Positions 1 through 64,000 of a stretch of DNA of 64,000 nucleotides are shown here, in pieces. Within the stretch, counting starts at the first letter, position 1. Each line of letters opens with the position of its first letter. Location of the stretch: assembly GCF_003115775.1 (NCBI RefSeq), contig NZ_QEES01000003.1, positions 62,001 through 126,000 on the forward strand, written 5' to 3'. This stretch comes from Cellulomonas sp. WB94 (GTDB lineage Bacteria > Actinomycetota > Actinomycetes > Actinomycetales > Cellulomonadaceae). The translations under genes and the position numbers were made by a program. Below the pieces are notes generated by a model. It searched no databases. It was not told the origin of the DNA and saw only the letters and a program-made list of their open reading frames with translations.

Positions 1-624
1 TCCTTCAGCGCGGTCAACGCCGCGACGTTCCTGATCTACGCGGCGTTGTCCGGCATCTTCTTCTTCCTCGTCGTCACGCTCCAAGTGGTGTGCGGGTACT
101 CGCCGCTGGCCGCCGGCATCGCCCCGCTGCCGGTGACGCTGCTGCTCCTGGCCCTGTCCTCGCGCGCCGGCGGTCTGGGGACGCGGATCGGCCCGCGCCT
201 GCCCATGACCGTCGGCCCGCTCGTGTGCGCCGGGAGCGTCGCGCTGCTCGCCCGGCTCGGCCCCCAGGCGCCGTACATGTCGGCGGTGCTGCCCGGGGTG
301 GTCGGGTTCGGTCTGGGGCTGGCGCTCACGGTCGCACCACTGACCTCCGCGGCGCTGTCGGCCGCTCCCGACCACCTCGCCGGGACGGCGAGCGGCGTCA
401 ACAACGCCGTGGCCCGGATCGCCGGTCTCCTCGCGGTCGCCGTCTTGCCGCTTCTCGCCGGGGTCGGCGCCGACCTGACCGACGCCACGGCGCTCGCCCC
501 GGCGCACCGCACGGCGATGCTCATCTGCGCGAGCCTGCTGGCGGGCGGGGGGCTGCTGGCTCTCGTGTCGCTCCCGGGGTCGATGGCGGCGGTGCGTCCC
601 CCGGCGGCGACGACGGCGCCCTGA
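1..624 (+). CDS. MFS drug-type exporter, C-terminal part (cut by window start)
   Basis: The reading frame is open from base 1, so about 207 codons are the C-terminal part of a larger protein. Alternating hydrophobic stretches separated by short polar loops suggest about six membrane segments (for example around residues 13-26, 37-50, 73-82, 93-108 and 137-152). The segment GxxFGLGLALTVAPLTSAAL, followed by AGTASGVNNAVARIAG, is typical of the DHA2 (14-TM) branch of the major facilitator superfamily, which exports drugs or metabolites with proton antiport. The substrate cannot be read from the sequence. The family call is fairly secure; the N-terminal half lies outside the window. Confidence 0.85.
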   Translation, partial: SFSAVNAATFLIYAALSGIFFFLVVTLQVVCGYSPLAAGIAPLPVTLLLLALSSRAGGLGTRIGPRLPMTVGPLVCAGSVALLARLGPQAPYMSAVLPGVVGFGLGLALTVAPLTSAALSAAPDHLAGTASGVNNAVARIAGLLAVAVLPLLAGVGADLTDATALAPAHRTAMLICASLLAGGGLLALVSLPGSMAAVRPPAATTAP

Positions 625-747
625 TCCGGCGCTGCGCGGGCCCGGTGAGACCGGCGACACAGCGCGGCCGCACCCGCCGCACCGTCCTCATCGACCTTCC
701 TGGTCCATGCTGGGTCCGGGACACACCGACGCGACAGGAGCATCACG

Positions 748-1860
748 ATGGGGCAACGAGTGGTCGTGGTCGGCGCCGGCTACGGCGGGACGCTGGTCGC
801 GAAGACGCTCGACGACCTCCTCGAGGTCGTGCTGATCGAACCCAAGGACGCCTTCGTGCACGCCGCGGGCGCCCTGCGTGCCGTCGTCGACCCCGCGTGG
901 CTGGACCGGGTGTTCTTCCCGTACGACCAGCTGCTGCGGAACGGGCAGATCATCCGCGACCGGGTCAGGCTGGCGAGCGCCACTCGCGTGCACCTGTCCG
1001 CGACCGAGTCGATCGACACCGACTTCCTCGTGCTGGCGACCGGGACCAGCTACCCCTTCCCGGCGAAGTACCTCGAGGACCAGGTCACCGTGGCCGCCGC
1101 GCGGCTCGTGCGGACCCGCGCCGCGCTCGCCGCCAGTCGTCGGGTGCTCCTCGTCGGGGCCGGTCCCGTCGGCCTTGAGCTCGCCGGTGAGCTGACGTCG
1201 GCGTTCCCGCACCTCGCGGTGACCGTGGTCGAGCAGGGGTCCGACATCCTGCCCGAGGGCGACTACCTGCCCGAGCTGCGTGCGACGGTCCGCAGCCAGC
1301 TCGACGACCGCGGGGTGCAGGTCGTGCTCGACTCCCGGCTCGGCTACCTGCCGCCGGTCGACGTGGGCACCTTCGCGCCGTTCACCGTCCAGACCACGAA
1401 CGGCCTCGACATCGGCGCCGACATCTGGTTCCGCTGCTACGGGTCGCACCCGATGACCGACTACCTGGACGCCGACCTCGCCCGGGCGCGGCACGCGGAC
1501 GGGACCCTGAGTGTGACGTCGGCCATGTCCGTCGTCGGCCACGAGCGGGTCTTCGCGATCGGGGACATCACCGACGTCCGCGAGACCAAGCGGGCCAGCG
1601 CGGCGCGCGCGCACGCGGAGGTGGTCGCCACGAATATCCGCGACCTCGTCGAGGGACGTACGCCCTCCGCGGCCTACACCCCGGCGCCCGAGCGGATCGT
1701 GCTCCCCCTCGGCCCGGACGGCGGCGCGTCGCAGCTCTCCGACGAGACGGGTCTGCGCACGGTCCGTGGGCCGGCCGAGACCAGCGCGCTCAAGGGCGTC
1801 GACCTCATGAGCGACGCGATCTCCGCCGTCCTCGGCCGCCGGCGCGCCCGGCACGCGTGA
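748..1860 (+). CDS. FAD/NAD(P)H-dependent oxidoreductase (NDH-2/AIFM2-like)
   Basis: A 370-residue two-dinucleotide-binding-domain flavoprotein. The N-terminus VVVVGAGYGGTLVAKTL (residues 5-21) is the FAD Rossmann fingerprint. A second GxGxxG, VLLVGAGPVGLELAGEL at about 133-149, binds NAD(P)H. The segment FAIGDITDVRETKRASAARAH near residue 270 is the family's closing FAD motif. Length and layout resemble AIFM2/FSP1-type and type II NADH dehydrogenase-like enzymes, which reduce quinones; a substrate is not evident. No transmembrane helix is apparent. The ATG is preceded by AGGAG (about 735-739). The next gene, glgX, follows closely but is probably functionally unrelated. Confidence 0.85.
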   Translation: MGQRVVVVGAGYGGTLVAKTLDDLLEVVLIEPKDAFVHAAGALRAVVDPAWLDRVFFPYDQLLRNGQIIRDRVRLASATRVHLSATESIDTDFLVLATGTSYPFPAKYLEDQVTVAAARLVRTRAALAASRRVLLVGAGPVGLELAGELTSAFPHLAVTVVEQGSDILPEGDYLPELRATVRSQLDDRGVQVVLDSRLGYLPPVDVGTFAPFTVQTTNGLDIGADIWFRCYGSHPMTDYLDADLARARHADGTLSVTSAMSVVGHERVFAIGDITDVRETKRASAARAHAEVVATNIRDLVEGRTPSAAYTPAPERIVLPLGPDGGASQLSDETGLRTVRGPAETSALKGVDLMSDAISAVLGRRRARHA

Positions 1861-1913
1861 CGTCACACCCTCGTTCGGTGTGCGCGACGGTGAAGTCCTG
1901 GCAGGCTGAGCGG

Positions 1914-4079
1914 ATGCGCATCTGGCCTGGACGTCCTTACCCCTTCGGCGCGACGTACGACGGAACCGGCACCAACTTCGCGGTGTACTCGGGTGTCGCC
2001 GAGCGCGTCGAGCTGTGCCTCATCGCGGCGGACGGCACCGAGGAACGGGTCGACCTGCCCGAGGTCGACGCCTACGTGTGGCACGGCTACGTGCCCGCGC
2101 TGCAACCCGGCCAGCGCTACGGGTACCGGGTCCACGGACCGTACGACCCCGAGCAGGGCCACCGCTGCAACCCCGCCAAGCTGCTCCTCGACCCGTACGC
2201 CAAGGCGATCGACGGACAGATCGACGGCGACCAGTCGCTGTTCTCCTACCAGTTCGGGACGCCCGGCACCCGCAACGACGAGGACTCGGCCGGGCACACC
2301 ATGACCTCGGTCGTCGTGAACCCGTTCTTCGACTGGGGTCACGACCACCCGCCGCAGCACGAGTACCACGACAGCGTCATCTACGAGGCGCACGTGCGGG
2401 GCCTCACCCAGCTGCACCCGGGCGTGCCCGAGGAGCTCCGGGGCACGTACGCGGCCCTCGCGCACCCTGCGGTGATCGAGCACCTGACCACGCTGGGCGT
2501 CACGGCGATCGAGCTCATGCCCGTGCACCAGTTCGTCAACGACCCCACGCTCGTCGAGAAGGGGCTGTCGAACTACTGGGGCTACAACACGATCGGGTTC
2601 TTCGCACCGCACAACGGGTATGCCGCCTACACGGCCCCGGGCCAGCAGGTCCAGGAGTTCAAGGCGATGGTCAAGGCCCTGCACGCGGCGGACATCGAGG
2701 TCATCCTCGACGTCGTGTACAACCACACGGCCGAGGGCAACGAGCTCGGGCCGACGCTGTCGTTCCGGGGTCTGGACAACGCCAGCTACTACCGGCTGGT
2801 CGACGACGACCAGGCGCACTACTTCGACACCACGGGCACCGGCAACTCGCTGCTCATGCGCTCGCCGCACGTCCTGCAGATGATCATGGACTCGTTGCGG
2901 TACTGGATCAGCGAGATGCACGTCGACGGCTTCCGCTTCGACCTGGCGGCGACGCTGGCCCGGCAGTTCCACGAGGTGGACCGGCTCTCGGCGTTCTTCG
3001 ACATCGTCCAGCAGGACCCCCTGATCTCGCAGGTCAAGCTCATCGCCGAGCCGTGGGACCTCGGGGACGGCGGATACCAGGTCGGCGGGTTCCCGCCGCT
3101 GTGGTCGGAGTGGAACGGTCGCTACCGGGACACGGTGCGGGACTTCTGGCGCGGCGAGCCGTCCACGCTCGCGGAGTTCGCGAGCCGCCTGACGGGCTCG
3201 TCGGACCTGTACGAGCACACGGGCCGTCGGCCGATCGCCTCGGTGAACTTCGTGACCGCGCACGACGGCTTCACGCTCGCCGACCTCGTGTCCTACAACG
3301 AGAAGCACAACGACGCGAACGGCGAGGGCAACCGCGACGGCGAGAGCTTCAACAGGTCCTGGAACTGCGGGGCCGAGGGCCCGACGACCGACCCTGCCAT
3401 CCGCAAGCTGCGGGCGCGGCAGCAGCGCAACCTGATCGCGACCCTACTGTTCTCCCAGGGCGTGCCGATGCTCGCTCACGGCGACGAGCTCGGCCGGACC
3501 CAGAACGGCAACAACAACGGCTACTGCCAGGACAACGAGCTCACGTGGGTCGACTGGGACCTCGACGAGGACCGGTCCGCGCTCCTGGAGTTCACGCAGA
3601 GCGTGTTCCGGATCCGCAGCGAGCACCCCGCTCTGCGCCGGCGCCGGTTCTTCGCCGGCGACCCGGACCACGGTGGCGAGTCCGACCTGCGCGACATCGC
3701 CTGGTTCGCGCCGGACGGGACGCACATGTCGAGCGCGTCCTGGCACGCCGAGCAGGCCCGCGCGGTCATGGTGTTCCTGAACGGCGAGGCGATCGGCGAG
3801 CCGGACCTGCGCGGCGAGCCCATCGTCGACGACAGCTTCCTGGTCCTCTACAACGCCCAGCCGGAGCCGGCGACCTTCGTGCTTCCGGACGCGGAGTACG
3901 GCGAGGACTGGACCGCGCTGCTCGACACCGACTCGCGCGTCGAGGAGGGTCAGACGTTCGCGGCGAGCGCCTCGCTGGTGCTCGAGCACCACTCGCTCGT
4001 CATGCTCACCCGGCCGCCCGTGGAGACGACGCGCACGTTGGCCGGGACCCCGGCGGCCGCTCCGAGCCCGGGCGCATGA
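1914..4079 (+). CDS. glgX: Glycogen debranching enzyme GlgX
   Basis: A 721-residue GH13 subfamily 11 isoamylase-type enzyme that hydrolyses alpha-1,6 branches of glycogen. An N-terminal CBM48-like domain (about residues 5-110) precedes the (beta/alpha)8 barrel. Catalytic residues are visible: nucleophile D343 in DGFRFDLAAT, acid/base E379 in LIAEPWDLGDGGYQ, and D451 in TAHDGFTL. The family signature YNEKHNDANGEGNRDG follows. I chose the ATG at 1914 because the protein then begins MRIWPGRPYPFGATYDG, as GlgX homologues do; a GTG at 1857 overlapping the previous stop would add 19 atypical residues. It overlaps treY by ATGA. Together GlgX, TreY and TreZ turn glycogen into trehalose. Confidence 0.96.
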   Translation: MRIWPGRPYPFGATYDGTGTNFAVYSGVAERVELCLIAADGTEERVDLPEVDAYVWHGYVPALQPGQRYGYRVHGPYDPEQGHRCNPAKLLLDPYAKAIDGQIDGDQSLFSYQFGTPGTRNDEDSAGHTMTSVVVNPFFDWGHDHPPQHEYHDSVIYEAHVRGLTQLHPGVPEELRGTYAALAHPAVIEHLTTLGVTAIELMPVHQFVNDPTLVEKGLSNYWGYNTIGFFAPHNGYAAYTAPGQQVQEFKAMVKALHAADIEVILDVVYNHTAEGNELGPTLSFRGLDNASYYRLVDDDQAHYFDTTGTGNSLLMRSPHVLQMIMDSLRYWISEMHVDGFRFDLAATLARQFHEVDRLSAFFDIVQQDPLISQVKLIAEPWDLGDGGYQVGGFPPLWSEWNGRYRDTVRDFWRGEPSTLAEFASRLTGSSDLYEHTGRRPIASVNFVTAHDGFTLADLVSYNEKHNDANGEGNRDGESFNRSWNCGAEGPTTDPAIRKLRARQQRNLIATLLFSQGVPMLAHGDELGRTQNGNNNGYCQDNELTWVDWDLDEDRSALLEFTQSVFRIRSEHPALRRRRFFAGDPDHGGESDLRDIAWFAPDGTHMSSASWHAEQARAVMVFLNGEAIGEPDLRGEPIVDDSFLVLYNAQPEPATFVLPDAEYGEDWTALLDTDSRVEEGQTFAASASLVLEHHSLVMLTRPPVETTRTLAGTPAAAPSPGA

Positions 4080-6595
4080 GCGAAGCCCGGCAGGCGACGG
4101 CGGCCCGACGTCTGGTCGGCGAGGGGCGGGCCGTTCCTGTCTCGACGTACCGGCTGCAGCTGGGACCCGAGCTCACGCTCGACGACGCCGCCGAGCGCGT
4201 GCCGTATCTGGCCGCGCTCGGCGTCACCCACCTGTACCTGTCCCCCGTGCTGCGCGCGGCACCCGGGTCGACCCACGGGTACGACGTCGTCGACCACGAC
4301 GAGATCTCCTCCGTGATCGGTGGGCTGCCCGCGCTACGCCGGCTCGCCGACACTGCGCACTCCGCCGGCCTGGGGCTCGTGCTCGACATCGTCCCGAACC
4401 ACATGGCCGTCCCCACTCCGGTGTGGCACAACCGGGCGCTGTGGTCGGTCCTCGCCGACGGCCCGGACTCACCGTTCGCCTCGTGGTTCGACGTCGACTG
4501 GTCCGCCGGGGACGGCGCCGTGCTCATGCCGGTGCTCGCCGACCGGATCGGCGCGGTCCTCGCCGGCGGCGAGCTGACCCTCGACGAGATGGTCGTGCCC
4601 GGGACCGACGACGTACCGAGGACCGTGCTGCGGTACGCCGACCACGTGTTCCCGGTGCGCCCGGGCACCGAGCACCTCCCCCTCGCGGAGCTGCTCGAGC
4701 GTCAGCACTACCGCCTCGCGTACTGGCGGGTCGCCGACGAGGAGCTCAACTACCGGCGGTTCTTCGACGTCGGCACCCTCGTCGCCGTCCGCGTCGAGGA
4801 CCCGGTCGTCTTCGACGCGACGCACGCCCTCGTGCTCGGCCTCCTCGCGGACGGGACTCTCGACGGCCTGCGCATCGACCACCCCGACGGCCTGACCGAC
4901 CCGGCCGGGTACCTCACGCGGCTGCGGGAGCGCACGGGCGGGGCGTGGGTCGTCGTGGAGAAGATCCTCGAGGGCGACGAGGAGCTCCCGACCGACTGGG
5001 AGACCGCCGGCACGACCGGGTACGAGGCGCTCTGGCGCGTCCAGCAGACGTTCATCGACCCGGGCGGCGCGGCGGTCCTCGGCGCCGTCATGCACCGCCT
5101 GACGGGCGACACGTCCGACGCGCTGCCCGCGATCATCGACACCGCGAAGCGCGAGATGGTCGACGGGGCGCTGTATGCCGAGGTCCACCGCCTGACCGAG
5201 CTCGCGGCCGGGATCTGCCACGACGACCTGCGCCTGCGGGACCACACATGGCGGTCGGTGCACGACTGCCTCGTCGAGCTGCTCGTGGCGTTCGACCGGT
5301 ACCGGGCCTACGTCGTTCCCGGCGACCCGCTGCCGACCGTGTCGGTCGACGTCCTTGAGTCCGCCGCCCGGATCGCCGCCGACCGGCTCTCGCCCGAACG
5401 TGCCGCCACCATGTCCGTGCTCGTCGACCTGCTCCTCGGGCGCGAGGCCGGCAGCGCGGGCCGCACCCGCAGCCCGATGCGCGACGAGCTGGTGGTCCGC
5501 TTCCAGCAGACGTGCGGCGCCGTCATGGCCAAGGGCGTCGAGGACACCGCGTTCTACCGCTGGACGCACCTCGTCGGGCTCTGCGAGGTCGGCGGCGAAC
5601 CCGCGCGGTTCGCGCTCACCCCGACCGAGCTCTCGTCCTGGGCGGTGCGCCAGCAGGCTCAGGCCCCGCTCGGCATGACGACCCTCTCGACGCACGACAC
5701 CAAGCGCAGCGAGGACACCCGGACCCGTATGGGGGTGCTCAGCGAGGTGGCCGTCGAGTGGTCGACCCTCGTGGACAGGCTGCGCGCCACGAGCGCGCCG
5801 TACCGCAGCGCGCTGCTCGACGGCCGCACCGAGAACCTCCTGTGGCAGACCCTGGCGGGCACCTGGACGCCCGACGGGCCGCTGGGCGAGGACCGGCTGA
5901 CCGAGTACCTGACGAAGGCGATCCGGGAGGCGAAGTCCCGCACGACGTGGACCGAGCCCGACGCGGCCTACGAGGCGGCCGTCCTGACCACGGCCGGGCG
6001 CGTGCTCGGCGACGAGCATGCCGTCGACCTGCTCGCCGCCTGGGAGCTGCGGACCAGGGCCGCGGTCCGGGCCGCGACGCTCGGCACGAAGCTCGTCCAG
6101 CTCACGCTGCCGGGCGTCGCCGACGTGTACCAGGGCACCGAGATCCCCGCGGTGGCGCTCGTCGACCCGGACAACCGTCGCGCGGTGGACGTCGCGCCGC
6201 TCGCAGCTCGGCTCTCGCGGCTCGACGAGGGGGCGGGCCCCCGTGACCTCGCCGACGAGAAGCTGCTCGTGACGTCGCGTGCGCTGCGAACGCGCCGGGA
6301 CCTGACCGAGGCGTTCATCGGTCCGGAGGCCGGCTTCCGCCCGCTCGCGCACTCGTCCGGCCACACGCTCAGCTATGCGCGCACCGTGGCCGGCGAGGCG
6401 TCCGTCGTCGTCCTCGCGACCCGCCTGGCGATCACCCTCGACCGGCTCGGCGGGTGGGCGGACCACACCGTCGCGCTGCCCGAGGGCGAGTGGCACGACG
6501 TGCTGACGAACCGCGCCGTCCTGGGCGGCGTCCAGGAGATCGCCCCGCTGCTCGACCGGCTCCCGGTCGCCCTGCTCGTGCGTTCGACGGACTGA
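4076..6595 (+). CDS. treY: Maltooligosyltrehalose synthase TreY
   Basis: An 839-residue GH13 enzyme that isomerises the reducing-end alpha-1,4 linkage of maltodextrins to an alpha,alpha-1,1 linkage, giving maltooligosyltrehalose. The start PVSTYRLQL...YLAALGVTHLYLSPVL is diagnostic, as is VLDIVPNHMA. Catalytic residues seen are D268 in LRIDHPDGL, E295 in VVVEKILEGDE and D541 in STHDTKRSED. The region GVEDTAFYR is also characteristic. The ATG overlaps the glgX stop (ATGA), implying translational coupling, and the gene ends one base before the GTG of treZ. Length matches the family (700-850). Confidence 0.96.
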   Translation: MSEARQATAARRLVGEGRAVPVSTYRLQLGPELTLDDAAERVPYLAALGVTHLYLSPVLRAAPGSTHGYDVVDHDEISSVIGGLPALRRLADTAHSAGLGLVLDIVPNHMAVPTPVWHNRALWSVLADGPDSPFASWFDVDWSAGDGAVLMPVLADRIGAVLAGGELTLDEMVVPGTDDVPRTVLRYADHVFPVRPGTEHLPLAELLERQHYRLAYWRVADEELNYRRFFDVGTLVAVRVEDPVVFDATHALVLGLLADGTLDGLRIDHPDGLTDPAGYLTRLRERTGGAWVVVEKILEGDEELPTDWETAGTTGYEALWRVQQTFIDPGGAAVLGAVMHRLTGDTSDALPAIIDTAKREMVDGALYAEVHRLTELAAGICHDDLRLRDHTWRSVHDCLVELLVAFDRYRAYVVPGDPLPTVSVDVLESAARIAADRLSPERAATMSVLVDLLLGREAGSAGRTRSPMRDELVVRFQQTCGAVMAKGVEDTAFYRWTHLVGLCEVGGEPARFALTPTELSSWAVRQQAQAPLGMTTLSTHDTKRSEDTRTRMGVLSEVAVEWSTLVDRLRATSAPYRSALLDGRTENLLWQTLAGTWTPDGPLGEDRLTEYLTKAIREAKSRTTWTEPDAAYEAAVLTTAGRVLGDEHAVDLLAAWELRTRAAVRAATLGTKLVQLTLPGVADVYQGTEIPAVALVDPDNRRAVDVAPLAARLSRLDEGAGPRDLADEKLLVTSRALRTRRDLTEAFIGPEAGFRPLAHSSGHTLSYARTVAGEASVVVLATRLAITLDRLGGWADHTVALPEGEWHDVLTNRAVLGGVQEIAPLLDRLPVALLVRSTD

Positions 6596-6596
6596 C

Positions 6597-8354
6597 GTGG
6601 TCCCGCGCGTATGGGCGCCCGACGCCCAGGTCGTCGAGCTCGTGCTCGGCGAGAACCGGTCCCTGTTGGCCCGCGACGGCGACGGCTGGTGGGCGTCCGA
6701 CGTCGACCTCGCCGCCGGCGTCGACTACGCCTTCAGCGTCGACGGGTCGCCGCCCCGGCCGGACCCGCGCAGCGCGTGGCAGCCGCACGGCGTGCACGGC
6801 CCCAGTCGCGTGTTCGACGCGGACGCGTTCGTCTGGTCGGACGACGGCTGGCCCGGCACCGACGTGCGCGGACGGGTCCTCTACGAGCTGCACGTGGGAA
6901 CGTTCACGCCCGAGGGGACGCTCCGGGCGGCGATCGACCGGCTCGACCACCTCGTCTCGCTCGGCGTGGACGTCATCGAGCTCATGCCGATCGCGGCGTT
7001 CGACGGCGCGCACGGCTGGGGCTACGACGGCGTGGGCCTGTTCACGGTGCACGAGCCCTACGGCGGGCCAGCCGCGCTCCAGGAGCTCGTCGACGCCGCG
7101 CACGCTCGCGGGCTCGGCGTGTGCCTCGACGTCGTGCACAACCACCTGGGACCGGCCGGCAACTACCTGTCGACGTTCGGGCCGTACTTCACCGGCGCCC
7201 ATGAGACGCCGTGGGGGGCCGCCGCCAACCTCGACGGGCCGGGCTGCGCCGAGGTGCGCCGGTGGATCTGCGACAGCGCCCTGCGCTGGTTCCGCGACTT
7301 CCACGTCGACGCCCTGCGGCTCGACGCGGTCCACGCGCTCGTCGACGACTCGGAGCGCCACATCCTGGCGCAGCTGTCCGACGAGGTCGCGGTGCTCGCC
7401 ACGCCGCTCGCAAGGCCCCTGTCCCTGGTTGCCGAGTCCGACCTCAACGACCCCACCACGATCACCCCGACCACCGCAGGCGGCCACGGCATGACCGCGC
7501 AGTGGTCCGACGACGTGCACCACGCGATCCACGCCTTCATCACAGGCGAGCGCCAGGGGTACTACGCGGACTTCGGCACGGCGGCGACCCTGCGGACCGC
7601 CCTGACGAGGGCGTTCGTTCACGACGGCACGTACTCGACCTTCCGAGGCCGTCCGTGGGGGCATCAGGTCCCGCGGGGCACCGACGGGCACCAGTTCGTC
7701 GTGTTCGCCTCCGACCACGACCAGGTCGGGAACCGCGCCCAGGGCGACCGGCCGTCGGCCCGCCTCGACGCCGGCGCGCTCGCGATCGAGGCGGCCCTCG
7801 TCCTGCTGTCCCCTTACACCCCGATGCTCTTCATGGGCGAGGAGTGGGGAACCCGCACGCCGTGGCAGTTCTTCGCCGACTACACCGACCCGGCCCTCGC
7901 CCAGGCGGTGCGCGAGGGGCGACGCGCCGAGTTCGCCGGTCACGGGCAACCGGACGCGTCGTCGGCCGCCGCCACCGCGGACCAGCAGGTCCCCGACCCG
8001 CAGGACCCGGCGACCTTCGAACGCAGCCGGCTCGACTGGACCGAGACCGCGCAGCCCGAGCACGCCCGGATGCTCGCGTGGTACCGCACCCTGATCGAGC
8101 TGCGGCGCGCGATCCCCGAGCTCGCGGCCGGTGACCTCGCGGCCACGGCGGTCCGGTTCGACGACGACGACCGACCGAGCTGGGTCGTCGTCGAGCGGGG
8201 GGCCGCGAGGATCGTGTGCAACCTCGCCCATGAGCCCCAGCGGGTGACGCTGCGCACCCGGAGCGCGCTCGCGGTGCTCGCCGCGTGGGAGCCCACAGGC
8301 CCGGCGGGATCGACGATCGACATGCCGGCCCGCAGCGTCGCCGTGCTGGCCTGA
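6597..8354 (+). CDS. treZ: Maltooligosyltrehalose trehalohydrolase TreZ
   Basis: A 585-residue GH13 subfamily 10 enzyme that cuts maltooligosyltrehalose to release trehalose, the last step of the TreXYZ route. The N-terminal beta domain begins RVWAPDAQVVELVLG. The barrel carries YELHVGTFTPEGT, nucleophile D243 in LRLDAVHAL, acid/base E280 in LVAESDLNDP and D375 in DHDQVGNRAQGDR. FMGEEWG lies near the domain end. The GTG start leaves a one-base gap to treY and fits homologues, which begin near the FRVWAP motif. Last gene of the operon; a 6-bp hairpin at 8407-8425 lies downstream. Confidence 0.96.
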   Translation: MVPRVWAPDAQVVELVLGENRSLLARDGDGWWASDVDLAAGVDYAFSVDGSPPRPDPRSAWQPHGVHGPSRVFDADAFVWSDDGWPGTDVRGRVLYELHVGTFTPEGTLRAAIDRLDHLVSLGVDVIELMPIAAFDGAHGWGYDGVGLFTVHEPYGGPAALQELVDAAHARGLGVCLDVVHNHLGPAGNYLSTFGPYFTGAHETPWGAAANLDGPGCAEVRRWICDSALRWFRDFHVDALRLDAVHALVDDSERHILAQLSDEVAVLATPLARPLSLVAESDLNDPTTITPTTAGGHGMTAQWSDDVHHAIHAFITGERQGYYADFGTAATLRTALTRAFVHDGTYSTFRGRPWGHQVPRGTDGHQFVVFASDHDQVGNRAQGDRPSARLDAGALAIEAALVLLSPYTPMLFMGEEWGTRTPWQFFADYTDPALAQAVREGRRAEFAGHGQPDASSAAATADQQVPDPQDPATFERSRLDWTETAQPEHARMLAWYRTLIELRRAIPELAAGDLAATAVRFDDDDRPSWVVVERGAARIVCNLAHEPQRVTLRTRSALAVLAAWEPTGPAGSTIDMPARSVAVLA

Positions 8355-8406
8355 GCGGGACGCCGAGCCCCCGCGCCCCGCCTCGCACCCCCACCCAGCC
8401 GTTCGA

Positions 8407-8425
8407 GGCGCGGCCTTCGCGCGCC
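8407..8425 (+). terminator. Possible weak terminator hairpin after treZ
   Basis: GGCGCG at 8407-8412 can pair with CGCGCC at 8420-8425 around a 7-nt loop. It sits about 50 nt after the treZ stop and just before a likely -10 (TAGGGT, 8431-8436) for the PPK2 gene. There is no U tract, so the role is uncertain. Confidence 0.3.
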
Positions 8426-8471
8426 CTGGGTAGGGTCGGGCTCGATCGACCACCGCGACAAGGAGGCTCCC

Positions 8472-9332
8472 GTGTCCACGTCCGACCGCTGGACCACACC
8501 GGCCCACGAGGCCCTGCGGGCGTCCGAGGGCTTCCGGCTGGCCGACTTCGACCCCACCGGCAAGCCCGGCTGGGACGGGAAGTCGAAGCACGCCGACGCG
8601 CACCTGGCTCAGCAGGGCGTCCTGCTGTCGGGTCTGCAGGAGCGCCTGTTCGCGGAGGGCCGCTCCGACGGGAAGCGGTCCGTGCTGCTCGTGCTGCAGG
8701 GCATGGACACCTCCGGCAAGGGCGGCGTCGTCCGGCACGTGGTCGGCATGGTCGACCCGCAGGGCGTCCAGCTCACGGCCTTCGGTGTGCCGACCGAGGA
8801 GGAGCGCAAGCACCCCTACCTCTGGCGCATCGAGAACGCCCTGCCCCAGCCCGGCAAGCTCGGCGTGTTCGACAGGTCGCACTACGAAGACGTCCTCGTC
8901 GTCCGCGTCCACAAGCTCGTGCCGCCCAAGGTCTGGGGTGCGCGGTACGACGAGATCAACGAGTTCGAGGCCCGAGTCGTGGCCAGCGGCACGACGATCG
9001 TCAAGGTCGCGCTCATGGTCTCGTCGGCCGAGCAGAAGAAGCGTCTGCGCGAGCGCCTCGAGCGGCCCGACAAGTACTGGAAGTACAACCCCGGTGACCT
9101 CGACGAGCGCCTGCTCTGGCCGAAGTACGCCGAGGCGTACCAGGCGGTCTTCGACCGCACGTCGACCGACGTCGCGCCCTGGTTCGTGGTGCCGGCCGAC
9201 CGCAAGTGGTACGCACGTCTGGCGGTGACCGAGCTCCTCACGCACGCGTTCAAGGGTCTCGACCTGGGCTGGCCGCCGGCCGACTTCGACGTCGCCGCCG
9301 AGATGGCGCGGCTCGACGCCCAGCAGCCCTGA
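8472..9332 (+). CDS. Polyphosphate kinase 2 family protein (PPK2)
   Basis: A 286-residue P-loop kinase of the PPK2 family, which transfers phosphate between polyphosphate and nucleotides. Walker A is GMDTSGKGG at residues 77-85. Further family motifs are VFDRSHYEDVLVVRVHKLVP (about 134-153) and the late WFVVPADRKWYARLAV, where PPK2 enzymes have PADxKWxxR. The single domain and the long N-terminal part suggest the class I/III type; whether it prefers AMP, ADP or GDP cannot be told. The GTG start is supported by AAGGAGG at about 8459-8465. It may manage phosphate or energy reserves beside the glycogen/trehalose operon. It converges on zapE. Confidence 0.9.
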   Translation: MSTSDRWTTPAHEALRASEGFRLADFDPTGKPGWDGKSKHADAHLAQQGVLLSGLQERLFAEGRSDGKRSVLLVLQGMDTSGKGGVVRHVVGMVDPQGVQLTAFGVPTEEERKHPYLWRIENALPQPGKLGVFDRSHYEDVLVVRVHKLVPPKVWGARYDEINEFEARVVASGTTIVKVALMVSSAEQKKRLRERLERPDKYWKYNPGDLDERLLWPKYAEAYQAVFDRTSTDVAPWFVVPADRKWYARLAVTELLTHAFKGLDLGWPPADFDVAAEMARLDAQQP

Positions 9333-9339
9333 GGCGCGC

Positions 9340-9362
9340 CCGGTCGCTCGCGGGGTGACCGG
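9340..9362. terminator. Short inverted repeat between convergent PPK2 and zapE
   Basis: CCGGTC (9340-9345) and GACCGG (9357-9362) form a 6-bp stem in the 37-nt gap between two convergent genes. The position fits a bidirectional terminator; no T tract is present, so support is modest. Confidence 0.4.
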
Positions 9363-9369
9363 ACCGCGC

Positions 9370-10431
9370 TCAGCCGGCGAGCATCGAGCGCCCGGCCCCC
9401 GTCAGTGCACCGAGCCGCGACAGCGCGCGGAAGTACTTCTTGCGGTAGCCGCCCGCGAGCATCTCGGAGGTGAAGAGCTGCTGCTCGCCCGCTCCGCCGA
9501 GCACGACCGGGACGTCGCGGTCGTAGAGGCGGTCGACGAGGACCACGAACCTCAGCGCGACGTCCTGACTGTGGATGGTCCCGACGCCGGTCAGTGCCAC
9601 GAGCGCCACACCGTCCAGCAGCGCCCCGTACCGGCTCGGGTGGACCGTCGCGAGGTGCGCCAGCAGGTCGGCGAAGGGGTCGATCGTCGCGCCGGGCACG
9701 AGGCTCGCCGAGGTCCGCACCGTCTCGTCGGGGAGCCCGGGGGCATCGGTGACCACCACCCGGTGCCGGTAGTCCTCGCCGTCGACACGCAGCACCTCGA
9801 ACCGCGCCGCGAGCGCCTGGATCTCCCGGAGGAAGTCCTCGGCGGCGAACCTGCCCTCGCCGAGAGAGCCCGGCAGGGTGTTCGACGTCGCCGCGACCGC
9901 GACGCCACGGTCCGCGAGCTCGCGCAGGAGGCGCGTGACGAGGACCGTGTCGCCCGGGTCGTCGAGCTCGAACTCGTCGATGCAGACGATCCGGTGCGCA
10001 GCGAGCGCCTCGACGGTCGGCAGGAACCCGAGCGCGCCCACCAGGTTCGTGTACTCGACGAACGTGCCGTACGCGGCGCCGGTGCCTGCCGCTGTCCCTG
10101 TGCCCGTCGCGTGCGCGAGAGCCGCGAGCAGATGGGTCTTGCCGACGCCGAATCCCCCGTCGAGGTAGACCGCGGGCGCGGCTCCCCGGCGCCGCGGTCG
10201 CCACCAGGAGCGCCGCTCCCCCGCCGCGACGTCGGCCGCGACCTGCCGCAGTCGCGTGACGGCGTGCTGCTGGCTGGGGTGGGCCGGGTCGGGACGGTAG
10301 GTGTCGAACGACGCGGTGGTGAACAGCCGCGGCGGGACGAGCTCGGCGAGCAGCCGGTCGACGGGGACGACCGGGTGGCGTGAGGTCAGCGAGGGCGCGG
10401 AGGGGTTCGCTGGGGTCGCCGGCTCGGTCAC
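9370..10431 (-). CDS. zapE: Cell division ATPase ZapE (AFG1-like)
   Basis: A 353-residue AAA-type ATPase of the AFG1/ZapE family. Walker A is GGFGVGKTH at residues 92-100, Walker B is VCIDEFELDD (D152/E153), and AVAATSNTLPG near 175-185 acts as sensor 1. In gammaproteobacteria ZapE associates with FtsZ rings; mitochondrial AFG1 aids protein quality control. The actinobacterial role is inferred only from homology. A -10-like TAGGCT (10440-10445) lies 8 nt before the GTG, so the mRNA is probably leaderless, which supports this start. It diverges from the sulfur operon. Confidence 0.9.
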   Translation of the reverse strand: MTEPATPANPSAPSLTSRHPVVPVDRLLAELVPPRLFTTASFDTYRPDPAHPSQQHAVTRLRQVAADVAAGERRSWWRPRRRGAAPAVYLDGGFGVGKTHLLAALAHATGTGTAAGTGAAYGTFVEYTNLVGALGFLPTVEALAAHRIVCIDEFELDDPGDTVLVTRLLRELADRGVAVAATSNTLPGSLGEGRFAAEDFLREIQALAARFEVLRVDGEDYRHRVVVTDAPGLPDETVRTSASLVPGATIDPFADLLAHLATVHPSRYGALLDGVALVALTGVGTIHSQDVALRFVVLVDRLYDRDVPVVLGGAGEQQLFTSEMLAGGYRKKYFRALSRLGALTGAGRSMLAG

Positions 10432-10439
10432 GATCGACC

Positions 10440-10445
10440 AGCCTA
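10440..10445 (-). promoter_or_regulatory. -10 element of zapE (leaderless)
   Basis: TAGGCT on the minus strand ends 8 nt before the GTG start, the spacing expected of a leaderless actinobacterial promoter. Confidence 0.55.
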
Positions 10446-10494
10446 CGTCGGGCGGATCGCGCGGTCGGTTACACCCGCGGCGCGGAGCGGACTC

Positions 10495-10508
10495 GGGACC
10501 TTCGTCTC
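10495..10508 (+). promoter_or_regulatory. DosR/DevR-like box upstream of the sulfur operon
   Basis: GGGACCTTCGTCTC shares its first ten bases with boxes at 46914 and (with T for C at position 6) 33405. It resembles the mycobacterial DosR consensus GGGACTWWAGTCCC. It lies about 35-60 nt upstream of the cysteine-rich leader start codons. The regulator is unknown. Confidence 0.4.
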
Positions 10509-10566
10509 ATCATGCGGATGGGTGGTTTCATCCCTCGGACTCGTGTGTCAGCCTGAGCGGGTGCTG

Positions 10567-10647
10567 ATGACCGTGGTCTCCGGGTGCTGTCTGGCCTGTG
10601 GCGACCCCGCGGCGAGCACCATGCGCTGCTGCCCGCGGGTCGACTGA
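10567..10647 (+). CDS. Cysteine-rich leader peptide of the sulfur operon
   Basis: A 26-codon reading frame, ATG at 10567 and TGA at 10645-10647, translating to a peptide with five cysteines: CCLAC at residues 7-11 and CC at 21-22. In-frame GTG codons at 10543 and 10561 could also serve as starts, and no strong Shine-Dalgarno is seen. It lies 99 nt before sulfite reductase. Polycysteine short reading frames ahead of sulfur genes are known in mycobacteria as cysteine-responsive attenuators: ribosomes pause on Cys codons when charged tRNA-Cys is scarce, altering downstream RNA folding. Function here is inferred from the Cys density and the position. Confidence 0.65.
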   Translation: MTVVSGCCLACGDPAASTMRCCPRVD

Positions 10648-10659
10648 CCGCCCCACACC

Positions 10660-10738
10660 CCTCACCGGGCACGCGGTCACCGTCATGGAGACCGCCTCAG
10701 GCACCGTGATGTGACCGTGGGCCCATGTCCCCCGGAGG
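10660..10738 (+). promoter_or_regulatory. Possible Shine-Dalgarno-sequestering RNA structure
   Basis: By eye, CCTC (10660-10663) and CGGG (10666-10669) can pair with GAGG and CCCG of CCCGGAGG (10731-10738), covering the sulfite reductase Shine-Dalgarno. The enclosed region holds a 7-bp stem, CGGTCAC (10674-10680) with GTGACCG (10711-10717). A nested fold of this kind downstream of the leader peptide would suit translational attenuation. No folding energy was computed. Confidence 0.4.
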
Positions 10739-10746
10739 TAGCGCTG

Positions 10747-12405
10747 ATGGCGCACACCCGCATCGCACCGCGCGCGGCCAGGAACGAAGGCCAGTGGGCC
10801 TTCGGTGACCGCGAGCTGCTGAACGCGAACGAGGAGCTCAAGGCCGCCGACGACGGCCTCAACGTCCGCGCCCGCATCGAGACCGTGTACTCGCGGGACG
10901 GCTTCGCGTCGATCCCCGGCGAGGACCTGCGGTGTCGGATGCGCTGGTGGGGGCTGTACACCCAGCGCCGACCCGGCATCGACGGCGGCCGGACCGCGAC
11001 CCTCGAGCCGCACGAGCTCGACGACGAGTACTTCATGCTGCGGGTGCGGTGCGACGGCGGTCGGCTGACCCTGCGCCAGCTCCGCGTGATCGGCGAGATC
11101 TCGACCGAGCTCGCCCGCGGCACGGCCGACATCACCGACCGGCAGAACATCCAGCTGCACTGGGTCCGCATCGAGGACGTGCCGGAGATCTGGCGCCGGC
11201 TCGAGGCCGTGGGGCTCACGACGCAGGAGGCCTGCGGCGACGTGCCGCGCGTCATCCTCGGCTCACCGGTGGCCGGGGTCGCCGCCGACGAGATCATCGA
11301 CGGCACCCCCGCGATCGACGCGATCCACCGGCGCTACATCGGCGACCCGGCCTTCTCGAACCTGCCGCGCAAGTTCAAGACCGCGATCAGCGGCTCGCCG
11401 CACCACGACGTCGTCCACGAGATCAACGACGTGTCGTTCGTCGGTGTCGTCCACCCCGAGCTCGGCCCCGGGTTCGACCTGTGGGTCGGCGGGGCGCTGG
11501 CGGCCAACCCGATGCTCGCCGTCCGCCTCGGCGCCTGGGTGCCGCTCGAGGCGGTGCCCGAGGTCTGGGAGGGTGTCATCGGCATCTTCCGCGACTACGG
11601 CTACCGCCGCCTGCGCAACCGCGCACGGTTGAAGTTCCTGGTCGCCGACTGGGGCGCCGAGGTGTTCCGCGACGTGCTCGAGCAGGAGTACCTCGGCCGG
11701 CGCCTCGACGACGGTCCCGAGCCCCCCGCGCCCCCGCTCGGGCGTCGTGACCACGTGGGCGTGCACCCCCAGCGCGACGGCCGCTTCTACGTCGGTGCGG
11801 CGCCGACGGTCGGGCGGGTCAGCGGACCGATGCTGACGTCTCTCGTCGACCTCGCCGAGCGGGCCGGTAGCGACCGCGTCCGGCTCACGGTCGAGCAGAA
11901 GGTCGTCGTGCTCGACGTCGCGGCCGACCGGGTCGACGAACTGGTCGCCGGGCTCGAGCAGCTCGGTCTCGAGGTCACCGGCGCCTCGACGTTCCGGCGC
12001 GGGACGATGGCCTGCACGGGCCTCGAGTTCTGCAAGCTCGCGATCGTCGAGACCAAGGCGCGCGGTGCGGCGCTCGTCGACGAGCTCGAGCGGCGGCTCC
12101 CGACGTTCGAGCACCCGCTCACGATCAACCTCAACGGGTGCCCCAACTCCTGCGCACGGATCCAGGTCGCCGACATCGGCCTCAAGGGTGTCTTGGCGGG
12201 CGGCGACGAGGGTTTCCAGGTCCACCTCGGGGGCGCGCTCGGCATCGACGGCCGGCTCGGCCGGACGGTGCGCGGGCTGCGGATCACCGCGGAGGAGCTG
12301 CCCGACTACGTCGAGCGGGTCGCGACGCGGTTCGCAGCCCAGCGCGAGGATGACGAGGCGTTCGCGCAGTGGGCGCTGCGCGCCGACGAGGCGGAGCTCG
12401 CATGA
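10747..12405 (+). CDS. sir: Nitrite/sulfite reductase, ferredoxin-type (siroheme, 4Fe-4S)
   Basis: A 552-residue two-fold repeated siroheme reductase. Cluster/siroheme ligands are C423 and C429 (CTGLEFC) and C465 and C469 (CPNSC). The segment ADITDRQNIQLHWVRIEDVP is typical of the ferredoxin-dependent family. Its place before cysH-cysD-cysN and siroheme synthase makes sulfite-to-sulfide reduction much more likely than nitrite reduction. The ATG at 10747 is chosen because GGAGGT (10734-10739) sits 7 nt upstream; an in-frame GTG at 10711 has no such support. The stop overlaps the next gene by ATGA. Electrons probably come from ferredoxin. Confidence 0.93.
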   Translation: MAHTRIAPRAARNEGQWAFGDRELLNANEELKAADDGLNVRARIETVYSRDGFASIPGEDLRCRMRWWGLYTQRRPGIDGGRTATLEPHELDDEYFMLRVRCDGGRLTLRQLRVIGEISTELARGTADITDRQNIQLHWVRIEDVPEIWRRLEAVGLTTQEACGDVPRVILGSPVAGVAADEIIDGTPAIDAIHRRYIGDPAFSNLPRKFKTAISGSPHHDVVHEINDVSFVGVVHPELGPGFDLWVGGALAANPMLAVRLGAWVPLEAVPEVWEGVIGIFRDYGYRRLRNRARLKFLVADWGAEVFRDVLEQEYLGRRLDDGPEPPAPPLGRRDHVGVHPQRDGRFYVGAAPTVGRVSGPMLTSLVDLAERAGSDRVRLTVEQKVVVLDVAADRVDELVAGLEQLGLEVTGASTFRRGTMACTGLEFCKLAIVETKARGAALVDELERRLPTFEHPLTINLNGCPNSCARIQVADIGLKGVLAGGDEGFQVHLGGALGIDGRLGRTVRGLRITAEELPDYVERVATRFAAQREDDEAFAQWALRADEAELA

Positions 12406-12572
12406 GCGCCGCCGACGTCGCCGGCTCCGGCGAGCGCGTCACGGCGTACTACTGCCCGTACTGCGCCGGTGAGGACCTGCGCCCCGCGGGCGAGCGCCAC
12501 GGTGAGTGGGAGTGCCGTGGGTGCACCCGCGTCTTCGCGGTGCGGTTCATCGGCCTGGCGGTGCGGTCATGA
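12402..12572 (+). CDS. Small zinc-ribbon protein of the sulfur operon
   Basis: A 56-residue protein with two CxxC knuckles, CPYC (residues 18-21) and CRGC (39-42), about 20 residues apart, which form a likely zinc ribbon. It is locked into the operon by ATGA overlaps with both sulfite reductase and cysH, so it should be translated in step with them. As I recall, a similarly small unnamed gene lies between sir and cysH in Streptomyces. Function unknown: it might bind metal, assist cluster assembly or regulate. Expression looks certain from context; any role is guesswork. Confidence 0.8.
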   Translation: MSAADVAGSGERVTAYYCPYCAGEDLRPAGERHGEWECRGCTRVFAVRFIGLAVRS

Positions 12573-13273
12573 GCGCGCAGCTGCAGGACGAGGTCGCCCT
12601 GCGGGCGATCGTCGCCGACCAGGGCGCGAAGCTTGAGGGCGCGCACCCGTTCGACGTGCTCGACTGGGCCGGTGAGACGTTCGGTCCGGGGCTCGTGGTG
12701 GCGTCGTCGATGGGCGACGAGGTCCTCGTCCACCTGGCCGGCCGTGCGGTTCCCGGGGTCGACGTGATCTTCCTCGACACCGGGTACCACTTCGCCGAGA
12801 CGATCGGGACGCGCGACGCGTACGCCGAGACGACCGACATCACGCTGCGCACGATCCTGCCGCTGCGCACGGTCGCGGAGCAGGACGCCGAGCACGGGCC
12901 CCGGCTCCACGACCGGGACCCGAACCTGTGCTGCGCCCTGCGCAAGGTCGAGCCGCTCGAACGCGGGCTCGCGCCGTACCGCGCCTGGGTCACCGGAATG
13001 CGCCGCGAGGACGCCCCGACCCGCACCGACATCGCGGTCGTCGGCTGGGACGACAAGCGCGGCAAGGTCAAGCTCAACCCGCTCGCGGCCTGGACGCAGG
13101 ACGACGTCGACGCCTATGTCGCCCAGCACGGCGTGCTGCTCAACCCGCTGCGCCAGCTCGGGTACACGTCGATCGGGTGCGCGCCGTGCACCCGCGCCGT
13201 CGCACCGGGCGAGGACCCCCGGGCCGGTCGCTGGGCCGGCCTGGACAAGACGGAATGCGGGTTGCACACATGA
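12569..13273 (+). CDS. cysH: APS reductase (adenylyl-sulfate reductase, thioredoxin-type)
   Basis: A 234-residue enzyme that reduces APS to sulfite using thioredoxin. The PAPS-reductase fold shows SSMGDEV and FLDTGYHFAET. Unlike E. coli PAPS reductase it has the 4Fe-4S cysteines C121-C122 (NLCCALRK) and C204/C207 (GCAPC), which mark the APS-specific bacterial type. The catalytic cysteine is C230 in the C-terminal ECGLH. This agrees with the absence of an APS kinase gene (cysC). The start ATG at 12569 overlaps the zinc-ribbon stop, and the gene's stop overlaps cysD (ATGA). Confidence 0.95.
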   Translation: MSAQLQDEVALRAIVADQGAKLEGAHPFDVLDWAGETFGPGLVVASSMGDEVLVHLAGRAVPGVDVIFLDTGYHFAETIGTRDAYAETTDITLRTILPLRTVAEQDAEHGPRLHDRDPNLCCALRKVEPLERGLAPYRAWVTGMRREDAPTRTDIAVVGWDDKRGKVKLNPLAAWTQDDVDAYVAQHGVLLNPLRQLGYTSIGCAPCTRAVAPGEDPRAGRWAGLDKTECGLHT

Positions 13274-14211
13274 CGACGGAGACCACAGTGACCGATGCCC
13301 GCGCCGCCACGGCGCCCCGCAGGCTCACCCAGCTCGAGACGCTCGAGGCCGAGGCCATCCACATCTTCCGGGAGGTGGCCGGCGAGTTCGAGCGCCCGGT
13401 CGTGCTCTTCAGCGGCGGCAAGGACTCCGTCGTCATGCTCCACCTCGCGCGGAAGGCGTTCTGGCCGGCGCCGGTCCCGTTCACGCTGCTGCACGTCGAC
13501 ACGGGCCACAACTTCCCCGAGGTCATCGACTACCGCGATGCCGTCGTGGCCGAGCACCGCCTGCGGCTCGTCGTCGCGAGCGTGCAGGACGCGATCGACG
13601 CGGGGGCGGTCCGCGAGCGCCCCGACGGGTCCCGCAACGCGCTGCAGACGGTCCCCCTGCTCGACGCGATCACGACCCACCGGTTCGACGCCGTGTTCGG
13701 CGGCGGCCGCCGCGACGAGGAGAAGGCGCGCGCCAAGGAGCGCGTGTTCTCCCTGCGCGACGAGCTCGGACAGTGGGACCCGCGGCGCCAGCGCCCCGAG
13801 CTGTGGGACCTGTACAACGGCCGGCACAGCCCGGGCGAGCACGTCCGGGTCTTCCCGCTGTCGAACTGGACCGAGCTCGACGTCTGGCGCTACATCGAGC
13901 GCGAGGGCATCGACCTCCCGACGATCTACTACGCGCACGAGCGTCACGTGTTCCTGCGCGACGGGATGTGGCTCGCACCGGGCGACTGGGGTGGCCCGCG
14001 CGGGACCGAGACCGTCGAGCGACGCACCGTGCGCTACCGCACCGTCGGCGACATGAGCTGCACGGGTGCCGTCGAGTCCCGCGCGCTGACCGTCGACGAC
14101 GTGATCGTCGAGGTCGCGGCGAGCCGGCTCACCGAACGCGGGGCGACCCGGGCCGACGACCGTGCGTCGGAGGCTGCCATGGAGGATCGCAAGCGCGAGG
14201 GGTACTTCTGA
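13270..14211 (+). CDS. cysD: Sulfate adenylyltransferase subunit 2
   Basis: A 313-residue ATP-sulfurylase catalytic subunit that makes APS and pyrophosphate from sulfate and ATP. The PP-loop FSGGKDS is at residues 47-53, followed by LLHVDTGHNFPEVIDYRD. FGGGRRDEEKARAKER and the closing MEDRKREGYF are family hallmarks. It pairs with the GTPase CysN. The ATG overlaps the cysH stop by four bases and the stop TGA shares its final A with the cysN ATG, so the set is translationally coupled. Confidence 0.97.
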   Translation: MTTETTVTDARAATAPRRLTQLETLEAEAIHIFREVAGEFERPVVLFSGGKDSVVMLHLARKAFWPAPVPFTLLHVDTGHNFPEVIDYRDAVVAEHRLRLVVASVQDAIDAGAVRERPDGSRNALQTVPLLDAITTHRFDAVFGGGRRDEEKARAKERVFSLRDELGQWDPRRQRPELWDLYNGRHSPGEHVRVFPLSNWTELDVWRYIEREGIDLPTIYYAHERHVFLRDGMWLAPGDWGGPRGTETVERRTVRYRTVGDMSCTGAVESRALTVDDVIVEVAASRLTERGATRADDRASEAAMEDRKREGYF

Positions 14212-15527
14212 TGGGAACGACGCAGCACCACGAGCGCGACCTGCTCCGGCTGGCCACGGCCGGATCGGTCGACGACGGCAAGAGCACGCTCATCGGCCGG
14301 CTCCTCTACGACACCAAGTCGGTGCTCGCCGACCAGCTCGCCGCGGTCGAGCGCGCGAGCGTGGCGCGCGGCGGGGCGGTCGTCGACCTCGCGCTGCTCA
14401 CCGACGGGCTGCGGGCTGAGCGCGAGCAGGGCATCACGATCGACGTCGCGTACCGGTACTTCTCCACGGCCACCCGCGCGTTCGTGCTCGCGGACACCCC
14501 CGGCCACGTGCAGTACACGCGCAACATGGTGACCGGTGCGTCGACCGCCGAGCTCGCGATCGTGCTGGTGGACGCCCGCAAGGGGGTCCTCGAGCAGACC
14601 CGTCGTCACGCGGCCATCGCCGCGCTGCTGCGTGTCCCGCACATCGTCCTCGCCGTCAACAAGATGGACCTCGTCGGCTTCGACGAGGCGACGTTCCGGG
14701 CGATCGCCGCAGACTTCGCCCGGTACGCGGCGGACCTCGGGGTGCGCGACGTCCAGGCGATCCCGCTGTCGGCGCTCGAGGGTGACAACGTCGTCGACGC
14801 ATCGACCCGCACGCCCTGGTACGCCGGCCCGACGCTCCTGGAGCACCTCGAGGAGGTCCCGGTCGACCGCGACCCGACGACCGAGGCGTTCCGGTTCCCC
14901 GTGCAGGTGGTCATCCGGCCCCGGACGGCGGAGCACCCGGACTACCGCGGGTACGCCGGTCGCGTCGCGTCCGGGGTCGTCCGGGTCGGCGACGAGGTCG
15001 TCGTGCTCCCTGCGGGGGGGCGCACCCGCGTGGTCGGGATCGACACCGCCGACGGTGAGCTCACGCAGGCGTTCGCGCCGCAGTCCGTGACACTCCGGCT
15101 CGAGGACGACCTCGACGTGTCCCGCGGCGACGTGCTCGCTCCGGCGGGTGCGCCGACCGTGACGGGTGCGGACCTCGTCGGCACGGTGTGCTGGCTGTCC
15201 GAGCGTGCGCCCGCACCGGGCGCTCGCGTGCTCGTGCGGATCGGTACGAGGACGGTGCGGGGCCTCGTGCGCAGTGTCGGGTCCCGGCTCGACATCGACA
15301 ACCTGACCATCGACGAGGGCGCGACGACCCTCGCGCTCAACGAGATCGGCACGGTGCACGTGCGCCTCGCCGAGCCCGTCGTGCTCGACGCCTATGCGGA
15401 GCACCGTCGCACGGGCGTGTTCTTGCTGGTCGACCAGGCGGACGGCTCGACGCTCGCCGCCGGCATGGTCGGCCCGTCGGTCCTCGTGGCCGCCTCGGAC
15501 GACCCCGAGCGATGTCGGACGCGGTAG
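14211..15527 (+). CDS. cysN: Sulfate adenylyltransferase subunit 1 (GTPase)
   Basis: A 438-residue EF-Tu-like GTPase whose GTP hydrolysis drives CysD. G-motifs: GSVDDGKST (residues 18-26), DTPGH, and NKMD. Two beta-barrel domains follow the G domain. There is no C-terminal APS kinase domain, unlike CysNC fusions, consistent with the APS-type reductase CysH nearby. The start ATG overlaps the cysD stop. A 44-nt gap with its own ribosome-binding site leads to the transporter genes. Confidence 0.97.
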   Translation: MGTTQHHERDLLRLATAGSVDDGKSTLIGRLLYDTKSVLADQLAAVERASVARGGAVVDLALLTDGLRAEREQGITIDVAYRYFSTATRAFVLADTPGHVQYTRNMVTGASTAELAIVLVDARKGVLEQTRRHAAIAALLRVPHIVLAVNKMDLVGFDEATFRAIAADFARYAADLGVRDVQAIPLSALEGDNVVDASTRTPWYAGPTLLEHLEEVPVDRDPTTEAFRFPVQVVIRPRTAEHPDYRGYAGRVASGVVRVGDEVVVLPAGGRTRVVGIDTADGELTQAFAPQSVTLRLEDDLDVSRGDVLAPAGAPTVTGADLVGTVCWLSERAPAPGARVLVRIGTRTVRGLVRSVGSRLDIDNLTIDEGATTLALNEIGTVHVRLAEPVVLDAYAEHRRTGVFLLVDQADGSTLAAGMVGPSVLVAASDDPERCRTR

Positions 15528-15571
15528 GAGACGCGTCCGCCATCCCTGAGCTCGGCCGAGAGGAACCACCC

Positions 15572-16687
15572 ATGTCATCGCACCTCCCACCCCGTCCCCA
15601 CCGTCGCACCGTCCTCGCCGGCGGCCTCGCGGCGCTCGCCGCCCTGAGCCTCGCTGCCTGCGCCTCCTCCGGTCAGGCGGCGACGGCGCCCACGACCGCG
15701 GGGGCGTCCGGCGCGTCTGCCGCCGAGGCGCCCGAGCTGCGTCTCGGGTACTTCGCGAACATCACCCACGCGATCCCGCTCATCGGCGTCGCGAACGGCA
15801 CGTTCGCCTCCTCGCTCGGCGGCACGAAGCTGACGACCCAGATCTTCAACGCCGGGCCGGCCGCGGTCGAGGCGATCTTCGGGGGCGGGATCGACGCCGC
15901 CTACATCGGCCCGAACCCGTCGATCAACGCGTTCGCCAAGTCCGACGGCGAGGCGATCCGGATCATCGCGGGCGCGACGTCGGGCGGCGCCCAGCTCGTC
16001 GTGCGCGACGGGATCACCTCGGTCGAGGACCTGCGCGGCACGACCATCGCGACCCCGCAGCTCGGCAACACCCAGGACGTCGCGCTGCGCGCGTGGCTCA
16101 GGTCCAACGGGCTGCAGACGTCGGTCAAGGGCGGCCAGAACGACCTGGACATCGTTCCGCAGGAGAACGCCCAGACGCTCGACCTGTTCAAGCAGGGCGC
16201 CCTCGACGGCGCCTGGGTCCCCGAGCCGTGGGCGTCACGCCTCGTGCTCGACGGCGGCGCGCACGTGCTGGTCGACGAGGCCGACCTGTGGCCGGACGCC
16301 CAGTTCGTCACGACGAACCTCGTCGTGCGCACCGAGTTCCTCACGCAGTACCCCGGCACGGTCGCCAAGCTCCTCGAGGCGCAGCTGGCGACGACGGACT
16401 GGATCGCGGCGCACGACGCCGAGGCCAGGACGCAGGCCAACGACGCGATCGAGGCGCTGACGTCCAAGAAGCTCAGCCAGCAGGTCCTCGACCGCGCCTG
16501 GTCGAACCTGACGATCACGAACGACCCGGTCGCCAGCTCGGTGCAGACGTCCGCCGACCACGCGGCCGAGGTCGGCGTGTCCGGGAAGGTCGACCTGCAT
16601 GGCATCTACGACCTGACCCCGCTCAACGACATCCTGCGGGCTCACGGGCTCCCACCCGTGTCTGCTGCCGTGCTCGGGACGGAGTAG
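15572..16687 (+). CDS. Sulfonate-type ABC transporter substrate-binding lipoprotein
   Basis: A 371-residue secreted lipoprotein: positively charged N-terminus with RR at 11-12, hydrophobic stretch 14-29, lipobox LAAC with C30. The mature part, LRLGYFANITHAIPLIGVANGTF...GIDAAYIGPNPSINA, is the SsuA/NMT1 fold that binds sulfonates, taurine, nitrate or thiamine precursors. Its place after cysN makes a sulfur source the best guess (alkanesulfonate or sulfate ester). No SsuD or TauD desulfonating enzyme is nearby, so the substrate stays open. The ATG follows GAGAGG (about 15559-15564). Confidence 0.88.
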   Translation: MSSHLPPRPHRRTVLAGGLAALAALSLAACASSGQAATAPTTAGASGASAAEAPELRLGYFANITHAIPLIGVANGTFASSLGGTKLTTQIFNAGPAAVEAIFGGGIDAAYIGPNPSINAFAKSDGEAIRIIAGATSGGAQLVVRDGITSVEDLRGTTIATPQLGNTQDVALRAWLRSNGLQTSVKGGQNDLDIVPQENAQTLDLFKQGALDGAWVPEPWASRLVLDGGAHVLVDEADLWPDAQFVTTNLVVRTEFLTQYPGTVAKLLEAQLATTDWIAAHDAEARTQANDAIEALTSKKLSQQVLDRAWSNLTITNDPVASSVQTSADHAAEVGVSGKVDLHGIYDLTPLNDILRAHGLPPVSAAVLGTE

Positions 16688-16689
16688 CC

Positions 16690-17499
16690 ATGACCGCGAC
16701 CAGGACGGACCACCCCCTGCTCCCCGCCGACCTCTCCGTGCCCGACGACCCGCGTCCGCCTGCCGCCGTGCGCCTCGAGCAGGTGTCCAAGGACTTCGGC
16801 GACACGAGTCGACCGCCCGTCCTGGACCGGATCGACCTGACGGTGGCCCCCGGCGAGTTCGTGTGCCTCGTCGGGGCGTCAGGATGCGGGAAGTCCACGC
16901 TGCTGTCGATGATCGCGGGGCTCGACGCGCCGACCTCGGGAACGGTCGAGGTCGCCGCCGGGCGACCGGCCCTGATGTTCCAGGAGCCCGCGCTGTTCCC
17001 CTGGCTCGACGCGGGCCAGAACGTCGAGCTCGCCCTGCGGTTGCGGGGGGTGCCGCGGGGCGCGCGTGCCGGCGAGGCACGTCGGCTGCTCGACCTCGTG
17101 CACCTCGACGGCGCGTCGGCCAAGCGCGTCCATGAGCTCTCCGGAGGGATGCGTCAACGCGTCGCGCTGGCCCGGGCCCTCGCCCAGGAGGGGCGCGTCC
17201 TGCTCATGGACGAGCCGTTCGCCGCTCTCGACGCGATCACGCGTGACGTCATGCACGACGAGCTGACGCGCATCTGGCAGGAGACGGGTCTCTCGGTCCT
17301 GTTCGTGACGCACAACGTGCGCGAGGCCGTCCGGCTCGGGCAGCGGGTCGTGCTCCTGTCCTCCCGGCCCGGTCGGGTCGTGCGGGAGTGGACAGTCGGC
17401 ATCCCCCAGCCCAGGCGGATCGAGGACCCGGCGGTCGGCGACCTCTCGACCGAGATCACCGAGCACCTCCGACGGGAGATCGTCCGCCATGGCCGCTGA
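16690..17499 (+). CDS. Sulfonate-type ABC transporter ATP-binding protein
   Basis: A 269-residue ABC ATPase. Walker A GASGCGKST (residues 62-70), Q-loop in LMFQEPALFPWL, signature LSGGM (from residue 150), Walker B VLLMDEPFAALD and switch LFVTHNV. The pattern matches SsuB/TauB/NrtD-type ATPases. It begins 2 bp after the binding-protein stop, and its end overlaps the permease start by 11 bp, so it is one unit with them. Confidence 0.92.
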   Translation: MTATRTDHPLLPADLSVPDDPRPPAAVRLEQVSKDFGDTSRPPVLDRIDLTVAPGEFVCLVGASGCGKSTLLSMIAGLDAPTSGTVEVAAGRPALMFQEPALFPWLDAGQNVELALRLRGVPRGARAGEARRLLDLVHLDGASAKRVHELSGGMRQRVALARALAQEGRVLLMDEPFAALDAITRDVMHDELTRIWQETGLSVLFVTHNVREAVRLGQRVVLLSSRPGRVVREWTVGIPQPRRIEDPAVGDLSTEITEHLRREIVRHGR

Positions 17500-18373
17500 C
17501 ACTGCTCCGAGCGACGTCCGCGCCCTCGAGGCGGGCCTCGACGCGCTCGACTCGCTCGTCACACCGGTGCCCGCGAGCAGGACGCGCGCTGCATGGCGCG
17601 CCTTCTGGCCGACCGCCACGGCAGTCGTGGTGTTCGGCGCCGTGTGGCAGGCGGTCGCGCTCGCCGGGCTCAAGCCCTCGTACGCCCTGCCGAGCCCGGC
17701 CGACGTGTGGACCGCTCTCGTCGTCTCCGCCCAGGACGGCTCAGGGGTCCGGGCGGTCGGGCTCAGCCTGGAGCGCGGCGGCCTGGGGTTCGCGATCTCG
17801 GTCGTCGTCGGCGTGCTGCTGGGCACGGCGATGGCGACCGTGCCGCTGCTCCGGCGCGCGCTGGGGCCGATCGTCTCGGGCCTCCAGTCGCTCCCGTCGG
17901 TCGCGTGGGTGCCGGCCGCGCTCATCTGGTTCCAGCTGAGCAACGCCGCGATCTTCACGGTCGTCCTGCTCGGCGCGATCCCCTCGATCGTCAACGGGCT
18001 GCTCGCCGGCGTCGACCAGGTCCCGCCGCTGGTCCTGCGCGTCGGGCAGGTCCTCGGTGCGAGCGGGTGGACCCGGATCCGGTACGTGCTGCTCCCCGGT
18101 GCGCTCCCCGGGTTCCTCGCCGGGCTGAAGCAGGGGTGGGCGTTCGCGTGGCGCTCCCTGATGGCCGCCGAGCTGATCTCGTCCTCCCCGCAGCTCGGCA
18201 CGGGCCTCGGCCAGCTGCTCGACCTGGGCCGTCAGACCAACGACATGTCGCTGGTCATCGCCTCAATCCTGCTGATCTTCGCGGTCGGCATGGCGATCGA
18301 GCTCGCCGTGTTCGGTCCGCTCGAGCGGAAGGTGCTGCGCGCGCGCGGCCTGACCGGTACGAGCGGGCGGTGA
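17489..18373 (+). CDS. Sulfonate-type ABC transporter permease
   Basis: A 294-residue inner-membrane permease of the SsuC/TauC type, with about six hydrophobic helices. The EAA loop is visible as the stretch near residues 177-205, which includes the glycine of VLGASGWTRIRYVLLPGALPG. An N-terminal cytoplasmic extension of about 45 residues precedes the first helix. Start ATG overlaps the ATPase gene by 11 bp; cysG begins 6 bp after the stop. Confidence 0.92.
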   Translation: MAADTAPSDVRALEAGLDALDSLVTPVPASRTRAAWRAFWPTATAVVVFGAVWQAVALAGLKPSYALPSPADVWTALVVSAQDGSGVRAVGLSLERGGLGFAISVVVGVLLGTAMATVPLLRRALGPIVSGLQSLPSVAWVPAALIWFQLSNAAIFTVVLLGAIPSIVNGLLAGVDQVPPLVLRVGQVLGASGWTRIRYVLLPGALPGFLAGLKQGWAFAWRSLMAAELISSSPQLGTGLGQLLDLGRQTNDMSLVIASILLIFAVGMAIELAVFGPLERKVLRARGLTGTSGR

Positions 18374-18379
18374 CGTGCC

Positions 18380-19612
18380 ATGAGTGAGATCGCAGCCGGC
18401 CCGATCCGCCACCCGGTGCTGCTCGACCTGCACGGCCGTGGCGTCGTCGTGGTCGGCGGCGGCGTGGTGGCCACCCGTCGGACCATCAACCTGCTCGACG
18501 CCGGTGCGGTGGTGCGCGTGGTCTCGCCCGTCCTGAGCGACGACCTCGCCGCGCTCGCCCGTTCGGGCGCGCTGGAGCACGTGGCGCGGGGCTACGTCCG
18601 GGGAGACCTCGACGGAGCATGGCTCGTGCACACCGCGACGGGACATCCGGCGACGGACGACGCGGTCGCCGACGACGCCGACGCCGCCCGCATCTGGTGC
18701 ATCCGGACCGGCGACCCGTCGGCCTCGAGCGCCTGGTCGTCCGCGGTCGCGCGTTCGGGGGACGTCACGGTCGCGGTCAACGCCGGGGGCGACCCGCGAC
18801 GCGCCGCGGCGATCCGGTCGGCCGTCGCGACGCTGCTCGACACGGGCGAGCTGCCGATCCGCCGCCGCCGGCCCGGGCCCGGATCGGTCGCGCTCGTCGG
18901 TGGAGGCCCCGGCGACCCCGGCCTCATCACCGCCCGTGGTCGGCGCCTTCTCGCGCAGGCGGACGTCGTCGTCGTGGACCGGCTCGCCCCCCGCGAGCTG
19001 CTCGCCGGCCTGGACGACGACGTCGAGGTCATCGAGGCCGGCAAGTCGCCGGACGCGCACACGATCACCCAGGACGAGATCAACGCCGTCCTCGTCGACC
19101 GCGCGCAGGCCGGCCACCGGGTCGTGCGGCTCAAGGGCGGCGACCCGTTCGTGCTCGGACGTGGCGGCGAGGAGCTGCTGGCGTGCCTGGCCGCCGGGGT
19201 CGAGGTCGAGGTCGTCCCGGGCGTCACGAGCGCGTTCGCCGTCCCCGCGGCCGCGGGCATCCCCGTCACGCACCGGAACGTGTCCCGCCAGGTGACCGTC
19301 GTCTCGGCGCACGACGCGGCGCCGGACTGGCCCGCGCTCGCCCGCCTCGACGGCACGCTCGTGCTCCTCATGGGGGTCACCCGGTTGAAGCAGCACGCGG
19401 CGCGACTCATCGAGCTCGGGCGCGTGGCCTCGACGCCGGTGGCGGTCATCGAGCGCGGCACCACGCCGGACCAGCGCACCACCATCGGCACCCTCGCGGA
19501 CATCGCCGAGCTCGCCGCGGCCCGTGCCGTCCGCTCCCCCGCCGTCGTCGTCGTCGGCCCGGTCGTCGCCCTCGCGGAGTCCCTCGCCGGCACCTACCGC
19601 ACCCCGTCCTGA
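18380..19612 (+). CDS. cysG: Siroheme synthase (precorrin-2 dehydrogenase / SUMT)
   Basis: A 410-residue fused enzyme. Residues about 10-150 form the NAD-dependent precorrin-2 dehydrogenase/ferrochelatase module (VVVVGGGVVATRRTINLL). Residues about 165-405 are uroporphyrinogen-III C-methyltransferase, with VALVGGGPGDPGLIT, VVRLKGGDPFVLGRGGEE and VPGVTSAFAVPAAAGIPVTHR. It provides siroheme for the sulfite reductase at the head of the same operon. Last gene of the operon; it starts 6 bp after the permease. The next gene has its own promoter. Confidence 0.95.
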   Translation: MSEIAAGPIRHPVLLDLHGRGVVVVGGGVVATRRTINLLDAGAVVRVVSPVLSDDLAALARSGALEHVARGYVRGDLDGAWLVHTATGHPATDDAVADDADAARIWCIRTGDPSASSAWSSAVARSGDVTVAVNAGGDPRRAAAIRSAVATLLDTGELPIRRRRPGPGSVALVGGGPGDPGLITARGRRLLAQADVVVVDRLAPRELLAGLDDDVEVIEAGKSPDAHTITQDEINAVLVDRAQAGHRVVRLKGGDPFVLGRGGEELLACLAAGVEVEVVPGVTSAFAVPAAAGIPVTHRNVSRQVTVVSAHDAAPDWPALARLDGTLVLLMGVTRLKQHAARLIELGRVASTPVAVIERGTTPDQRTTIGTLADIAELAAARAVRSPAVVVVGPVVALAESLAGTYRTPS

Positions 19613-19652
19613 CCCGCATCTCGGCCACCCGGCGGCACCCGCGGCCGGCGGC

Positions 19653-19658
19653 TAGCCT
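19653..19658 (+). promoter_or_regulatory. -10 element of the RibD-like gene (leaderless)
   Basis: TAGCCT ends 7 nt before the ATG at 19666, pointing to a leaderless transcript separate from the sulfur operon. Confidence 0.55.
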
Positions 19659-19665
19659 GACCCGC

Positions 19666-20490
19666 ATGGCAACGAGCCGCCCCGTACCGACCCTCGACGT
19701 CCTGCTGCCGCCCGGGCGCGAGGCCATCGGCCCCGACCCGGCCGAGGAGTCCCTGGAGGCGCTCTACGCGCATCCCGCCCCGCGCGCCGGGCGTTCCGCG
19801 TGGGTCCGGGCCAACATGGTCGCCACGGTCGACGGCGGAGCCACGGGTCCCGACCACGTCTCCGGGTCGATCAACAACGCCGCCGACCACCGCGTGTTCG
19901 ACGTGCTGCGGGCCGCGGCCGACGTGGTGCTGATCGGCGCCGGGACCGCCCGCGCGGAGCGGTACCGATCCCTGCGCATGCCCGCCGCCCTCGCCGCCGC
20001 ACGGGCCGTCCGCGGGCAGTCCGCCCGGCTCGAGCTCGCCGTCGTGTCCGCGTCGGGAGTCCTGCCGCCCGAGCTGCTCACGGGCGACGACCTCCCGATC
20101 GTCCTGACCGTGTACTCGAGCCCCGCTCTGGCCGGTCTGCGTGAGCGGCTGGGTGCCGACCGGGTCATCGAGGCCGGCGACGCCGAGGTCGACCTCGGGC
20201 GCGGCCTCGACGCGCTGGCGGCGCGGGGCCTCGTGCGCGTCCTCACGGAGGGCGGCCCGCACCTCCTCGCGCAGCTCGTCGCGATCGACGTGGTCGATGA
20301 CCTGTGCCTGACGACGAGCGCCCTGCTCGTCGGCGGCCCGGCCGCTCGCATCCTGGACACCCCTGCCTGGCTCGCGCCGCCGCGCCCGGCGACTCTCGCC
20401 CACCTGCTCCACAGCGACGGCGTGCTCCTGGCCCGCTGGCTGCTCGGTGCGCAGCCCATCACCGACGGCGGCACTAGGCTCACCCCGTGA
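19666..20490 (+). CDS. RibD C-terminal-domain (dihydrofolate reductase-like) reductase
   Basis: A 274-residue protein of the pyrimidine reductase family. ANMVATVDGGATGPDHVSGSINNAADHRVFDVLRAAADVVLIGAGTARAE is too long to quote as one motif, but its parts (MVATVDG at about 47-53; VLIGAGTARAE near 88-98) match the RibD/DHFR fold that binds NADPH. LTEGGPHLLAQL near 206-217 is the closing signature. It may reduce a deaminated pyrimidine in riboflavin synthesis, but no rib gene is adjacent, so the substrate is unsure. The stop overlaps the next GTG by four bases. Confidence 0.8.
   Translation: MATSRPVPTLDVLLPPGREAIGPDPAEESLEALYAHPAPRAGRSAWVRANMVATVDGGATGPDHVSGSINNAADHRVFDVLRAAADVVLIGAGTARAERYRSLRMPAALAAARAVRGQSARLELAVVSASGVLPPELLTGDDLPIVLTVYSSPALAGLRERLGADRVIEAGDAEVDLGRGLDALAARGLVRVLTEGGPHLLAQLVAIDVVDDLCLTTSALLVGGPAARILDTPAWLAPPRPATLAHLLHSDGVLLARWLLGAQPITDGGTRLTP
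20475..20480 (+). promoter_or_regulatory. -10 element for the 161-residue protein (leaderless)
   Basis: TAGGCT ends 6 nt before the GTG at 20487. It lies inside the upstream gene, so this gene may have both read-through and its own start. Confidence 0.45.
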
Positions 20491-20972
20491 CCGACACGAT
20501 CCTGGTCCTCACCGAGGACACGCTCGCTTCCGCAGACGTCGCCAACCTGGTGTCCCTGCACCCCGACGAGACGCTCGTCTACCGGGTCCTCGTGCCCGCC
20601 GACACGTCGCGCAACCTTCTCGTGTCGCTCGTCGACCAGCTGAGCCTGGGCGAGCTGCGCGACGCGCTCGCCACCGTGCTCCGCCGCGAGCCGGTGCCGA
20701 CGCAGGCCAAGGCCACGGCTGCCGACCAGCTGGCCGAGAGCCTGTCGGCGTTCACCGAGGCGGGACGCACGGCCACGGGCGAGATCGTCGCCGACGACCC
20801 GCTCCCGGCGCTGCGTGCCGCTGTCGCGGCCGGCGGGGTTCGCGAGGTCGCCGTCGTGACGTACCCGCACGCGGTCGAGGACACGTTCCACACCGACTGG
20901 GCGTCGCGCGCCCGTGAGGTGCTCCAGGTGCCGGTGCTGCACCTGTACGCGGGGACCAGCGAGCTCGGCTGA
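20487..20972 (+). CDS. Actinobacterial conserved protein, USP-like
   Basis: A 161-residue acidic soluble protein. The pattern (TILVLTEDTL at the start, alternating beta/alpha, VREVAVVTYPHAVEDTFHTDW and VPVLHLYAGTSELG at the end) suggests a Rossmann-like universal-stress-type fold, but no ATP-binding GxxGxnG(S/T) motif is seen. GTGA overlap with the upstream reductase gives coupling. I do not recognise a named family with certainty; function unknown. Confidence 0.75.
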   Translation: MTDTILVLTEDTLASADVANLVSLHPDETLVYRVLVPADTSRNLLVSLVDQLSLGELRDALATVLRREPVPTQAKATAADQLAESLSAFTEAGRTATGEIVADDPLPALRAAVAAGGVREVAVVTYPHAVEDTFHTDWASRAREVLQVPVLHLYAGTSELG

Positions 20973-20982
20973 CCCCGCAGTC

Positions 20983-20999
20983 CGCGTCCGCCGGACGCG
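20983..20999. terminator. Bidirectional terminator hairpin
   Basis: CGCGTCC (20983-20989) and GGACGCG (20993-20999) make a perfect 7-bp stem with a 3-nt loop in the 51-nt gap between convergent genes (stops at 20972 and 21024). Confidence 0.6.
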
Positions 21000-21023
21000 C
21001 AGCCCGGGTCGGTCGGGTCGACC

Positions 21024-22262
21024 TCAGAACCCCGTCGACGTGACCTCGGGGTAGTACCGCCGGAACTTGCGGACCTGGTTGAGCAGAGCCGCCGTGACGT
21101 ACGCGCGGCGCCGCGGGAGCGCGTCGTGCCGGTACTGCAGCGGGTGCACCACGGCGCGCGCACGGATCAGCCCGCGCACCTTCGCGGCCAGCGCCGGGTC
21201 CAGGACGTACCGGAGCAGCAGCCGGTGCGGAAGGATCGAGTAGAGGACCTCGCGATCCACGACGACGGGCTCGACGGCGAGCCCCTCGACCCGGTCCTCG
21301 ATGAGGAACCGGGTCGGGTTCGCACCGGCGGCCGTCACGTAGTAGTTGTTGCGACCGATGCGCGGGTTGACCTCGAAGAAGCGGAACGACCCGTCCCGCG
21401 GGTCGACCTTCACGTCGAAGTTGGCGAAGCCGATGTAGCCCGTCGCGGCGAGGAACGCCCGCGCCTGGTCGAGCATCGGGTCGATGCGGGTCGTGATCAT
21501 CGCGGCCGGGTTCCCGAGACCTGACGGGGTGTGCTCCTCGAGCAGCACGTGCGCCGAGCAGAGGAGCGTCGCCACGCCACGGCTGTCGACGTAGGCGGTG
21601 ATGGACCGCATCTGCGTGTCGTCGCCGGGGATCAGCTCCTGGACCACGAACCTGCCACGGAACCCGGCGCCTGCGAGCGAGGCCCACAGCGCGTCGAGCT
21701 CGGCAGCGTCGGAGATCTCGAAGACCTTTTTCTTGCCGACGAACTCGACGCCCTGGTAGTCGGCGCTGCTCGCCGCCTTGGCGATCAGCGGGTACGCGAT
21801 GTCGACCGGGTCAGGGGCCCACCCGGGCTCGCCCGCACCGGCGAAGTCCTGGACGAGGGTCCGCGGCACGCTGATCCCGAGGTCGACCGCGATCTGGGCG
21901 AACGTCGCCTTGTCGGAGATCCGGTCGAGGACCTCCTCCGCGAGGAACGGCACGATGTAGTGGGCCTCGAGCTCGACGCGGTGCTGGACGACGACCCGCA
22001 CGAGCCAGTCGGAGTTCGCCAGGAGGACGAGCGTGCGGTCCGACATCTCCTTGCCCAGCTCGACGAGCCGGTCGACGAGCTGACGCGGGTCGTGGCCGTC
22101 GGCGACGAGCGAGTTGTCGATCAGCTGGGAGTTCGCGACCGGCCCCAGGGCGGCGCCGCTGACGACGATCGAGCGCACGCCGTAGGCCTCGTGGAACGAC
22201 CGGGCAAGGGCGTAGACGCCGATGTCCGCCCCGAGGATGACCGGTTGCAGCGGCCCGTTCAC
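21024..22262 (-). CDS. ATP-grasp carboxylate-amine ligase, candidate peptidoglycan D-amino acid ligase
   Basis: A 412-residue ATP-grasp protein. It begins with a substrate/biotin-carboxylase-like N domain (PVILGADIGVYALARSFHEAYG). ATP-grasp lysine and glutamate motifs follow (YPLIAKAAS at about 165-173, VVQELIPGDD near 210) and then the Mg-binding FRFFEVNPRIGRNNYY. The opening resembles, from memory, D-aspartate ligases that add D-Asp to the peptidoglycan stem in Enterococcus and Lactobacillus. Cellulomonas has an L-Orn-D-Asp/D-Glu bridge, so the role would fit. The GTG start overlaps the gnd stop by GTGA; longer upstream starts run into gnd. Family sure, substrate inferred. Confidence 0.8.
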   Translation of the reverse strand: MNGPLQPVILGADIGVYALARSFHEAYGVRSIVVSGAALGPVANSQLIDNSLVADGHDPRQLVDRLVELGKEMSDRTLVLLANSDWLVRVVVQHRVELEAHYIVPFLAEEVLDRISDKATFAQIAVDLGISVPRTLVQDFAGAGEPGWAPDPVDIAYPLIAKAASSADYQGVEFVGKKKVFEISDAAELDALWASLAGAGFRGRFVVQELIPGDDTQMRSITAYVDSRGVATLLCSAHVLLEEHTPSGLGNPAAMITTRIDPMLDQARAFLAATGYIGFANFDVKVDPRDGSFRFFEVNPRIGRNNYYVTAAGANPTRFLIEDRVEGLAVEPVVVDREVLYSILPHRLLLRYVLDPALAAKVRGLIRARAVVHPLQYRHDALPRRRAYVTAALLNQVRKFRRYYPEVTSTGF

Positions 22263-23713
22263 GCCGGGGACTCGGTCCGGTGGCCGGTCCAGTCGGTGTG
22301 GAAGGTGCCGCCGCGGTCGGTGCGCCGGTAGGTGTGGGCGCCGAAGAAGTCGCGTTGGGCCTGGATGAGGTTGGCGGGCAGCCGGTCGGCGCGCACACCG
22401 TCGTAGTAGGCGAGGGAGGAGGAGAACGCCGGGGTGGGCACCCCGTTGAGCGCCGCCTGGGAGACGGTCCGGCGCCACGCCCCGACGCCCTTGCCGACCG
22501 TCTCGACGAAGTACTCGTCCGCGAGCAGCAGGGCCAGGCCGCTGTCACGCTCGTACGCCTCGGTGATCCGGTTGAGGAACCGGGCCCGGATGATGCAGCC
22601 CCCACGCCAGATCCGGGCCATCGCCCCGCGGTCGATGGCCCACCCGAACTGCGCCGACGCGGCCGCGATCTGGTCGAAGCCCTGGGAGTAGGCCACGACC
22701 TTCGAGGCCAGCAGCGCCAGGCGCACGTCCTCGATGAACGCGTCCCGGTCGGTCACGTCCCACGTCCCGGCATGACCCTCCAGCGCCCGCACCCCCGCCG
22801 CGCGCTGGGGCACCGACCCGGACAGGGCCCGGGCGAACGTCGCCTCCGCGATCCCGGTGATCGGCACCCCCAGGTCCAGGGCGTTCTGCACCGTCCAACG
22901 CCCCGTGCCCTTCTGCTCGGCCTGATCCAGGACCACGTCCACGAACGCCTGCCCGGTCTCGGCGTCGGTGTGCGCCAGCACGTCGGCGGTGATCTCGATC
23001 AGGAACGACTCCAGCTCACCACCGTTCCAGTCCCGGAAGATCTCCGCGATCTGCGCCGCCGAGGCGCCCAGGCCCTGGCGCAGCAGGTCGTACGCCTCAG
23101 CGATGAGCTGCATGTCGGCGTACTCGATGCCGTTGTGCACCATCTTCACGAAGTGCCCGGCACCGTCGGGCCCCACATACGTGCAGCACGGCACCCCGTC
23201 GACCTTCGCCGCGATGTCCTCCAAGATCGGGCCCAGGACCGCGTAGGACTCGGGCGACCCCCCGGGCATGATCGACGGGCCCAGCAGCGCACCCTCCTCA
23301 CCACCCGAGACCCCCGACCCCACGAAGTGCAGGCCATGGGCCTTGAGCTCCCGCTCCCGGCGGACCGTGTCCGGGAAGTGCGCGTTGCCCGCATCGATCA
23401 CGATGTCACCCGCGTCCAGCAACGGGACCAGCTCACCGATCACCGCGTCCGTGGGCCCCCCGGCCTTGACCATGACGATCACCTTGCGCGGCCGCTCCAA
23501 CGAGGCCACGAAGTCCGCCATCGACTCCGACGCCACGAACGCGCCCTCCCCACCATGATCCGCGACCAACGACGCCGTCTTCGCGAACGACCTGTTGTGC
23601 ACCGCCGTCACATACCCGTGCCGCGCCAGATTCCGCGCCAAGTTACGACCCATCACCGCCAGACCCGTCACACCGATCTGAGCCGTTCCCACGGGGGCGC
23701 TAGGTGTGGTCAT
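22259..23713 (-). CDS. gnd: 6-phosphogluconate dehydrogenase, decarboxylating
   Basis: A 484-residue pentose-phosphate enzyme: 6-phosphogluconate plus NADP(+) gives ribulose-5-phosphate, CO2 and NADPH. The Rossmann start IGVTGLAVMGRNLARN (residues 13-28), GSGVSGGEEGALLGPSIMPGG, and HNGIEYADMQLIAEAYDLL are characteristic, as is the C-terminal FFGAHTYRRTD. Length fits the long (about 470-485) form. ATG at 23713 has AAGGAG (minus strand of 23723-23728) upstream; a -10 TAGGCT lies at 23772-23777. It is coupled to the ATP-grasp gene by GTGA. Confidence 0.96.
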   Translation of the reverse strand: MTTPSAPVGTAQIGVTGLAVMGRNLARNLARHGYVTAVHNRSFAKTASLVADHGGEGAFVASESMADFVASLERPRKVIVMVKAGGPTDAVIGELVPLLDAGDIVIDAGNAHFPDTVRRERELKAHGLHFVGSGVSGGEEGALLGPSIMPGGSPESYAVLGPILEDIAAKVDGVPCCTYVGPDGAGHFVKMVHNGIEYADMQLIAEAYDLLRQGLGASAAQIAEIFRDWNGGELESFLIEITADVLAHTDAETGQAFVDVVLDQAEQKGTGRWTVQNALDLGVPITGIAEATFARALSGSVPQRAAGVRALEGHAGTWDVTDRDAFIEDVRLALLASKVVAYSQGFDQIAAASAQFGWAIDRGAMARIWRGGCIIRARFLNRITEAYERDSGLALLLADEYFVETVGKGVGAWRRTVSQAALNGVPTPAFSSSLAYYDGVRADRLPANLIQAQRDFFGAHTYRRTDRGGTFHTDWTGHRTESPA

Positions 23714-23771
23714 GAGGGGTGCTCCTTCGTGCGGGCTCGCGTCGTCGAGCCGGCGGCTGGGTTCAGCGACC

Positions 23772-23777
23772 AGCCTA
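23772..23777 (-). promoter_or_regulatory. -10 element of gnd
   Basis: TAGGCT on the minus strand lies about 58 nt before the gnd ATG, leaving a leader of roughly 50 nt with a Shine-Dalgarno. No clear -35 is seen. Confidence 0.4.
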
Positions 23778-23837
23778 ACGGCGCAGGCGACACGACGACG
23801 CGGCGTGCCGGACCGCAAGACTGTCGCAGCTCGCACG

Positions 23838-23843
23838 TACGCT
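23838..23843 (+). promoter_or_regulatory. -10 element of DUF3000 gene (leaderless)
   Basis: TACGCT ends 7 nt before the GTG at 23851, the leaderless spacing repeated throughout this window. Confidence 0.55.
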
Positions 23844-23850
23844 CGCCGAT

Positions 23851-24435
23851 GTGATCCCCGCCGGACCCGACGATGCACCGCCCGCCTTCGTCCGCGCGCT
23901 GCGATCGCTGCGAGACGTGCAGCTGCGACCCGAGATCCACCTCGAGGAGGTCCCGGGCCCGGCCCGGATCGCCCCGTACACCGCCGCTCTCGCCGCGGAG
24001 GTCCGGGCGAACGCCCGCGACATCGAGGCCGACGACCTGGCGTCCGGACGCTTCGTCGTCCTGCACGACCCGGCCGGTCAGGAGGCCTGGGACGGGACGT
24101 TCCGCCTCGTGACCCTCGTGCGGGCGTCCCTCGAGGCCGAGGTCGGCTCGGACCCGATGCTCGGAGAGGTTGCCTGGAGCTGGTTCGTCGACGCGCTGGC
24201 CGAGTCGGGCCTGGACGCGCACGCCGCCGGCGGGACCATCACGCGCGTGCTGTCGCAGAGCTTCGGTGCGCTCGACAGGCGCCCTGAGCAGGTCGACCTC
24301 GAGATCCGCGCGAGCTGGACCGCTCGCGACGAGAACCTCCAGCCGCACCTTCAGGCGTGGGCCGTTCTGCTGTGCACCGCCGCGGGTCTCCCCCCGCTTC
24401 CGGCGGGAGTCGTTCCCCTCCCGCGCCGCCGCTGA
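23851..24435 (+). CDS. DUF3000 family protein
   Basis: A 194-residue actinobacterial protein with no assigned function. Typical parts are PPAFVRALRSLRDVQLRPEIHLEE near the start, WDGTFRLVTLVRASLE, and ASWTARDENLQPHLQAWAVLLC near the end. Members commonly sit just upstream of the HRDC/RNase D-like gene, as here, with a LuxR gene between. The GTG start is backed by a -10 element 7 nt upstream. It is soluble, without signal peptide or membrane segment. Confidence 0.85.
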   Translation: MIPAGPDDAPPAFVRALRSLRDVQLRPEIHLEEVPGPARIAPYTAALAAEVRANARDIEADDLASGRFVVLHDPAGQEAWDGTFRLVTLVRASLEAEVGSDPMLGEVAWSWFVDALAESGLDAHAAGGTITRVLSQSFGALDRRPEQVDLEIRASWTARDENLQPHLQAWAVLLCTAAGLPPLPAGVVPLPRRR

Positions 24436-24490
24436 CGGGGTCGTCTCGTCACCCGTCGCCCCGCGCGCGTCATCGCAGGTCCACCCGCTG

Positions 24491-24519
24491 CGCGGTCAAT
24501 ACCGCGAGGTCCTGACCTC
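24491..24519. promoter_or_regulatory. Two adjacent short inverted repeats before the LuxR gene
   Basis: CGCGGT-caat-ACCGCG (24491-24506) directly abuts GAGGT-cctg-ACCTC (24506-24519). They may be twin hairpins ending DUF3000 transcription or operator sites for the regulator downstream. A perfect 12-bp palindrome, ATGCCATGGCAT, follows at 24542-24553. Confidence 0.4.
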
Positions 24520-24581
24520 AAGGTGCTCCGCGGCGCTGCCGATGCCATGGCATGACGTTGGATCGCCGTGGGGAGGCAGCT

Positions 24582-25139
24582 GTGAGCACGGGAGCACTGC
24601 GCGCGCGGCCGACCACCCTCCGCGCCGTCCCGCCTGCACCGGGCAACCGCGCGTACCCCGCGAGCTCGGCCACCGCCGGCCGTGTCGTTGCGGGCGACCC
24701 CGCCGATCGCCGGGCGGTCGGCCAGATGTGCGTCGTGGTCACCAACCTCGCCGACGGTGACGGGCAGATCCTGGTCCGCAACCTCCGTCGGCGCGGCACC
24801 GGCCGGGTGATCCTGCTGGCGCGTCGCGCGAGCCGACCCGAGCTCGTCGGACTGCTCACGGGCGGTCTGCGCGGCGCGATCGCCTCGGAGTCGCACGCGT
24901 CGATCCCTGTCGGCTCCCGCGGACCGTCCTTCGCGACCGAGCGGCCCGACCTCACGATGCGTGAGCTCGGAGTCCTGCGGCTCGTCGCCGACGGGTGCAG
25001 CAACCGCGCGGTCGGTGAGCACCTCGGCCTGTCGGCCCTCACGGTCAAGAGCCACCTCGCGCGCATCTCCCGCAAGCTCGGGACGGGCGACCGTGCGGCC
25101 CTCGTCGCGATCTCCATCCGGTCGGGCCTGCTCGACTGA
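24582..25139 (+). CDS. Orphan LuxR/NarL-type regulator with degenerate receiver
   Basis: A 185-residue protein. The C-terminal 65 residues are a clear GerE helix-turn-helix (MRELGVLRLVADGCSNRAVG, then LSALTVKSHLARISRKLG). The N-terminal part resembles a shortened receiver in which the usual phosphoacceptor aspartate is N55 (VVVTNLADGDG), so it is probably not phosphorylated. No histidine kinase gene is nearby. The GTG at 24582 is chosen because GGAGG (24572-24576) precedes it; an in-frame ATG at 24552 would add ten residues. Possible targets include its own palindromic upstream region. Confidence 0.82.
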   Translation: MSTGALRARPTTLRAVPPAPGNRAYPASSATAGRVVAGDPADRRAVGQMCVVVTNLADGDGQILVRNLRRRGTGRVILLARRASRPELVGLLTGGLRGAIASESHASIPVGSRGPSFATERPDLTMRELGVLRLVADGCSNRAVGEHLGLSALTVKSHLARISRKLGTGDRAALVAISIRSGLLD

Positions 25140-25196
25140 CCTCACAGATCCTGGTGCGCCCCGCGTGGCCTGCACCGATGGGCGCCGGGGTGCGCC

Positions 25197-25202
25197 TACC
25201 GT
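25197..25202 (+). promoter_or_regulatory. -10 element of the HRDC gene (leaderless)
   Basis: TACCGT ends 7 nt before the ATG at 25210, which favours that ATG over the in-frame GTG at 25201. Confidence 0.5.
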
Positions 25203-25209
25203 GGTCACC

Positions 25210-26532
25210 ATGCTCTCCGATCGACCGGCCGACGACGGCGCAGCTGACGGCGCCGCCCTCGACCCGGCCACCGCTGCGCCCACCGAGACCGGCGCCGCGC
25301 CCGACACAGCGCCCACCGTCGTCCCCCTGACCGAGCCCGCTGAGGGCATCCCTCCGGTCGTTGACTCGCTCGAGGAGCTGGCACGGGTCGCCGCCGCCTT
25401 CGAGGCGGGGACGGGACCGGTCGCTGTCGACGCCGAGCGCGCGTCGGGATACCGCTACGGGCAGCACACGTACCTGGTCCAGCTCCGCCGCGAAGGCGCC
25501 GGGACCGCTCTGGTCGACCCGATCGCCCTGCCCGACCTGTCGATCCTCTCGGATGCGCTCGTGGGCGTCGAGTGGGTGCTGCACGCGGCATCCCAGGACC
25601 TCCCTGGCCTGCTGGAGCAGAACCTGCGTCCGTCGCGCATCTTCGACACCGAGCTCGGCGCCCGTCTGCTGGGGCTCGAGCGGGTCGGACTGGCCGCGGT
25701 CGTCGCTGAGCTGCTCGGGCTCGGCCTCGCCAAGGAGCACTCGGCGGTCGACTGGTCCACCCGGCCGCTCCCGGAGCAGTGGTTGCGCTACGCCGCCCTC
25801 GACGTCGAGGTCCTCGTCGAGCTGCGCGAGATCATCGCTGAGCGGCTCGCTGTCGCGGGCAAGGCCGAGTGGGCGGCTCAGGAGTTCGAGGCCGTCCGGA
25901 CGGCGCCCCCGGCGACGCCGCGGGTCGAGCCGTGGCGCCGGGTGTCCGGCCTGCACGCGATCCATGACGCACGGCGGCTCGCCGTCGTCCGCGAGCTGTG
26001 GACGACGCGCGAGGAGAACGCGCGCCAACGTGACATCTCGCCGGGACGCGTCCTGCCCGACCACGCGATCCTCGCCGCCGCGCAGGCGCTGCCCCGGTCG
26101 GTGCCGCAGCTCGTCGCCCTGCCGGCGTTCTCCGGCAAGGGGACCCGCCGCCGGGCCGCGCTGTGGCAGCACGCGATCGACGAGGGCCTTGCCCTCCCCG
26201 ACTCCGAGCTGCCGTCGGTACGCGGCCCGCGGTCCGACGCTCCGCCTCCGCCGCGCGCCTGGCCCGACCGGGACCCGGCTGCCGCAGCCCGGCTCGCCGC
26301 AGCCCGCGACGCTGTCGCGACGCTGTCGGCCGAGGTCGAGGTGCCCGCCGAGAACCTGCTGCAGCCCGACCTGCTGCGCCGGCTGTGCTGGACGCCGCCG
26401 TCGCCGCTCGACGCCTCGTCCATCGAGGCCTTCCTGCGCGCCGGCGGTGCCCGGCAGTGGCAGGTCGACGTCGTGACGCCTCGGCTGGTCGCTGCGTTCG
26501 CCACAGCCGCTGCGGCTGCCGCCGCCGACTGA
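25210..26532 (+). CDS. RNase D-like 3'-5' exonuclease with HRDC domain
   Basis: A 440-residue protein. A Pro/Ala/Asp-rich tail (1-45) precedes a DEDD exonuclease domain: exo I VAVDAERASGYRY, exo II WVLHAASQDLPGL, exo III YAALDVEVLVEL. Then comes an HRDC domain (about residues 235-310: LAVVRELWTTREENARQRDISPG) and a second helical HRDC-like region at the end. In E. coli RNase D trims tRNA 3' ends; the actinobacterial member is less studied. Exo I reads DAE where the family has DTE or DLE, an acceptable change. Leaderless -10 supports the start. Confidence 0.9.
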   Translation: MLSDRPADDGAADGAALDPATAAPTETGAAPDTAPTVVPLTEPAEGIPPVVDSLEELARVAAAFEAGTGPVAVDAERASGYRYGQHTYLVQLRREGAGTALVDPIALPDLSILSDALVGVEWVLHAASQDLPGLLEQNLRPSRIFDTELGARLLGLERVGLAAVVAELLGLGLAKEHSAVDWSTRPLPEQWLRYAALDVEVLVELREIIAERLAVAGKAEWAAQEFEAVRTAPPATPRVEPWRRVSGLHAIHDARRLAVVRELWTTREENARQRDISPGRVLPDHAILAAAQALPRSVPQLVALPAFSGKGTRRRAALWQHAIDEGLALPDSELPSVRGPRSDAPPPPRAWPDRDPAAAARLAAARDAVATLSAEVEVPAENLLQPDLLRRLCWTPPSPLDASSIEAFLRAGGARQWQVDVVTPRLVAAFATAAAAAAAD

Positions 26533-26621
26533 GCGGGCGACCGCTCGTGCCCGCTCGCCGGGCAGCCCGCAACCCGGCTGGAACTGCTGACCGGACACCT
26601 CGCCCGAGCGGGTCGCGCCCT

Positions 26622-26637
26622 GTTACTCTTCGGTAAC
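26622..26637. promoter_or_regulatory. Palindromic operator candidate upstream of fadA
   Basis: GTTAC-tcttcg-GTAAC, a 16-bp AT-rich inverted repeat in GC-rich surroundings, lies 99 nt before fadA. Position and form suit a TetR-family fatty-acid regulator, but the regulator is not identified. Confidence 0.45.
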
Positions 26638-26639
26638 TT

Positions 26640-26677
26640 CGGCTGACAAGGGACTTAGGTCCGGGTACGGTCAGCCG
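26640..26677 (+). promoter_or_regulatory. Stem-loop containing a DosR-like box before fadA
   Basis: CGGCTGAC (26640-26647) pairs perfectly with GTCAGCCG (26670-26677). The 22-nt loop holds GGGACTTAGGTCCG (26650-26663), a 12-of-14 match to the DosR consensus GGGACTWWAGTCCC. A possible -10, TACGGT, is at 26666-26671. Whether this works as DNA operator or RNA hairpin is unknown. Confidence 0.4.
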
Positions 26678-26735
26678 ACCTAGGCCCGCCCGTCGGGCCG
26701 CGAGGACACCGTCGTCCCTGCTCCCTGGAGGTCCG

Positions 26736-27992
26736 ATGCCGAGCGCATCCCCCCGCACCGTCCGCCCTGTCGTCTTCGTCGAGGGCGTGCGCACGCCGTT
26801 CGGTCGCGCCCGGCCCGACGGCCTCTACGCAGGCACGCGGGCCGACGACCTCGCCGTCAAGGCCGTCCGCGAGCTCCTGCGCCGTCATCCCGAGCTGCCG
26901 CCCGAGCGGATCGACGAGGTCGCGTTCGCCGCCACGACCCAGACGGGCGACCAGGGTCTGACCCTCGGGCGCACCGTCGGGCTCCTCGCGGGGCTCCCGC
27001 AGTCCGTGCCGGGCTACGCGATCGACCGGATGTGCGCCGGCGCCATGACTGCTGTGACCACGACGGCGTCGGGCATCGGCGTCGGTGCCCTGGACATCAC
27101 GCTCGCGGGCGGGGTCGAGCACATGGGCCATCATCCGATGGGGGCCGGGGCGGAGCCCAACCCGCGGTTCGTCGCCGAGCGGCTCGTCAGCGCCGACGCG
27201 CTGAACATGGGCAACACGGCCGAGAACCTCCACGACCGCTTCCCCGAGCTCACCCGCGACCGCGCCGACGCGTTCGGCGTCGCGAGCCAGGCGAAGTACG
27301 CCGCCGCACTCGCGGCCGGGCAGATCACCCCCGACCTCGTCGCCGTGGGTCTGCGCGACCCGGAGCGCGGCTGGGGCCTGGCGACGGCCGACGAGCCCCC
27401 GCGCCCGGGCACGCGCCTCGAGGACGTCCGCAACCTCGCGACGCCGTTCCGTGCGGGCGGGCGCGTGACCGCGGCGACGTCGGCCCCGCTGACCGACGGG
27501 GCCGCGGCCTGCATCCTGGCCGCCGAGGACACCGCCGAGGAGCTGGGACTGGGCGCGCGGATGCGTCTCGTGTCGTTCGCGTACGCGGGCGTCGACCCGG
27601 CCGTGATGGGGATCGGACCGGTCCCCGCGACGCACAGGGCGCTCCAGCGAGCGGGCCTGTCCATCGAGGACATCGGCCTGTTCGAGATCAACGAGGCGTT
27701 CGCCGTCCAGGTGCTGTCGTTCCTCGACGCGTTCGGCATCGCCGACGACGACCCCCGCGTCAACCCGTACGGCGGCGCGATCGCCGTCGGCCACCCGCTC
27801 GCCTCCTCAGGGGTGCGACTCATGACGCAGCTCGCGCGCCAGTTCGCCGAGCGCACCGACGTCCGCTACGGCATCACGACGATGTGCGTCGGCCTCGGCC
27901 AGGGCGGCACGGTCATCTGGGAGAACCCGCACCACCCCGACTACGAGGGCTACCGGCCCACCGCCTTGACCATCGACGGGAGCGCCCGATGA
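26736..27992 (+). CDS. fadA: Acetyl-CoA acyltransferase (3-ketoacyl-CoA thiolase)
   Basis: A 418-residue thiolase of the degradative type, cleaving 3-ketoacyl-CoA in beta-oxidation. Catalytic Cys lies in DRMCAGAM (about residue 99). The C-terminal motifs are NEAFAVQ, GGAIAVGHPLASSG (catalytic His) and CVGLGQGG (second Cys). The ATG has GGAGG (26727-26731) 4 nt upstream. It overlaps fadB by ATGA, so the two subunits of the trifunctional complex are co-translated. The upstream region carries two candidate operators. Confidence 0.95.
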   Translation: MPSASPRTVRPVVFVEGVRTPFGRARPDGLYAGTRADDLAVKAVRELLRRHPELPPERIDEVAFAATTQTGDQGLTLGRTVGLLAGLPQSVPGYAIDRMCAGAMTAVTTTASGIGVGALDITLAGGVEHMGHHPMGAGAEPNPRFVAERLVSADALNMGNTAENLHDRFPELTRDRADAFGVASQAKYAAALAAGQITPDLVAVGLRDPERGWGLATADEPPRPGTRLEDVRNLATPFRAGGRVTAATSAPLTDGAAACILAAEDTAEELGLGARMRLVSFAYAGVDPAVMGIGPVPATHRALQRAGLSIEDIGLFEINEAFAVQVLSFLDAFGIADDDPRVNPYGGAIAVGHPLASSGVRLMTQLARQFAERTDVRYGITTMCVGLGQGGTVIWENPHHPDYEGYRPTALTIDGSAR

Positions 27993-30124
27993 GCACGCCA
28001 TCGCCCACGACGTCCGCCGCGCCACGACCCGAGCGCATCGCCCACGCCTTCGTCCGGGACGTCGCCCTCCCGGGCGACGCCGGGACGCTCGCGCTGGTCA
28101 CCGTCGACAACGGGCTCGACCACACCAAGCCCACGACCCTCGGCCCCGCCGGCCTGGCAGAGCTGCACACGGCCCTGCTCACCCAGCAGCGCCGGGCCCT
28201 CGCGGGCGAGATCGTCGCCGTGGGCGTGACCGGCAAGCCGTACTACCTCGCCGCGGGTGCCGACCTCACCGCCGTCACGGCGATCTCGACCGAGGTCGAC
28301 GCCCGACGGGTCGCCGAGGCGGGTCACACGACCTACCGGCTGCTCGGCGAGATGGGCGTCCCCACCTTCGCCTACGTGAACGGTGCCGCTCTGGGCGGGG
28401 GGCTCGAGCTCGCGCTCAGCTGCACCTACCGGACCGTGGGGGCCGACGTCTCTGCGCTGGCCCTGCCCGAGGCCTTCCTCGGTCTCGTCCCCGGCTGGGG
28501 CGGGTGCTACCTGCTGCCGCACCTGGTCGGTGTCCGGCGGGCGCTCGAGGTCATCCTCACACGTCCGCTCGGGGGCAACCGGATGACGAAGGCTGCCGAG
28601 GCGCTCGAGCTCGGCATGGTCGATGCCGTCTTCCACCCCGCCGACTTCCTCGAGCAGTCGCTGGCCTGGACCGCCGACGTCCTCGCGGGTCGCGTGGTCC
28701 CGGTGCGTCGCGAGATCGAGTCGCAGGAGGAGTGGGACGCGGTCGTCGCGGGCGCTCGGGCGCAGCTCGACCAGCGCCTCCACGGAGCCAAGACGGCTCC
28801 TTACCGGGCGCTCGAGCTGGTCGCGGCCGCACGGACGGCCGACCGCGACTCGGCCTTCGCGGCCGAGGACGACGCGCTCACCGAGCTCGTCATGTCCGAC
28901 CAGCTCCGCGCAGGCCTGTACGCGTTCGACCTGACCAGCCGCCGGGCCCGCACGCCCGCGGGCGCTCCCCCGGCGGAGCTCGCCCGGCCGGTGCGGTCGG
29001 TCGGCATCGTCGGCGCGGGACTCATGGCGGGCCAGCTCGCGGTCCTCGTCGCGCGCCGGCTGCGGGTCCCCGTCGTCATGCGCGACATCGACGACGCCCG
29101 CGTCGCCGCCGGTCTCGCGGGCATCCGGTCGCAGGTGGAGCGGCAGGCGGCCAAGGGCCGCATGTCGCCCGACGAGGCCAACCGGGTCCTTGCGTCCATC
29201 TCGGTGAGCACCGACCTGTCGACGCTCGCTGGCGCCGACCTCGTCATCGAGGCCGTCACGGAGGTCCTCGCGCTCAAGCAGCGCGTGTTCGCCGAGCTCG
29301 AGGGGGTCATCGCGGACGACGCGGTGCTGGCCACCAACACCTCCGCACTGTCCGTCACCGCGATGTCCGCCAACCTGCGCCACCCCGAGCGGGTCGTGGG
29401 GATCCACTTCTTCAACCCGGTCGCCCAGATGCCGCTCATCGAGGTCGTCCGGACGGCGTCGTCCACGGACACGGCCGTCGCGACCGCGTTCGCCCTCGCG
29501 AAGCAGCTCGGGAAGACCGCCGTGGGTGTCGCGGACCGACCGGGCTTCGTGGTCAACCGCTTGCTGCTCCGGCTCCTCGCCGAGGTCGCAGCCGCCGTCG
29601 AGGGCGGGACGCCCGTCCGTGCAGCAGACGTCGCGCTGCGTCCCCTCGGCCTGCCGATGGGGCCGTTCGCGCTCATCCAGCTCGTCGGGCTGCCCGTCGC
29701 GCTGCATGTGCTCAACACCCTGCACGACGAGCTCGGCGAGCGCTACCCGCGCTCCCCCGGGCTCGAGCGGCTCGCGACGCAGGGCCGGCGGCTCGTGCCC
29801 GAGCCGGACGGGCACGGTGCGGAGCTCGAGGTCGACCCGGCGATCCAGGACGCGTTCGACGGGCCCGCAGACGCCGCACCGCTCGACCAGGCAGGCGTGC
29901 TCGACGCCGTCCTCGTGGGGCTCACCGAGGAGATCGGCCTCATGCTCGACGAGGGAGTCGTCGACTCGCCCGACCAGATCGACCTCTGCATGATCCTGGG
30001 CGCGAACTGGCCGCTGCACCTCGGGGGGATCAGCCCGTACCTCGACCGCACGGGCTACTCGGAGCGGGTTCTCGGCCGGCGCCTGCTGCCGCGCGGCGTG
30101 GCGGACGTTCCCGCCGCTGGCTGA
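27989..30124 (+). CDS. fadB: Fatty-acid oxidation multienzyme FadB (enoyl-CoA hydratase / 3-hydroxyacyl-CoA dehydrogenase)
   Basis: A 711-residue fusion. The N-terminal crotonase domain (about 25-290) has the oxyanion-hole segment NGAALGGGLELALSC and ALPEAFLGLVPGWGG. The C-terminal dehydrogenase begins with the NAD motif VGIVGAGLMAGQLAVLVA (about 333-350), and carries TNTSALSVTAM and GIHFFNPVAQMPLIEVV with the catalytic His. With FadA it performs the hydration, oxidation and thiolysis steps. Start overlaps the fadA stop. It converges on pflA with only 21 nt between stops. Confidence 0.95.
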   Translation: MSTPSPTTSAAPRPERIAHAFVRDVALPGDAGTLALVTVDNGLDHTKPTTLGPAGLAELHTALLTQQRRALAGEIVAVGVTGKPYYLAAGADLTAVTAISTEVDARRVAEAGHTTYRLLGEMGVPTFAYVNGAALGGGLELALSCTYRTVGADVSALALPEAFLGLVPGWGGCYLLPHLVGVRRALEVILTRPLGGNRMTKAAEALELGMVDAVFHPADFLEQSLAWTADVLAGRVVPVRREIESQEEWDAVVAGARAQLDQRLHGAKTAPYRALELVAAARTADRDSAFAAEDDALTELVMSDQLRAGLYAFDLTSRRARTPAGAPPAELARPVRSVGIVGAGLMAGQLAVLVARRLRVPVVMRDIDDARVAAGLAGIRSQVERQAAKGRMSPDEANRVLASISVSTDLSTLAGADLVIEAVTEVLALKQRVFAELEGVIADDAVLATNTSALSVTAMSANLRHPERVVGIHFFNPVAQMPLIEVVRTASSTDTAVATAFALAKQLGKTAVGVADRPGFVVNRLLLRLLAEVAAAVEGGTPVRAADVALRPLGLPMGPFALIQLVGLPVALHVLNTLHDELGERYPRSPGLERLATQGRRLVPEPDGHGAELEVDPAIQDAFDGPADAAPLDQAGVLDAVLVGLTEEIGLMLDEGVVDSPDQIDLCMILGANWPLHLGGISPYLDRTGYSERVLGRRLLPRGVADVPAAG

Positions 30125-30145
30125 ACCCTACGCCGAGGAGGTCGG

Positions 30146-31042
30146 TCAGAAGACCGTCAGCCCCCGGGCTCGGAACTGCTCGCGCACGCGGGTGACGAGC
30201 TCGGGGGTCGGCGGGGACGTGTCCTCGAGCTCGTAGCGCATCCCGAGGCTGTCCCACTTGTCCCGGCCCATCTGGTGGAACGGGAGGACCTCGACGCGGG
30301 TCACGGTCGACAGCGTCGCGACGTAGTCAGCGACGGCATCCACGTTCTCGGGCGCGTCCGTCAGCCCGGGGACCAGGACGAAGCGGACCCAGATCTCCGT
30401 GCCGCGCGCGGCGAGGCGGCGACCGAAGTCGAGCGTCGGCTGCAGCTCGCGGCCTGTGACGCGCTTGTAGGTCTCGGGGATGCCCGACTTCACGTCGAGC
30501 AGGACCAGGTCGATGTCGTCGAGCATCTCGTCGGTGCAGTGCGCCCCGAGGTACCCCGACGTGTCGACGGCGGTGTGCAGGCCCATCTCCTTCACGCCGC
30601 GCAGGATCCGCGCGACGAACGCAGGCTGCATGAGCGGCTCGCCACCCGAGATGGTCACGCCGCCGCCCGTGACCTGGAAGATGCTCGTGTACCGGGCGAT
30701 GCGGTCGAGCAGCTCGGTCGCGGTCACGGGCTCGCCGCGCCGCATCTCCATCGTGTCGGGGTTGTGGCAGTAGAGGCACTGCAGCGGGCAGCCCGACAGG
30801 AACACCGTCATCCGGGTGCCCGGCCCGTCGACGGCCGTGACGAGCTCCCACGAGTGCAGGGAGCCGAGCTCACCGGCCCTGACCTGGGCGAACTTCTCGG
30901 ACCGACCGACCTCGCTGACCTCGAGTCCCGACGTCCCGGCCGTGGCACGGTGGTGCGACCCACCGACGACCGGCAGGGACAGCTCGATCACGGGCGCGCC
31001 GACCGGGTCGGCACCCTGGGGTGCTGCCGTGGTGACGTTCAT
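30146..31042 (-). CDS. pflA: Pyruvate formate-lyase activating enzyme
   Basis: A 298-residue radical SAM enzyme that installs the glycyl radical on PflB. The cluster motif CPLQCLYC gives C85, C89 and C92. SGGEPLMQP, TSGYLG and LVLLDVKSGIPETYKRVTG are family segments. An unusual N-terminal extension of about 55 residues precedes the normal start (GSLHSWELVTAVDGPGTR). It may be extra sequence or an over-long start, yet no later ATG fits the homologous start. It is 34 nt downstream of pflB in the same direction, probably one operon. Confidence 0.94.
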   Translation of the reverse strand: MNVTTAAPQGADPVGAPVIELSLPVVGGSHHRATAGTSGLEVSEVGRSEKFAQVRAGELGSLHSWELVTAVDGPGTRMTVFLSGCPLQCLYCHNPDTMEMRRGEPVTATELLDRIARYTSIFQVTGGGVTISGGEPLMQPAFVARILRGVKEMGLHTAVDTSGYLGAHCTDEMLDDIDLVLLDVKSGIPETYKRVTGRELQPTLDFGRRLAARGTEIWVRFVLVPGLTDAPENVDAVADYVATLSTVTRVEVLPFHQMGRDKWDSLGMRYELEDTSPPTPELVTRVREQFRARGLTVF

Positions 31043-31076
31043 GAGGGGCTGGTCCTGCCGGTCGTGGTGGTGCGGC

Positions 31077-33344
31077 TCAGAGGCCGCCGTGGAAGGTGCG
31101 CGAGAGGACGTCGAGCTGCTGGTCGCGCGTCAGCCGGACGAAGTTGACCGCGTAGCCGGAGACCCGGATGGTCAGCTGGGGGTAGTTCTCGGGGTGCTCC
31201 ATGGCGTCCTCGAGGGTCTCGCGGTTCAGAACGTTGATGTTCAGGTGGTAACCGGAAGAGACGTTGTACCCGTCGAGCAGGCCGACCAGGTTCGCGACCT
31301 GCTCGTCCTTCGTGCGGCCGAGGCCCGAGGGCACGACCGTCGAGGTCAGGGAGATGCCGTCCTGCGCCTCGGAGTACGGCAGCTTGGCGACCGAGAGGGC
31401 CGAGGCGAGCATGCCGTGGGTGTCGCGGCCGTTCATCGGGTTGGCACCCGGCGCGAACGGCTCGCCGCGGCGGCGACCGTCGGGGGTGTTGCCCGTGGCC
31501 TTGCCGTAGACGACGTTCGAGGTGATGGTCAGGACCGACTGCGTGTGCAGCGAGTCGCGGTAGGTCTTCTGCGCACGAATCTTGTCCATGAAGCTCGTGA
31601 CGACCTGGATCGCGATGTCGTCCGCACGGTCGTCGTCGTTCCCGAACATCGGGAACTCGCCTTCGACCGTGTAGTCGGTCACGAGGCCCGACTCGTCGCG
31701 CACGGGGCGCACGGTCGCGTACTTGATCGCGGAGAGCGAGTCGGTGACGACCGAGAGGCCGGCGATGCCGCAGGCCATGGTGCGCAGGATGGTCCGGTCG
31801 TGCAGGGCCATCTCGAGACGCTCGTAGGCGTACTTGTCGTGCATGTAGTGCACGCAGTTGAGCGCGTCGACGTAGGTCTCGGCGAGCCAGTCGGTCAGCT
31901 TGTCGAACTTCTCCGACACGTCGTCGAAGTCGAGCACGTCACCGGCGACCGGCGCGCTGACCGGGGCGATCTGCTTGCCGCTGATCTCGTCACGCCCGCC
32001 GTTGATCGCGTAGAGCAGCGTCTTGGCGAGGTTGACGCGCGCACCGAAGAACTGCATCTGCTTGCCGACCCGCATCGCGGAGACGCAGCAGGCGATCGCG
32101 GCGTCGTCGCCCCAGCAGGAGCGGATGAGCTCGTCGGACTCGTACTGGATCGCGGAGGTGTCGATCGAGACCTGCGCGCAGAACGCCTTGAAGCCCGCGG
32201 GGAGCAGGTTGCTCCACAGGACAGTGAGGTTCGGCTCCGGCGCCGGGCCCAGGTTGTAGAGCGTCTGGAGGAAGCGGAACGAGGACTTGGTGACGAGCGG
32301 GCGCCCGTCCTCACCGATGCCACCGATCGACTCGGTGACCCAGGTCGGGTCGCCCGCGAAGATGTCGTCGTACTCGGGCGTGCGCAGGAACCGGACGATC
32401 CGCAGCTTGATGACGAGGTCGTCGATGAACTCCTGGGCCTGCGACTCGGTGATCACGCCTTCGGCGAGGTCGCGCTGCAGGTAGACGTCGAGGAAGGTCG
32501 AGGTGCGACCGAGCGACATCGCCGCACCGTTCTGCTCCTTGACCGCGCCCAGGTAGGCGAAGTAGAGCCACTGCACGGCCTCGCGGGCCGTTGCCGCGGG
32601 CTGAGAGATGTCGAAGCCGTAGGAGGCGGCCATGGCCTTGAGCTCCTGCAGCGCGCGGATCTGCTCCGCGTTCTCCTCACGGTCGCGGATGACGTCCTCG
32701 ACGGAGCGCTCCATGTCCAGCTCGGCGCGCTCGATCTTCTTGGCGTTGATCAGCGCGTCGATGCCGTACAGCGCGACGCGGCGGTAGTCACCGATGATGC
32801 GGCCGCGGCCGTAGGCGTCGGGCAGGCCCGTGATGATGTGCGACGAGCGCGCGGCCCGGACGTTGGGGGGGTAGACGTCGAAGACCCCGGCGTTGTGGGT
32901 CTTGCGGTAGTCCGTGAAGATCTTCTTGATGTCCTGGGGGATCTCGTAGCCGTACGTCTTCAGCGACGTCTCGACCATGCGCCATCCGCCGTTGGGGATC
33001 ATCGCGCGCTTGAGGGGGGCGTCCGTCTGCAGGCCGACGATGAGCTCGTTCGCCTGGTCGATGTAGCCGGCACCGTGCGAGGTGATGGTCCCGGGCGTCT
33101 TGTTGTCGATGTCGTAGACACCGCGCTCACGCTCCTCGGGGAACATCGCGCTCAGCGTCGTCCAGATGCCCGTGGTGCGGGGCGTGGGGCCCGCAAGGAA
33201 CTCTGCGTCGCCCGTGTAGGGCGTGTAGTTGCGCTGGATGAAGTCGCGGACGTCGATCCCGTCGGACCACGGGCCTGCGACGAAGCTGCGCCAGGCACCC
33301 GCGGTGGCGTCGGTGCTGGACTGCTGGACTGCTGTGGTGGACAT
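31077..33344 (-). CDS. pflB: Formate C-acetyltransferase (pyruvate formate-lyase)
   Basis: A 755-residue glycyl radical enzyme turning pyruvate and CoA into acetyl-CoA and formate without oxygen. Adjacent active-site cysteines C419-C420 (IACCVS) and the radical glycine G730 (RVSGYAVNF) are both present at the E. coli-like spacing. N-terminal [26 protein letters not shown] is typical. ATG at 33344 follows GAGGAG (minus strand of 33350-33355). A -10 (TAGCGT) and a DosR-like box lie upstream, suggesting oxygen-limited induction. It marks a facultatively fermenting organism. Confidence 0.97.
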
Positions 33345-33376
33345 CTCTGCTCCTCGTGGAGGTCGTCGTGCCATCA

Positions 33377-33382
33377 ACGCTA
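33377..33382 (-). promoter_or_regulatory. -10 element of pflB
   Basis: TAGCGT on the minus strand, about 33 nt before the pflB ATG. The likely -35 window (about 33400-33405) reads CAAGAC, a poor match, as expected for an activator-dependent promoter. A DosR-like box abuts it. Confidence 0.5.
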
Positions 33383-33404
33383 CCGAAAAGTCATGGGATG
33401 TCTT

Positions 33405-33418
33405 GGGACTTTCGCCCC
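33405..33418 (-). promoter_or_regulatory. DosR/DevR-like box upstream of pflB
   Basis: Plus-strand GGGACTTTCGCCCC matches 12 of 14 positions of the mycobacterial DosR consensus GGGACTWWAGTCCC. If transcription begins about 7 nt after the -10, the box centre lies near -41.5, the class II activator position. Confidence 0.5.
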
Positions 33419-33498
33419 GACGGGGGCAGCTGGCGACGTGAGACGCGTCACCATGGGTCCCGATTGTCCCTCCGAGACCCGGTCGGGCGCTACGGGTG

Positions 33499-35382
33499 TC
33501 AGCGCGCTCCGTCGATCGCCGTCAGGACGTCTCGCGCGATGTCCTGAGGCTGGAGCCGCAGGTCCGTCGAGAGCTGCTCGGTCGTGGCGTGCCCCAGGAA
33601 CGCCAGGGGGACGCCGATCGGCTGGACCGGCACGCTCAGACCTGCCGCCCGCGTCCGCTGAGCGAGCTGGGAGCCGATCCCGCCGTCGACCACGCCGTCC
33701 TCGAGCGTCACGACGTGGTCGTGCTCACCGGCGAGCTTCACCAGCGCCGACGGCACGGGCAGCGCCCAGCGAGGGTCGACGACCGTGACCCGCAGGCCGT
33801 GCGCCGCAAGCAGCTCAGCGGTCGCGATCGCGGTGTCGGCCATCGACCCGATCGAGACCACGAGGACGGACGGAGCACCGGCGGGGGCCGAGTGGCGCGC
33901 CAGCACGTCCACGCCGTCGACCTCGTCGATCGCAGGGATCGTCGCGCTCAGGGCGCCCTTCGGGTAGCGCACGACGCTCGGCGCGTCGTCGATGTCCACC
34001 GCGACCCGCAGCGCGTCGCGCAGGGTCGGCTCGTCACGCGGTGCGGCGAGGCGCAGGCCCGGCACGATGCGCAGCATCGCCATGTCCCACATGCCGTTGT
34101 GGCTCGCGCCGTCGACGCCCGTGAGTCCCGCACGGTCGAGCACGAAGGTCACGCCGGCCTTGTGCAGCGCGACGTCCATGAGGATCTGGTCGAACGCTCG
34201 GTTCAGGAACGTCGCGTACACGGCGACGACCGGGTGGAGGCCCGCGAACGCCATACCCGCGGCCGACGTCGCCGCGTGCTGCTCGGCGATCCCGACGTCG
34301 AACGTCCGCTCGGGGAACTCCGCCGCGAACGGCGCGAGCCCGACGGGTGCGAGCATCGCGGCCGTGATCGCCACGACGTCGGGCCGACGTCGACCGATCC
34401 GGACGATCTCGTCGGCGAACACGCTCGTCCAGCCGAACCGGGACGGTGCGACCGGCAGGCCGGTCTCCGGGTGGATCTGCCCGACGGCGTGGAACCGGTC
34501 GGCGACGTCCTGCTCGGCCGGCGTGTACCCCCGACCCTTCTCGGTGATGACGTGCACGAGGACCGGCCCACCGAAGGACCTGGCGCGCTGGAGCGCCCGC
34601 TCGACCGCGGGCTCGTCGTGACCGTCGACCGGGCCGACGTACTTCAGCCCGAGGTCCTCGAACATGCCCTGCGGCGCGACGACGTCCTTGATGCCCTTCT
34701 TGAGGCCGTGCAGCGCGTCGTACGCGAACCGTCCGGGCGGGCCGGACCGCTTCAGGGTGCGCTTGCCCCACGTGAGCACGTGCTCGTACCCCTGCGTCGT
34801 GCGCAGCGTGTCGAGGTGATGGGCGAGCCCGCCGATCGTCGGCGCGTAGGAGCGCCCGTTGTCGTTGACGATGATGACGAGGCGGCGGTCCTGCGACGCC
34901 GCGATGTTGTTGAGGGCCTCCCACGCCATGCCGCCGGTCAGCGCGCCGTCGCCGATCACGGCCACGACGTGCCGGTCCCGGTGACCGAGGATCGCGTTGG
35001 CCTTCGCGATGCCGTCGGCCCAGCTGAGCGCCGTCGAGGCGTGCGAGTTCTCGACGACGTCGTGGACCGACTCCGTGCGGCTCGGGTAGCCCGACAAGCC
35101 CCCGCGCTTGCGGAGCGCAGAGAAGTCCTGGCGACCGGTCAGCAGCTTGTGCACGTACGCCTGGTGGCCCGTGTCGAACACGATGGTGTCGCGGGGTGAC
35201 TCGAACACCCGGTGGATCGCGATCGTCAGCTCGACGACGCCGAGGTTGGGGCCGAGGTGACCGCCGGTGCGGGAGACGGACTGCACGAGGAAGTCACGGA
35301 TCTCCTGGGACAGCGAGCGGACCTGCGCATGCGTCAGACGCCGCAGGTCAGCGGGTGTGGCGATGCGGGCGAGAACGCCCAT
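33499..35382 (-). CDS. dxs: 1-Deoxy-D-xylulose-5-phosphate synthase
   Basis: A transketolase-like ThDP enzyme, about 627 residues, that starts the MEP isoprenoid pathway from pyruvate and glyceraldehyde-3-phosphate. Motifs are [31 protein letters not shown], the ThDP-binding [16 protein letters not shown] through VNDN, and [17 protein letters not shown] in the pyrimidine domain. I prefer the ATG at 35382 ([13 protein letters not shown]) because homologues begin there and the purine-rich GGGAG lies 6 nt upstream; an ATG at 35388 is possible. The small 6-bp hairpin at 35401-35418 is in the leader. Confidence 0.95.
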
Positions 35383-35400
35383 GCGCATCTCCCTTCCTCG

Positions 35401-35418
35401 TGCGGCGACGATGCCGCA
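35401..35418 (-). promoter_or_regulatory. Hairpin in the dxs 5' leader
   Basis: TGCGGC (35401-35406) and GCCGCA (35413-35418) form a 6-bp stem about 13-30 nt before the dxs start. A -10-like TAGAGT (minus strand, about 35449-35454) lies upstream. It may be only a small leader fold. Confidence 0.3.
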
Positions 35419-35460
35419 CGTCGCAGTTGCCCCGTGGCAGCCGTCCTACTCTAGAACTCG

Positions 35461-36584
35461 TCACGCTCCCGCGCCCGCGCCATGGGCGGCGAGGTCGCGC
35501 AGCGCCCTGCCCCCGTCGACCACCGCGCGGTACATCCGCACGTAGCCGCGTGCCATCACCGGTAGGTCGAAGCACTCCTCGGCACGGGACCGGCAGTCTG
35601 CGGGATCGATCCCGGACACGGCGTCGATCGCCTCGACGAGCTCGTCGTAGGTGTCGACGACCAGGCCCGTCACACCGTCGAGCACGACCTCGGGGACGCT
35701 CCCCCGGCGCATCGCGACGACCGGCGTGCCGCAGGCCATGGCCTCCACCATCACCATCCCGAACGGCTCCTCCCACTGGATGGGGAAGACCAGCGCGCGC
35801 GCCCCGCGAGCAGCTCCCGCTTGGCCCTGGCATCCGCCTCGCCGACGTACTCGACCCCCGCCCACAGCCTGGGCGTGATCTCCCGGGCGAAGAACTCCTT
35901 CTCGTCCGGCTCGTTGAGCTTGCCGGCGAGCACGATCGGGCTGCCCGCGGCGCGCGCCGCATCGATGGCGAGCTGGGGTCCCTTCTCGTTGCTGAACCGG
36001 CCGAGCCACAGGACGTACCCGTCGTTGTCCGCGCGGAACGGGTAGGACGACACGTCCACGGCGTTGTGAACGGTGCCGAGCCAGTCGAGCTCGCTGTTCG
36101 CCCGCCGCTGCGCGTCGGAGATCGCGATGAGTCCCACGGTGCCCCCGAGGCGCCGGTAGTAGTCGGCGTGGAACCCGGTCACGGGTCCGTGCGCTGTGAT
36201 CACCGTCGGCGCGACCCGGCCGCGCGCGAGCAGCGGGCCGGCGATCGTGTGGTCGTGCACCACGTCGACAGCGAGGTCCATGAACGCCTCCGCGGTCGCC
36301 GCGGCGTTGATGACCTCGGGGAGCGGGTCGCCCAGGGACTCGGTCGGAGGCGTGCCGAAAACCTGCACGAAGCGGTGGGCGGCCGTGCGGTTCTCGCCCG
36401 AGCCGACGAGGGTCACCTCGTGCCCGAGCAGCGTCAGCTGGTTGACGAGGTCCGCGACGACGGACTCGATGCCGCCGTACGCTCGCGGCGGCAGCCCGAA
36501 CCACGGCGGCGCCACCATCCCGATCCGCAGCGAGCCGAGCGGCTCCGTTCCCTGAGGCAGCTTGCTCGCGAGGTCGACAGTCAT
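35461..36584 (-). pseudogene. GT4 glycosyltransferase broken by a one-base deletion
   Basis: The start (ATG 36584, AGGAGG upstream at about 36590-36595) opens a GT-B glycosyltransferase: IGMVAPPWFGLPPRAYGGIE, then WLGRFSNEKGPQLAIDAA in the second domain. At about 35793-35805 the frame changes. The N-terminal frame reads ...RELLAGRARW and ends soon after. The adjoining frame continues ALVFPIQWEEPFGMVMVEAMACGTPVVA, the conserved GT4 donor-site region. One more G in the GGGG run (35802-35805, minus strand) would restore LAGARALVFPIQW and a 374-residue protein. It may be a true pseudogene or a consensus error. It diverges from a glucosidase gene, and the two may form a pair. Confidence 0.85.
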
Positions 36585-36747
36585 GATGGCCCTCCTGTCA
36601 CCGTGCATACGCGGCGTATGCGTGGCACCGGCGCACAGCGTCCCCAGCCTCGTTGCTCGCCGACGCCGACGTCGGGTTCTGTGTAGGTAGGCTAATCCGG
36701 ACAGTTCGTCCTCGCCTGACGTCGCGTCGCAAGAGAGCTGGGGCACG

Positions 36748-38907
36748 ATGGACACCCCGTCGTTCACACCGTTCGGACTGACCGACGACGCCCAGCTGCC
36801 CCTTCCCCCCGGCACGGTGGCGAGCCTCGTCGAGGGCTCGTCCTTCTGTGCGAGCTCGCCGAACGGTGACATCGAGCCCGGGGAGCAGCAGGGGCTGTTC
36901 GTCCGTGACACCCGGTTGATCTCGGAGTGGCGGCTGCTGGTCGACGGGGCACCGCTGCAGCCGCTCGCGACCGTTCCCGCAGAGCCCTTCGAGGGAACGT
37001 TCGTCTGCCGCGCCGCCCCCCGCCCAGGACATGACGACGCGACAGTGATCGTGCACCGCCGCCGGTTCGTGAGCGCGGGCATGCGCGAGGACGTGACCGT
37101 GCGCAACTACGGCACGGAGACCGCCGGGCTACGGCTGACCCTGGAGGTGGATGCGGACTTCGCCGACCTCTTCCAGGTCAAGGAGGCCCGTGGCGTGACC
37201 CGTCGAGCACATGTCCAGCACAACGCGGCGGGCAGCGATCTGCACTTCTGGTTCGAGCACGAGGGGGTGCGCCGCGGCGTGCGCATCTCGGCTCCGGGTG
37301 CCGAGGCCGCATCCCGCATCGTGTCGTTCCGGGTCGTGGCCCCCGCCCAGGGCAGCTGGACGACGACGATCGAGGTGCTGCCGAGCCTCGGGGGCTCCGA
37401 GCTCGAGGCCGCCTTCCCGGCCCACCTGCCCGTCGAGAGCGCCGCCGCGGCCGTGCGGATGCGGAGCTGGCGCGACACGGTGCCGCGCATCACGGTGGAG
37501 AACCGCCTGTTCCAGCTCGCGCTCGACCAGAGCGAGCGGGATCTCGGTGCACTGCGGATCGTCGACCTCGCTCACCCGGAGGACGACGTCGTCGCCGCCG
37601 GGGCCCCCTGGTTCATGGCGTTGTTCGGCCGCGACTCGTTGATCGCGAGCTGGATGGCCGTGTCGGTCGCGCCGAACCTCGCGCTCGGGACCTTGCGCAC
37701 GCTCGCCCGCATGCAGGGCAAGCGCGTCGACCCGATGACCGAGGAGGAGCCCGGTCGGATCCTGCACGAGGTGCGGGTGGGTATCGACCTGACCCTCGCG
37801 CTCGGCGGGGAGTCCGTCTACTACGGCTCGATCGACTCGACCCCGCTCTTCGTCATGCTGGTGGACGAGGCCGCGCGGTGGGGCGTGCCGATGGCGGACG
37901 TCGCCGCGCTGATGCCCGCCGTCGACGCGGCCCTCGACTGGATGCGCGACTACGGCGACCGGGACGGCGACGGCTTCCTCGAGTACGGGCGCAGCACAGA
38001 CCGGGGGCTGCTGCACCAGGGCTGGAAGGACAGCCACGACGGCATCTCGTTCGCCGACGGCACCCTCGCGGTGCCGCCCATCGCCCTCGCGGAGGTCCAG
38101 GGCTACGCGTACAGCGCCTACCGTGCGCGAGCGCACCTTGCGGGCCTGCTCGGTGACCCGGCCGGAGTGAAGGCCTGGACGGCACGCGCCGCGGAGCTGC
38201 GCGCGGCGTTCGACAGGGCGTTCTGGATCCCGGACAAGCAGAGGTTCGCGCTCGCGCTCGACCACGACAAGCGCCAGGTCGACTCCTTGGTCTCGAACAT
38301 GGGTCAGTGCCTGTGGTCCGGGATCGTCCTGCCCGAGCGGGCTCCGGCGGTCGCCGCGGCGCTGCTCTCACCGGACCTCTTCACCGGGTTCGGCATCCGG
38401 ACGCTCGGCGTCGGGATGGCGATGCACAACCCGGTCAGCTATCACAACGGGTCGGTGTGGCCGCACGACACGGCCCTCGCGGCCTCAGGGCTCGCCCGGT
38501 ACGGGTTCGTGGACGAGTGCCTCGAGGTCGTGGACGGGCTCCTCGACGCGTCGGCCGCCTTCGGGAGCCGGCTCCCCGAGCTGTTCTGCGGTTTCGACCG
38601 ACGGGACACCGGCTTCCCCGTGCCGTACCCCGCGGCGTGCACCCCCCAGGCCTGGGCGGCCGCCGCGCCGTTCCAGCTGCTGCGCACGCTGCTCCGGCTC
38701 GACCCGTGCGTGCCGCACCACACGATCCACGTGTCCCCGGCCCCGCCGTCGCTCGGCCATGTGCGCATGGACGGCGTCCCGTTCGCCGACACCCGTCTGT
38801 CCATCGAGGTGGACACGACGGACGTGCACGTCGAAGGGCTCCCTCCGGGCGCACGCGTGACCCGTGCGCCGGAGGATCACGGGTGCGACCGCTTCTCGCC
38901 GTTGTGA
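36748..38907 (+). CDS. Glycogen-debranching-type amylo-alpha-1,6-glucosidase family protein
   Basis: A 719-residue two-domain protein. Residues about 20-215 form the glycogen debranching N-terminal beta domain (SSFCASSPNGDIEPGEQQGLFVRDTR in part). The rest is an (alpha/alpha)6 toroid (GAPWFMALFGRDSLIASWMA, QGWKDSHDGISFADG, NPVSYHNGSVWPHDTALAA), where E/D residues of the GRDS and HNGSVWPHD motifs are candidate catalytic residues. Related proteins include GH15/GH63-like and mannosylglycerate-hydrolase-like enzymes, so the natural substrate is uncertain. Divergence from a GT4 gene across 163 bp suggests a shared glycan or compatible-solute function. Confidence 0.85.
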   Translation: MDTPSFTPFGLTDDAQLPLPPGTVASLVEGSSFCASSPNGDIEPGEQQGLFVRDTRLISEWRLLVDGAPLQPLATVPAEPFEGTFVCRAAPRPGHDDATVIVHRRRFVSAGMREDVTVRNYGTETAGLRLTLEVDADFADLFQVKEARGVTRRAHVQHNAAGSDLHFWFEHEGVRRGVRISAPGAEAASRIVSFRVVAPAQGSWTTTIEVLPSLGGSELEAAFPAHLPVESAAAAVRMRSWRDTVPRITVENRLFQLALDQSERDLGALRIVDLAHPEDDVVAAGAPWFMALFGRDSLIASWMAVSVAPNLALGTLRTLARMQGKRVDPMTEEEPGRILHEVRVGIDLTLALGGESVYYGSIDSTPLFVMLVDEAARWGVPMADVAALMPAVDAALDWMRDYGDRDGDGFLEYGRSTDRGLLHQGWKDSHDGISFADGTLAVPPIALAEVQGYAYSAYRARAHLAGLLGDPAGVKAWTARAAELRAAFDRAFWIPDKQRFALALDHDKRQVDSLVSNMGQCLWSGIVLPERAPAVAAALLSPDLFTGFGIRTLGVGMAMHNPVSYHNGSVWPHDTALAASGLARYGFVDECLEVVDGLLDASAAFGSRLPELFCGFDRRDTGFPVPYPAACTPQAWAAAAPFQLLRTLLRLDPCVPHHTIHVSPAPPSLGHVRMDGVPFADTRLSIEVDTTDVHVEGLPPGARVTRAPEDHGCDRFSPL

Positions 38908-38914
38908 CGCCTCG

Positions 38915-38920
38915 TACCCT
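38915..38920 (+). promoter_or_regulatory. -10 element of guaB1 (leaderless)
   Basis: TACCCT ends 6 nt before the ATG at 38927, in the 19-nt gap after the glucosidase gene; it suggests an independent leaderless transcript. Confidence 0.5.
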
Positions 38921-38923
38921 TGA

Positions 38924-41070
<2,147 letters not shown>

Positions 41071-41097
41071 CACCGTCCGACCCCCAGGAGGCCCGCG

Positions 41098-41988
41098 ATG
41101 CCCGGCACGCCGCCCGCCGAGGTCGACGTCACTGTCGACCTCGTGCGCCGACTGCTGCGGGGCCAGCACCCCGACCTGGCCGAGCTGCCCCTGCGGGTCG
41201 TGGCGAACGGCTGGGACAACGTGACGCTACGGCTCGGCGACGCGCTCGCCGTGCGGGTGCCTCGCCGCGCAATGGCCGCGCAGCTCGTCCGCCACGAGCA
41301 GCGGTGGCTGCCCGTGCTTGCTCCGAGGCTCGGTGTCGACATCCCGGTCCCGGTGCGGATCGGTCACCCGGCCGACGAGATGCCGTGGGGCTGGAGCGTC
41401 GTGCCGTGGTTCGCCGGCACGATGGTGGCGAGCGTGCCGGTCGCTGCCCGCAGCACGCTCGCACGGCCGCTCGCCGAGGTGCTCGCGCGCCTGCACGCTC
41501 CGGCACCCGACGACGCGCCGTCGAACCCGGTTCGGGGAGTCTCGCTGCGCACCCGCGACGACGCCGTGCGCGCCCGGCTCGATGCCGGCCACGTCCCCGG
41601 AGCGCACCGAGTCGGCCGGCTGTGGGACGAGCTGCTGGACACCCCGAGCTGGGCCGGCCCGGCACTGTGGATCCATGGCGACCCGCACCCGCTGAACCTC
41701 CTCGCGGGCGCTGACGGGGGCCTGGGCGCGATCCTCGACTTCGGGGACGTCACAGCCGGCGACCCGGCCACGGACCTGGCGACCGTCTGGATGACGTTCG
41801 ATGCCGCGGGCCGCGAGGAGTTCCGGGCGACCACGACCACGCTCAGCGGGACCGACCCGCACACCTGGCGGCGGGCGCGCGGCTGGGCGCTGTCCTTCGC
41901 GACGGTGTTCCTCGCGCACGGCGACGACGAGCCGCTCATGCGCCACATCGGCGAGCACACCTTGCGCGAGGTCCTCGCCGGCGACTGA
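41098..41988 (+). CDS. APH-fold aminoglycoside/choline kinase family protein
   Basis: A 296-residue phosphotransferase of the APH superfamily. Brenner-type catalytic motif WIHGDPHPLNLL (about residues 195-206) and the metal-binding ILDFGDVTAGDPATDLA (about 215-231) are clear. The N-lobe with VVANGWDNVTLRLGDALAVRVPRR supplies the nucleotide loop and lysine-like site. Such chromosomal genes phosphorylate small molecules; drug resistance should not be assumed. AGGAGG (about 41087-41092) precedes the ATG. It lies 27 nt after the Nudix stop, probably the third operon gene. Confidence 0.88.
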   Translation: MPGTPPAEVDVTVDLVRRLLRGQHPDLAELPLRVVANGWDNVTLRLGDALAVRVPRRAMAAQLVRHEQRWLPVLAPRLGVDIPVPVRIGHPADEMPWGWSVVPWFAGTMVASVPVAARSTLARPLAEVLARLHAPAPDDAPSNPVRGVSLRTRDDAVRARLDAGHVPGAHRVGRLWDELLDTPSWAGPALWIHGDPHPLNLLAGADGGLGAILDFGDVTAGDPATDLATVWMTFDAAGREEFRATTTTLSGTDPHTWRRARGWALSFATVFLAHGDDEPLMRHIGEHTLREVLAGD

Positions 41989-42027
41989 CCCCGGGAGTCG
42001 GCCCGACGACCCGGAGCGGGGCGACGA

Positions 42028-42453
42028 CTACGCGAGGCGGCGGACCGCGGCGTACGACAGCCGCACCAGCTCGGCGAGCACCTCGAGGTCGACGTCGACC
42101 AGCCGCTTGAGGTGCAGGCTGCCCTTGCTGATCTTGTGCGGCCCGAGCGGCACGAGCATGGCGCGGTACCCGTCGGCCCCGTCGATGAGGTAGAGCGTCG
42201 TGTCCGCCTTCTTCGGCGCGAACGCGATGGCGGCGGTGTCCTCCTGGAGCCCGCTCGGGTAGCGGTACGTGTGATGGCCGAAGCCGACGACCGACGTCCC
42301 CCAGAGCACCGGCGGCTCTCCGGTGACCCGCCCGATGAGCTCGATCAGCGTGCGGGCGTCCTGCCGGCGGGCCGGGTCGGCGATCGACGCCACGAACGCC
42401 TCGACGTCCCCGCCGCGTGCCGTCCCTCTCGGGTCCTGGTCTGCCGTCGCCAT
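42028..42453 (-). CDS. DUF1801 (YdhG-like) domain protein
   Basis: A 141-residue small protein. VEAFVASIADPARRQDARTLIELI followed by GEPPVLWGTSVVGFGHHTYRYPSG is the signature of DUF1801, a fold related to iron chaperone frataxin-like YdhG proteins. The function of this branch is unknown. FAPKKADTTLYLI and KGSLHLKRLVDVDLEVLAELV complete the domain. A -10-like CAGAAT lies 6 nt before the ATG, hinting at a leaderless mRNA. It converges with the APH gene. Confidence 0.87.
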   Translation of the reverse strand: MATADQDPRGTARGGDVEAFVASIADPARRQDARTLIELIGRVTGEPPVLWGTSVVGFGHHTYRYPSGLQEDTAAIAFAPKKADTTLYLIDGADGYRAMLVPLGPHKISKGSLHLKRLVDVDLEVLAELVRLSYAAVRRLA

Positions 42454-42571
42454 GCCACGATTCTGCCAGCAGACCGCCCGCTCACCACGACAGGCGCGTG
42501 CCGTCGACGAACGACCGCCGGACCAGCTCGCCGAGGACCGCACCGTCCCCGTCCGGGCGATGCGTCTGGAC

Positions 42572-42614
42572 CCACCGGAGGGCGCCCGCACCTGGTGCGA
42601 GCGCCCTCCGGTGG
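42572..42614 (-). terminator. Strong hairpin terminator after acnA
   Basis: CCACCGGAGGGCGC (42572-42585) and GCGCCCTCCGGTGG (42601-42614) form a perfect 14-bp stem with a 15-nt loop, beginning 22 nt after the aconitase stop. No T tract follows, which is common in actinobacterial terminators. Confidence 0.8.
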
Positions 42615-42636
42615 CCCGTCCGGGCCGAGCAGCAGG

Positions 42637-45393
42637 TCAGGACGCGACGAGCGACCGGAGCACGTACTGCAGGATGCCGCCGTTGCGGTAGTAGTCGGCC
42701 TCGCCGGGGGTGTCGATCCGCAGCACCGCGTCGAACGACACCGACGCTCCGTCGGGCTTGGTCGCCGTGACGAGCAGCGTCGCGGGCGTGGTGCCCTCGT
42801 TGAGCGCCGTCACCCCCACGATGTCGAACGTCTCGGTGCCGTCGAGCCCGAGCGTCTCGGCCGACTCGCCCGCCGGGAACTGCAGCGGCAGCACACCCAT
42901 CCCGATGAGGTTGGACCGGTGGATCCGCTCGAAGCTCTCGGTGATGACGGCCTTGACCCCGAGCAACGCGGTGCCCTTGGCGGCCCAGTCGCGCGACGAC
43001 CCCGAGCCGTACTCCTTGCCGCCGAGGATGACGAGTGGGATCCCGGCCGCCTGGTAGGCCCGCGACGCGTCGTAGATCGTCGTCTGCTCATCGGTCAGCA
43101 GGTTGCGGGTGAAGCCGCCCTCGACCCCGGGCACCAGCTGGTTGCGCAGGCGGATGTTCGCGAACGTGCCGCGGATCATGACCTCGTGGTTGCCGCGACG
43201 CGAGCCGTACGAGTTGAAGTCCCGACGGTCGACGCCGTGCTCGGCGAGGTAGGCACCCGCGGGGCTGTCCGCCTTGATCGAGCCGGCGGGGCTGATGTGG
43301 TCGGTCGTGACCGAGTCGCCCAGCTTGGCCAGCACCCGCGCGCCCGTGAAGTCCGTGACCGGGGCCGGCTCGGCCGTCATTCCGTCGAAGTACGGGGGCT
43401 TGCGCACGTAGGTCGAGTCGGGGTCCCACGCGAACGTGTCGCCGACCGGGGTCGGTAGCGCGCGCCACTGCTCGTCGCCCGTGAAGACGTCGGCGTAGTC
43501 CTTCGTGAACATGTCCCGGTCGATCGACGCGTCGATCGTCGCCTGGACCTCCTCGGCCGTCGGCCAGATGTCCCGCAGGAACACGGGTGTGCCGTCCTCG
43601 GCGCGGCCCAGCGGCTCGTGGTCGAAGTCGAACTCCATCGTGCCGGCGAGCGCGTAGGCGATGACGAGCGGCGGCGAGGCGAGGTAGTTCATCTTGATGT
43701 CGGGGTTGATGCGACCCTCGAAGTTCCGGTTGCCGGACAGCACCGAGACGACCGCGAGGTCGTGCGTGTTGACGGCGGCGGAGACCTTCTCGTCGAGCGG
43801 GCCGGAGTTTCCGATGCAGGTCGTGCAGCCGTAGCCGACCAGGTGATAGCCGAGCTTCTCGAGGTACGGCCACAGGCCGGCCTTCTCGTAGTAGTTCGTG
43901 ACGACCTGCGACCCCGGAGCCATCGACGTCTTGACCCAGGGCTTGGCCGTGAGGCCCTTCTCGACGGCCTTCTTCGCGAGGAGGCCGGCGGCGAGCATGA
44001 CCGACGGGTTCGACGTGTTGGTGCACGACGTGATCGAGGCGATCGCGACGGCGCCGTGGAACAGGTCGAAGGTCCGGCCGGTCGTGTCCGTGACGTGAAC
44101 GGTGCGCTGTGTGGACGCCCGGATCGCCGGCGAGTCGGAGGCCGGGAAGGACTCCTCCTCCGCCTCGTCGACCGTGTCCCGCACCTCGGGCGCATAGGTC
44201 GGCAGGTCGCGCTCGAACGCGGCCTTGGCATGCGTGAGCTCGATGCGGTCCTGGGGGCGCTTCGGGCCGGCGATCGACGGGACGACCGTCGACAGGTCGA
44301 GCTCGAGGTACTCCGAGAAGAGCGGCTCGACGTAGCCCGCGGCCGTCGGATCGAGCCAGAGGCCCTGCTCCTTGGCGTACGCCTCGACGAGGGCGATCTG
44401 CTCGTACGAGCGCCCCGTGAGGCGCAGGTAGTCCATCGTCACCGAGTCGATCGGGAAGATCGCGGCCGTCGACCCGAACTCCGGGCTCATGTTGCCGATG
44501 GTGGCGCGGTTCGCGAGCGGCACCCCAGCGACCCCCTCGCCGTAGAACTCGACGAACTTGCCGACCACGCCGTGCTGGCGCAGCTGCTGGGTGATCGTCA
44601 GGACGACGTCGGTCGCGGTGACCCCGGCGGGGATCGCACCCGACAGCTTGAAGCCGACGACGCGCGGGATGAGCATCGACACCGGCTGGCCGAGCATGGC
44701 CGCCTCCGCCTCGATGCCGCCGACGCCCCAGCCGAGCACGCCGAGCCCGTTGACCATCGTGGTGTGCGAGTCGGTGCCGACGCACGTGTCCGGGTAGGCG
44801 CGCAGCACGCCGTCGACCTCACGGGTCATGACCGTGCGGGCGAGGTACTCGATGTTGACCTGGTGCACGATCCCGGTGCCGGGCGGGACGACCTTGAAGT
44901 CGTCGAACGCCGTCTGCCCCCAGCGCAGGAACTGGTAGCGCTCACGGTTGCGCTGGTACTCGAGGTCGACGTTCCGGGCGAACGCGTCGGCCCGGCCGGC
45001 CACGTCGATCTGCACCGAGTGGTCGATGACGAGCTCGGCGGGCGCCAGGGGGTTGATCCTGCTCGGGTCCCCGCCCAGCTCGGCGACAGCCTCCCGCATC
45101 GTCGCGAGGTCGACGACGCACGGGACGCCGGTGAAGTCCTGCATGATCACGCGCGCGGGCGTGAACTGGATCTCGGTGTCCGGCTGCGCGTCGGGGTCCC
45201 ACGCCGCGATCGCGCGCACGTGGTCGGCGGTGGTGTTCAGGCCGTCCTCGGTACGCAGCAGGTTCTCGGCAAGGATCTTGAGGCTGTACGGCAGGCGTGC
45301 GACGCCGGGGACGGCCGCGAGCCGGAAGATCTCGTAGGACGCATCACCGACCTCGAGCGTGCCCTTCGACCCGAAACTGTCGACGCTGCTCAC
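42637..45393 (-). CDS. acnA: Aconitate hydratase A
   Basis: A 918-residue monomeric aconitase (IRP1/AcnA type) interconverting citrate and isocitrate. Cluster cysteines are C457 ([12 protein letters not shown]), C523 and C526 ([11 protein letters not shown]). Swivel-domain motif [15 protein letters not shown] and the closing [24 protein letters not shown] are family-typical. GTG start with AAGGAG about 6 nt upstream; homologues begin near here. A 26-bp palindrome lies about 90 nt upstream and a strong terminator follows, so it is a single-gene unit with its own control. Confidence 0.97.
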
Positions 45394-45481
45394 TGTGGCT
45401 CCTTCGCTGGGCGGGCGTACCGACGGTGGCGTCCCGCCGGGACAGGGTGGCGGTCGCCGCCGGACCGTGCCGGCACGACGT

Positions 45482-45507
45482 CATGTATCTCGATGTCAAG
45501 ATACATG
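45482..45507. promoter_or_regulatory. 26-bp palindromic operator upstream of acnA
   Basis: CATGTATCT (45482-45490) and AGATACATG (45499-45507) are perfect 9-bp arms about an 8-bp centre. The site is strikingly AT-rich. On the minus strand it contains TTGACA, and TAACAT lies at its upstream edge, so a bound protein would block the acnA promoter. It does not fit the DtxR/IdeR iron box. Confidence 0.65.
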
Positions 45508-45553
45508 TTAGCGGGTCAGGTCGTGCTGGGCGACACGCCACCGACCCCGCAGG

Positions 45554-45772
45554 TCAGCTGTGCGACGCGCCCTTGGCGGACTTGGCTGCTTTGGCTGCCT
45601 TGGCGGCCTCTGCCTCCGCCGCGACGGCCTCGGCCGCCTTCCGCTCGAACTCCACGGCCCGCTGGTGCGCGCGGGCGTCGTACTCCGGCGTGCCCTGCTT
45701 GAACAGCTCCTCGCTCGCGACCCGGCTCGCCTCGGCGAGCCGCTGCGCGGCCTCGTGCTCGTGGTCGGTCAT
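45554..45772 (-). CDS. Small Ala/Lys-tailed hypothetical protein
   Basis: A 72-residue protein. The first half is charged and helical (MTDHEHEAAQRLAEASRVAS), the second half a long helix ending in AKAAKAAKSAKGAS, an Ala/Lys repeat like tails of bacterial histone-like proteins. No known domain is recognised. A Shine-Dalgarno (GGAGGGA) is about 11 nt upstream, and TACCGT (minus strand of 45829-45834) may be the -10. It ends 46 nt before the acnA palindrome. The composition and codon use suggest it is real. Confidence 0.6.
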   Translation of the reverse strand: MTDHEHEAAQRLAEASRVASEELFKQGTPEYDARAHQRAVEFERKAAEAVAAEAEAAKAAKAAKSAKGASHS

Positions 45773-45889
45773 CGTCGTCGACTCCCTCCGTCCGGGCCAC
45801 CGCGGCCCGGCGCACCACCACGGTAGGCCGCCGGACCGTCTGTCGCGAGGCCTGGCGGCTGCGGCGCCGGCCGTGCACCCGCGCCGCTG

Positions 45890-46878
45890 TCAGGCGGGCT
45901 CGCGGACCCAGCTGTCGATCCGGTGGCTGCGCGTCGGGAGCAGCCCTCGGTACATGGCGTTCGCCTCCGCGTGCCACCCGGTGGCGGTGGCGTGTGCCAC
46001 GCCTCGTTCCGCCAGCAGGTCGAGGCACGCGGCCACCGCAGCCGTCGCCAGGCCCAGCCCGCGCGAGCCGGGTCGCGTGCCGACGCCCTCGATGACCGCC
46101 GGCGCTCCCGATCCCGGGACGTACCCGAAGCACGTCGCCACGTCGATCCCGTGCGGCGCGATCACCGCGAGGTCGAGCTCGGGACAGTAACCCGGCAGGT
46201 CCGCGCGCGGGTAGGTCGCGTCCTTCGGCACCAGGTCCTCGCCGAGGAACGCCTGGGCCATGCACGCGAGCCGAGCGCGGCGGCCGCCGGTATGCAGGAT
46301 GTCGCGCACCGTGTAGCCGGGGGCAGGACGACGCGCCTCGGGGGCGTCGTGCTGAGCTCGTGGATCGTCCCGACGCCGGCCTCGCCCGGCCGGAAGCCCA
46401 GGCGCCGCAGCGCGTCCTCGTGGACGTCACCGACGACGGCGTGCGTGCGCGCAGCGCCGCCCTCGCCCCACGTGCTCACGGCATCGGACACGACGGTCTC
46501 GGCGACGTCGACCCACGCCGGGTGGACGACGACGTCGAACGTCGGTCCCGGTCGCTCGTGGACGGCGATCGCGACGATGACGCCGTGGCCGTCGCGCCAG
46601 ACCCGGACGTTCTGGCTGAGGTGGTCAGGGTCGCCAGCGCGCCGCGCGAGCGCGTCCACGCCCCACCACACGTTCCAGCGCGTCGAGTCCCAGCAGACAG
46701 GGCGCGCGAGCAGGACCGTCGCGGCATCGAGGAAGGTCGCGATCTCGGCGCGGAGGGCGGGCGTGTCGAGGATGCCCGCGTCGCGGGCGACATCGCCGTA
46801 CCCCGGGACCTCCACCGATGTGCCGCGACGGTCGTCGTCGGTGTCGTGCGAGATCACGCCGGTGGCATCTGTCCCCAT
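45890..46878 (-). pseudogene. GNAT acetyltransferase broken by a one-base deletion
   Basis: The first frame (ATG 46878) encodes an N-terminal GNAT-like half: NVRVWRDGHGVIVAIAVHERPG, then AVVGDVHEDALRRLGFRPGE. At the GGGGG run 46319-46323 (plus strand) the frame shifts. The second frame carries the linker and the acetyl-CoA-binding half: GVGTRPGSRGLGLATAAVAACLDLLAERG, with the R/Q-x-x-G-x-G/A motif. One extra C in the minus-strand run would read LPPGYTVRDIL and give about 329 residues. The substrate is unknown. A true mutation or a consensus error are both possible. Confidence 0.82.
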
Positions 46879-46913
46879 GCTTCGAGGATGCCCGCGCGGG
46901 CGGCGACGGGGCG

Positions 46914-46927
46914 GGGACCTTCGTCCG
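46914..46927. promoter_or_regulatory. DosR/DevR-like box near the GNAT gene
   Basis: GGGACCTTCGTCCG shares ten of ten leading bases with the box at 10495. It lies 36-49 nt upstream of the GNAT ATG on the minus strand. Confidence 0.35.
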
Positions 46928-47005
46928 TCTACCGCTCCGTAGCGCTGTCGCGGCTCGTGAGCCTCACCACACCCGAGCCCGTCGAGCGCGGACGGCCACC
47001 CACGA

Positions 47006-48295
47006 TCACGCCGGGAGGAGGACCGCCACGCACTCGACGTGGTGCGTCATCGGGAACAGGTCGAACGCCCGCACGTCGCCCAGCGTGTAGCCGGCGCCCG
47101 CGAAGTAGGCGATGTCGCGAGCGAGTGCCGCGGGGTCGCACGCCACGTACACGACCCGCTCGGGCCGCAGCGCGGCGATCGCCTCGACGACCACCCGACC
47201 CGCACCGACGCGCGGCGGGTCGAGGACGACGACGTCGGCGTGCACGACGCTCGAGCTCGAGTCGTCCTCACCGGTCATGACCCGTCCGACGTCGCCCTGG
47301 AGCAGCTCGACGTTCGGACGGTCGTGCACGACCCGGCGGGCGTCGCGGACGGCCCGGGCATCGCCCTCGACCGCGACGACGGCACCTGTGGGCCCGACGG
47401 CCTCGGAGATCGGCACGGTGAACAGCCCCGAGCCGGAGTACAGGTCGAGCACCGTGGCGCCCTCGACGTCGCCCAGCGCCTCGAGCACGGCGCGCGCAAG
47501 GACGCCGGGCGCCTCGCGGTGGACCTGCCAGAAGGCGCTGGCACCGACCCGGAACACATGGGTGCGGCCGGCGATCTCGACGATCTCGTTGACCGAGGAC
47601 CGGGCGTTCGGGCGGGGGTCCGGGCGGCCACGGCGCAGGTCGAAGGGTTCGCCGTCGACCAGGACGAGCGGCGCGTCGCCGCCCGCGGGGGCCACGGCCT
47701 CGATGCGCGCACCGGGTCGCCACGTCTTGGAGAACAGGTCGAGCGCGACGATGGCCTCGCTCGCGAGCGGCATCGAGTCCAGCGCCAGCACGTCGTGCGA
47801 GCGGAACTTGCTCATGCCGGCCCGCCCCGAGGCGTCCGCCACGAGCTCGATGCGGGTGCGCCAGCCGAGCCCGCCACGCTCGTCGTCGCCGGGAGCCCCC
47901 TCGACGGGGACCTCGCGCTCGACGTGCGCCAGCCTGCTCAGCTGCTCGGCGATGACTGTCGACTTCCAGGCGCGCTGCGCGGGGAGGGCGACGTGAGCGA
48001 GCTCACCGCCACCCACTCCCCCGGGACCCGCAGCAGGCCAGGCCGACGGCACGCGATCCGGCGACGCCACGAGGACCTCGACCGCGTCGGCGCGCCAGAA
48101 CGTCGCACCCTCGCCGGACTCGGTCAGACGCGCGAGCACCCGCTCGCCCGGCAGGGTGTGCCGCACGAAGACGACGCGGCCCCGGCCGGGGCCGTCCGCA
48201 CCAGACGTCCCGTCGTCCACCGCATCCAGGCGTGCCACGCAGTGCCCGCCGTGCGCGATGGGGCCGATCTCGAGCTCAATCAGGTCAGAGTCCAC
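47006..48295 (-). CDS. Class I SAM-dependent RNA methyltransferase (TrmA/RlmD-like, TRAM domain)
   Basis: A 429-residue 5-methyluridine-type RNA methyltransferase. TRAM beta-barrel at the N-terminus (LIELEIGPIAHGGHCVARLD). SAM motif I is VLDLYSGSGLFTVPI, motif IV is VVLDPPRVGAG, and the catalytic cysteine lies in YVACDPAALARD. It lacks the 4Fe-4S cysteine cluster that RlmD/RumA carry, so the target (tRNA U54 or 23S rRNA) is open. GTG start overlaps the upstream transporter stop by 11 bp, indicating one operon; the last product residues HHVECVAVLLPA match family ends. Confidence 0.9.
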   Translation of the reverse strand: MDSDLIELEIGPIAHGGHCVARLDAVDDGTSGADGPGRGRVVFVRHTLPGERVLARLTESGEGATFWRADAVEVLVASPDRVPSAWPAAGPGGVGGGELAHVALPAQRAWKSTVIAEQLSRLAHVEREVPVEGAPGDDERGGLGWRTRIELVADASGRAGMSKFRSHDVLALDSMPLASEAIVALDLFSKTWRPGARIEAVAPAGGDAPLVLVDGEPFDLRRGRPDPRPNARSSVNEIVEIAGRTHVFRVGASAFWQVHREAPGVLARAVLEALGDVEGATVLDLYSGSGLFTVPISEAVGPTGAVVAVEGDARAVRDARRVVHDRPNVELLQGDVGRVMTGEDDSSSSVVHADVVVLDPPRVGAGRVVVEAIAALRPERVVYVACDPAALARDIAYFAGAGYTLGDVRAFDLFPMTHHVECVAVLLPA

Positions 48296-50288
48296 GCGGA
48301 ACCGTACCCCGGACCCGGTCCTCGAGCCCCGTCTGCCCGTGGGTGGACGCGAGCTGCCACGGCACGGAGGCGACGACGACGCCCGGCGTGAACAGCAGCC
48401 GGCCCTTGAGCCGCAGCGCGCTCTGGTTGTGCAGGAGCTGCTCCCACCAGTGCCCGACGACGTACTCCGGGATGTACACGACGACGAGGTCGCGCGGGCT
48501 CTCGCGCCGGATCGAGCGCACGTACGTCAGGATCGGGCGCGTGATCTCGCGGAAGGGCGAGTCCAGCACCTTGAGCGGGACGGGCAGGTCGAGGCTCTCC
48601 CACTCTGCCTGCAGCGCCGCGACGGCATCCGGCTCGACGCCCACCGTGACCGCCTCGAGCACCTGCGGCCGGGAGGCCCGCGCGTAGGCGATCGCACGCA
48701 TCGTCGGGCGGTGCAGGTGCGAGACGAGCACGATCGCGTGCACGCGGCTCGGCAGGGCCCGGGCGGACTCGGCATCGACACCGAGAGCGAGCTCGGACCG
48801 GACGGCGTCGTAGTGCCCGCGGATCCCCCGCATGACCACGAACACCGCCCCCATGGCCAGGATCGCGATGTACGCACCGTGCGTGAACTTCGTCGCCAGC
48901 ACGACGAGCAGGACCGTCCCGGTCATGCCGAAGCCGATCGAGTTGATCACCCGCGAGCGCCGCATCCGAGCCCGTGCACGCGGGTCGGGCTCGGTGCCCA
49001 GCTCGCGCGTCCAGTGCTTGATCATCCCGAGCTGGCTGAGCGTGAACGACACGAACACACCGACGATGTACAGCTGGATGAGGCGCGTCACCTCGGCGTC
49101 GAACGCCACGATGAGCGCGATGGCCGCCGCAGCGAGGGTGAGGATGCCGTTGGAGAACGCGAGCCGGTCGCCGCGCGTGTGCAGCTGGCGCGGCAGGTAG
49201 CCGTCGCGCGCCAGGATCGAGCCGAGGACCGGGAAGCCGTTGAACGCGGTGTTGGCGGCGAGCACCAGGATGATCCCCGTGACGACGGCGACGGCGTAGA
49301 ACGCGATCGGCATCCCTTGGAAGATCGTCTCGGCGAGCTGTCCGATGACCGGGTGCTGCACGTAGGAGTCCCCCACGGGGATCCCGTCACGCAGCAGCTC
49401 CGTCGCCGGGAACTCCACGAAGTGGACGCCCGTGACCCGGGCGAGGAACAGGATCGACGTCATGAACAGTGCGGAGACCATCCCCAGCAGGGCGAGCGTC
49501 GTGGCCGCGTTCTTCGACTTCGGCTTCTTGAACGCGGGCACCCCGTTGCTGATCGCCTCGACGCCGGTCAGGGCCGCAGACCCGGACGCGAACGCCCGCA
49601 GGACGAGGAACACGCCGGCCGCGCCCGTCAGACCCTGGTCGAACGCGGAGGTGGGCACGATGTCGAGCTGCGCGCTCGCCGCCATCGGCAGGTTGCCCAG
49701 CACGTAGCGGACCAGCCCGACGATGGCCGTCGTCCCCACGGCGAGCATGTACAGGTAGACGGGGATCGCGAAGGCTGTCCCCGACTCCTTGACGCCGCGC
49801 AGGTTCACCAGCGTGATCAGCACGACGAGGATGATCGCGAAGACCATCTCGTGCCCTCGCAGGGCTGGCAGCGCCGACGACGCGTAGTGCGCGCCCGCGG
49901 AGATCGACACGGCCACCGTCAGCACGTAGTCGACGAGCAGCGCGCTCGCGACGGTCACACCGGCCGTCGGCCCGAGGTTCACGGTCGCGACCTCGTAGTC
50001 GCCACCACCCGACGGGTAGGCGTGGACGTTCTGCCGGTACGACGCGATCACCGTGACCATCACGATGACAACCGCCAGGCCGACCCACGGGGAGATGGCT
50101 GTGGCGGTCAGGCCTGCGACCGCGAGCGTGAGCAGGACCTCGTCCGGCGCGTACGCCACGGAGGACAGCGCGTCCGACGCGAACACGGGCAGCGCGATCC
50201 GCTTGGGGAGCAGGGTGTGGCCGAGCCGGTCGCTGCGGACGGGCCGTCCGAGCAGCAGGCGTTTGGCGGTATCCGCAATGTCCGACAC
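48285..50288 (-). CDS. KimA-like potassium/proton symporter (APC superfamily)
   Basis: A 667-residue membrane protein: about 12 helices (residues 25-460) plus a roughly 180-residue soluble C-terminal domain. RLLLGRPVRSDRLGHTLL, FASDALSSVAYAPDE, YPSGGGDYEVA and LLVDYVLTVAVSISAG match, from memory, Bacillus KimA, a high-affinity K(+) importer, better than ordinary amino acid permeases. Many databases simply call these APC permeases. TAGCAT lies 8 nt before the GTG, supporting a leaderless start. It diverges from two RCK-domain genes, which fits potassium transport. Confidence 0.82.
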   Translation of the reverse strand: MSDIADTAKRLLLGRPVRSDRLGHTLLPKRIALPVFASDALSSVAYAPDEVLLTLAVAGLTATAISPWVGLAVVIVMVTVIASYRQNVHAYPSGGGDYEVATVNLGPTAGVTVASALLVDYVLTVAVSISAGAHYASSALPALRGHEMVFAIILVVLITLVNLRGVKESGTAFAIPVYLYMLAVGTTAIVGLVRYVLGNLPMAASAQLDIVPTSAFDQGLTGAAGVFLVLRAFASGSAALTGVEAISNGVPAFKKPKSKNAATTLALLGMVSALFMTSILFLARVTGVHFVEFPATELLRDGIPVGDSYVQHPVIGQLAETIFQGMPIAFYAVAVVTGIILVLAANTAFNGFPVLGSILARDGYLPRQLHTRGDRLAFSNGILTLAAAAIALIVAFDAEVTRLIQLYIVGVFVSFTLSQLGMIKHWTRELGTEPDPRARARMRRSRVINSIGFGMTGTVLLVVLATKFTHGAYIAILAMGAVFVVMRGIRGHYDAVRSELALGVDAESARALPSRVHAIVLVSHLHRPTMRAIAYARASRPQVLEAVTVGVEPDAVAALQAEWESLDLPVPLKVLDSPFREITRPILTYVRSIRRESPRDLVVVYIPEYVVGHWWEQLLHNQSALRLKGRLLFTPGVVVASVPWQLASTHGQTGLEDRVRGTVPRGL

Positions 50289-50296
50289 GGGAGCCC

Positions 50297-50302
50297 ATGC
50301 TA
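50297..50302 (-). promoter_or_regulatory. -10 element of the KimA-like gene (leaderless)
   Basis: TAGCAT (minus strand) ends 8 nt before the GTG at 50288. It supports that start over the longer in-frame extensions upstream. Confidence 0.55.
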
Positions 50303-50371
50303 GGCCAGCGCACCCCGGACTTCGCGCCGACCGGTGGCGTCCGCGGGACGGCGGCGACGTCCACCCTGGTA

Positions 50372-50377
50372 TAGCGT
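50372..50377 (+). promoter_or_regulatory. -10 element of the first trkA-type gene (leaderless)
   Basis: TAGCGT (within TATAGCGT) ends 8 nt before the GTG at 50386. The two divergent promoters share a 97-bp region. Confidence 0.55.
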
Positions 50378-50385
50378 GACCGGCT

Positions 50386-51051
50386 GTGCACTTCGTCATC
50401 ATGGGCTGCGGCCGGGTCGGAGCGACTCTTGCCCAGTCGCTCGAGGGACAAGGCCACTCTGTGGCCGTCATCGACCAGAACCCCGAGGCGTTCCGGCGCC
50501 TCGACGCGGAGTTCTCCGGCAACAAGGTCACGGGTCTCGGCTTCGACCGCGACACGCTGCAGCAGGCCGGGATCGAGGACGCCTACGGTTTCGCGGCCGT
50601 GTCCGACGGCGACAACTCCAACATCCTCGCGGCACGCGTCGTGCGCGAGAAGTACGGGGTCGACAACGTCGTGGCGCGCATCTACGACCCGCACCGCGCC
50701 GAGATCTACCAGCGTCTGGGCATCCCGACGGTCGCGACCGTCCGGTGGACGGCCGACCAGGTGCTGCGCCGCCTGCTCCCGATGGGGGCGACGGAAGAGC
50801 ACCGCGACTCGTCCGGCCACATCGTGCTCGCTCAGGTCGACGTCCACCCCGGGTGGGTCGGTCGGCCGCTGCGAGCCCTCGAGGAGGCCAGCGGCGCCCG
50901 CGTCGCGTACGTGACGCGCTACGGCGACGGCGTCCTGCCGACGCCGGCCACCGTCATGCAGGAGAACGACACCGTGCACGTCCTGCTGCGCACCGACGAG
51001 GCCCACCACGTCGAGCGCACGCTCACCCACGCACCGGAGGTCTCCGCATGA
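50386..51051 (+). CDS. TrkA family (RCK) potassium regulator, CeoB-like
   Basis: A 221-residue cytosolic gating subunit. RCK_N Rossmann domain with HFVIMGCGRVGATLAQSL (residues 2-19) and acidic D30 end of beta-2; RCK_C domain begins near residue 140 (HIVLAQVDVHPGWVGRPLRALEE). The single RCK pair indicates a partner subunit; the next gene encodes it. Mycobacterial CeoB/CeoC are similar. It binds NAD(H)/ATP and gates a potassium transporter, presumably TrkH/KtrB-like or the KimA-like neighbour. Confidence 0.9.
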   Translation: MHFVIMGCGRVGATLAQSLEGQGHSVAVIDQNPEAFRRLDAEFSGNKVTGLGFDRDTLQQAGIEDAYGFAAVSDGDNSNILAARVVREKYGVDNVVARIYDPHRAEIYQRLGIPTVATVRWTADQVLRRLLPMGATEEHRDSSGHIVLAQVDVHPGWVGRPLRALEEASGARVAYVTRYGDGVLPTPATVMQENDTVHVLLRTDEAHHVERTLTHAPEVSA

Positions 51052-51722
51052 GGGTCGTCATCGCTGGAGCCGGTTCCGTCGGGCGCTCGATCGCGCGCGA
51101 GCTCCTCGGCCACGGTCACGAGGTCACCCTCATCGACCGGCAGCCGTCCGCGATGCGCATCGCGCAGGTCCCGGATGCCGAGTGGCTGCTCGCGGACGCG
51201 TGCGAGCTCCCCACCCTCACGCAGGCCAAGGTCGACGAGTGCGACGTCGTCGTCGCCGCGACCGGTGACGACAAGGCCAACCTGGTCATCGCGCTGCTCG
51301 CGAAGACTGAGTACGGAGTGCCGCGCACGGTGGCCCGCGTCAACAACCCCAAGAACGAGTGGATGTTCGACGAGGCGTGGGGCGTGGACGTCGCCGTGTC
51401 GACCCCGCGCATCATGACGGCGATGGTCGAGGAGGCCGTCGCGGTCGGCGACCTCGTGCGGATCTTCACGTTCCACCAGTCCGGTGCGGACATCCTCGAG
51501 CTGACGCTCCCGGTCGAGTCCGCGCTGGTCGGCGTGCGCGTCGGTCAGGTGATCTGGCCCGCGGACACGGTGCTCGCGTGCATCATCCGGGGTGACCGGC
51601 CGATCGCCCCGAGCATCGACGACACGCTCGAGGCCCACGACGAGCTGATGTTCGTCACGGGTCGAGAGGCGGACGAGAAGGAGCTCGAACGGCTCCTGAC
51701 CCACGGACCATCAGCCACGTGA
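51048..51722 (+). CDS. TrkA family (RCK) potassium regulator, CeoC-like
   Basis: A 224-residue RCK protein: MRVVIAGAGSVGRSIARELLGHGHEVTLIDRQ, split as GAGSVG fingerprint (7-12) and D30. The RCK_C part begins near 143 (ADILELTLPVESALVGVRVG). ATGA overlap with the upstream paralogue and CCGGAGG before the start show coupling, so the two likely form a heteromeric ring. The last 68 bp overlap the 3' end of the convergent DUF3159 gene, a rare arrangement. Confidence 0.9.
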   Translation: MRVVIAGAGSVGRSIARELLGHGHEVTLIDRQPSAMRIAQVPDAEWLLADACELPTLTQAKVDECDVVVAATGDDKANLVIALLAKTEYGVPRTVARVNNPKNEWMFDEAWGVDVAVSTPRIMTAMVEEAVAVGDLVRIFTFHQSGADILELTLPVESALVGVRVGQVIWPADTVLACIIRGDRPIAPSIDDTLEAHDELMFVTGREADEKELERLLTHGPSAT

Positions 51723-52392
51723 CCCACAGGCCGACCGCGAACAGCGGGACGCCCATCACGAGCTTGGCGGTACCGAGCCACCCGACCGCGTCGCTGCCCT
51801 GCAGGTAGAGCGGGACCTGCACGGCGAGCCGCAGGCCGAACACCGCCGCCCACAGCCACGTCGCCCACGCGTACCGGCGGCGAGCCCCACGGGCCTCCGG
51901 ACGGGTTCGCCACGACATGTCCTCGCCGCGGACCAGGCTCACGACCACCCCGACGGCCGGCCATCCGACCAGGACCGAGGCGGCCGCGCCCACGCACCAC
52001 GCGATGTTGACTCCGAGGCCCCACGCGAAGAAGTTCTGCGCCTCACCGGTGCGCCAGGCCCACACGACACCGATCGCCACGCCGAGGACGCCGGAGAACG
52101 CCTGGGTGACCGCTGTCCTCTGCACGAGTCGCACGACCACGGCGGCCAGGGCCAGCCCGGCGGACGCGATCAGCGACGGGGCGAGCCGGTGCGTGGCGAC
52201 GAACACCACGACGAAGACGAGGCCCGGCAGCGCCGACTCGACCAGCCCGCGCACGCCGCCGATCGCCTCGGTGAACGAGAACTCCTCGCCGGCGATCATC
52301 CGCACGCCGCGCGCGCCCGCGAGCGGGGCCGCGGGTCCAGCCGGTTCCGCCGGGGCCGGTTCGGGCTGCGAGGCCTCCACGAGCTCACTCAC
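51655..52392 (-). CDS. DUF3159 integral membrane protein
   Basis: A 245-residue actinobacterial membrane protein with about six hydrophobic helices after a Pro/Ala/Glu-rich 30-residue head. GVRGLVESALPGLVFVVVFV and WATWLWAAVFGLRLAVQVPLYL are the DUF3159 core. Role unknown. It is downstream of the OB-fold gene (8-bp overlap). Its stop lies inside the last codons of the convergent trkA gene. GTG start at 52392. Confidence 0.88.
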   Translation of the reverse strand: MSELVEASQPEPAPAEPAGPAAPLAGARGVRMIAGEEFSFTEAIGGVRGLVESALPGLVFVVVFVATHRLAPSLIASAGLALAAVVVRLVQRTAVTQAFSGVLGVAIGVVWAWRTGEAQNFFAWGLGVNIAWCVGAAASVLVGWPAVGVVVSLVRGEDMSWRTRPEARGARRRYAWATWLWAAVFGLRLAVQVPLYLQGSDAVGWLGTAKLVMGVPLFAVGLWVTWLMVRGSGAVRAPSRPPLDP

Positions 52393-52753
52393 CGGGTCGG
52401 GGCCGCAGCTCGTAGCGCGGGTTGAAGACCGTCGGGCGCCCTGCGATGTCGCAGACGAACCCGTCGATGCGCAGGCGCCGCCCGGGGTTGATGCCGGCGA
52501 TCGCTCGGCGGCCGAGCCAGACCAGGTCGAGGGTGCCGCTGCCGTCGTAGAGCTCGGCCTCGAGCGCGGGAACTCCCTCGCGCGGTCGCAGGGTGACGGA
52601 CCGCAGCACGCCGGACACGCTGACGCGGTGGCGGTCGCTCACCTTGTCCACCGCGACGCAGCCGACCGTCTGCTTCGCCTCGGCGCGCTCCTCGGCGGCC
52701 TCGATCTCGGACTGGGACTCGAACGCCCGGTGCAGGACCTCGCGCAGGCTCAT
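52385..52753 (-). CDS. OB-fold nucleic acid-binding domain protein
   Basis: A 122-residue protein with an OB fold of the RecG/tRNA anticodon-like type: VSVSGVLRSVTLRP, then VPALEAELYDGSGTLDLVWLGRRAIAG, then GRRLRIDGFVCDIAGRPTVFNPRYEL. It probably binds single-stranded nucleic acid, but its cellular task is unknown. It is tied by 4-8 bp overlaps to DUF3710 upstream and DUF3159 downstream, a common actinobacterial set. Confidence 0.86.
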   Translation of the reverse strand: MSLREVLHRAFESQSEIEAAEERAEAKQTVGCVAVDKVSDRHRVSVSGVLRSVTLRPREGVPALEAELYDGSGTLDLVWLGRRAIAGINPGRRLRIDGFVCDIAGRPTVFNPRYELRPRPGE

Positions 52754-53541
52754 CGGATCTCCGTGATCTCCGGACCCCGGGCCATGGGGTCGAACGAGGG
52801 TGACGACGGCTCGGCGGCGTCCGGCACGATCGCCGGCCGCTCACCGGGGATGCGCAGCGGGAGCAGGTCGCGCGGAGCGCACGCCTCGGCACCTCGGACG
52901 ACGACGATGTCGGAGAAGATCCGCTCGATCGCCTCGGCGGCCGCCGGGTCGACGGCAGCCTTGCCCGTCACGACCCCGCGCACGAACCAGCGCGGGCCGT
53001 CGGCGCCGATGAACCTCGCGGGGCGGTGGCCCGTGCGTCCCTCGGCCGTGCGGACGGGCAGCCTGGCGAGCAGCTCGCGACCGAAGGGCCCAGGAAGGTC
53101 GTCGGCCGAACCGCCCTGCTTGATCACCGACTCGGCGATCTCGGCCCGGATGTCGTCCCAGATCCCCTCGGTCCGCGGTGCCGCGAACGCCTGGATCTGG
53201 AGCGTGGAGCCCTCGACGCTGACCGCGGCCGCCGAGACGGCACCGGTGGCCTTGTCGATCTCCATGCGCAGCTCCATGCCCTGGACCGCGGGCAGCAGGA
53301 TCGCGCCGAGGTCCACCCGGGGACCGGCCCCGGGCGCGTCGTCGACGTCCCACGGGCCCCCGGTGCGCACCGCCGCGGCGTGCGCCTCCGTGACCTGGCC
53401 GTTCGTCGCCGCATCGTCGGTCCCAGCGTCGAGCGCGTCGTCGTCGACGACCGCGTCCTCGACGTCCTGGCCCTCGACGGCGTTCTCGACCCCTGCGTCC
53501 TCGGCGGTACGCCCGTGCGTACCGCGCCGGAAAAGACCCAC
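52750..53541 (-). CDS. DUF3710 family protein
   Basis: A 263-residue actinobacterial protein. A charged low-complexity head rich in Asp/Glu (residues 12-55) precedes the conserved domain: GPWDVDDAPGAGPRVDLGAILLP, LQIQAFAAPRTEGIWDDIRAEIAES and RWFVRGVVTGKAAVDP. Function unknown. I take the GTG at 53541 (MGLFRRGTHGR) because GAGGGA precedes it and homologues start with MGLFRR; a GTG at 53568 would be longer. Its ATGA-type end overlaps the OB-fold gene. Confidence 0.86.
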   Translation of the reverse strand: MGLFRRGTHGRTAEDAGVENAVEGQDVEDAVVDDDALDAGTDDAATNGQVTEAHAAAVRTGGPWDVDDAPGAGPRVDLGAILLPAVQGMELRMEIDKATGAVSAAAVSVEGSTLQIQAFAAPRTEGIWDDIRAEIAESVIKQGGSADDLPGPFGRELLARLPVRTAEGRTGHRPARFIGADGPRWFVRGVVTGKAAVDPAAAEAIERIFSDIVVVRGAEACAPRDLLPLRIPGERPAIVPDAAEPSSPSFDPMARGPEITEIR

Positions 53542-53634
53542 AGCTCGTCCCTCTTTCGAAGATGTCACCCGCCCTGGGGTACCCCACGACAGTAATCCGC
53601 CCCTGCCCCGTGTCCAGCGCGGGCGCGCAGGGCG

Positions 53635-54111
53635 TCAGGCGGTCGGCGTACCGGCCGACTTCCATCCGCCGCTCGAGCCGAACCCGCCGTCGCCGCGGTG
53701 CGACCCCGGCAGCCGTTCGGCCTCGACGAACCGCGCCCGCTCGACGGCCTGGATCACGAGCTGGGCGATCCGGTCACCCCGGTGCAGGACGACAGGCTCG
53801 GCCTGGTCGGTGTTGAGCAGCGTCACCGCGATCTCCCCGCGGTAGCCGGCATCGACCGTTCCCGGGGCGTTGACGATCGTCAGCCCGTGGCGAGCGGCGA
53901 GCCCCGAGCGCGGGTGCACGAACGCGGCGTACCCGTCCGGCAGGGCGATCGCGATGCCGGTCGGCACCGTCGCGCGGCCCTGCGGCGGGATCACGACGTC
54001 GACCCGGGTCACGAGATCGGCGCCCGCGTCGCCGGGGTGGGCGTAGCTCGGCACCGGCACCCCGTCGTCGAGCCGCAGGAGCAGTACCTCAAGAGTCGTG
54101 TCGCCCGTCAC
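53635..54111 (-). CDS. dut: dUTP diphosphatase
   Basis: A 158-residue trimeric dUTPase that hydrolyses dUTP to dUMP and PPi, keeping uracil out of DNA and feeding dTMP synthesis. The five family motifs appear in order: motif [12 protein letters not shown], motif [14 protein letters not shown], motif [17 protein letters not shown], motif [14 protein letters not shown], and motif [13 protein letters not shown] -10, TAGGGT, lies 8 nt before the GTG, suggesting a leaderless mRNA. It is just after DUF3710 in the usual actinobacterial order. Confidence 0.97.
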
Positions 54112-54119
54112 GGGGCCCG

Positions 54120-54125
54120 ACCCTA
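54120..54125 (-). promoter_or_regulatory. -10 element of dut (leaderless)
   Basis: TAGGGT (minus strand) ends 8 nt before the GTG start of dut. Confidence 0.55.
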
Positions 54126-54170
54126 CCGTCTGATCGTGACCGTCCGATCCTGGGTGGGATGCTTGGTCGC

Positions 54171-54650
54171 ATGCCTGCCGATCTTCACCGCCCGACGTCC
54201 GCGCTCTTCGCCGAGCGGCTGCGACCGGGGCCCGGGATGTGGATCGTGACCGTCGGCCTCGCCGGCATGCTGATGATCTCGTTCGTCCCGCTCGGGCTCG
54301 GGCTCGCGCTGGGCCTCGGTGCAGCGGCTCTCGTCGCGGGCGCCGTGCTGGGCCTCGCCACCGCCCCACGGATCGAGGTGGCGGGCGGCGAGCTGCGGGC
54401 GGGTTCGGCCCACATCCCGCTCGACCTGCTCGGCCCTGTGCGCGTCCTGGATCGTGCGGCGACCCGGTACGAGCTCGGACCGGCGCTCGACGCGCGCGCG
54501 TACGTGTGCCTGCGGTCGTGGATCCCCACGGCCGTCCGCATCGAGGTCGAGGACCCGCAGGACCCCACCCCGTACTGGCTCGTCTCGACTCGCCGCCCGC
54601 AGGCGTTGGTCGCCGTGCTCGCGCAGCAGTCGGCACCGACCGGGCCGTGA
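54171..54650 (+). CDS. DUF3093 membrane-anchored protein
   Basis: A 159-residue protein with two adjacent hydrophobic helices (about 25-58) and a soluble C-terminal domain ([21 protein letters not shown] and [32 protein letters not shown] in parts). This is the DUF3093 pattern, paired divergently with dut in many actinobacteria. Function unknown. I use ATG 54171 (MPADLHRP); an ATG at 54159 would add four residues. A GATGCT 7 nt upstream may be a weak leaderless -10. Confidence 0.83.
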
Positions 54651-54656
54651 CGCATC

Positions 54657-54693
54657 GAGGCCAGGAGCCCGGTCTTCCGGAGCTCCTGGCCTC
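54657..54693. terminator. Bidirectional terminator hairpin
   Basis: GAGGCCAGGAGC (54657-54668) pairs perfectly with GCTCCTGGCCTC (54682-54693), 12 bp; an inner CCGG-tctt-CCGG adds a further 4 bp. It lies between the convergent DUF3093 and DUF4193 stops. Confidence 0.8.
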
Positions 54694-54729
54694 GCGTGCG
54701 TCAGTGCGTCGTGCGGTGGTCGTTCGGGG

Positions 54730-55029
54730 TCAGGCCGCGCACTCGGAGCAGACGGGCTGGCCGTCCTTCTCGTACGCGAGCTGGCTGCGGTGGTGGACGA
54801 GATAGCACCGGGTGCAGGTGAATTCGTCCGCCTGACGCGGAAGCACCCGGACCGACAGCTCCTCGCCGGAGAGATCGGCTCCGGGGAGCTCGAATCCTTC
54901 GGCAGCTTCGGTCTCGTCCTCGTCCACCACGCCCGAGTTCTTGTCGGAGCGCCGGGCCTGGAGCTCCTGGAGCGAGTCCTCGCTCAGGTCCTCCTCGGTC
55001 TTGCGCGGGGCGTCGTAGTCGGTTGCCAT
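54730..55029 (-). CDS. DUF4193 zinc-ribbon protein
   Basis: A 99-residue acidic protein. An N-terminal ATDYDAPRKTEEDLSEDSLQ and the C-terminal four-cysteine ribbon (CTRC and CSEC, about 19 residues apart) define DUF4193, an abundant, conserved actinobacterial family of unknown function. The -10 candidate TATGGT lies about 95 nt upstream with possible long leader. Start ATG at 55029 gives the standard MATDYDAPRK opening. Confidence 0.88.
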   Translation of the reverse strand: MATDYDAPRKTEEDLSEDSLQELQARRSDKNSGVVDEDETEAAEGFELPGADLSGEELSVRVLPRQADEFTCTRCYLVHHRSQLAYEKDGQPVCSECAA

Positions 55030-55188
55030 CTGCGGGTTCACACTCCGGTCGTGTCGGCGGATCGTCGTACGCGGGATCAATGCTTCGGCGCTGCACTTTG
55101 TTCCCGCGGCGGTGGGATTCTGCACCATATTTGCCCGCCGCGCACCCGCACGCTGCCAGGGCACGACGACGACCACCCCGGCGCGGGC

Positions 55189-56076
55189 TCAGGAGTCCGT
55201 GTCAGCCTCGAGGTCCTCGAGCAACGCGATCAGCTCCTCCACGGTGCCAGGCGCACCTGCGACCGTCATCGCCTCGCCTGCCGGCCGCCCACGCAGCCCG
55301 CTGACCAGCGCGCCGGCCTCCTGCGCGACGAGCGCACCGGCCGCGTGGTCCCACGGCCGCAGGCCACGTTCGTAGTGCAGGTCGAGACCGCCGGACGCCA
55401 CGGTGCACAGGTCGAGCGCGGCCGATCCGATGCGACGAATGTCACGTACCTGGGGCAGCAGCGCCGCCACGACCCGCGCCTGCGCGCGGCGACGCTCGAC
55501 GGTGTAACCGAAGCCCGTCCCGAGGAGCGACTCGGCGAGCGGCCGCGCCGAGTTGACCCGGATGGCGCGACCGTCGAGCTGCGCGCCCAGGCCGCGGCCC
55601 GCGGTGTACGTCCGTCCGTCCGCGACCGAGTGCACGCATCCCGCCACCGCGGTCCACGTCGCCGGGTCGGGCTCACCCGCCACGACGGCGACCGAGATCG
55701 CGTAGGCGGGGATCCCGTACAGGTAGTTCACGGTGCCGTCGATCGGGTCGAGGACCCACGTGAGGCCCGTCGTCCCGGCGACATGCCCCTCCTCCTCGCC
55801 CAGGACCCCGTCACCCGGTCGACGCTCCGCGAGCATCCTGCGCAGCAGCGCCTCGGACGCGAGGTCCATCGCCGTGACGACGTCGATCGGGCTGGACTTC
55901 GTGGCCGCGACGTCGACCCGGTCGGGACGCCCGTCGCGCACGAGGTGACCCGCGGCCCGCGCGAGCTCCTCGGCCAGCGCGACGAGCTCGCGCACCGTCG
56001 CTGCGTCGGGCGGCGTTGCGGGGGGTGCGGCGGGGGTCGGTTCGGGTGAGCGGGGGTCGGTCTGCTGCGAGGTCAC
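55189..56076 (-). CDS. Inositol monophosphatase family protein
   Basis: A 295-residue Mg-dependent phosphatase of the IMPase/SuhB family. Metal sites: GEEEG (about 93-97), WVLDPIDGTVNYL (about 106-118) and WDHAAGALVAQEAGA (about 238-252). A 25-residue Pro/Thr-rich head precedes the domain. Possible substrates are inositol-1-phosphate, histidinol phosphate or 3'-phosphoadenosine nucleotides, not resolvable here. GTG start at 56076 with CAGGAT 6 nt upstream. DUF4193 follows 159 nt downstream on the same strand. Confidence 0.92.
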   Translation of the reverse strand: MTSQQTDPRSPEPTPAAPPATPPDAATVRELVALAEELARAAGHLVRDGRPDRVDVAATKSSPIDVVTAMDLASEALLRRMLAERRPGDGVLGEEEGHVAGTTGLTWVLDPIDGTVNYLYGIPAYAISVAVVAGEPDPATWTAVAGCVHSVADGRTYTAGRGLGAQLDGRAIRVNSARPLAESLLGTGFGYTVERRRAQARVVAALLPQVRDIRRIGSAALDLCTVASGGLDLHYERGLRPWDHAAGALVAQEAGALVSGLRGRPAGEAMTVAGAPGTVEELIALLEDLEADTDS

Positions 56077-56140
56077 GCGACCATCCTGCCCGACCCGCCT
56101 GACCGCGAGGCGACAGAGGCACGACGCGACGGCACGCGCC

Positions 56141-56824
56141 TCAGCTCTCGCGCGCCCCGCCCCGCCAGGGTCCGGGGACGTTCAGGTGGAACCGCATCGC
56201 GACGAGGCGGAGCCCGAGCACCAGGCCGACGGCGACGCCCACCGTGAGCGTCGAGAGCGACGAGGTGGACCAGAGCGCGACGGTCACCGAGGCGCCGATC
56301 ACCGACGGGATCGCGTAGAGCTGGCGATGGTGCAGGACGACCGGCACCTCACCCGTGAGCAGGTCACGCAGGACACCGCCGCCGACGCCCGTGATGACGC
56401 CGACGCACACCGCCGCGGTCGGGCCGGCACCCAGCGAGAGGCCCTTGACCGTCCCGACGACCGTGAAGAGCGCGAGCGCGCCGGCGTCCAGCGCGGCGAT
56501 CATGCGCCGGGCCCGCTCGAGCCGCGGGTGGAAGAAGTACATCGTCACGCCCGCGAGGCACGCGGTCAGGATGAACTCCCACCGACCGATGCCCACCGGT
56601 GGGAACGCGCCGATGAGCACGTCGCGCATGAGCCCGCCCCCGAGCCCCGCCGCCCACGCCAGCACCACGATGCCGAAGATGTCGAACTGCTTGCGGATGG
56701 CGGCCAGCGCGCCCGAAAGACCGCCCACGAACACGCCGACGAGCTCCAGGAGCTGTTCGAGGGGAGATCGGGCGGCACGCCCCCGATCCAACAGCACCCG
56801 GTGCGCGCGCGGTGCGCGGCGCAC
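56141..56824 (-). CDS. Trimeric intracellular cation (TRIC)-like channel, UPF0126
   Basis: About 227 residues with seven hydrophobic helices arranged as an inverted repeat of two UPF0126 halves. Each half has a glycine-rich kink followed by a conserved arginine: AAGLGGGLMRDVLIG and GVGGGVLRDLLTG. Bacterial TRIC homologues are trimeric K(+)/cation channels. The start is unsure: GTG 56824 has a TAGGCG 5 nt upstream, while a GTG at 56797 would remove nine residues. It diverges from sepH. Confidence 0.87.
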   Translation of the reverse strand: MRRAPRAHRVLLDRGRAARSPLEQLLELVGVFVGGLSGALAAIRKQFDIFGIVVLAWAAGLGGGLMRDVLIGAFPPVGIGRWEFILTACLAGVTMYFFHPRLERARRMIAALDAGALALFTVVGTVKGLSLGAGPTAAVCVGVITGVGGGVLRDLLTGEVPVVLHHRQLYAIPSVIGASVTVALWSTSSLSTLTVGVAVGLVLGLRLVAMRFHLNVPGPWRGGARES

Positions 56825-56889
56825 CGCAGCGCCTACCGGCGATCGGGGCGTCGGGGTGGCAGTCTCGTCCCTGAGTACCGGGAGGTCGG

Positions 56890-58005
56890 ATGGGTGAGCT
56901 CGAGCTGATAGGACTGCACGACGACGGCGAGCATCTCGTGCTTGCCGCGCCGGACGGTCAGCGCTTCCGCCTGCGCATCGACGAGCCGCTGCGTGCGGCC
57001 GTGCGTCGCGACCGGCCGCAGCTCGAGCAGCTGCGCGCCGCTCGTGCGGGGTCGTTGAGCCCGCGGGAGATCCAGACGCGCATCCGTGCCGGCAGCACCG
57101 CGCAGGAGGTCGCCGACGAGGCTGACCTCGTCGTCGAGCAGGTCCGCCGCTACGAGGGGCCCGTCCTCGCGGAGCGTGCGTTCATCGCCGACCAGGCGCG
57201 GTCGACCCGGGTCGGGCGCGACGCCGGTGCCCCCGTGCTCGGCGATCTCGTCACCGACCGCCTGGCGGCCCGTGGTGTTGCCCTCGAGACGCTCGCCTGG
57301 GACGCGCACCGATCGCCGTCCGGACCGTGGTTCGTGGTCGCGCGGTTCATGGTCGGCGACGGCGACGAGCGCGAGGCCCGGTGGACGTTCGACCCGGCGA
57401 AGCGAGTCGTGCAGGCCGACGAGGACGAGGCCCGGTGGCTGTCCGAGACGGAGATCGCCGACGAGCCGATCCCCCGTCGGCACCTGGCTGCGGTGCGGGA
57501 CGTGGTCTTCGACGTCGAGGCGAACGGTGCGGTTCGGCCGGTGCTCGAGTCGGTCGACGCGCACGCCGTACTCTCGGACGACCTCGAGGACGAGCCCGAC
57601 CCGCACGAGCGGACGAACGCGCTCCTCGACGACCTGAGCAGCCGCCGCGGCATCCGTCAGCTGGTCGACCTGGACGCCGACGCCGACGACGAGGAGGAGT
57701 TCGAGGGCTTCGGTCCCCAGCACGCCTTCGACTTCGCAACGTTCGAGGCCCAGGTGCCCGGTGCGCACCCTGTCGATGCCGACCCGGCTGCGGAGGCGAC
57801 GGTGCTGCCCGCACCGCCCGTGCGCACGGGGCCCGCAGCCGTCACGCGGCGTTCGACCCGCGCCGGGGACGACACCGCCGCGCTCCCGGCAGCCGCTGCG
57901 CTGCCCGCCGACGAGCGGGCCGCCCCCGAGCGCGCCAAGCCACGCAAGGCACGCGCCAAGGTCCCGAGCTGGGACGAGATCGTGTTCGGCGCCAAGCCCG
58001 AGTGA
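56890..58005 (+). CDS. sepH: Septation protein SepH
   Basis: A 371-residue actinobacterial cell-division protein. The N-terminal DUF3071 region includes LSPREIQTRIRAGSTAQEVADEADL, a helix-turn-helix-like segment. A long acidic disordered linker (about 235-345) follows, and the protein ends KVPSWDEIVFG, the short C-terminal motif conserved in the family. In Streptomyces SepH binds FtsZ and promotes its assembly during septation. GGGAGG precedes the ATG. It converges with tdk. Confidence 0.95.
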   Translation: MGELELIGLHDDGEHLVLAAPDGQRFRLRIDEPLRAAVRRDRPQLEQLRAARAGSLSPREIQTRIRAGSTAQEVADEADLVVEQVRRYEGPVLAERAFIADQARSTRVGRDAGAPVLGDLVTDRLAARGVALETLAWDAHRSPSGPWFVVARFMVGDGDEREARWTFDPAKRVVQADEDEARWLSETEIADEPIPRRHLAAVRDVVFDVEANGAVRPVLESVDAHAVLSDDLEDEPDPHERTNALLDDLSSRRGIRQLVDLDADADDEEEFEGFGPQHAFDFATFEAQVPGAHPVDADPAAEATVLPAPPVRTGPAAVTRRSTRAGDDTAALPAAAALPADERAAPERAKPRKARAKVPSWDEIVFGAKPE

Positions 58006-58024
58006 CGCGGGGGGGCTCGCGCCC

Positions 58025-58699
58025 TCACCGATCCGCCGCTGCCGGTCCCCCGTCCGGCAGGAGACCCAGGGTCTGCGGGGACGGCGCGGCCGCGCGCGCG
58101 GTCCCGGCCGTCATCCGACGCATGTGGTGGCGGCGGCACAGCACCTCGTAGCCGACGGCATCCTCGTCGGCCTTGACGTCACCGACGACGACCTGCGCGC
58201 CCTCGACGACCATCACGCCGGCCACGGTCCGGGCGTTGTGAGTCGCCCGCGCGCCGCACCAGCACAGCGCACGCACCTGCAGCTCCTCGACACGGTCCGC
58301 GATCTCCACGAGGCGCTCGGACCCGGGGAAGAGGCGCGTGCGGAAGTCGGTCGAGATGCCGAACGCGAACACGTCGGCACCGAGGTCGTCGACCACGCGC
58401 GCGAGCTGGTCGATCTGCGTCGCGGAGTAGAACTGGGCCTCGTCGCAGATCAGGTAGTCGACGGACCTGCCACGGGTGCGCAACGCGACGACCTCGGACC
58501 AGAAGTCGGTGCTGTCCGTCACCTCGTTGGCGCCGACGCTCAGGCCGAGGCGCGACGACAGGCGGGCGACGCCGGCACGGTCGTTCCGGGTGTACAGCAG
58601 CCCGTCGCGGTCCCGCGCGGCATGGTTGTGGTGCATCTGGAGGGCGAGGGTCGACTTGCCCGAGTCCATCGTGCCGGAGAAGAACACCAGCTCAGCCAC
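58025..58699 (-). CDS. tdk: Thymidine kinase
   Basis: A 224-residue type II thymidine kinase that phosphorylates thymidine for salvage. P-loop FFSGTMDSGKST (residues 6-17), LICDEAQFY with the catalytic Glu, FGISTDFRTRLFPGS as the lasso/thymidine-binding region. Zinc ligands are probably the Cys/His of LCWCGARATHNAR and EVLCRRHH. The GTG start has GGTGAGG upstream. It follows the phosphodiesterase gene by 17 nt, likely in one operon. Confidence 0.96.
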   Translation of the reverse strand: MAELVFFSGTMDSGKSTLALQMHHNHAARDRDGLLYTRNDRAGVARLSSRLGLSVGANEVTDSTDFWSEVVALRTRGRSVDYLICDEAQFYSATQIDQLARVVDDLGADVFAFGISTDFRTRLFPGSERLVEIADRVEELQVRALCWCGARATHNARTVAGVMVVEGAQVVVGDVKADEDAVGYEVLCRRHHMRRMTAGTARAAAPSPQTLGLLPDGGPAAADR

Positions 58700-58716
58700 C
58701 GGACCTCACCTTCTGC

Positions 58717-59919
58717 TCAGGCCTGCACGGTCAGGAGGGGCACCGTCAGCTCGTGCGGTGTCAACGAGCCGTGCACGCCGACGAGCTCGAGCGACATGCG
58801 CGACTGGGTCCGCGAGTCGACGACGGTCGCGCGTCCCGTCATCGCGACGACGACGTCTCCGATCATCGGCCGGACGTGCTCCGCGACGGGCCCGAACCAC
58901 CCGTCGGCGACCGCGTCGTCGCCGAGCGCGACGACGGCTGCGCTCCCGAGCGTCGCGGCCCATCGACGGGCGACGGCGTGTGACCGCTCCCCCGCGTCCG
59001 GCCCGGCGGGCACGTGGAGGTGCAGTGCGCGCGGCTCCCCGGCGACAAGCTCGACGCCTTCCTTGAGGGCGGGGGTCTGCGCGACGTCCCAGCGCTGCGA
59101 ACGGTCGACGTCGACCATGCCGTGGTCGGCCGTGACGACGAGGGTCGTTCCCCGCGGCAGCGACCGCGCGAGCCGCGCCAGCTCGCGGTCGAGCGTGGCC
59201 AGCTCGTTGCCCCACTGGCGCGAGCCCCAGCCGTGGTGGTGCCCGGTCTTGTCCACCTCACCCCAGTAGAGGTAGACGAGGGCCGGCCCCATCAGCTCGA
59301 ACAGGGCGACGTCGACGCGGTCGGGCAGCGACTCCGCCGCCCGGTACGAGCCTCCGCGGAGCGCGGCCTCCGTGAGGCCCGAGCCCGCGAACTTCCGTGG
59401 CCCCACGCTCGTGACCGAGATGCCGCCCGCCTCGACCTGCTCGAAGACCGTCGGCTCACGCTGCCACTCACGCGGCGAACTGGCGCCGTCCCACGACACG
59501 AGGTTCGCCAGACCGCCCGTGACGGGGTTCCGCGCGGTGTAGCCCACCATCCCGGTGCGACCCGGTGACATCCCGGTGCCGAACGTGCCCATCGAGGCGG
59601 CCGTCGTCGACGGGTAGCCCGAGCAGAGATCGGTGCCCGCGGCGAGCAGTGAACGCAGGAACGGCGCCTGGCTCGCCCGCTCGGTCAGGTTGAGCAGACC
59701 GAGGCCGTCGACCAGCACGACGCAGGCGCGCTGCGACGTCGGCAGGCCCAGTGCGGCGCGCGCGGCGGGTCCGCCGGGGACGTCATGGGCGCCGATCGCA
59801 TCGGCGACGGCGGGCAGGATCAGACCGATCGTGCGGTCGTAGTCCGGGAGGACGAAGCCGGCAGACGTGAGGGTCGCCGGACCGCCGCCGCGGGCCGACG
59901 CCGTGGCCGAGGCGTTCAT
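58717..59919 (-). CDS. Alkaline phosphatase-superfamily phosphodiesterase (nucleotide pyrophosphatase-like)
   Basis: A 400-residue metallo-hydrolase of the NPP type. Two-metal site residues are visible: VVLVDGLGLLNL (Asp), GYPSTTAASMGTFGTG (nucleophilic Thr), YWGEVDKTGHHHGWGS (Asp/His) and VVTADHGMVDV (Asp/His). No signal peptide is evident, so it seems to be cytoplasmic, unlike many homologues. ATG at 59919 overlaps the DUF5998 stop by ATGA. The substrate is unknown. Confidence 0.9.
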   Translation of the reverse strand: MNASATASARGGGPATLTSAGFVLPDYDRTIGLILPAVADAIGAHDVPGGPAARAALGLPTSQRACVVLVDGLGLLNLTERASQAPFLRSLLAAGTDLCSGYPSTTAASMGTFGTGMSPGRTGMVGYTARNPVTGGLANLVSWDGASSPREWQREPTVFEQVEAGGISVTSVGPRKFAGSGLTEAALRGGSYRAAESLPDRVDVALFELMGPALVYLYWGEVDKTGHHHGWGSRQWGNELATLDRELARLARSLPRGTTLVVTADHGMVDVDRSQRWDVAQTPALKEGVELVAGEPRALHLHVPAGPDAGERSHAVARRWAATLGSAAVVALGDDAVADGWFGPVAEHVRPMIGDVVVAMTGRATVVDSRTQSRMSLELVGVHGSLTPHELTVPLLTVQA

Positions 59920-60497
59920 CGTCCTCGGGCGGCGGCGTTGAGGCGGCGCGCGAACGCCGTGGCGGCGCGGACGGCGGCGGCGCCCTCGGCCACCGCACTG
60001 ACACGGACGACGACGTCGTCGGGGGTGAGGGTGCCGGTCAGGCCGTGGTCGGCCTCGCACGCGGGGTCGGGGCAGGCGACCGGCTCGAGGTCGATCCGGG
60101 AGACCGCGCCCCACCCGATGGCCAACGTGATCTCCGACGCGGCGTCCCCGGCGCGGTGCTTCTCGGGCGACTCGATGACGTGCGTGAGTGCGACCGAGCG
60201 CAGCTCGGCGACGGGGACCGACTCCGTCGTGGCCGAGGCGCTCGCCGACGGGTTCTCGCTGTCTGCCGGGTGGTCGTCGACGTGGGTGACGACCAGTCGC
60301 GTCGGGGTCAGGACGAGCACGGTGACGTGGCGACGGACCTCGGCCTCGTCGAACGTCGTCTCGGGGAGCACGAGGTACGCGACGAGCTCCTCGTCAGCGA
60401 GCGCGACGTCGAGGACGTCCGCGACCAGCTCGGGGTAGTAGCCCGCTCGGTGGAGGTCATGGCGGAGATCAGTGAACGCTGCTGGCACGGCGTCCAT
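59916..60497 (-). CDS. DUF5998 family protein
   Basis: A 193-residue actinobacterial protein. FTDLRHDLHRAGYYPELVADVLDVAL at the start and the repeated beta structure (VRRHVTVLVLTPTRLVVTHVDDHP) are typical of DUF5998. Two cysteines lie close together (CPDPACEADHG). Function unknown. ATG at 60497 is preceded by AGGTGG and overlaps downstream as a coupled pair with the phosphodiesterase. It starts 78 nt after the GNAT-fusion gene stop. Confidence 0.86.
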   Translation of the reverse strand: MDAVPAAFTDLRHDLHRAGYYPELVADVLDVALADEELVAYLVLPETTFDEAEVRRHVTVLVLTPTRLVVTHVDDHPADSENPSASASATTESVPVAELRSVALTHVIESPEKHRAGDAASEITLAIGWGAVSRIDLEPVACPDPACEADHGLTGTLTPDDVVVRVSAVAEGAAAVRAATAFARRLNAAARGR

Positions 60498-60574
60498 CCT
60501 TCCACCTCGGCGACCGCCCACGGCTCGCCCTGGCAGATCGGGCCGGTCCGGGTCCTTGTCACGGCCGATCAGCC

Positions 60575-63316
60575 TCACGACGGCAGGGCCCGCCGCGACC
60601 CGTCCGCGCGGTCGGCCTGGGCGAGCTGCGCGTGCGCGCCGAGCAGCACCGCGCCGCGCTCGGCGACGACCACGGGGTTGAGCTCGAGGCTGCGGAGCTC
60701 GGGCAGGTCGTCGGCCAGCACCGACACGCGGGCGATGACGTCCTCGAGCGCGGCGACGTCGAGCGGAGGCAGTCCGCGGTAGCCGAAGAGGCGCGGCGCG
60801 GCGCGAGCGGTCCTGACGAGCTCCGCGACGTCGACGTCGGTGAGTGGCGGCACCGCGTAGCTGATGTCGCCCAGCAGGTCGGACGCGTCACCGGCGAGTC
60901 CGAAGCTGAGGACGGGGCCGATGAGCGGGTCCTCGGCGGTCCGCACGACGCAGGCCGCACCGTGCGGGGCCATGGACTGCACCTCGAGCGGTGCGCGGCC
61001 CGGTGCCGGGACGTGGGATGCGGCGAGGGCCAGCACCTGGTCGACGTCGGCGCGCATCTCGGCCTCGTCATGGACGTCGAGCCGGACGCCACCCAGGTCG
61101 GCCCGGTGCCGCAGCGCCGGCACGGTGGTCTTGAGCGCGACGGGCCAGCCGATGCGTCGGGCCGCCGCGACCGCCTCGTCCGCAGACCAGACCGGGATGG
61201 CCTCGAGCACGTCGACGCCGATGAACCCCAGGAGCTGGGCGGTCTGTGCTGCGTCGAGGTCCACGGTCACGCCCGGCTCGACGCCCGCGAGCCACCCGGC
61301 GACCGCCCGGCGCGCGGCGCGGGTGTCGACACCGACGGGGTGCACGCGTTCGCCCTGGTCCGCGGTGCGCCACGCGGCGTACCGCGCGGCCTGCCCGAGA
61401 GCGAGGACCGCGTCCTCGGGGGTGGTGTAGGCGGGGATCGTCCAGCTGCGCCCGGTCGCGTCGGCTGCGGTGAGCTCGGGCGTCGCGCCGTGCAGGCCCA
61501 GGAGGCAGGCGACAGTCGCCCGACCCGAGCCGGCCGCCTCGCGGGCCAGGGCGCGTCCGACCCGGCCCTCCGACTGTCCGACGATCGGCATGTGCACCGC
61601 GACGACGACGTCGACCGTGTCGTCGGCGTACAGCCGGGCGACGGTCGAGTCGATCACCTCGTCGGTCGCGTCCTCCGCCACGATGGCCGCCTGCCGTCCG
61701 ACGGCGAGCCCCGCCGCCACAGCTGCCTCGGACACGAGCGAGGCCATCGAGGCCGAGCTGGCGAGGATCGCGGCGCGCCGACCGCGTGGGAGCGGCTGGT
61801 GCATGAGCAGCTGCGCGACCTCGAGCATCTGGTGGGTGTTCTCGACCCGGATGACGCCCGACTGGCGCATGACCTCCTCGAGGGTCCGGCGAGGCGCGTA
61901 CGTGGTCCGGACGGCGTGACCGGGCGGGACGACGTGGCCGGACCGGCCGGCCGTGACGACGACGACGGGCTTGACGCTCGCGAGCCGACGCGCGACGCGG
62001 GAGAACTTGCGGGGGTTGCCGATCGACTCGAGGTACAGCCCGACGACCTGCGTCGCGTCGTCGTCACGCCAGAACTGCATGAGGTCGTTGCCCGACACGT
62101 CGGCACGGTTGCCCGCGGACACGAACTGGGCGAGCCCGAGGTGCCGACGACGGACCGAGGCGAGCATCGACAGCGCCATCGGCGCGGACTGGCAGAACAG
62201 CCCGAGCGTGCCCGGGGGCGGGGGCTCGACCGCGAGCGACGCGTTGAGGGTACGGCCTTCCACGGTGGACAGCAGTCCGTACGAGCCGGGCCCGACCACG
62301 CGCATGCCGGCGGCATGTGCCGTCCGCAGGAGTGCGCGCTGCAGCGCGAGCCCGTCCGGGCCCGTCTCGGCGAACCCCGCCGACAGGACGACGACGCCGC
62401 GAACCCCGAGCCGTGCGAGGGCGTGCACCGCGTCGACCGACTCGGCGGCCGGGACCGCGAGGACGGCGAGATCGACCGGCCCGGGGATGTCCGCGACCGA
62501 CCGCCACTGCTGGGGCACGCCCGCCCCCTGGGGCACCCCCGCTCCGGCAAGGTCCAGCCCGACGACGTGGAGCTCGAGGTCGCCGGAGCCCGCGACGAGG
62601 TTCGCCAGGACGCGCCGGGCCAGGAGGTCCTCCATCGAGCCGGGCGCCGACGCGGTCGATGCCACGACGACCACCGACCGCGCCGTCAGGAGCCCCTGGA
62701 CGCTGCGCGCCTCGGCCCGGTGCTCGCGGTCCGCCATGACCGCGAGCGACCGGTCGGTCGGGTCGAGGTCGAAGTCCACGGAGACGATCCCGTCGTCGAT
62801 GGACTGCCGGACCGCGTACCCCGCCTCCCGGAACACCGCGATCATCCGACCGTTCTGCGGCAGGACGTCGGCCATGAACCGGCGCACCCCCCGTTCGCGC
62901 GCAGCGGCCGCGAGGTGCTCGAGCAGGACCGAGCCGAGCCCCCTGCCGTGGTGCGCGTCGGCGATGTTGAACGCCACCTCGGCCTCGTCGGCGCCGACGC
63001 GGTCGTAGCGGGCGACCCCGATGATCTCGTCGTCGGCGGTGACGGCGATCAGCGCGACCCGGCTGTCGTGGTCGACGTTCGTGAAGCGCTCGAGGTCACG
63101 GTCCGACAGCCGCGCGAGCGAGGCGAAGAACCGCAGGTACGTCGAACGGTCCGACTGCGCGACGTGGAACGCCTGGAGCGCCGGAGCGTCGGTCGGCAGG
63201 ATGGGGCGGATGTGGGTCGTGGTGCCGTCACGCAGGACGACGTCGGCCTCCCACCCGGCCGGATAGCCGCGGCCCCCCTCGCTGGGCTCGCGCGGGTCAC
63301 CGGTGACGTCGTTCAT
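60575..63316 (-). CDS. GNAT / ADP-forming acyl-CoA synthetase-like fusion (Pat-type protein acetyltransferase)
   Basis: A 913-residue fusion. Residues about 20-190 are a GNAT acetyltransferase (HGRGLGSVLLEHLAAAA holds the acetyl-CoA loop). Residues about 210-670 are CoA-binding and succinyl-CoA-ligase-like domains; 680-910 an ATP-grasp domain. In catalytic NDP-forming synthetases the segment near residue 520 reads NAGGPG; here it is SSASMASL, so the synthetase part is probably regulatory, as in Pat-type lysine acetyltransferases. The ATG has TAGCCT 7 nt upstream (leaderless). It is divergent from the topoisomerase gene. Confidence 0.85.
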   Translation of the reverse strand: MNDVTGDPREPSEGGRGYPAGWEADVVLRDGTTTHIRPILPTDAPALQAFHVAQSDRSTYLRFFASLARLSDRDLERFTNVDHDSRVALIAVTADDEIIGVARYDRVGADEAEVAFNIADAHHGRGLGSVLLEHLAAAARERGVRRFMADVLPQNGRMIAVFREAGYAVRQSIDDGIVSVDFDLDPTDRSLAVMADREHRAEARSVQGLLTARSVVVVASTASAPGSMEDLLARRVLANLVAGSGDLELHVVGLDLAGAGVPQGAGVPQQWRSVADIPGPVDLAVLAVPAAESVDAVHALARLGVRGVVVLSAGFAETGPDGLALQRALLRTAHAAGMRVVGPGSYGLLSTVEGRTLNASLAVEPPPPGTLGLFCQSAPMALSMLASVRRRHLGLAQFVSAGNRADVSGNDLMQFWRDDDATQVVGLYLESIGNPRKFSRVARRLASVKPVVVVTAGRSGHVVPPGHAVRTTYAPRRTLEEVMRQSGVIRVENTHQMLEVAQLLMHQPLPRGRRAAILASSASMASLVSEAAVAAGLAVGRQAAIVAEDATDEVIDSTVARLYADDTVDVVVAVHMPIVGQSEGRVGRALAREAAGSGRATVACLLGLHGATPELTAADATGRSWTIPAYTTPEDAVLALGQAARYAAWRTADQGERVHPVGVDTRAARRAVAGWLAGVEPGVTVDLDAAQTAQLLGFIGVDVLEAIPVWSADEAVAAARRIGWPVALKTTVPALRHRADLGGVRLDVHDEAEMRADVDQVLALAASHVPAPGRAPLEVQSMAPHGAACVVRTAEDPLIGPVLSFGLAGDASDLLGDISYAVPPLTDVDVAELVRTARAAPRLFGYRGLPPLDVAALEDVIARVSVLADDLPELRSLELNPVVVAERGAVLLGAHAQLAQADRADGSRRALPS

Positions 63317-63323
63317 ACCTGTC

Positions 63324-63329
63324 AGGCTA
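63324..63329 (-). promoter_or_regulatory. -10 element of the GNAT/acyl-CoA synthetase gene (leaderless)
   Basis: TAGCCT (minus strand) ends 7 nt before the ATG at 63316. Confidence 0.55.
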
Positions 63330-63503
63330 GTGCGGTGCGCGGCGGGTGACAGTGCTCGCCGCCACGCAGCGAGCCCACGCCCGCCAGCGTGCCGTGAACC
63401 CCGGCGCCGCGGGCTCGCGCGACAATGTCCGCGCACGACTGTCCGCGGACGCACGTCCACGCACGCTTGACCACCCCGCACGACACGAGGAGCCGCATCC
63501 GCC

Positions 63504-64000
63504 ATGGCGCGCCGTAACGCGAGCACCGACGTCCCGCCCGAGGACTTCACCGAGCACATCATCGACATCGACGTCGGTGCGGAGATGCAGGGGTCGTTCC
63601 TCGAGTACGCGTACTCGGTCATCTACTCGCGGGCGCTGCCCGATGCGCGGGACGGCATGAAGCCCGTCCACCGCCGCATCCTGTTCCAGATGTCCGAGAT
63701 GGGCCTGCGCCCGGACCGCCCGTACGTGAAGTCGGCGCGCGTCGTCGGTGACGTCATGGGCAAGCTGCACCCGCACGGTGACACGGCGATCTACGACGCG
63801 ATGGTCCGCCTCGCTCAGCCGTTCACGCAGCGCCTGCCGCTCGTCGACGGGCACGGGAACTTCGGCTCGCTCGACGACGGCCCGGCCGCGCCGCGGTACA
63901 CCGAGGCGCGGCAGTCGCCGGCCGCCCTGGCGATGACCGCCGGTCTCGACGAGGACGTCGTCAACTTCGTCCCGAACTACGACAACAAGCTCCAGCAGCC
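63504..64000 (+). CDS. parC: DNA topoisomerase (ATP-hydrolysing) subunit A, parC-like (cut by window end)
   Basis: About 165 N-terminal residues; no stop before the window ends. The opening [27 protein letters not shown] is the type IIA A-subunit start. The quinolone-resistance region reads [17 protein letters not shown] (T where E. coli GyrA has S83, D at position 87). The catalytic tyrosine is in APRYTEAR. Whether this is gyrA or the second topoisomerase cannot be proved from a fragment. The position beside the GNAT fusion, away from dnaA/gyrB, favours topoisomerase IV A. AGGAG lies about 10 nt upstream of the ATG. Confidence 0.85.

Follow-up and report, generated by a model that had tools for sequence, protein, structure and literature searches.

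The sulfur operon and its cysteine-rich leader frame

The window, by which we mean the whole stretch of 64,000 nucleotides from Cellulomonas sp. WB94 that was analysed, carries a sulfur operon that begins with sir and is preceded by a short cysteine-rich frame. The features of this locus are as follows.

10504..10518, + strand: conserved box GTCTCATCATGCGGA upstream of the leader, spanning -57 to -43 relative to its start; candidate binding site for a regulator
10549..10554, + strand: -10-like hexamer CAGCCT; A at -11, C at -8 and T at -7, with G at -14, each in 32/32 related regions
10561..10647, + strand: cysteine leader MLMTVVSGCCLACGDPAASTMRCCPRVD, five Cys (2 TGT and 3 TGC codons), probable leaderless start GTG
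10648..10669, + strand: C-rich 22 nt directly 3' of the leader stop (C 0.64, G 0.18)
10667..10724, + strand: conserved long imperfect hairpin with a variable cap, from minimum-energy pairs and pair counts in relatives
10734..10739, + strand: Shine-Dalgarno GGAGGT of sir, read from the sequence
10747..12405, + strand: sir, ferredoxin-type nitrite/sulfite reductase family (NCBIfam PRK09566.1, E 8.3e-107, below cut-off)
12402..12572, + strand: small CPYC/CRGC protein between sir and cysH, zinc-ribbon-like by eye from its sequence
12569..13273, + strand: cysH, APS/PAPS reductase (PRK02090.1 over cut-off; TIGR02055 APS_reductase below cut-off)
13285..14211, + strand: cysD (TIGR02039 over cut-off; start approximate)
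14211..15527, + strand: cysN (TIGR02034 over cut-off; start approximate)
15572..18373, + strand: ABC transporter of sulfonate/taurine type, with binding protein, ATPase and permease (PF13379 over cut-off; PRK11248 and TauC-type models below cut-off; start approximate)
18380..19612, + strand: cysG-like siroheme synthase (TIGR01469 and TIGR01470 over cut-off)

A preliminary description of this DNA had placed a complete APS-reductase pathway here, and family matches, some of them below curated cut-offs, bear this out for sir, cysH, cysD, cysN, the ABC transporter and cysG. The name sir is based on family and gene neighbours, and the small CPYC/CRGC protein at 12402-12572 had no NCBIfam or Pfam match. 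Among named sequences, sir is closest to those of Cellulomonas, with 95 percent identity to one from a MAG of this genus and 85 percent to that of C. cellasea. We also observed that Cellulomonas sir is 70-74 percent identical to Streptomyces sir, as against 63-69 percent to sir from other genera within the family; this greater nearness to Streptomyces suggests transfer or hidden paralogy.

The leader frame is present as first described, at 10567-10647: it has 26 codons and five Cys, including two Cys pairs, reads MTVVSGCCLACGDPAASTMRCCPRVD, and has its stop 99 nt ahead of the sir ATG at 10747. Cysteine is scarce in the surrounding genes, as had also been pointed out (25 Cys among 4076 codons in 11 window genes). 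The frame is not a product of chance, because none of 300 dinucleotide shuffles of the window's own upstream region, and 42 of 9600 shuffles over 32 Cellulomonas loci, reached at least five Cys in 26 codons. Across the 64 kb window, 3/680 stops on the + strand and 0/684 on the - strand have at least five Cys in the preceding 26 codons, and the other two on the + strand overlap larger ORFs in another frame or on the other strand. What needs amending is the start, which had been put at ATG 10567; GTG 10561, which lies two codons further upstream, is the likely one and gives a leader of 28 codons.

Conservation, promoter spacing and codon usage in Cellulomonas

The preliminary description had proposed aligning the region upstream of sir in relatives. 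The 38 Cellulomonas sir loci that we compared comprise 32 distinct upstream sequences, and the Cys-rich frame is kept in all 32, with 4-8 Cys in the last 26 leader codons and with 96-128 nt between the leader stop and the sir ATG. Cys accounts for 200 of the 986 leader codons. When the 32 leaders are aligned, one Cys is invariant, an adjoining Cys is nearly invariant, as is an Arg two residues on, and little else is common (mean column identity 25 percent); at E up to 1, none matches an NCBIfam model. The cysteine-rich leader frame ahead of sir is real and conserved.

To compare upstream regions, we aligned all 32 without gaps, anchoring them on an in-frame GTG (31 regions) or ATG (one region). 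An in-frame start codon lies 6 nt past a -10-like core in 32/32, a fixed distance that is no independent test, as the starts were hand-picked from in-frame candidates with promoter spacing in view, and that requires such a start in every locus. In addition to the four invariant positions in and near the hexamer listed above, T at -35, G at -45 and TCTC at -56 to -53, within the upstream box, are found in all 32 regions. Leaderless mRNAs are expected to have a -10 element, with A in second and T in sixth position, six bases ahead of the start codon. Because GTG 10561 sits 6 nt past the -10-like hexamer, in which A(-11) and T(-7) are invariant in 32/32, the leader mRNA is probably leaderless, and GTG 10561 is probably the leader start. 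A scan of the window region for consensus sigma-70 promoters found none.

Third-base usage also bears on translation of the leader. In the Cellulomonas leaders, 3/105 non-Cys two-fold codons end in T, as against 240/831 in the flanks, which fits leader translation. TGT makes up 96/200 Cys codons in the leaders and 1/126 in sir of 20 relatives, although the related loci are not independent and the significance of this comparison is not to be read at face value. In control flanks (130 nt upstream plus the spacer, assumed noncoding), the TGT share is 0.43, near the 0.48 of the leaders, so the Cys codons of Cellulomonas leaders simply escape the usual third-base bias; the same similarity weakens the case for UGU as a Cellulomonas-specific preference.

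Spacer RNA, upstream box and rival accounts of control

The spacer between the leader and sir was aligned in 30 rows, two duplicates having been removed from the 32. The long hairpin at 10667-10724 has 17 pairs, with pairing in 83.6 percent of cells as compared with 31.9 to 52.9 percent in slid controls, and a shorter hairpin that shares its 5' strand has 84.6 percent paired; both were drawn from the same sequences that were tested, and this gives them an advantage over the slid controls. Cells with two-sided changes exceed the shuffle mean for both hairpins (20 vs 13.2 for the long, 10 vs 4.4 for the short), and the numbers of pairs with two-sided changes and of pair types are not above shuffles for either. 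The apical cap hairpin varies in sequence and has a mean z of -1.90, with 22/30 below -1.5; the window's own cap is weak (-0.17). In full-length ensemble folds, modelled without a ribosome, the long hairpin is not dominant (mean probability 0.16), and the hairpin states show no sensible response to a modelled ribosome position. An Rfam search of 10300-10900 gave no match up to E 1. A scan of 10430-10900 for intrinsic terminators returned 0 terminator-like sites, which speaks against an intrinsic terminator as the output and leaves the region without the hallmark of a trp-type attenuator.

The preliminary description had drawn a translational attenuator, in which 10660-10669 pairs with the Shine-Dalgarno region at 10731-10738, around an inner stem, and is relieved by a stalled ribosome; as cited in the available text of PMC13236596, translational attenuation is the published model for mycobacteria. 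The inner stem is present, being contained in the conserved hairpin 10667-10724. The outer pairing was not borne out as a preferred fold: eight pairs can be drawn, none of which occurs in minimum-energy folds, where 10667-10669 pair with 10722-10724 to form the base of the hairpin, and computational folding of the region, which had been suggested as a check, gave a result no better than shuffles (z -0.70). In the 30 aligned relatives, 83.7 percent of cells in the proposed pairs are paired, above the 20.2 to 67.4 percent of slid controls, and the post-stop 19 nt pair with the Shine-Dalgarno at a probability above 0.5 in 6/32 loci, of which the window's is not one. However, the proposed pairs have zero two-sided changes, and thus no covariation, and 479/500 shuffles reach at least the same level of pairing, since there is almost no variation in either arm. 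The U-A pair with the A of the Shine-Dalgarno is kept in 4 of the 17 rows that have letters there, CCUCC occurs in just 2/32 spacers, and the best duplex between the Shine-Dalgarno and the spacer is at shuffle level (mean z 0.05 for 32 loci; -0.22 for the window). Accessibility of the Shine-Dalgarno differs from that in shuffles by -0.011 on average, and the probability of its pairing with the post-stop stretch at the window locus is 0.01. Placing a modelled ribosome at the first Cys, the last Cys or the stop did not open the Shine-Dalgarno as expected, and a stall at the last Cys left it slightly more closed than in the stop state (mean -0.052, p 0.025). Sequestration of the Shine-Dalgarno is therefore not well supported by the modelling, and we consider a translational attenuator of the form drawn unlikely. 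The earlier proposal is supported for a cysteine-responsive leader of a sulfur operon (conserved Cys codons, position, and promoter spacing in 32/32) and finds no firm support for hiding of the Shine-Dalgarno as the output. A different output would be Rho-dependent termination in the C-rich, G-poor tract that follows the stop, governed by leader translation. Averaged over the 32 loci, these 22 nt have C 0.62 and G 0.19, against 0.41 and 0.34 in the rest of the spacer; no intrinsic terminator was found in 10430-10900, and Rho was proposed for Mycobacterium cys leaders by Seliverstov 2005 (PMC1262725, in the text available). Nonetheless, the genome as a whole is rich in C, and the tract is short and is present in 27/32 loci, with C at just 0.36-0.41 in the other five (L004-L008). 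Nor is it obvious that a ribosome held up at the final Cys pair, which here lies five to six codons upstream of the stop, would cover the tract, and this makes the sign of control ambiguous. The modelled effect of the stop state on the tract is trivial, since the ribosome itself blocks part of it. Control by Rho seems to us improbable.

Two further alternatives give sensing of cysteine by the leader little or no part. The main control could be a regulator acting via the GTCTCANNATNCGGA box, with the leader contributing little. The box is the most conserved upstream element, and a copy of GTCTCANNATNCGGA with one mismatch (L211) lies elsewhere in the genome, ahead of a rhodanese-like and then a SufE-like gene (names assigned by eye from translations), without a Cys leader; the only perfect match in the genome is the box at 10504-10518 itself. 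Such a regulator would leave the retained Cys codons and the spacer hairpins unexplained, and we view this account as quite improbable. It is highly unlikely that the frame instead encodes a working micro-protein, with a role in redox or metal binding, rather than a sensor: the Cys-rich C terminus (consensus CCCPRSx) is kept within Cellulomonas, but leader length varies from 24 to 58, the sequence varies outside the Cys residues to the extent given above, and the same place in other genera of the family is occupied by different Cys-rich peptides. We note that a second inverted repeat, approximately TGGAC-N4-GTCCA, is visible by eye about 30 nt 5' of the box in several relatives (L025, L029, L049 and others) and is not evident in the window.

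Leaders ahead of sir in other actinomycetes and a proposed cysteine sensor

To place the element more widely, we used a family sample of 150 genomes, in 115 of which sir could be placed. Upstream DNA was read at all but a few of these places: 20 loci of Cellulomonas type, 10 further loci from the automatic set (L037-L046) and 80 stretches fetched separately, among which three duplicate automatic loci. A model built on the spacer matches the sir spacer in all 20 Cellulomonas-type genomes with sir, which supplied its training sequences and so match by construction; in the other 130 genomes nothing was found at E 0.01, with filters that may lose weak matches. There is one extra spacer copy, on the minus strand of one genome (L254, G084 C2:141209-141324), which has its own four-Cys leader MTCRRVMPCAGTCCPRTV (start uncertain) and, after it, a frame of 53 codons whose stop and the start of an SsuA-like transporter binding-protein gene overlap. 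In the genome of the window, the spacer model gave just two matches besides sir (E 1.0 and 7.1) and no other clear copy, the canonical leader models gave four sub-threshold matches and no clear copy, and a Cys-run pattern for further leaders gave 61 matches against 117 for a reversed-pattern control, which makes it uninformative. These scans thus give no clear evidence of a coordinated set of such leaders in this genome. In other genera of the family, a frame with at least 4 Cys lies at the expected distance in 60/80 stretches and is absent from 20/80, compared with 61/4000 shuffles; these Cys-rich frames differ from those of Cellulomonas (for example, MTTAARTLLVTSRHGMPACAHTCLSCCR).

The class was sampled with 48 loci chosen to spread over families, from 227 class genomes with sir, plus 10 further genomes. 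A leader of R[RL]HxD type with Cys precedes sir in 61/62 Streptomyces-type loci, 35/48 class loci (19 families) and 10/10 further loci, counts that carry no shuffle control. The 13/48 class loci that do not have it include 9 of the 11 from other families of the window's order. In family f10, the leaders end in CTCCCLA or similar, with the Cys codons at the end. The TGT habit is sharper in other lineages than in Cellulomonas, notably in Streptomyces-type leaders: 61 of these contain 61 TGT and 6 TGC after the motif, while the upstream DNA of such loci contains 298 TGT and 303 TGC, and their sir genes 8 TGT and 305 TGC. At least one TGT is present in 34/35 class leaders, and the leaders of the ten further loci have 21 TGT vs 8 TGC.

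Polycysteine leaderless short ORFs of mycobacteria (Canestrari et al. 2020, doi 10.1111/mmi.14498) are reportedly cysteine-responsive. Like them, the Cellulomonas leader is a short frame rich in Cys codons that is probably leaderless and stands at the 5' end of a sulfur operon, with a Cys cluster near the stop in 32/32 loci. It differs from them in leader sequence, its response to cysteine is a prediction, and computation gives no firm support in Cellulomonas for the Shine-Dalgarno sequestration of the mycobacterial model. Among NCBIfam models, NF042936 (leader_Ms4527A) recognises leaders ahead of sir in family f10 (2/3 scanned were over the 45-bit cut-off, the third scoring 43.2) but matches 0/32 Cellulomonas leaders at E up to 1, from which the RRHVD motif is absent; Ms4527A itself presumably lies ahead of sir in M. 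smegmatis. NF042934 (cis_reg_atten), the type found ahead of Streptomyces sir, likewise describes a leader ahead of sir, with mostly TGT Cys codons, and the one Streptomyces leader scanned was over its cut-off. Unlike the Cellulomonas leaders, this type has few Cys codons and a conserved RRHVDL core, which all 32 lack; neither NF042934 (27-bit cut-off) nor NF042933 (leader_Ms5788A, 45-bit cut-off) matched any of the 32.

Published accounts give these likenesses some context. Cysteine-responsive attenuation by mycobacterial Cys leaders is reported, with reference to earlier work, in the accessible portions of PMC9031893, PMC9094748 and PMC13236596, and ribosome occupancy of such leaders was observed according to the text available from PMC4633059. 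As far as the accessible text of PMC1262725 goes, a prediction of Cys-rich leaders in front of cys operons was made in 2005, with no conserved terminator hairpins. The Cys leaders of Mycobacterium, P. acnes and B. longum cbs treated there share Cys codon runs near the stop and the absence of a terminator hairpin with Cellulomonas; that text reports no conserved terminator-capable hairpin, whereas Cellulomonas has conserved non-terminator spacer hairpins. The uORFC-8-2 motif ahead of cysS in Rhodobacterales also has Cys codons in a short upstream ORF, but, in the part of PMC8632094 available, an intrinsic terminator with a U run and dominance of UGC belong to the Rhodobacterales element. A literature search that covered few subscription papers, and in part titles and the starts of abstracts, found no paper on a Cellulomonas cysteine leader.

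We think it likely that the Cellulomonas sir leader is a cysteine sensor read by the ribosome, in which a stall alters pairing between leader and spacer and raises expression of the sir operon. Transcription would start at or next to GTG 10561, and a ribosome would enter at the mRNA end and translate the 28-codon leader. Shortage of Cys-tRNA would then stall the ribosome at UGC or UGU codons, as described for mycobacterial leaders of like design in the accessible text of papers that cite that work. The stalled ribosome could shift leader/spacer RNA pairing, relayed via the capped hairpin 10667-10724 and its neighbours, and this shift would raise expression of sir and the genes behind it, with either translation initiation or transcription termination as the output. 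Cysteine sensing, as known for mycobacteria, is the most likely function because a Cys-rich frame recurs ahead of sir in Cellulomonas relatives, and the sensor reading is also supported by many other actinomycetes in which a leader with Cys precedes sir. By analogy, the Cellulomonas leader is best read as a lineage-specific variant of the mycobacterial polycysteine leaderless attenuators. The element most likely shares the logic of the mycobacterial Cys leaders and not their leader sequence, which would make it a new sequence form. If a sensor of this kind operates, ribosome-based cysteine sensing extends past mycobacteria, in a form missed by current leader-peptide models (0/32 recognised), and the conserved spacer hairpin becomes a candidate for an output step other than hiding of the Shine-Dalgarno.

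More speculatively, and with considerable doubt, we propose that the actinomycete sir leader is a single, ancient sensor of cysteine that mostly has UGU as its regulatory Cys codon, while UGC is used elsewhere in these genomes. Cellulomonas would have swapped an RRHVDL-type peptide for a polycysteine one, and its spacer would have gained a dedicated two-state RNA, made of a short hairpin and a long capped one with a strand in common, which works without hiding of the Shine-Dalgarno, and could be copied as a module to transporter genes. If so, the UGU habit of the related leaders bears on how such leaders set their sensitivity.

Canonical leaders were also sought within the genus. In 7 genomes, NF042934 and NF042933 gave nothing over cut-off. 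Two genomes of the C. cellasea group (G001 and G005; L356 and L357) have a sub-cut-off leader of canonical type (E about 4e-5) that reads QRAVDLMRVASRLCR; it ends VDLMRVASRLCR, with a TGT Cys codon, and lies ahead of an ABC transporter ATPase gene. Lastly, in a distant genome (L319, family f36), sir is preceded by a frame that is very rich in Cys and ends MCCCMCCSA, perhaps an independent polycysteine leader.
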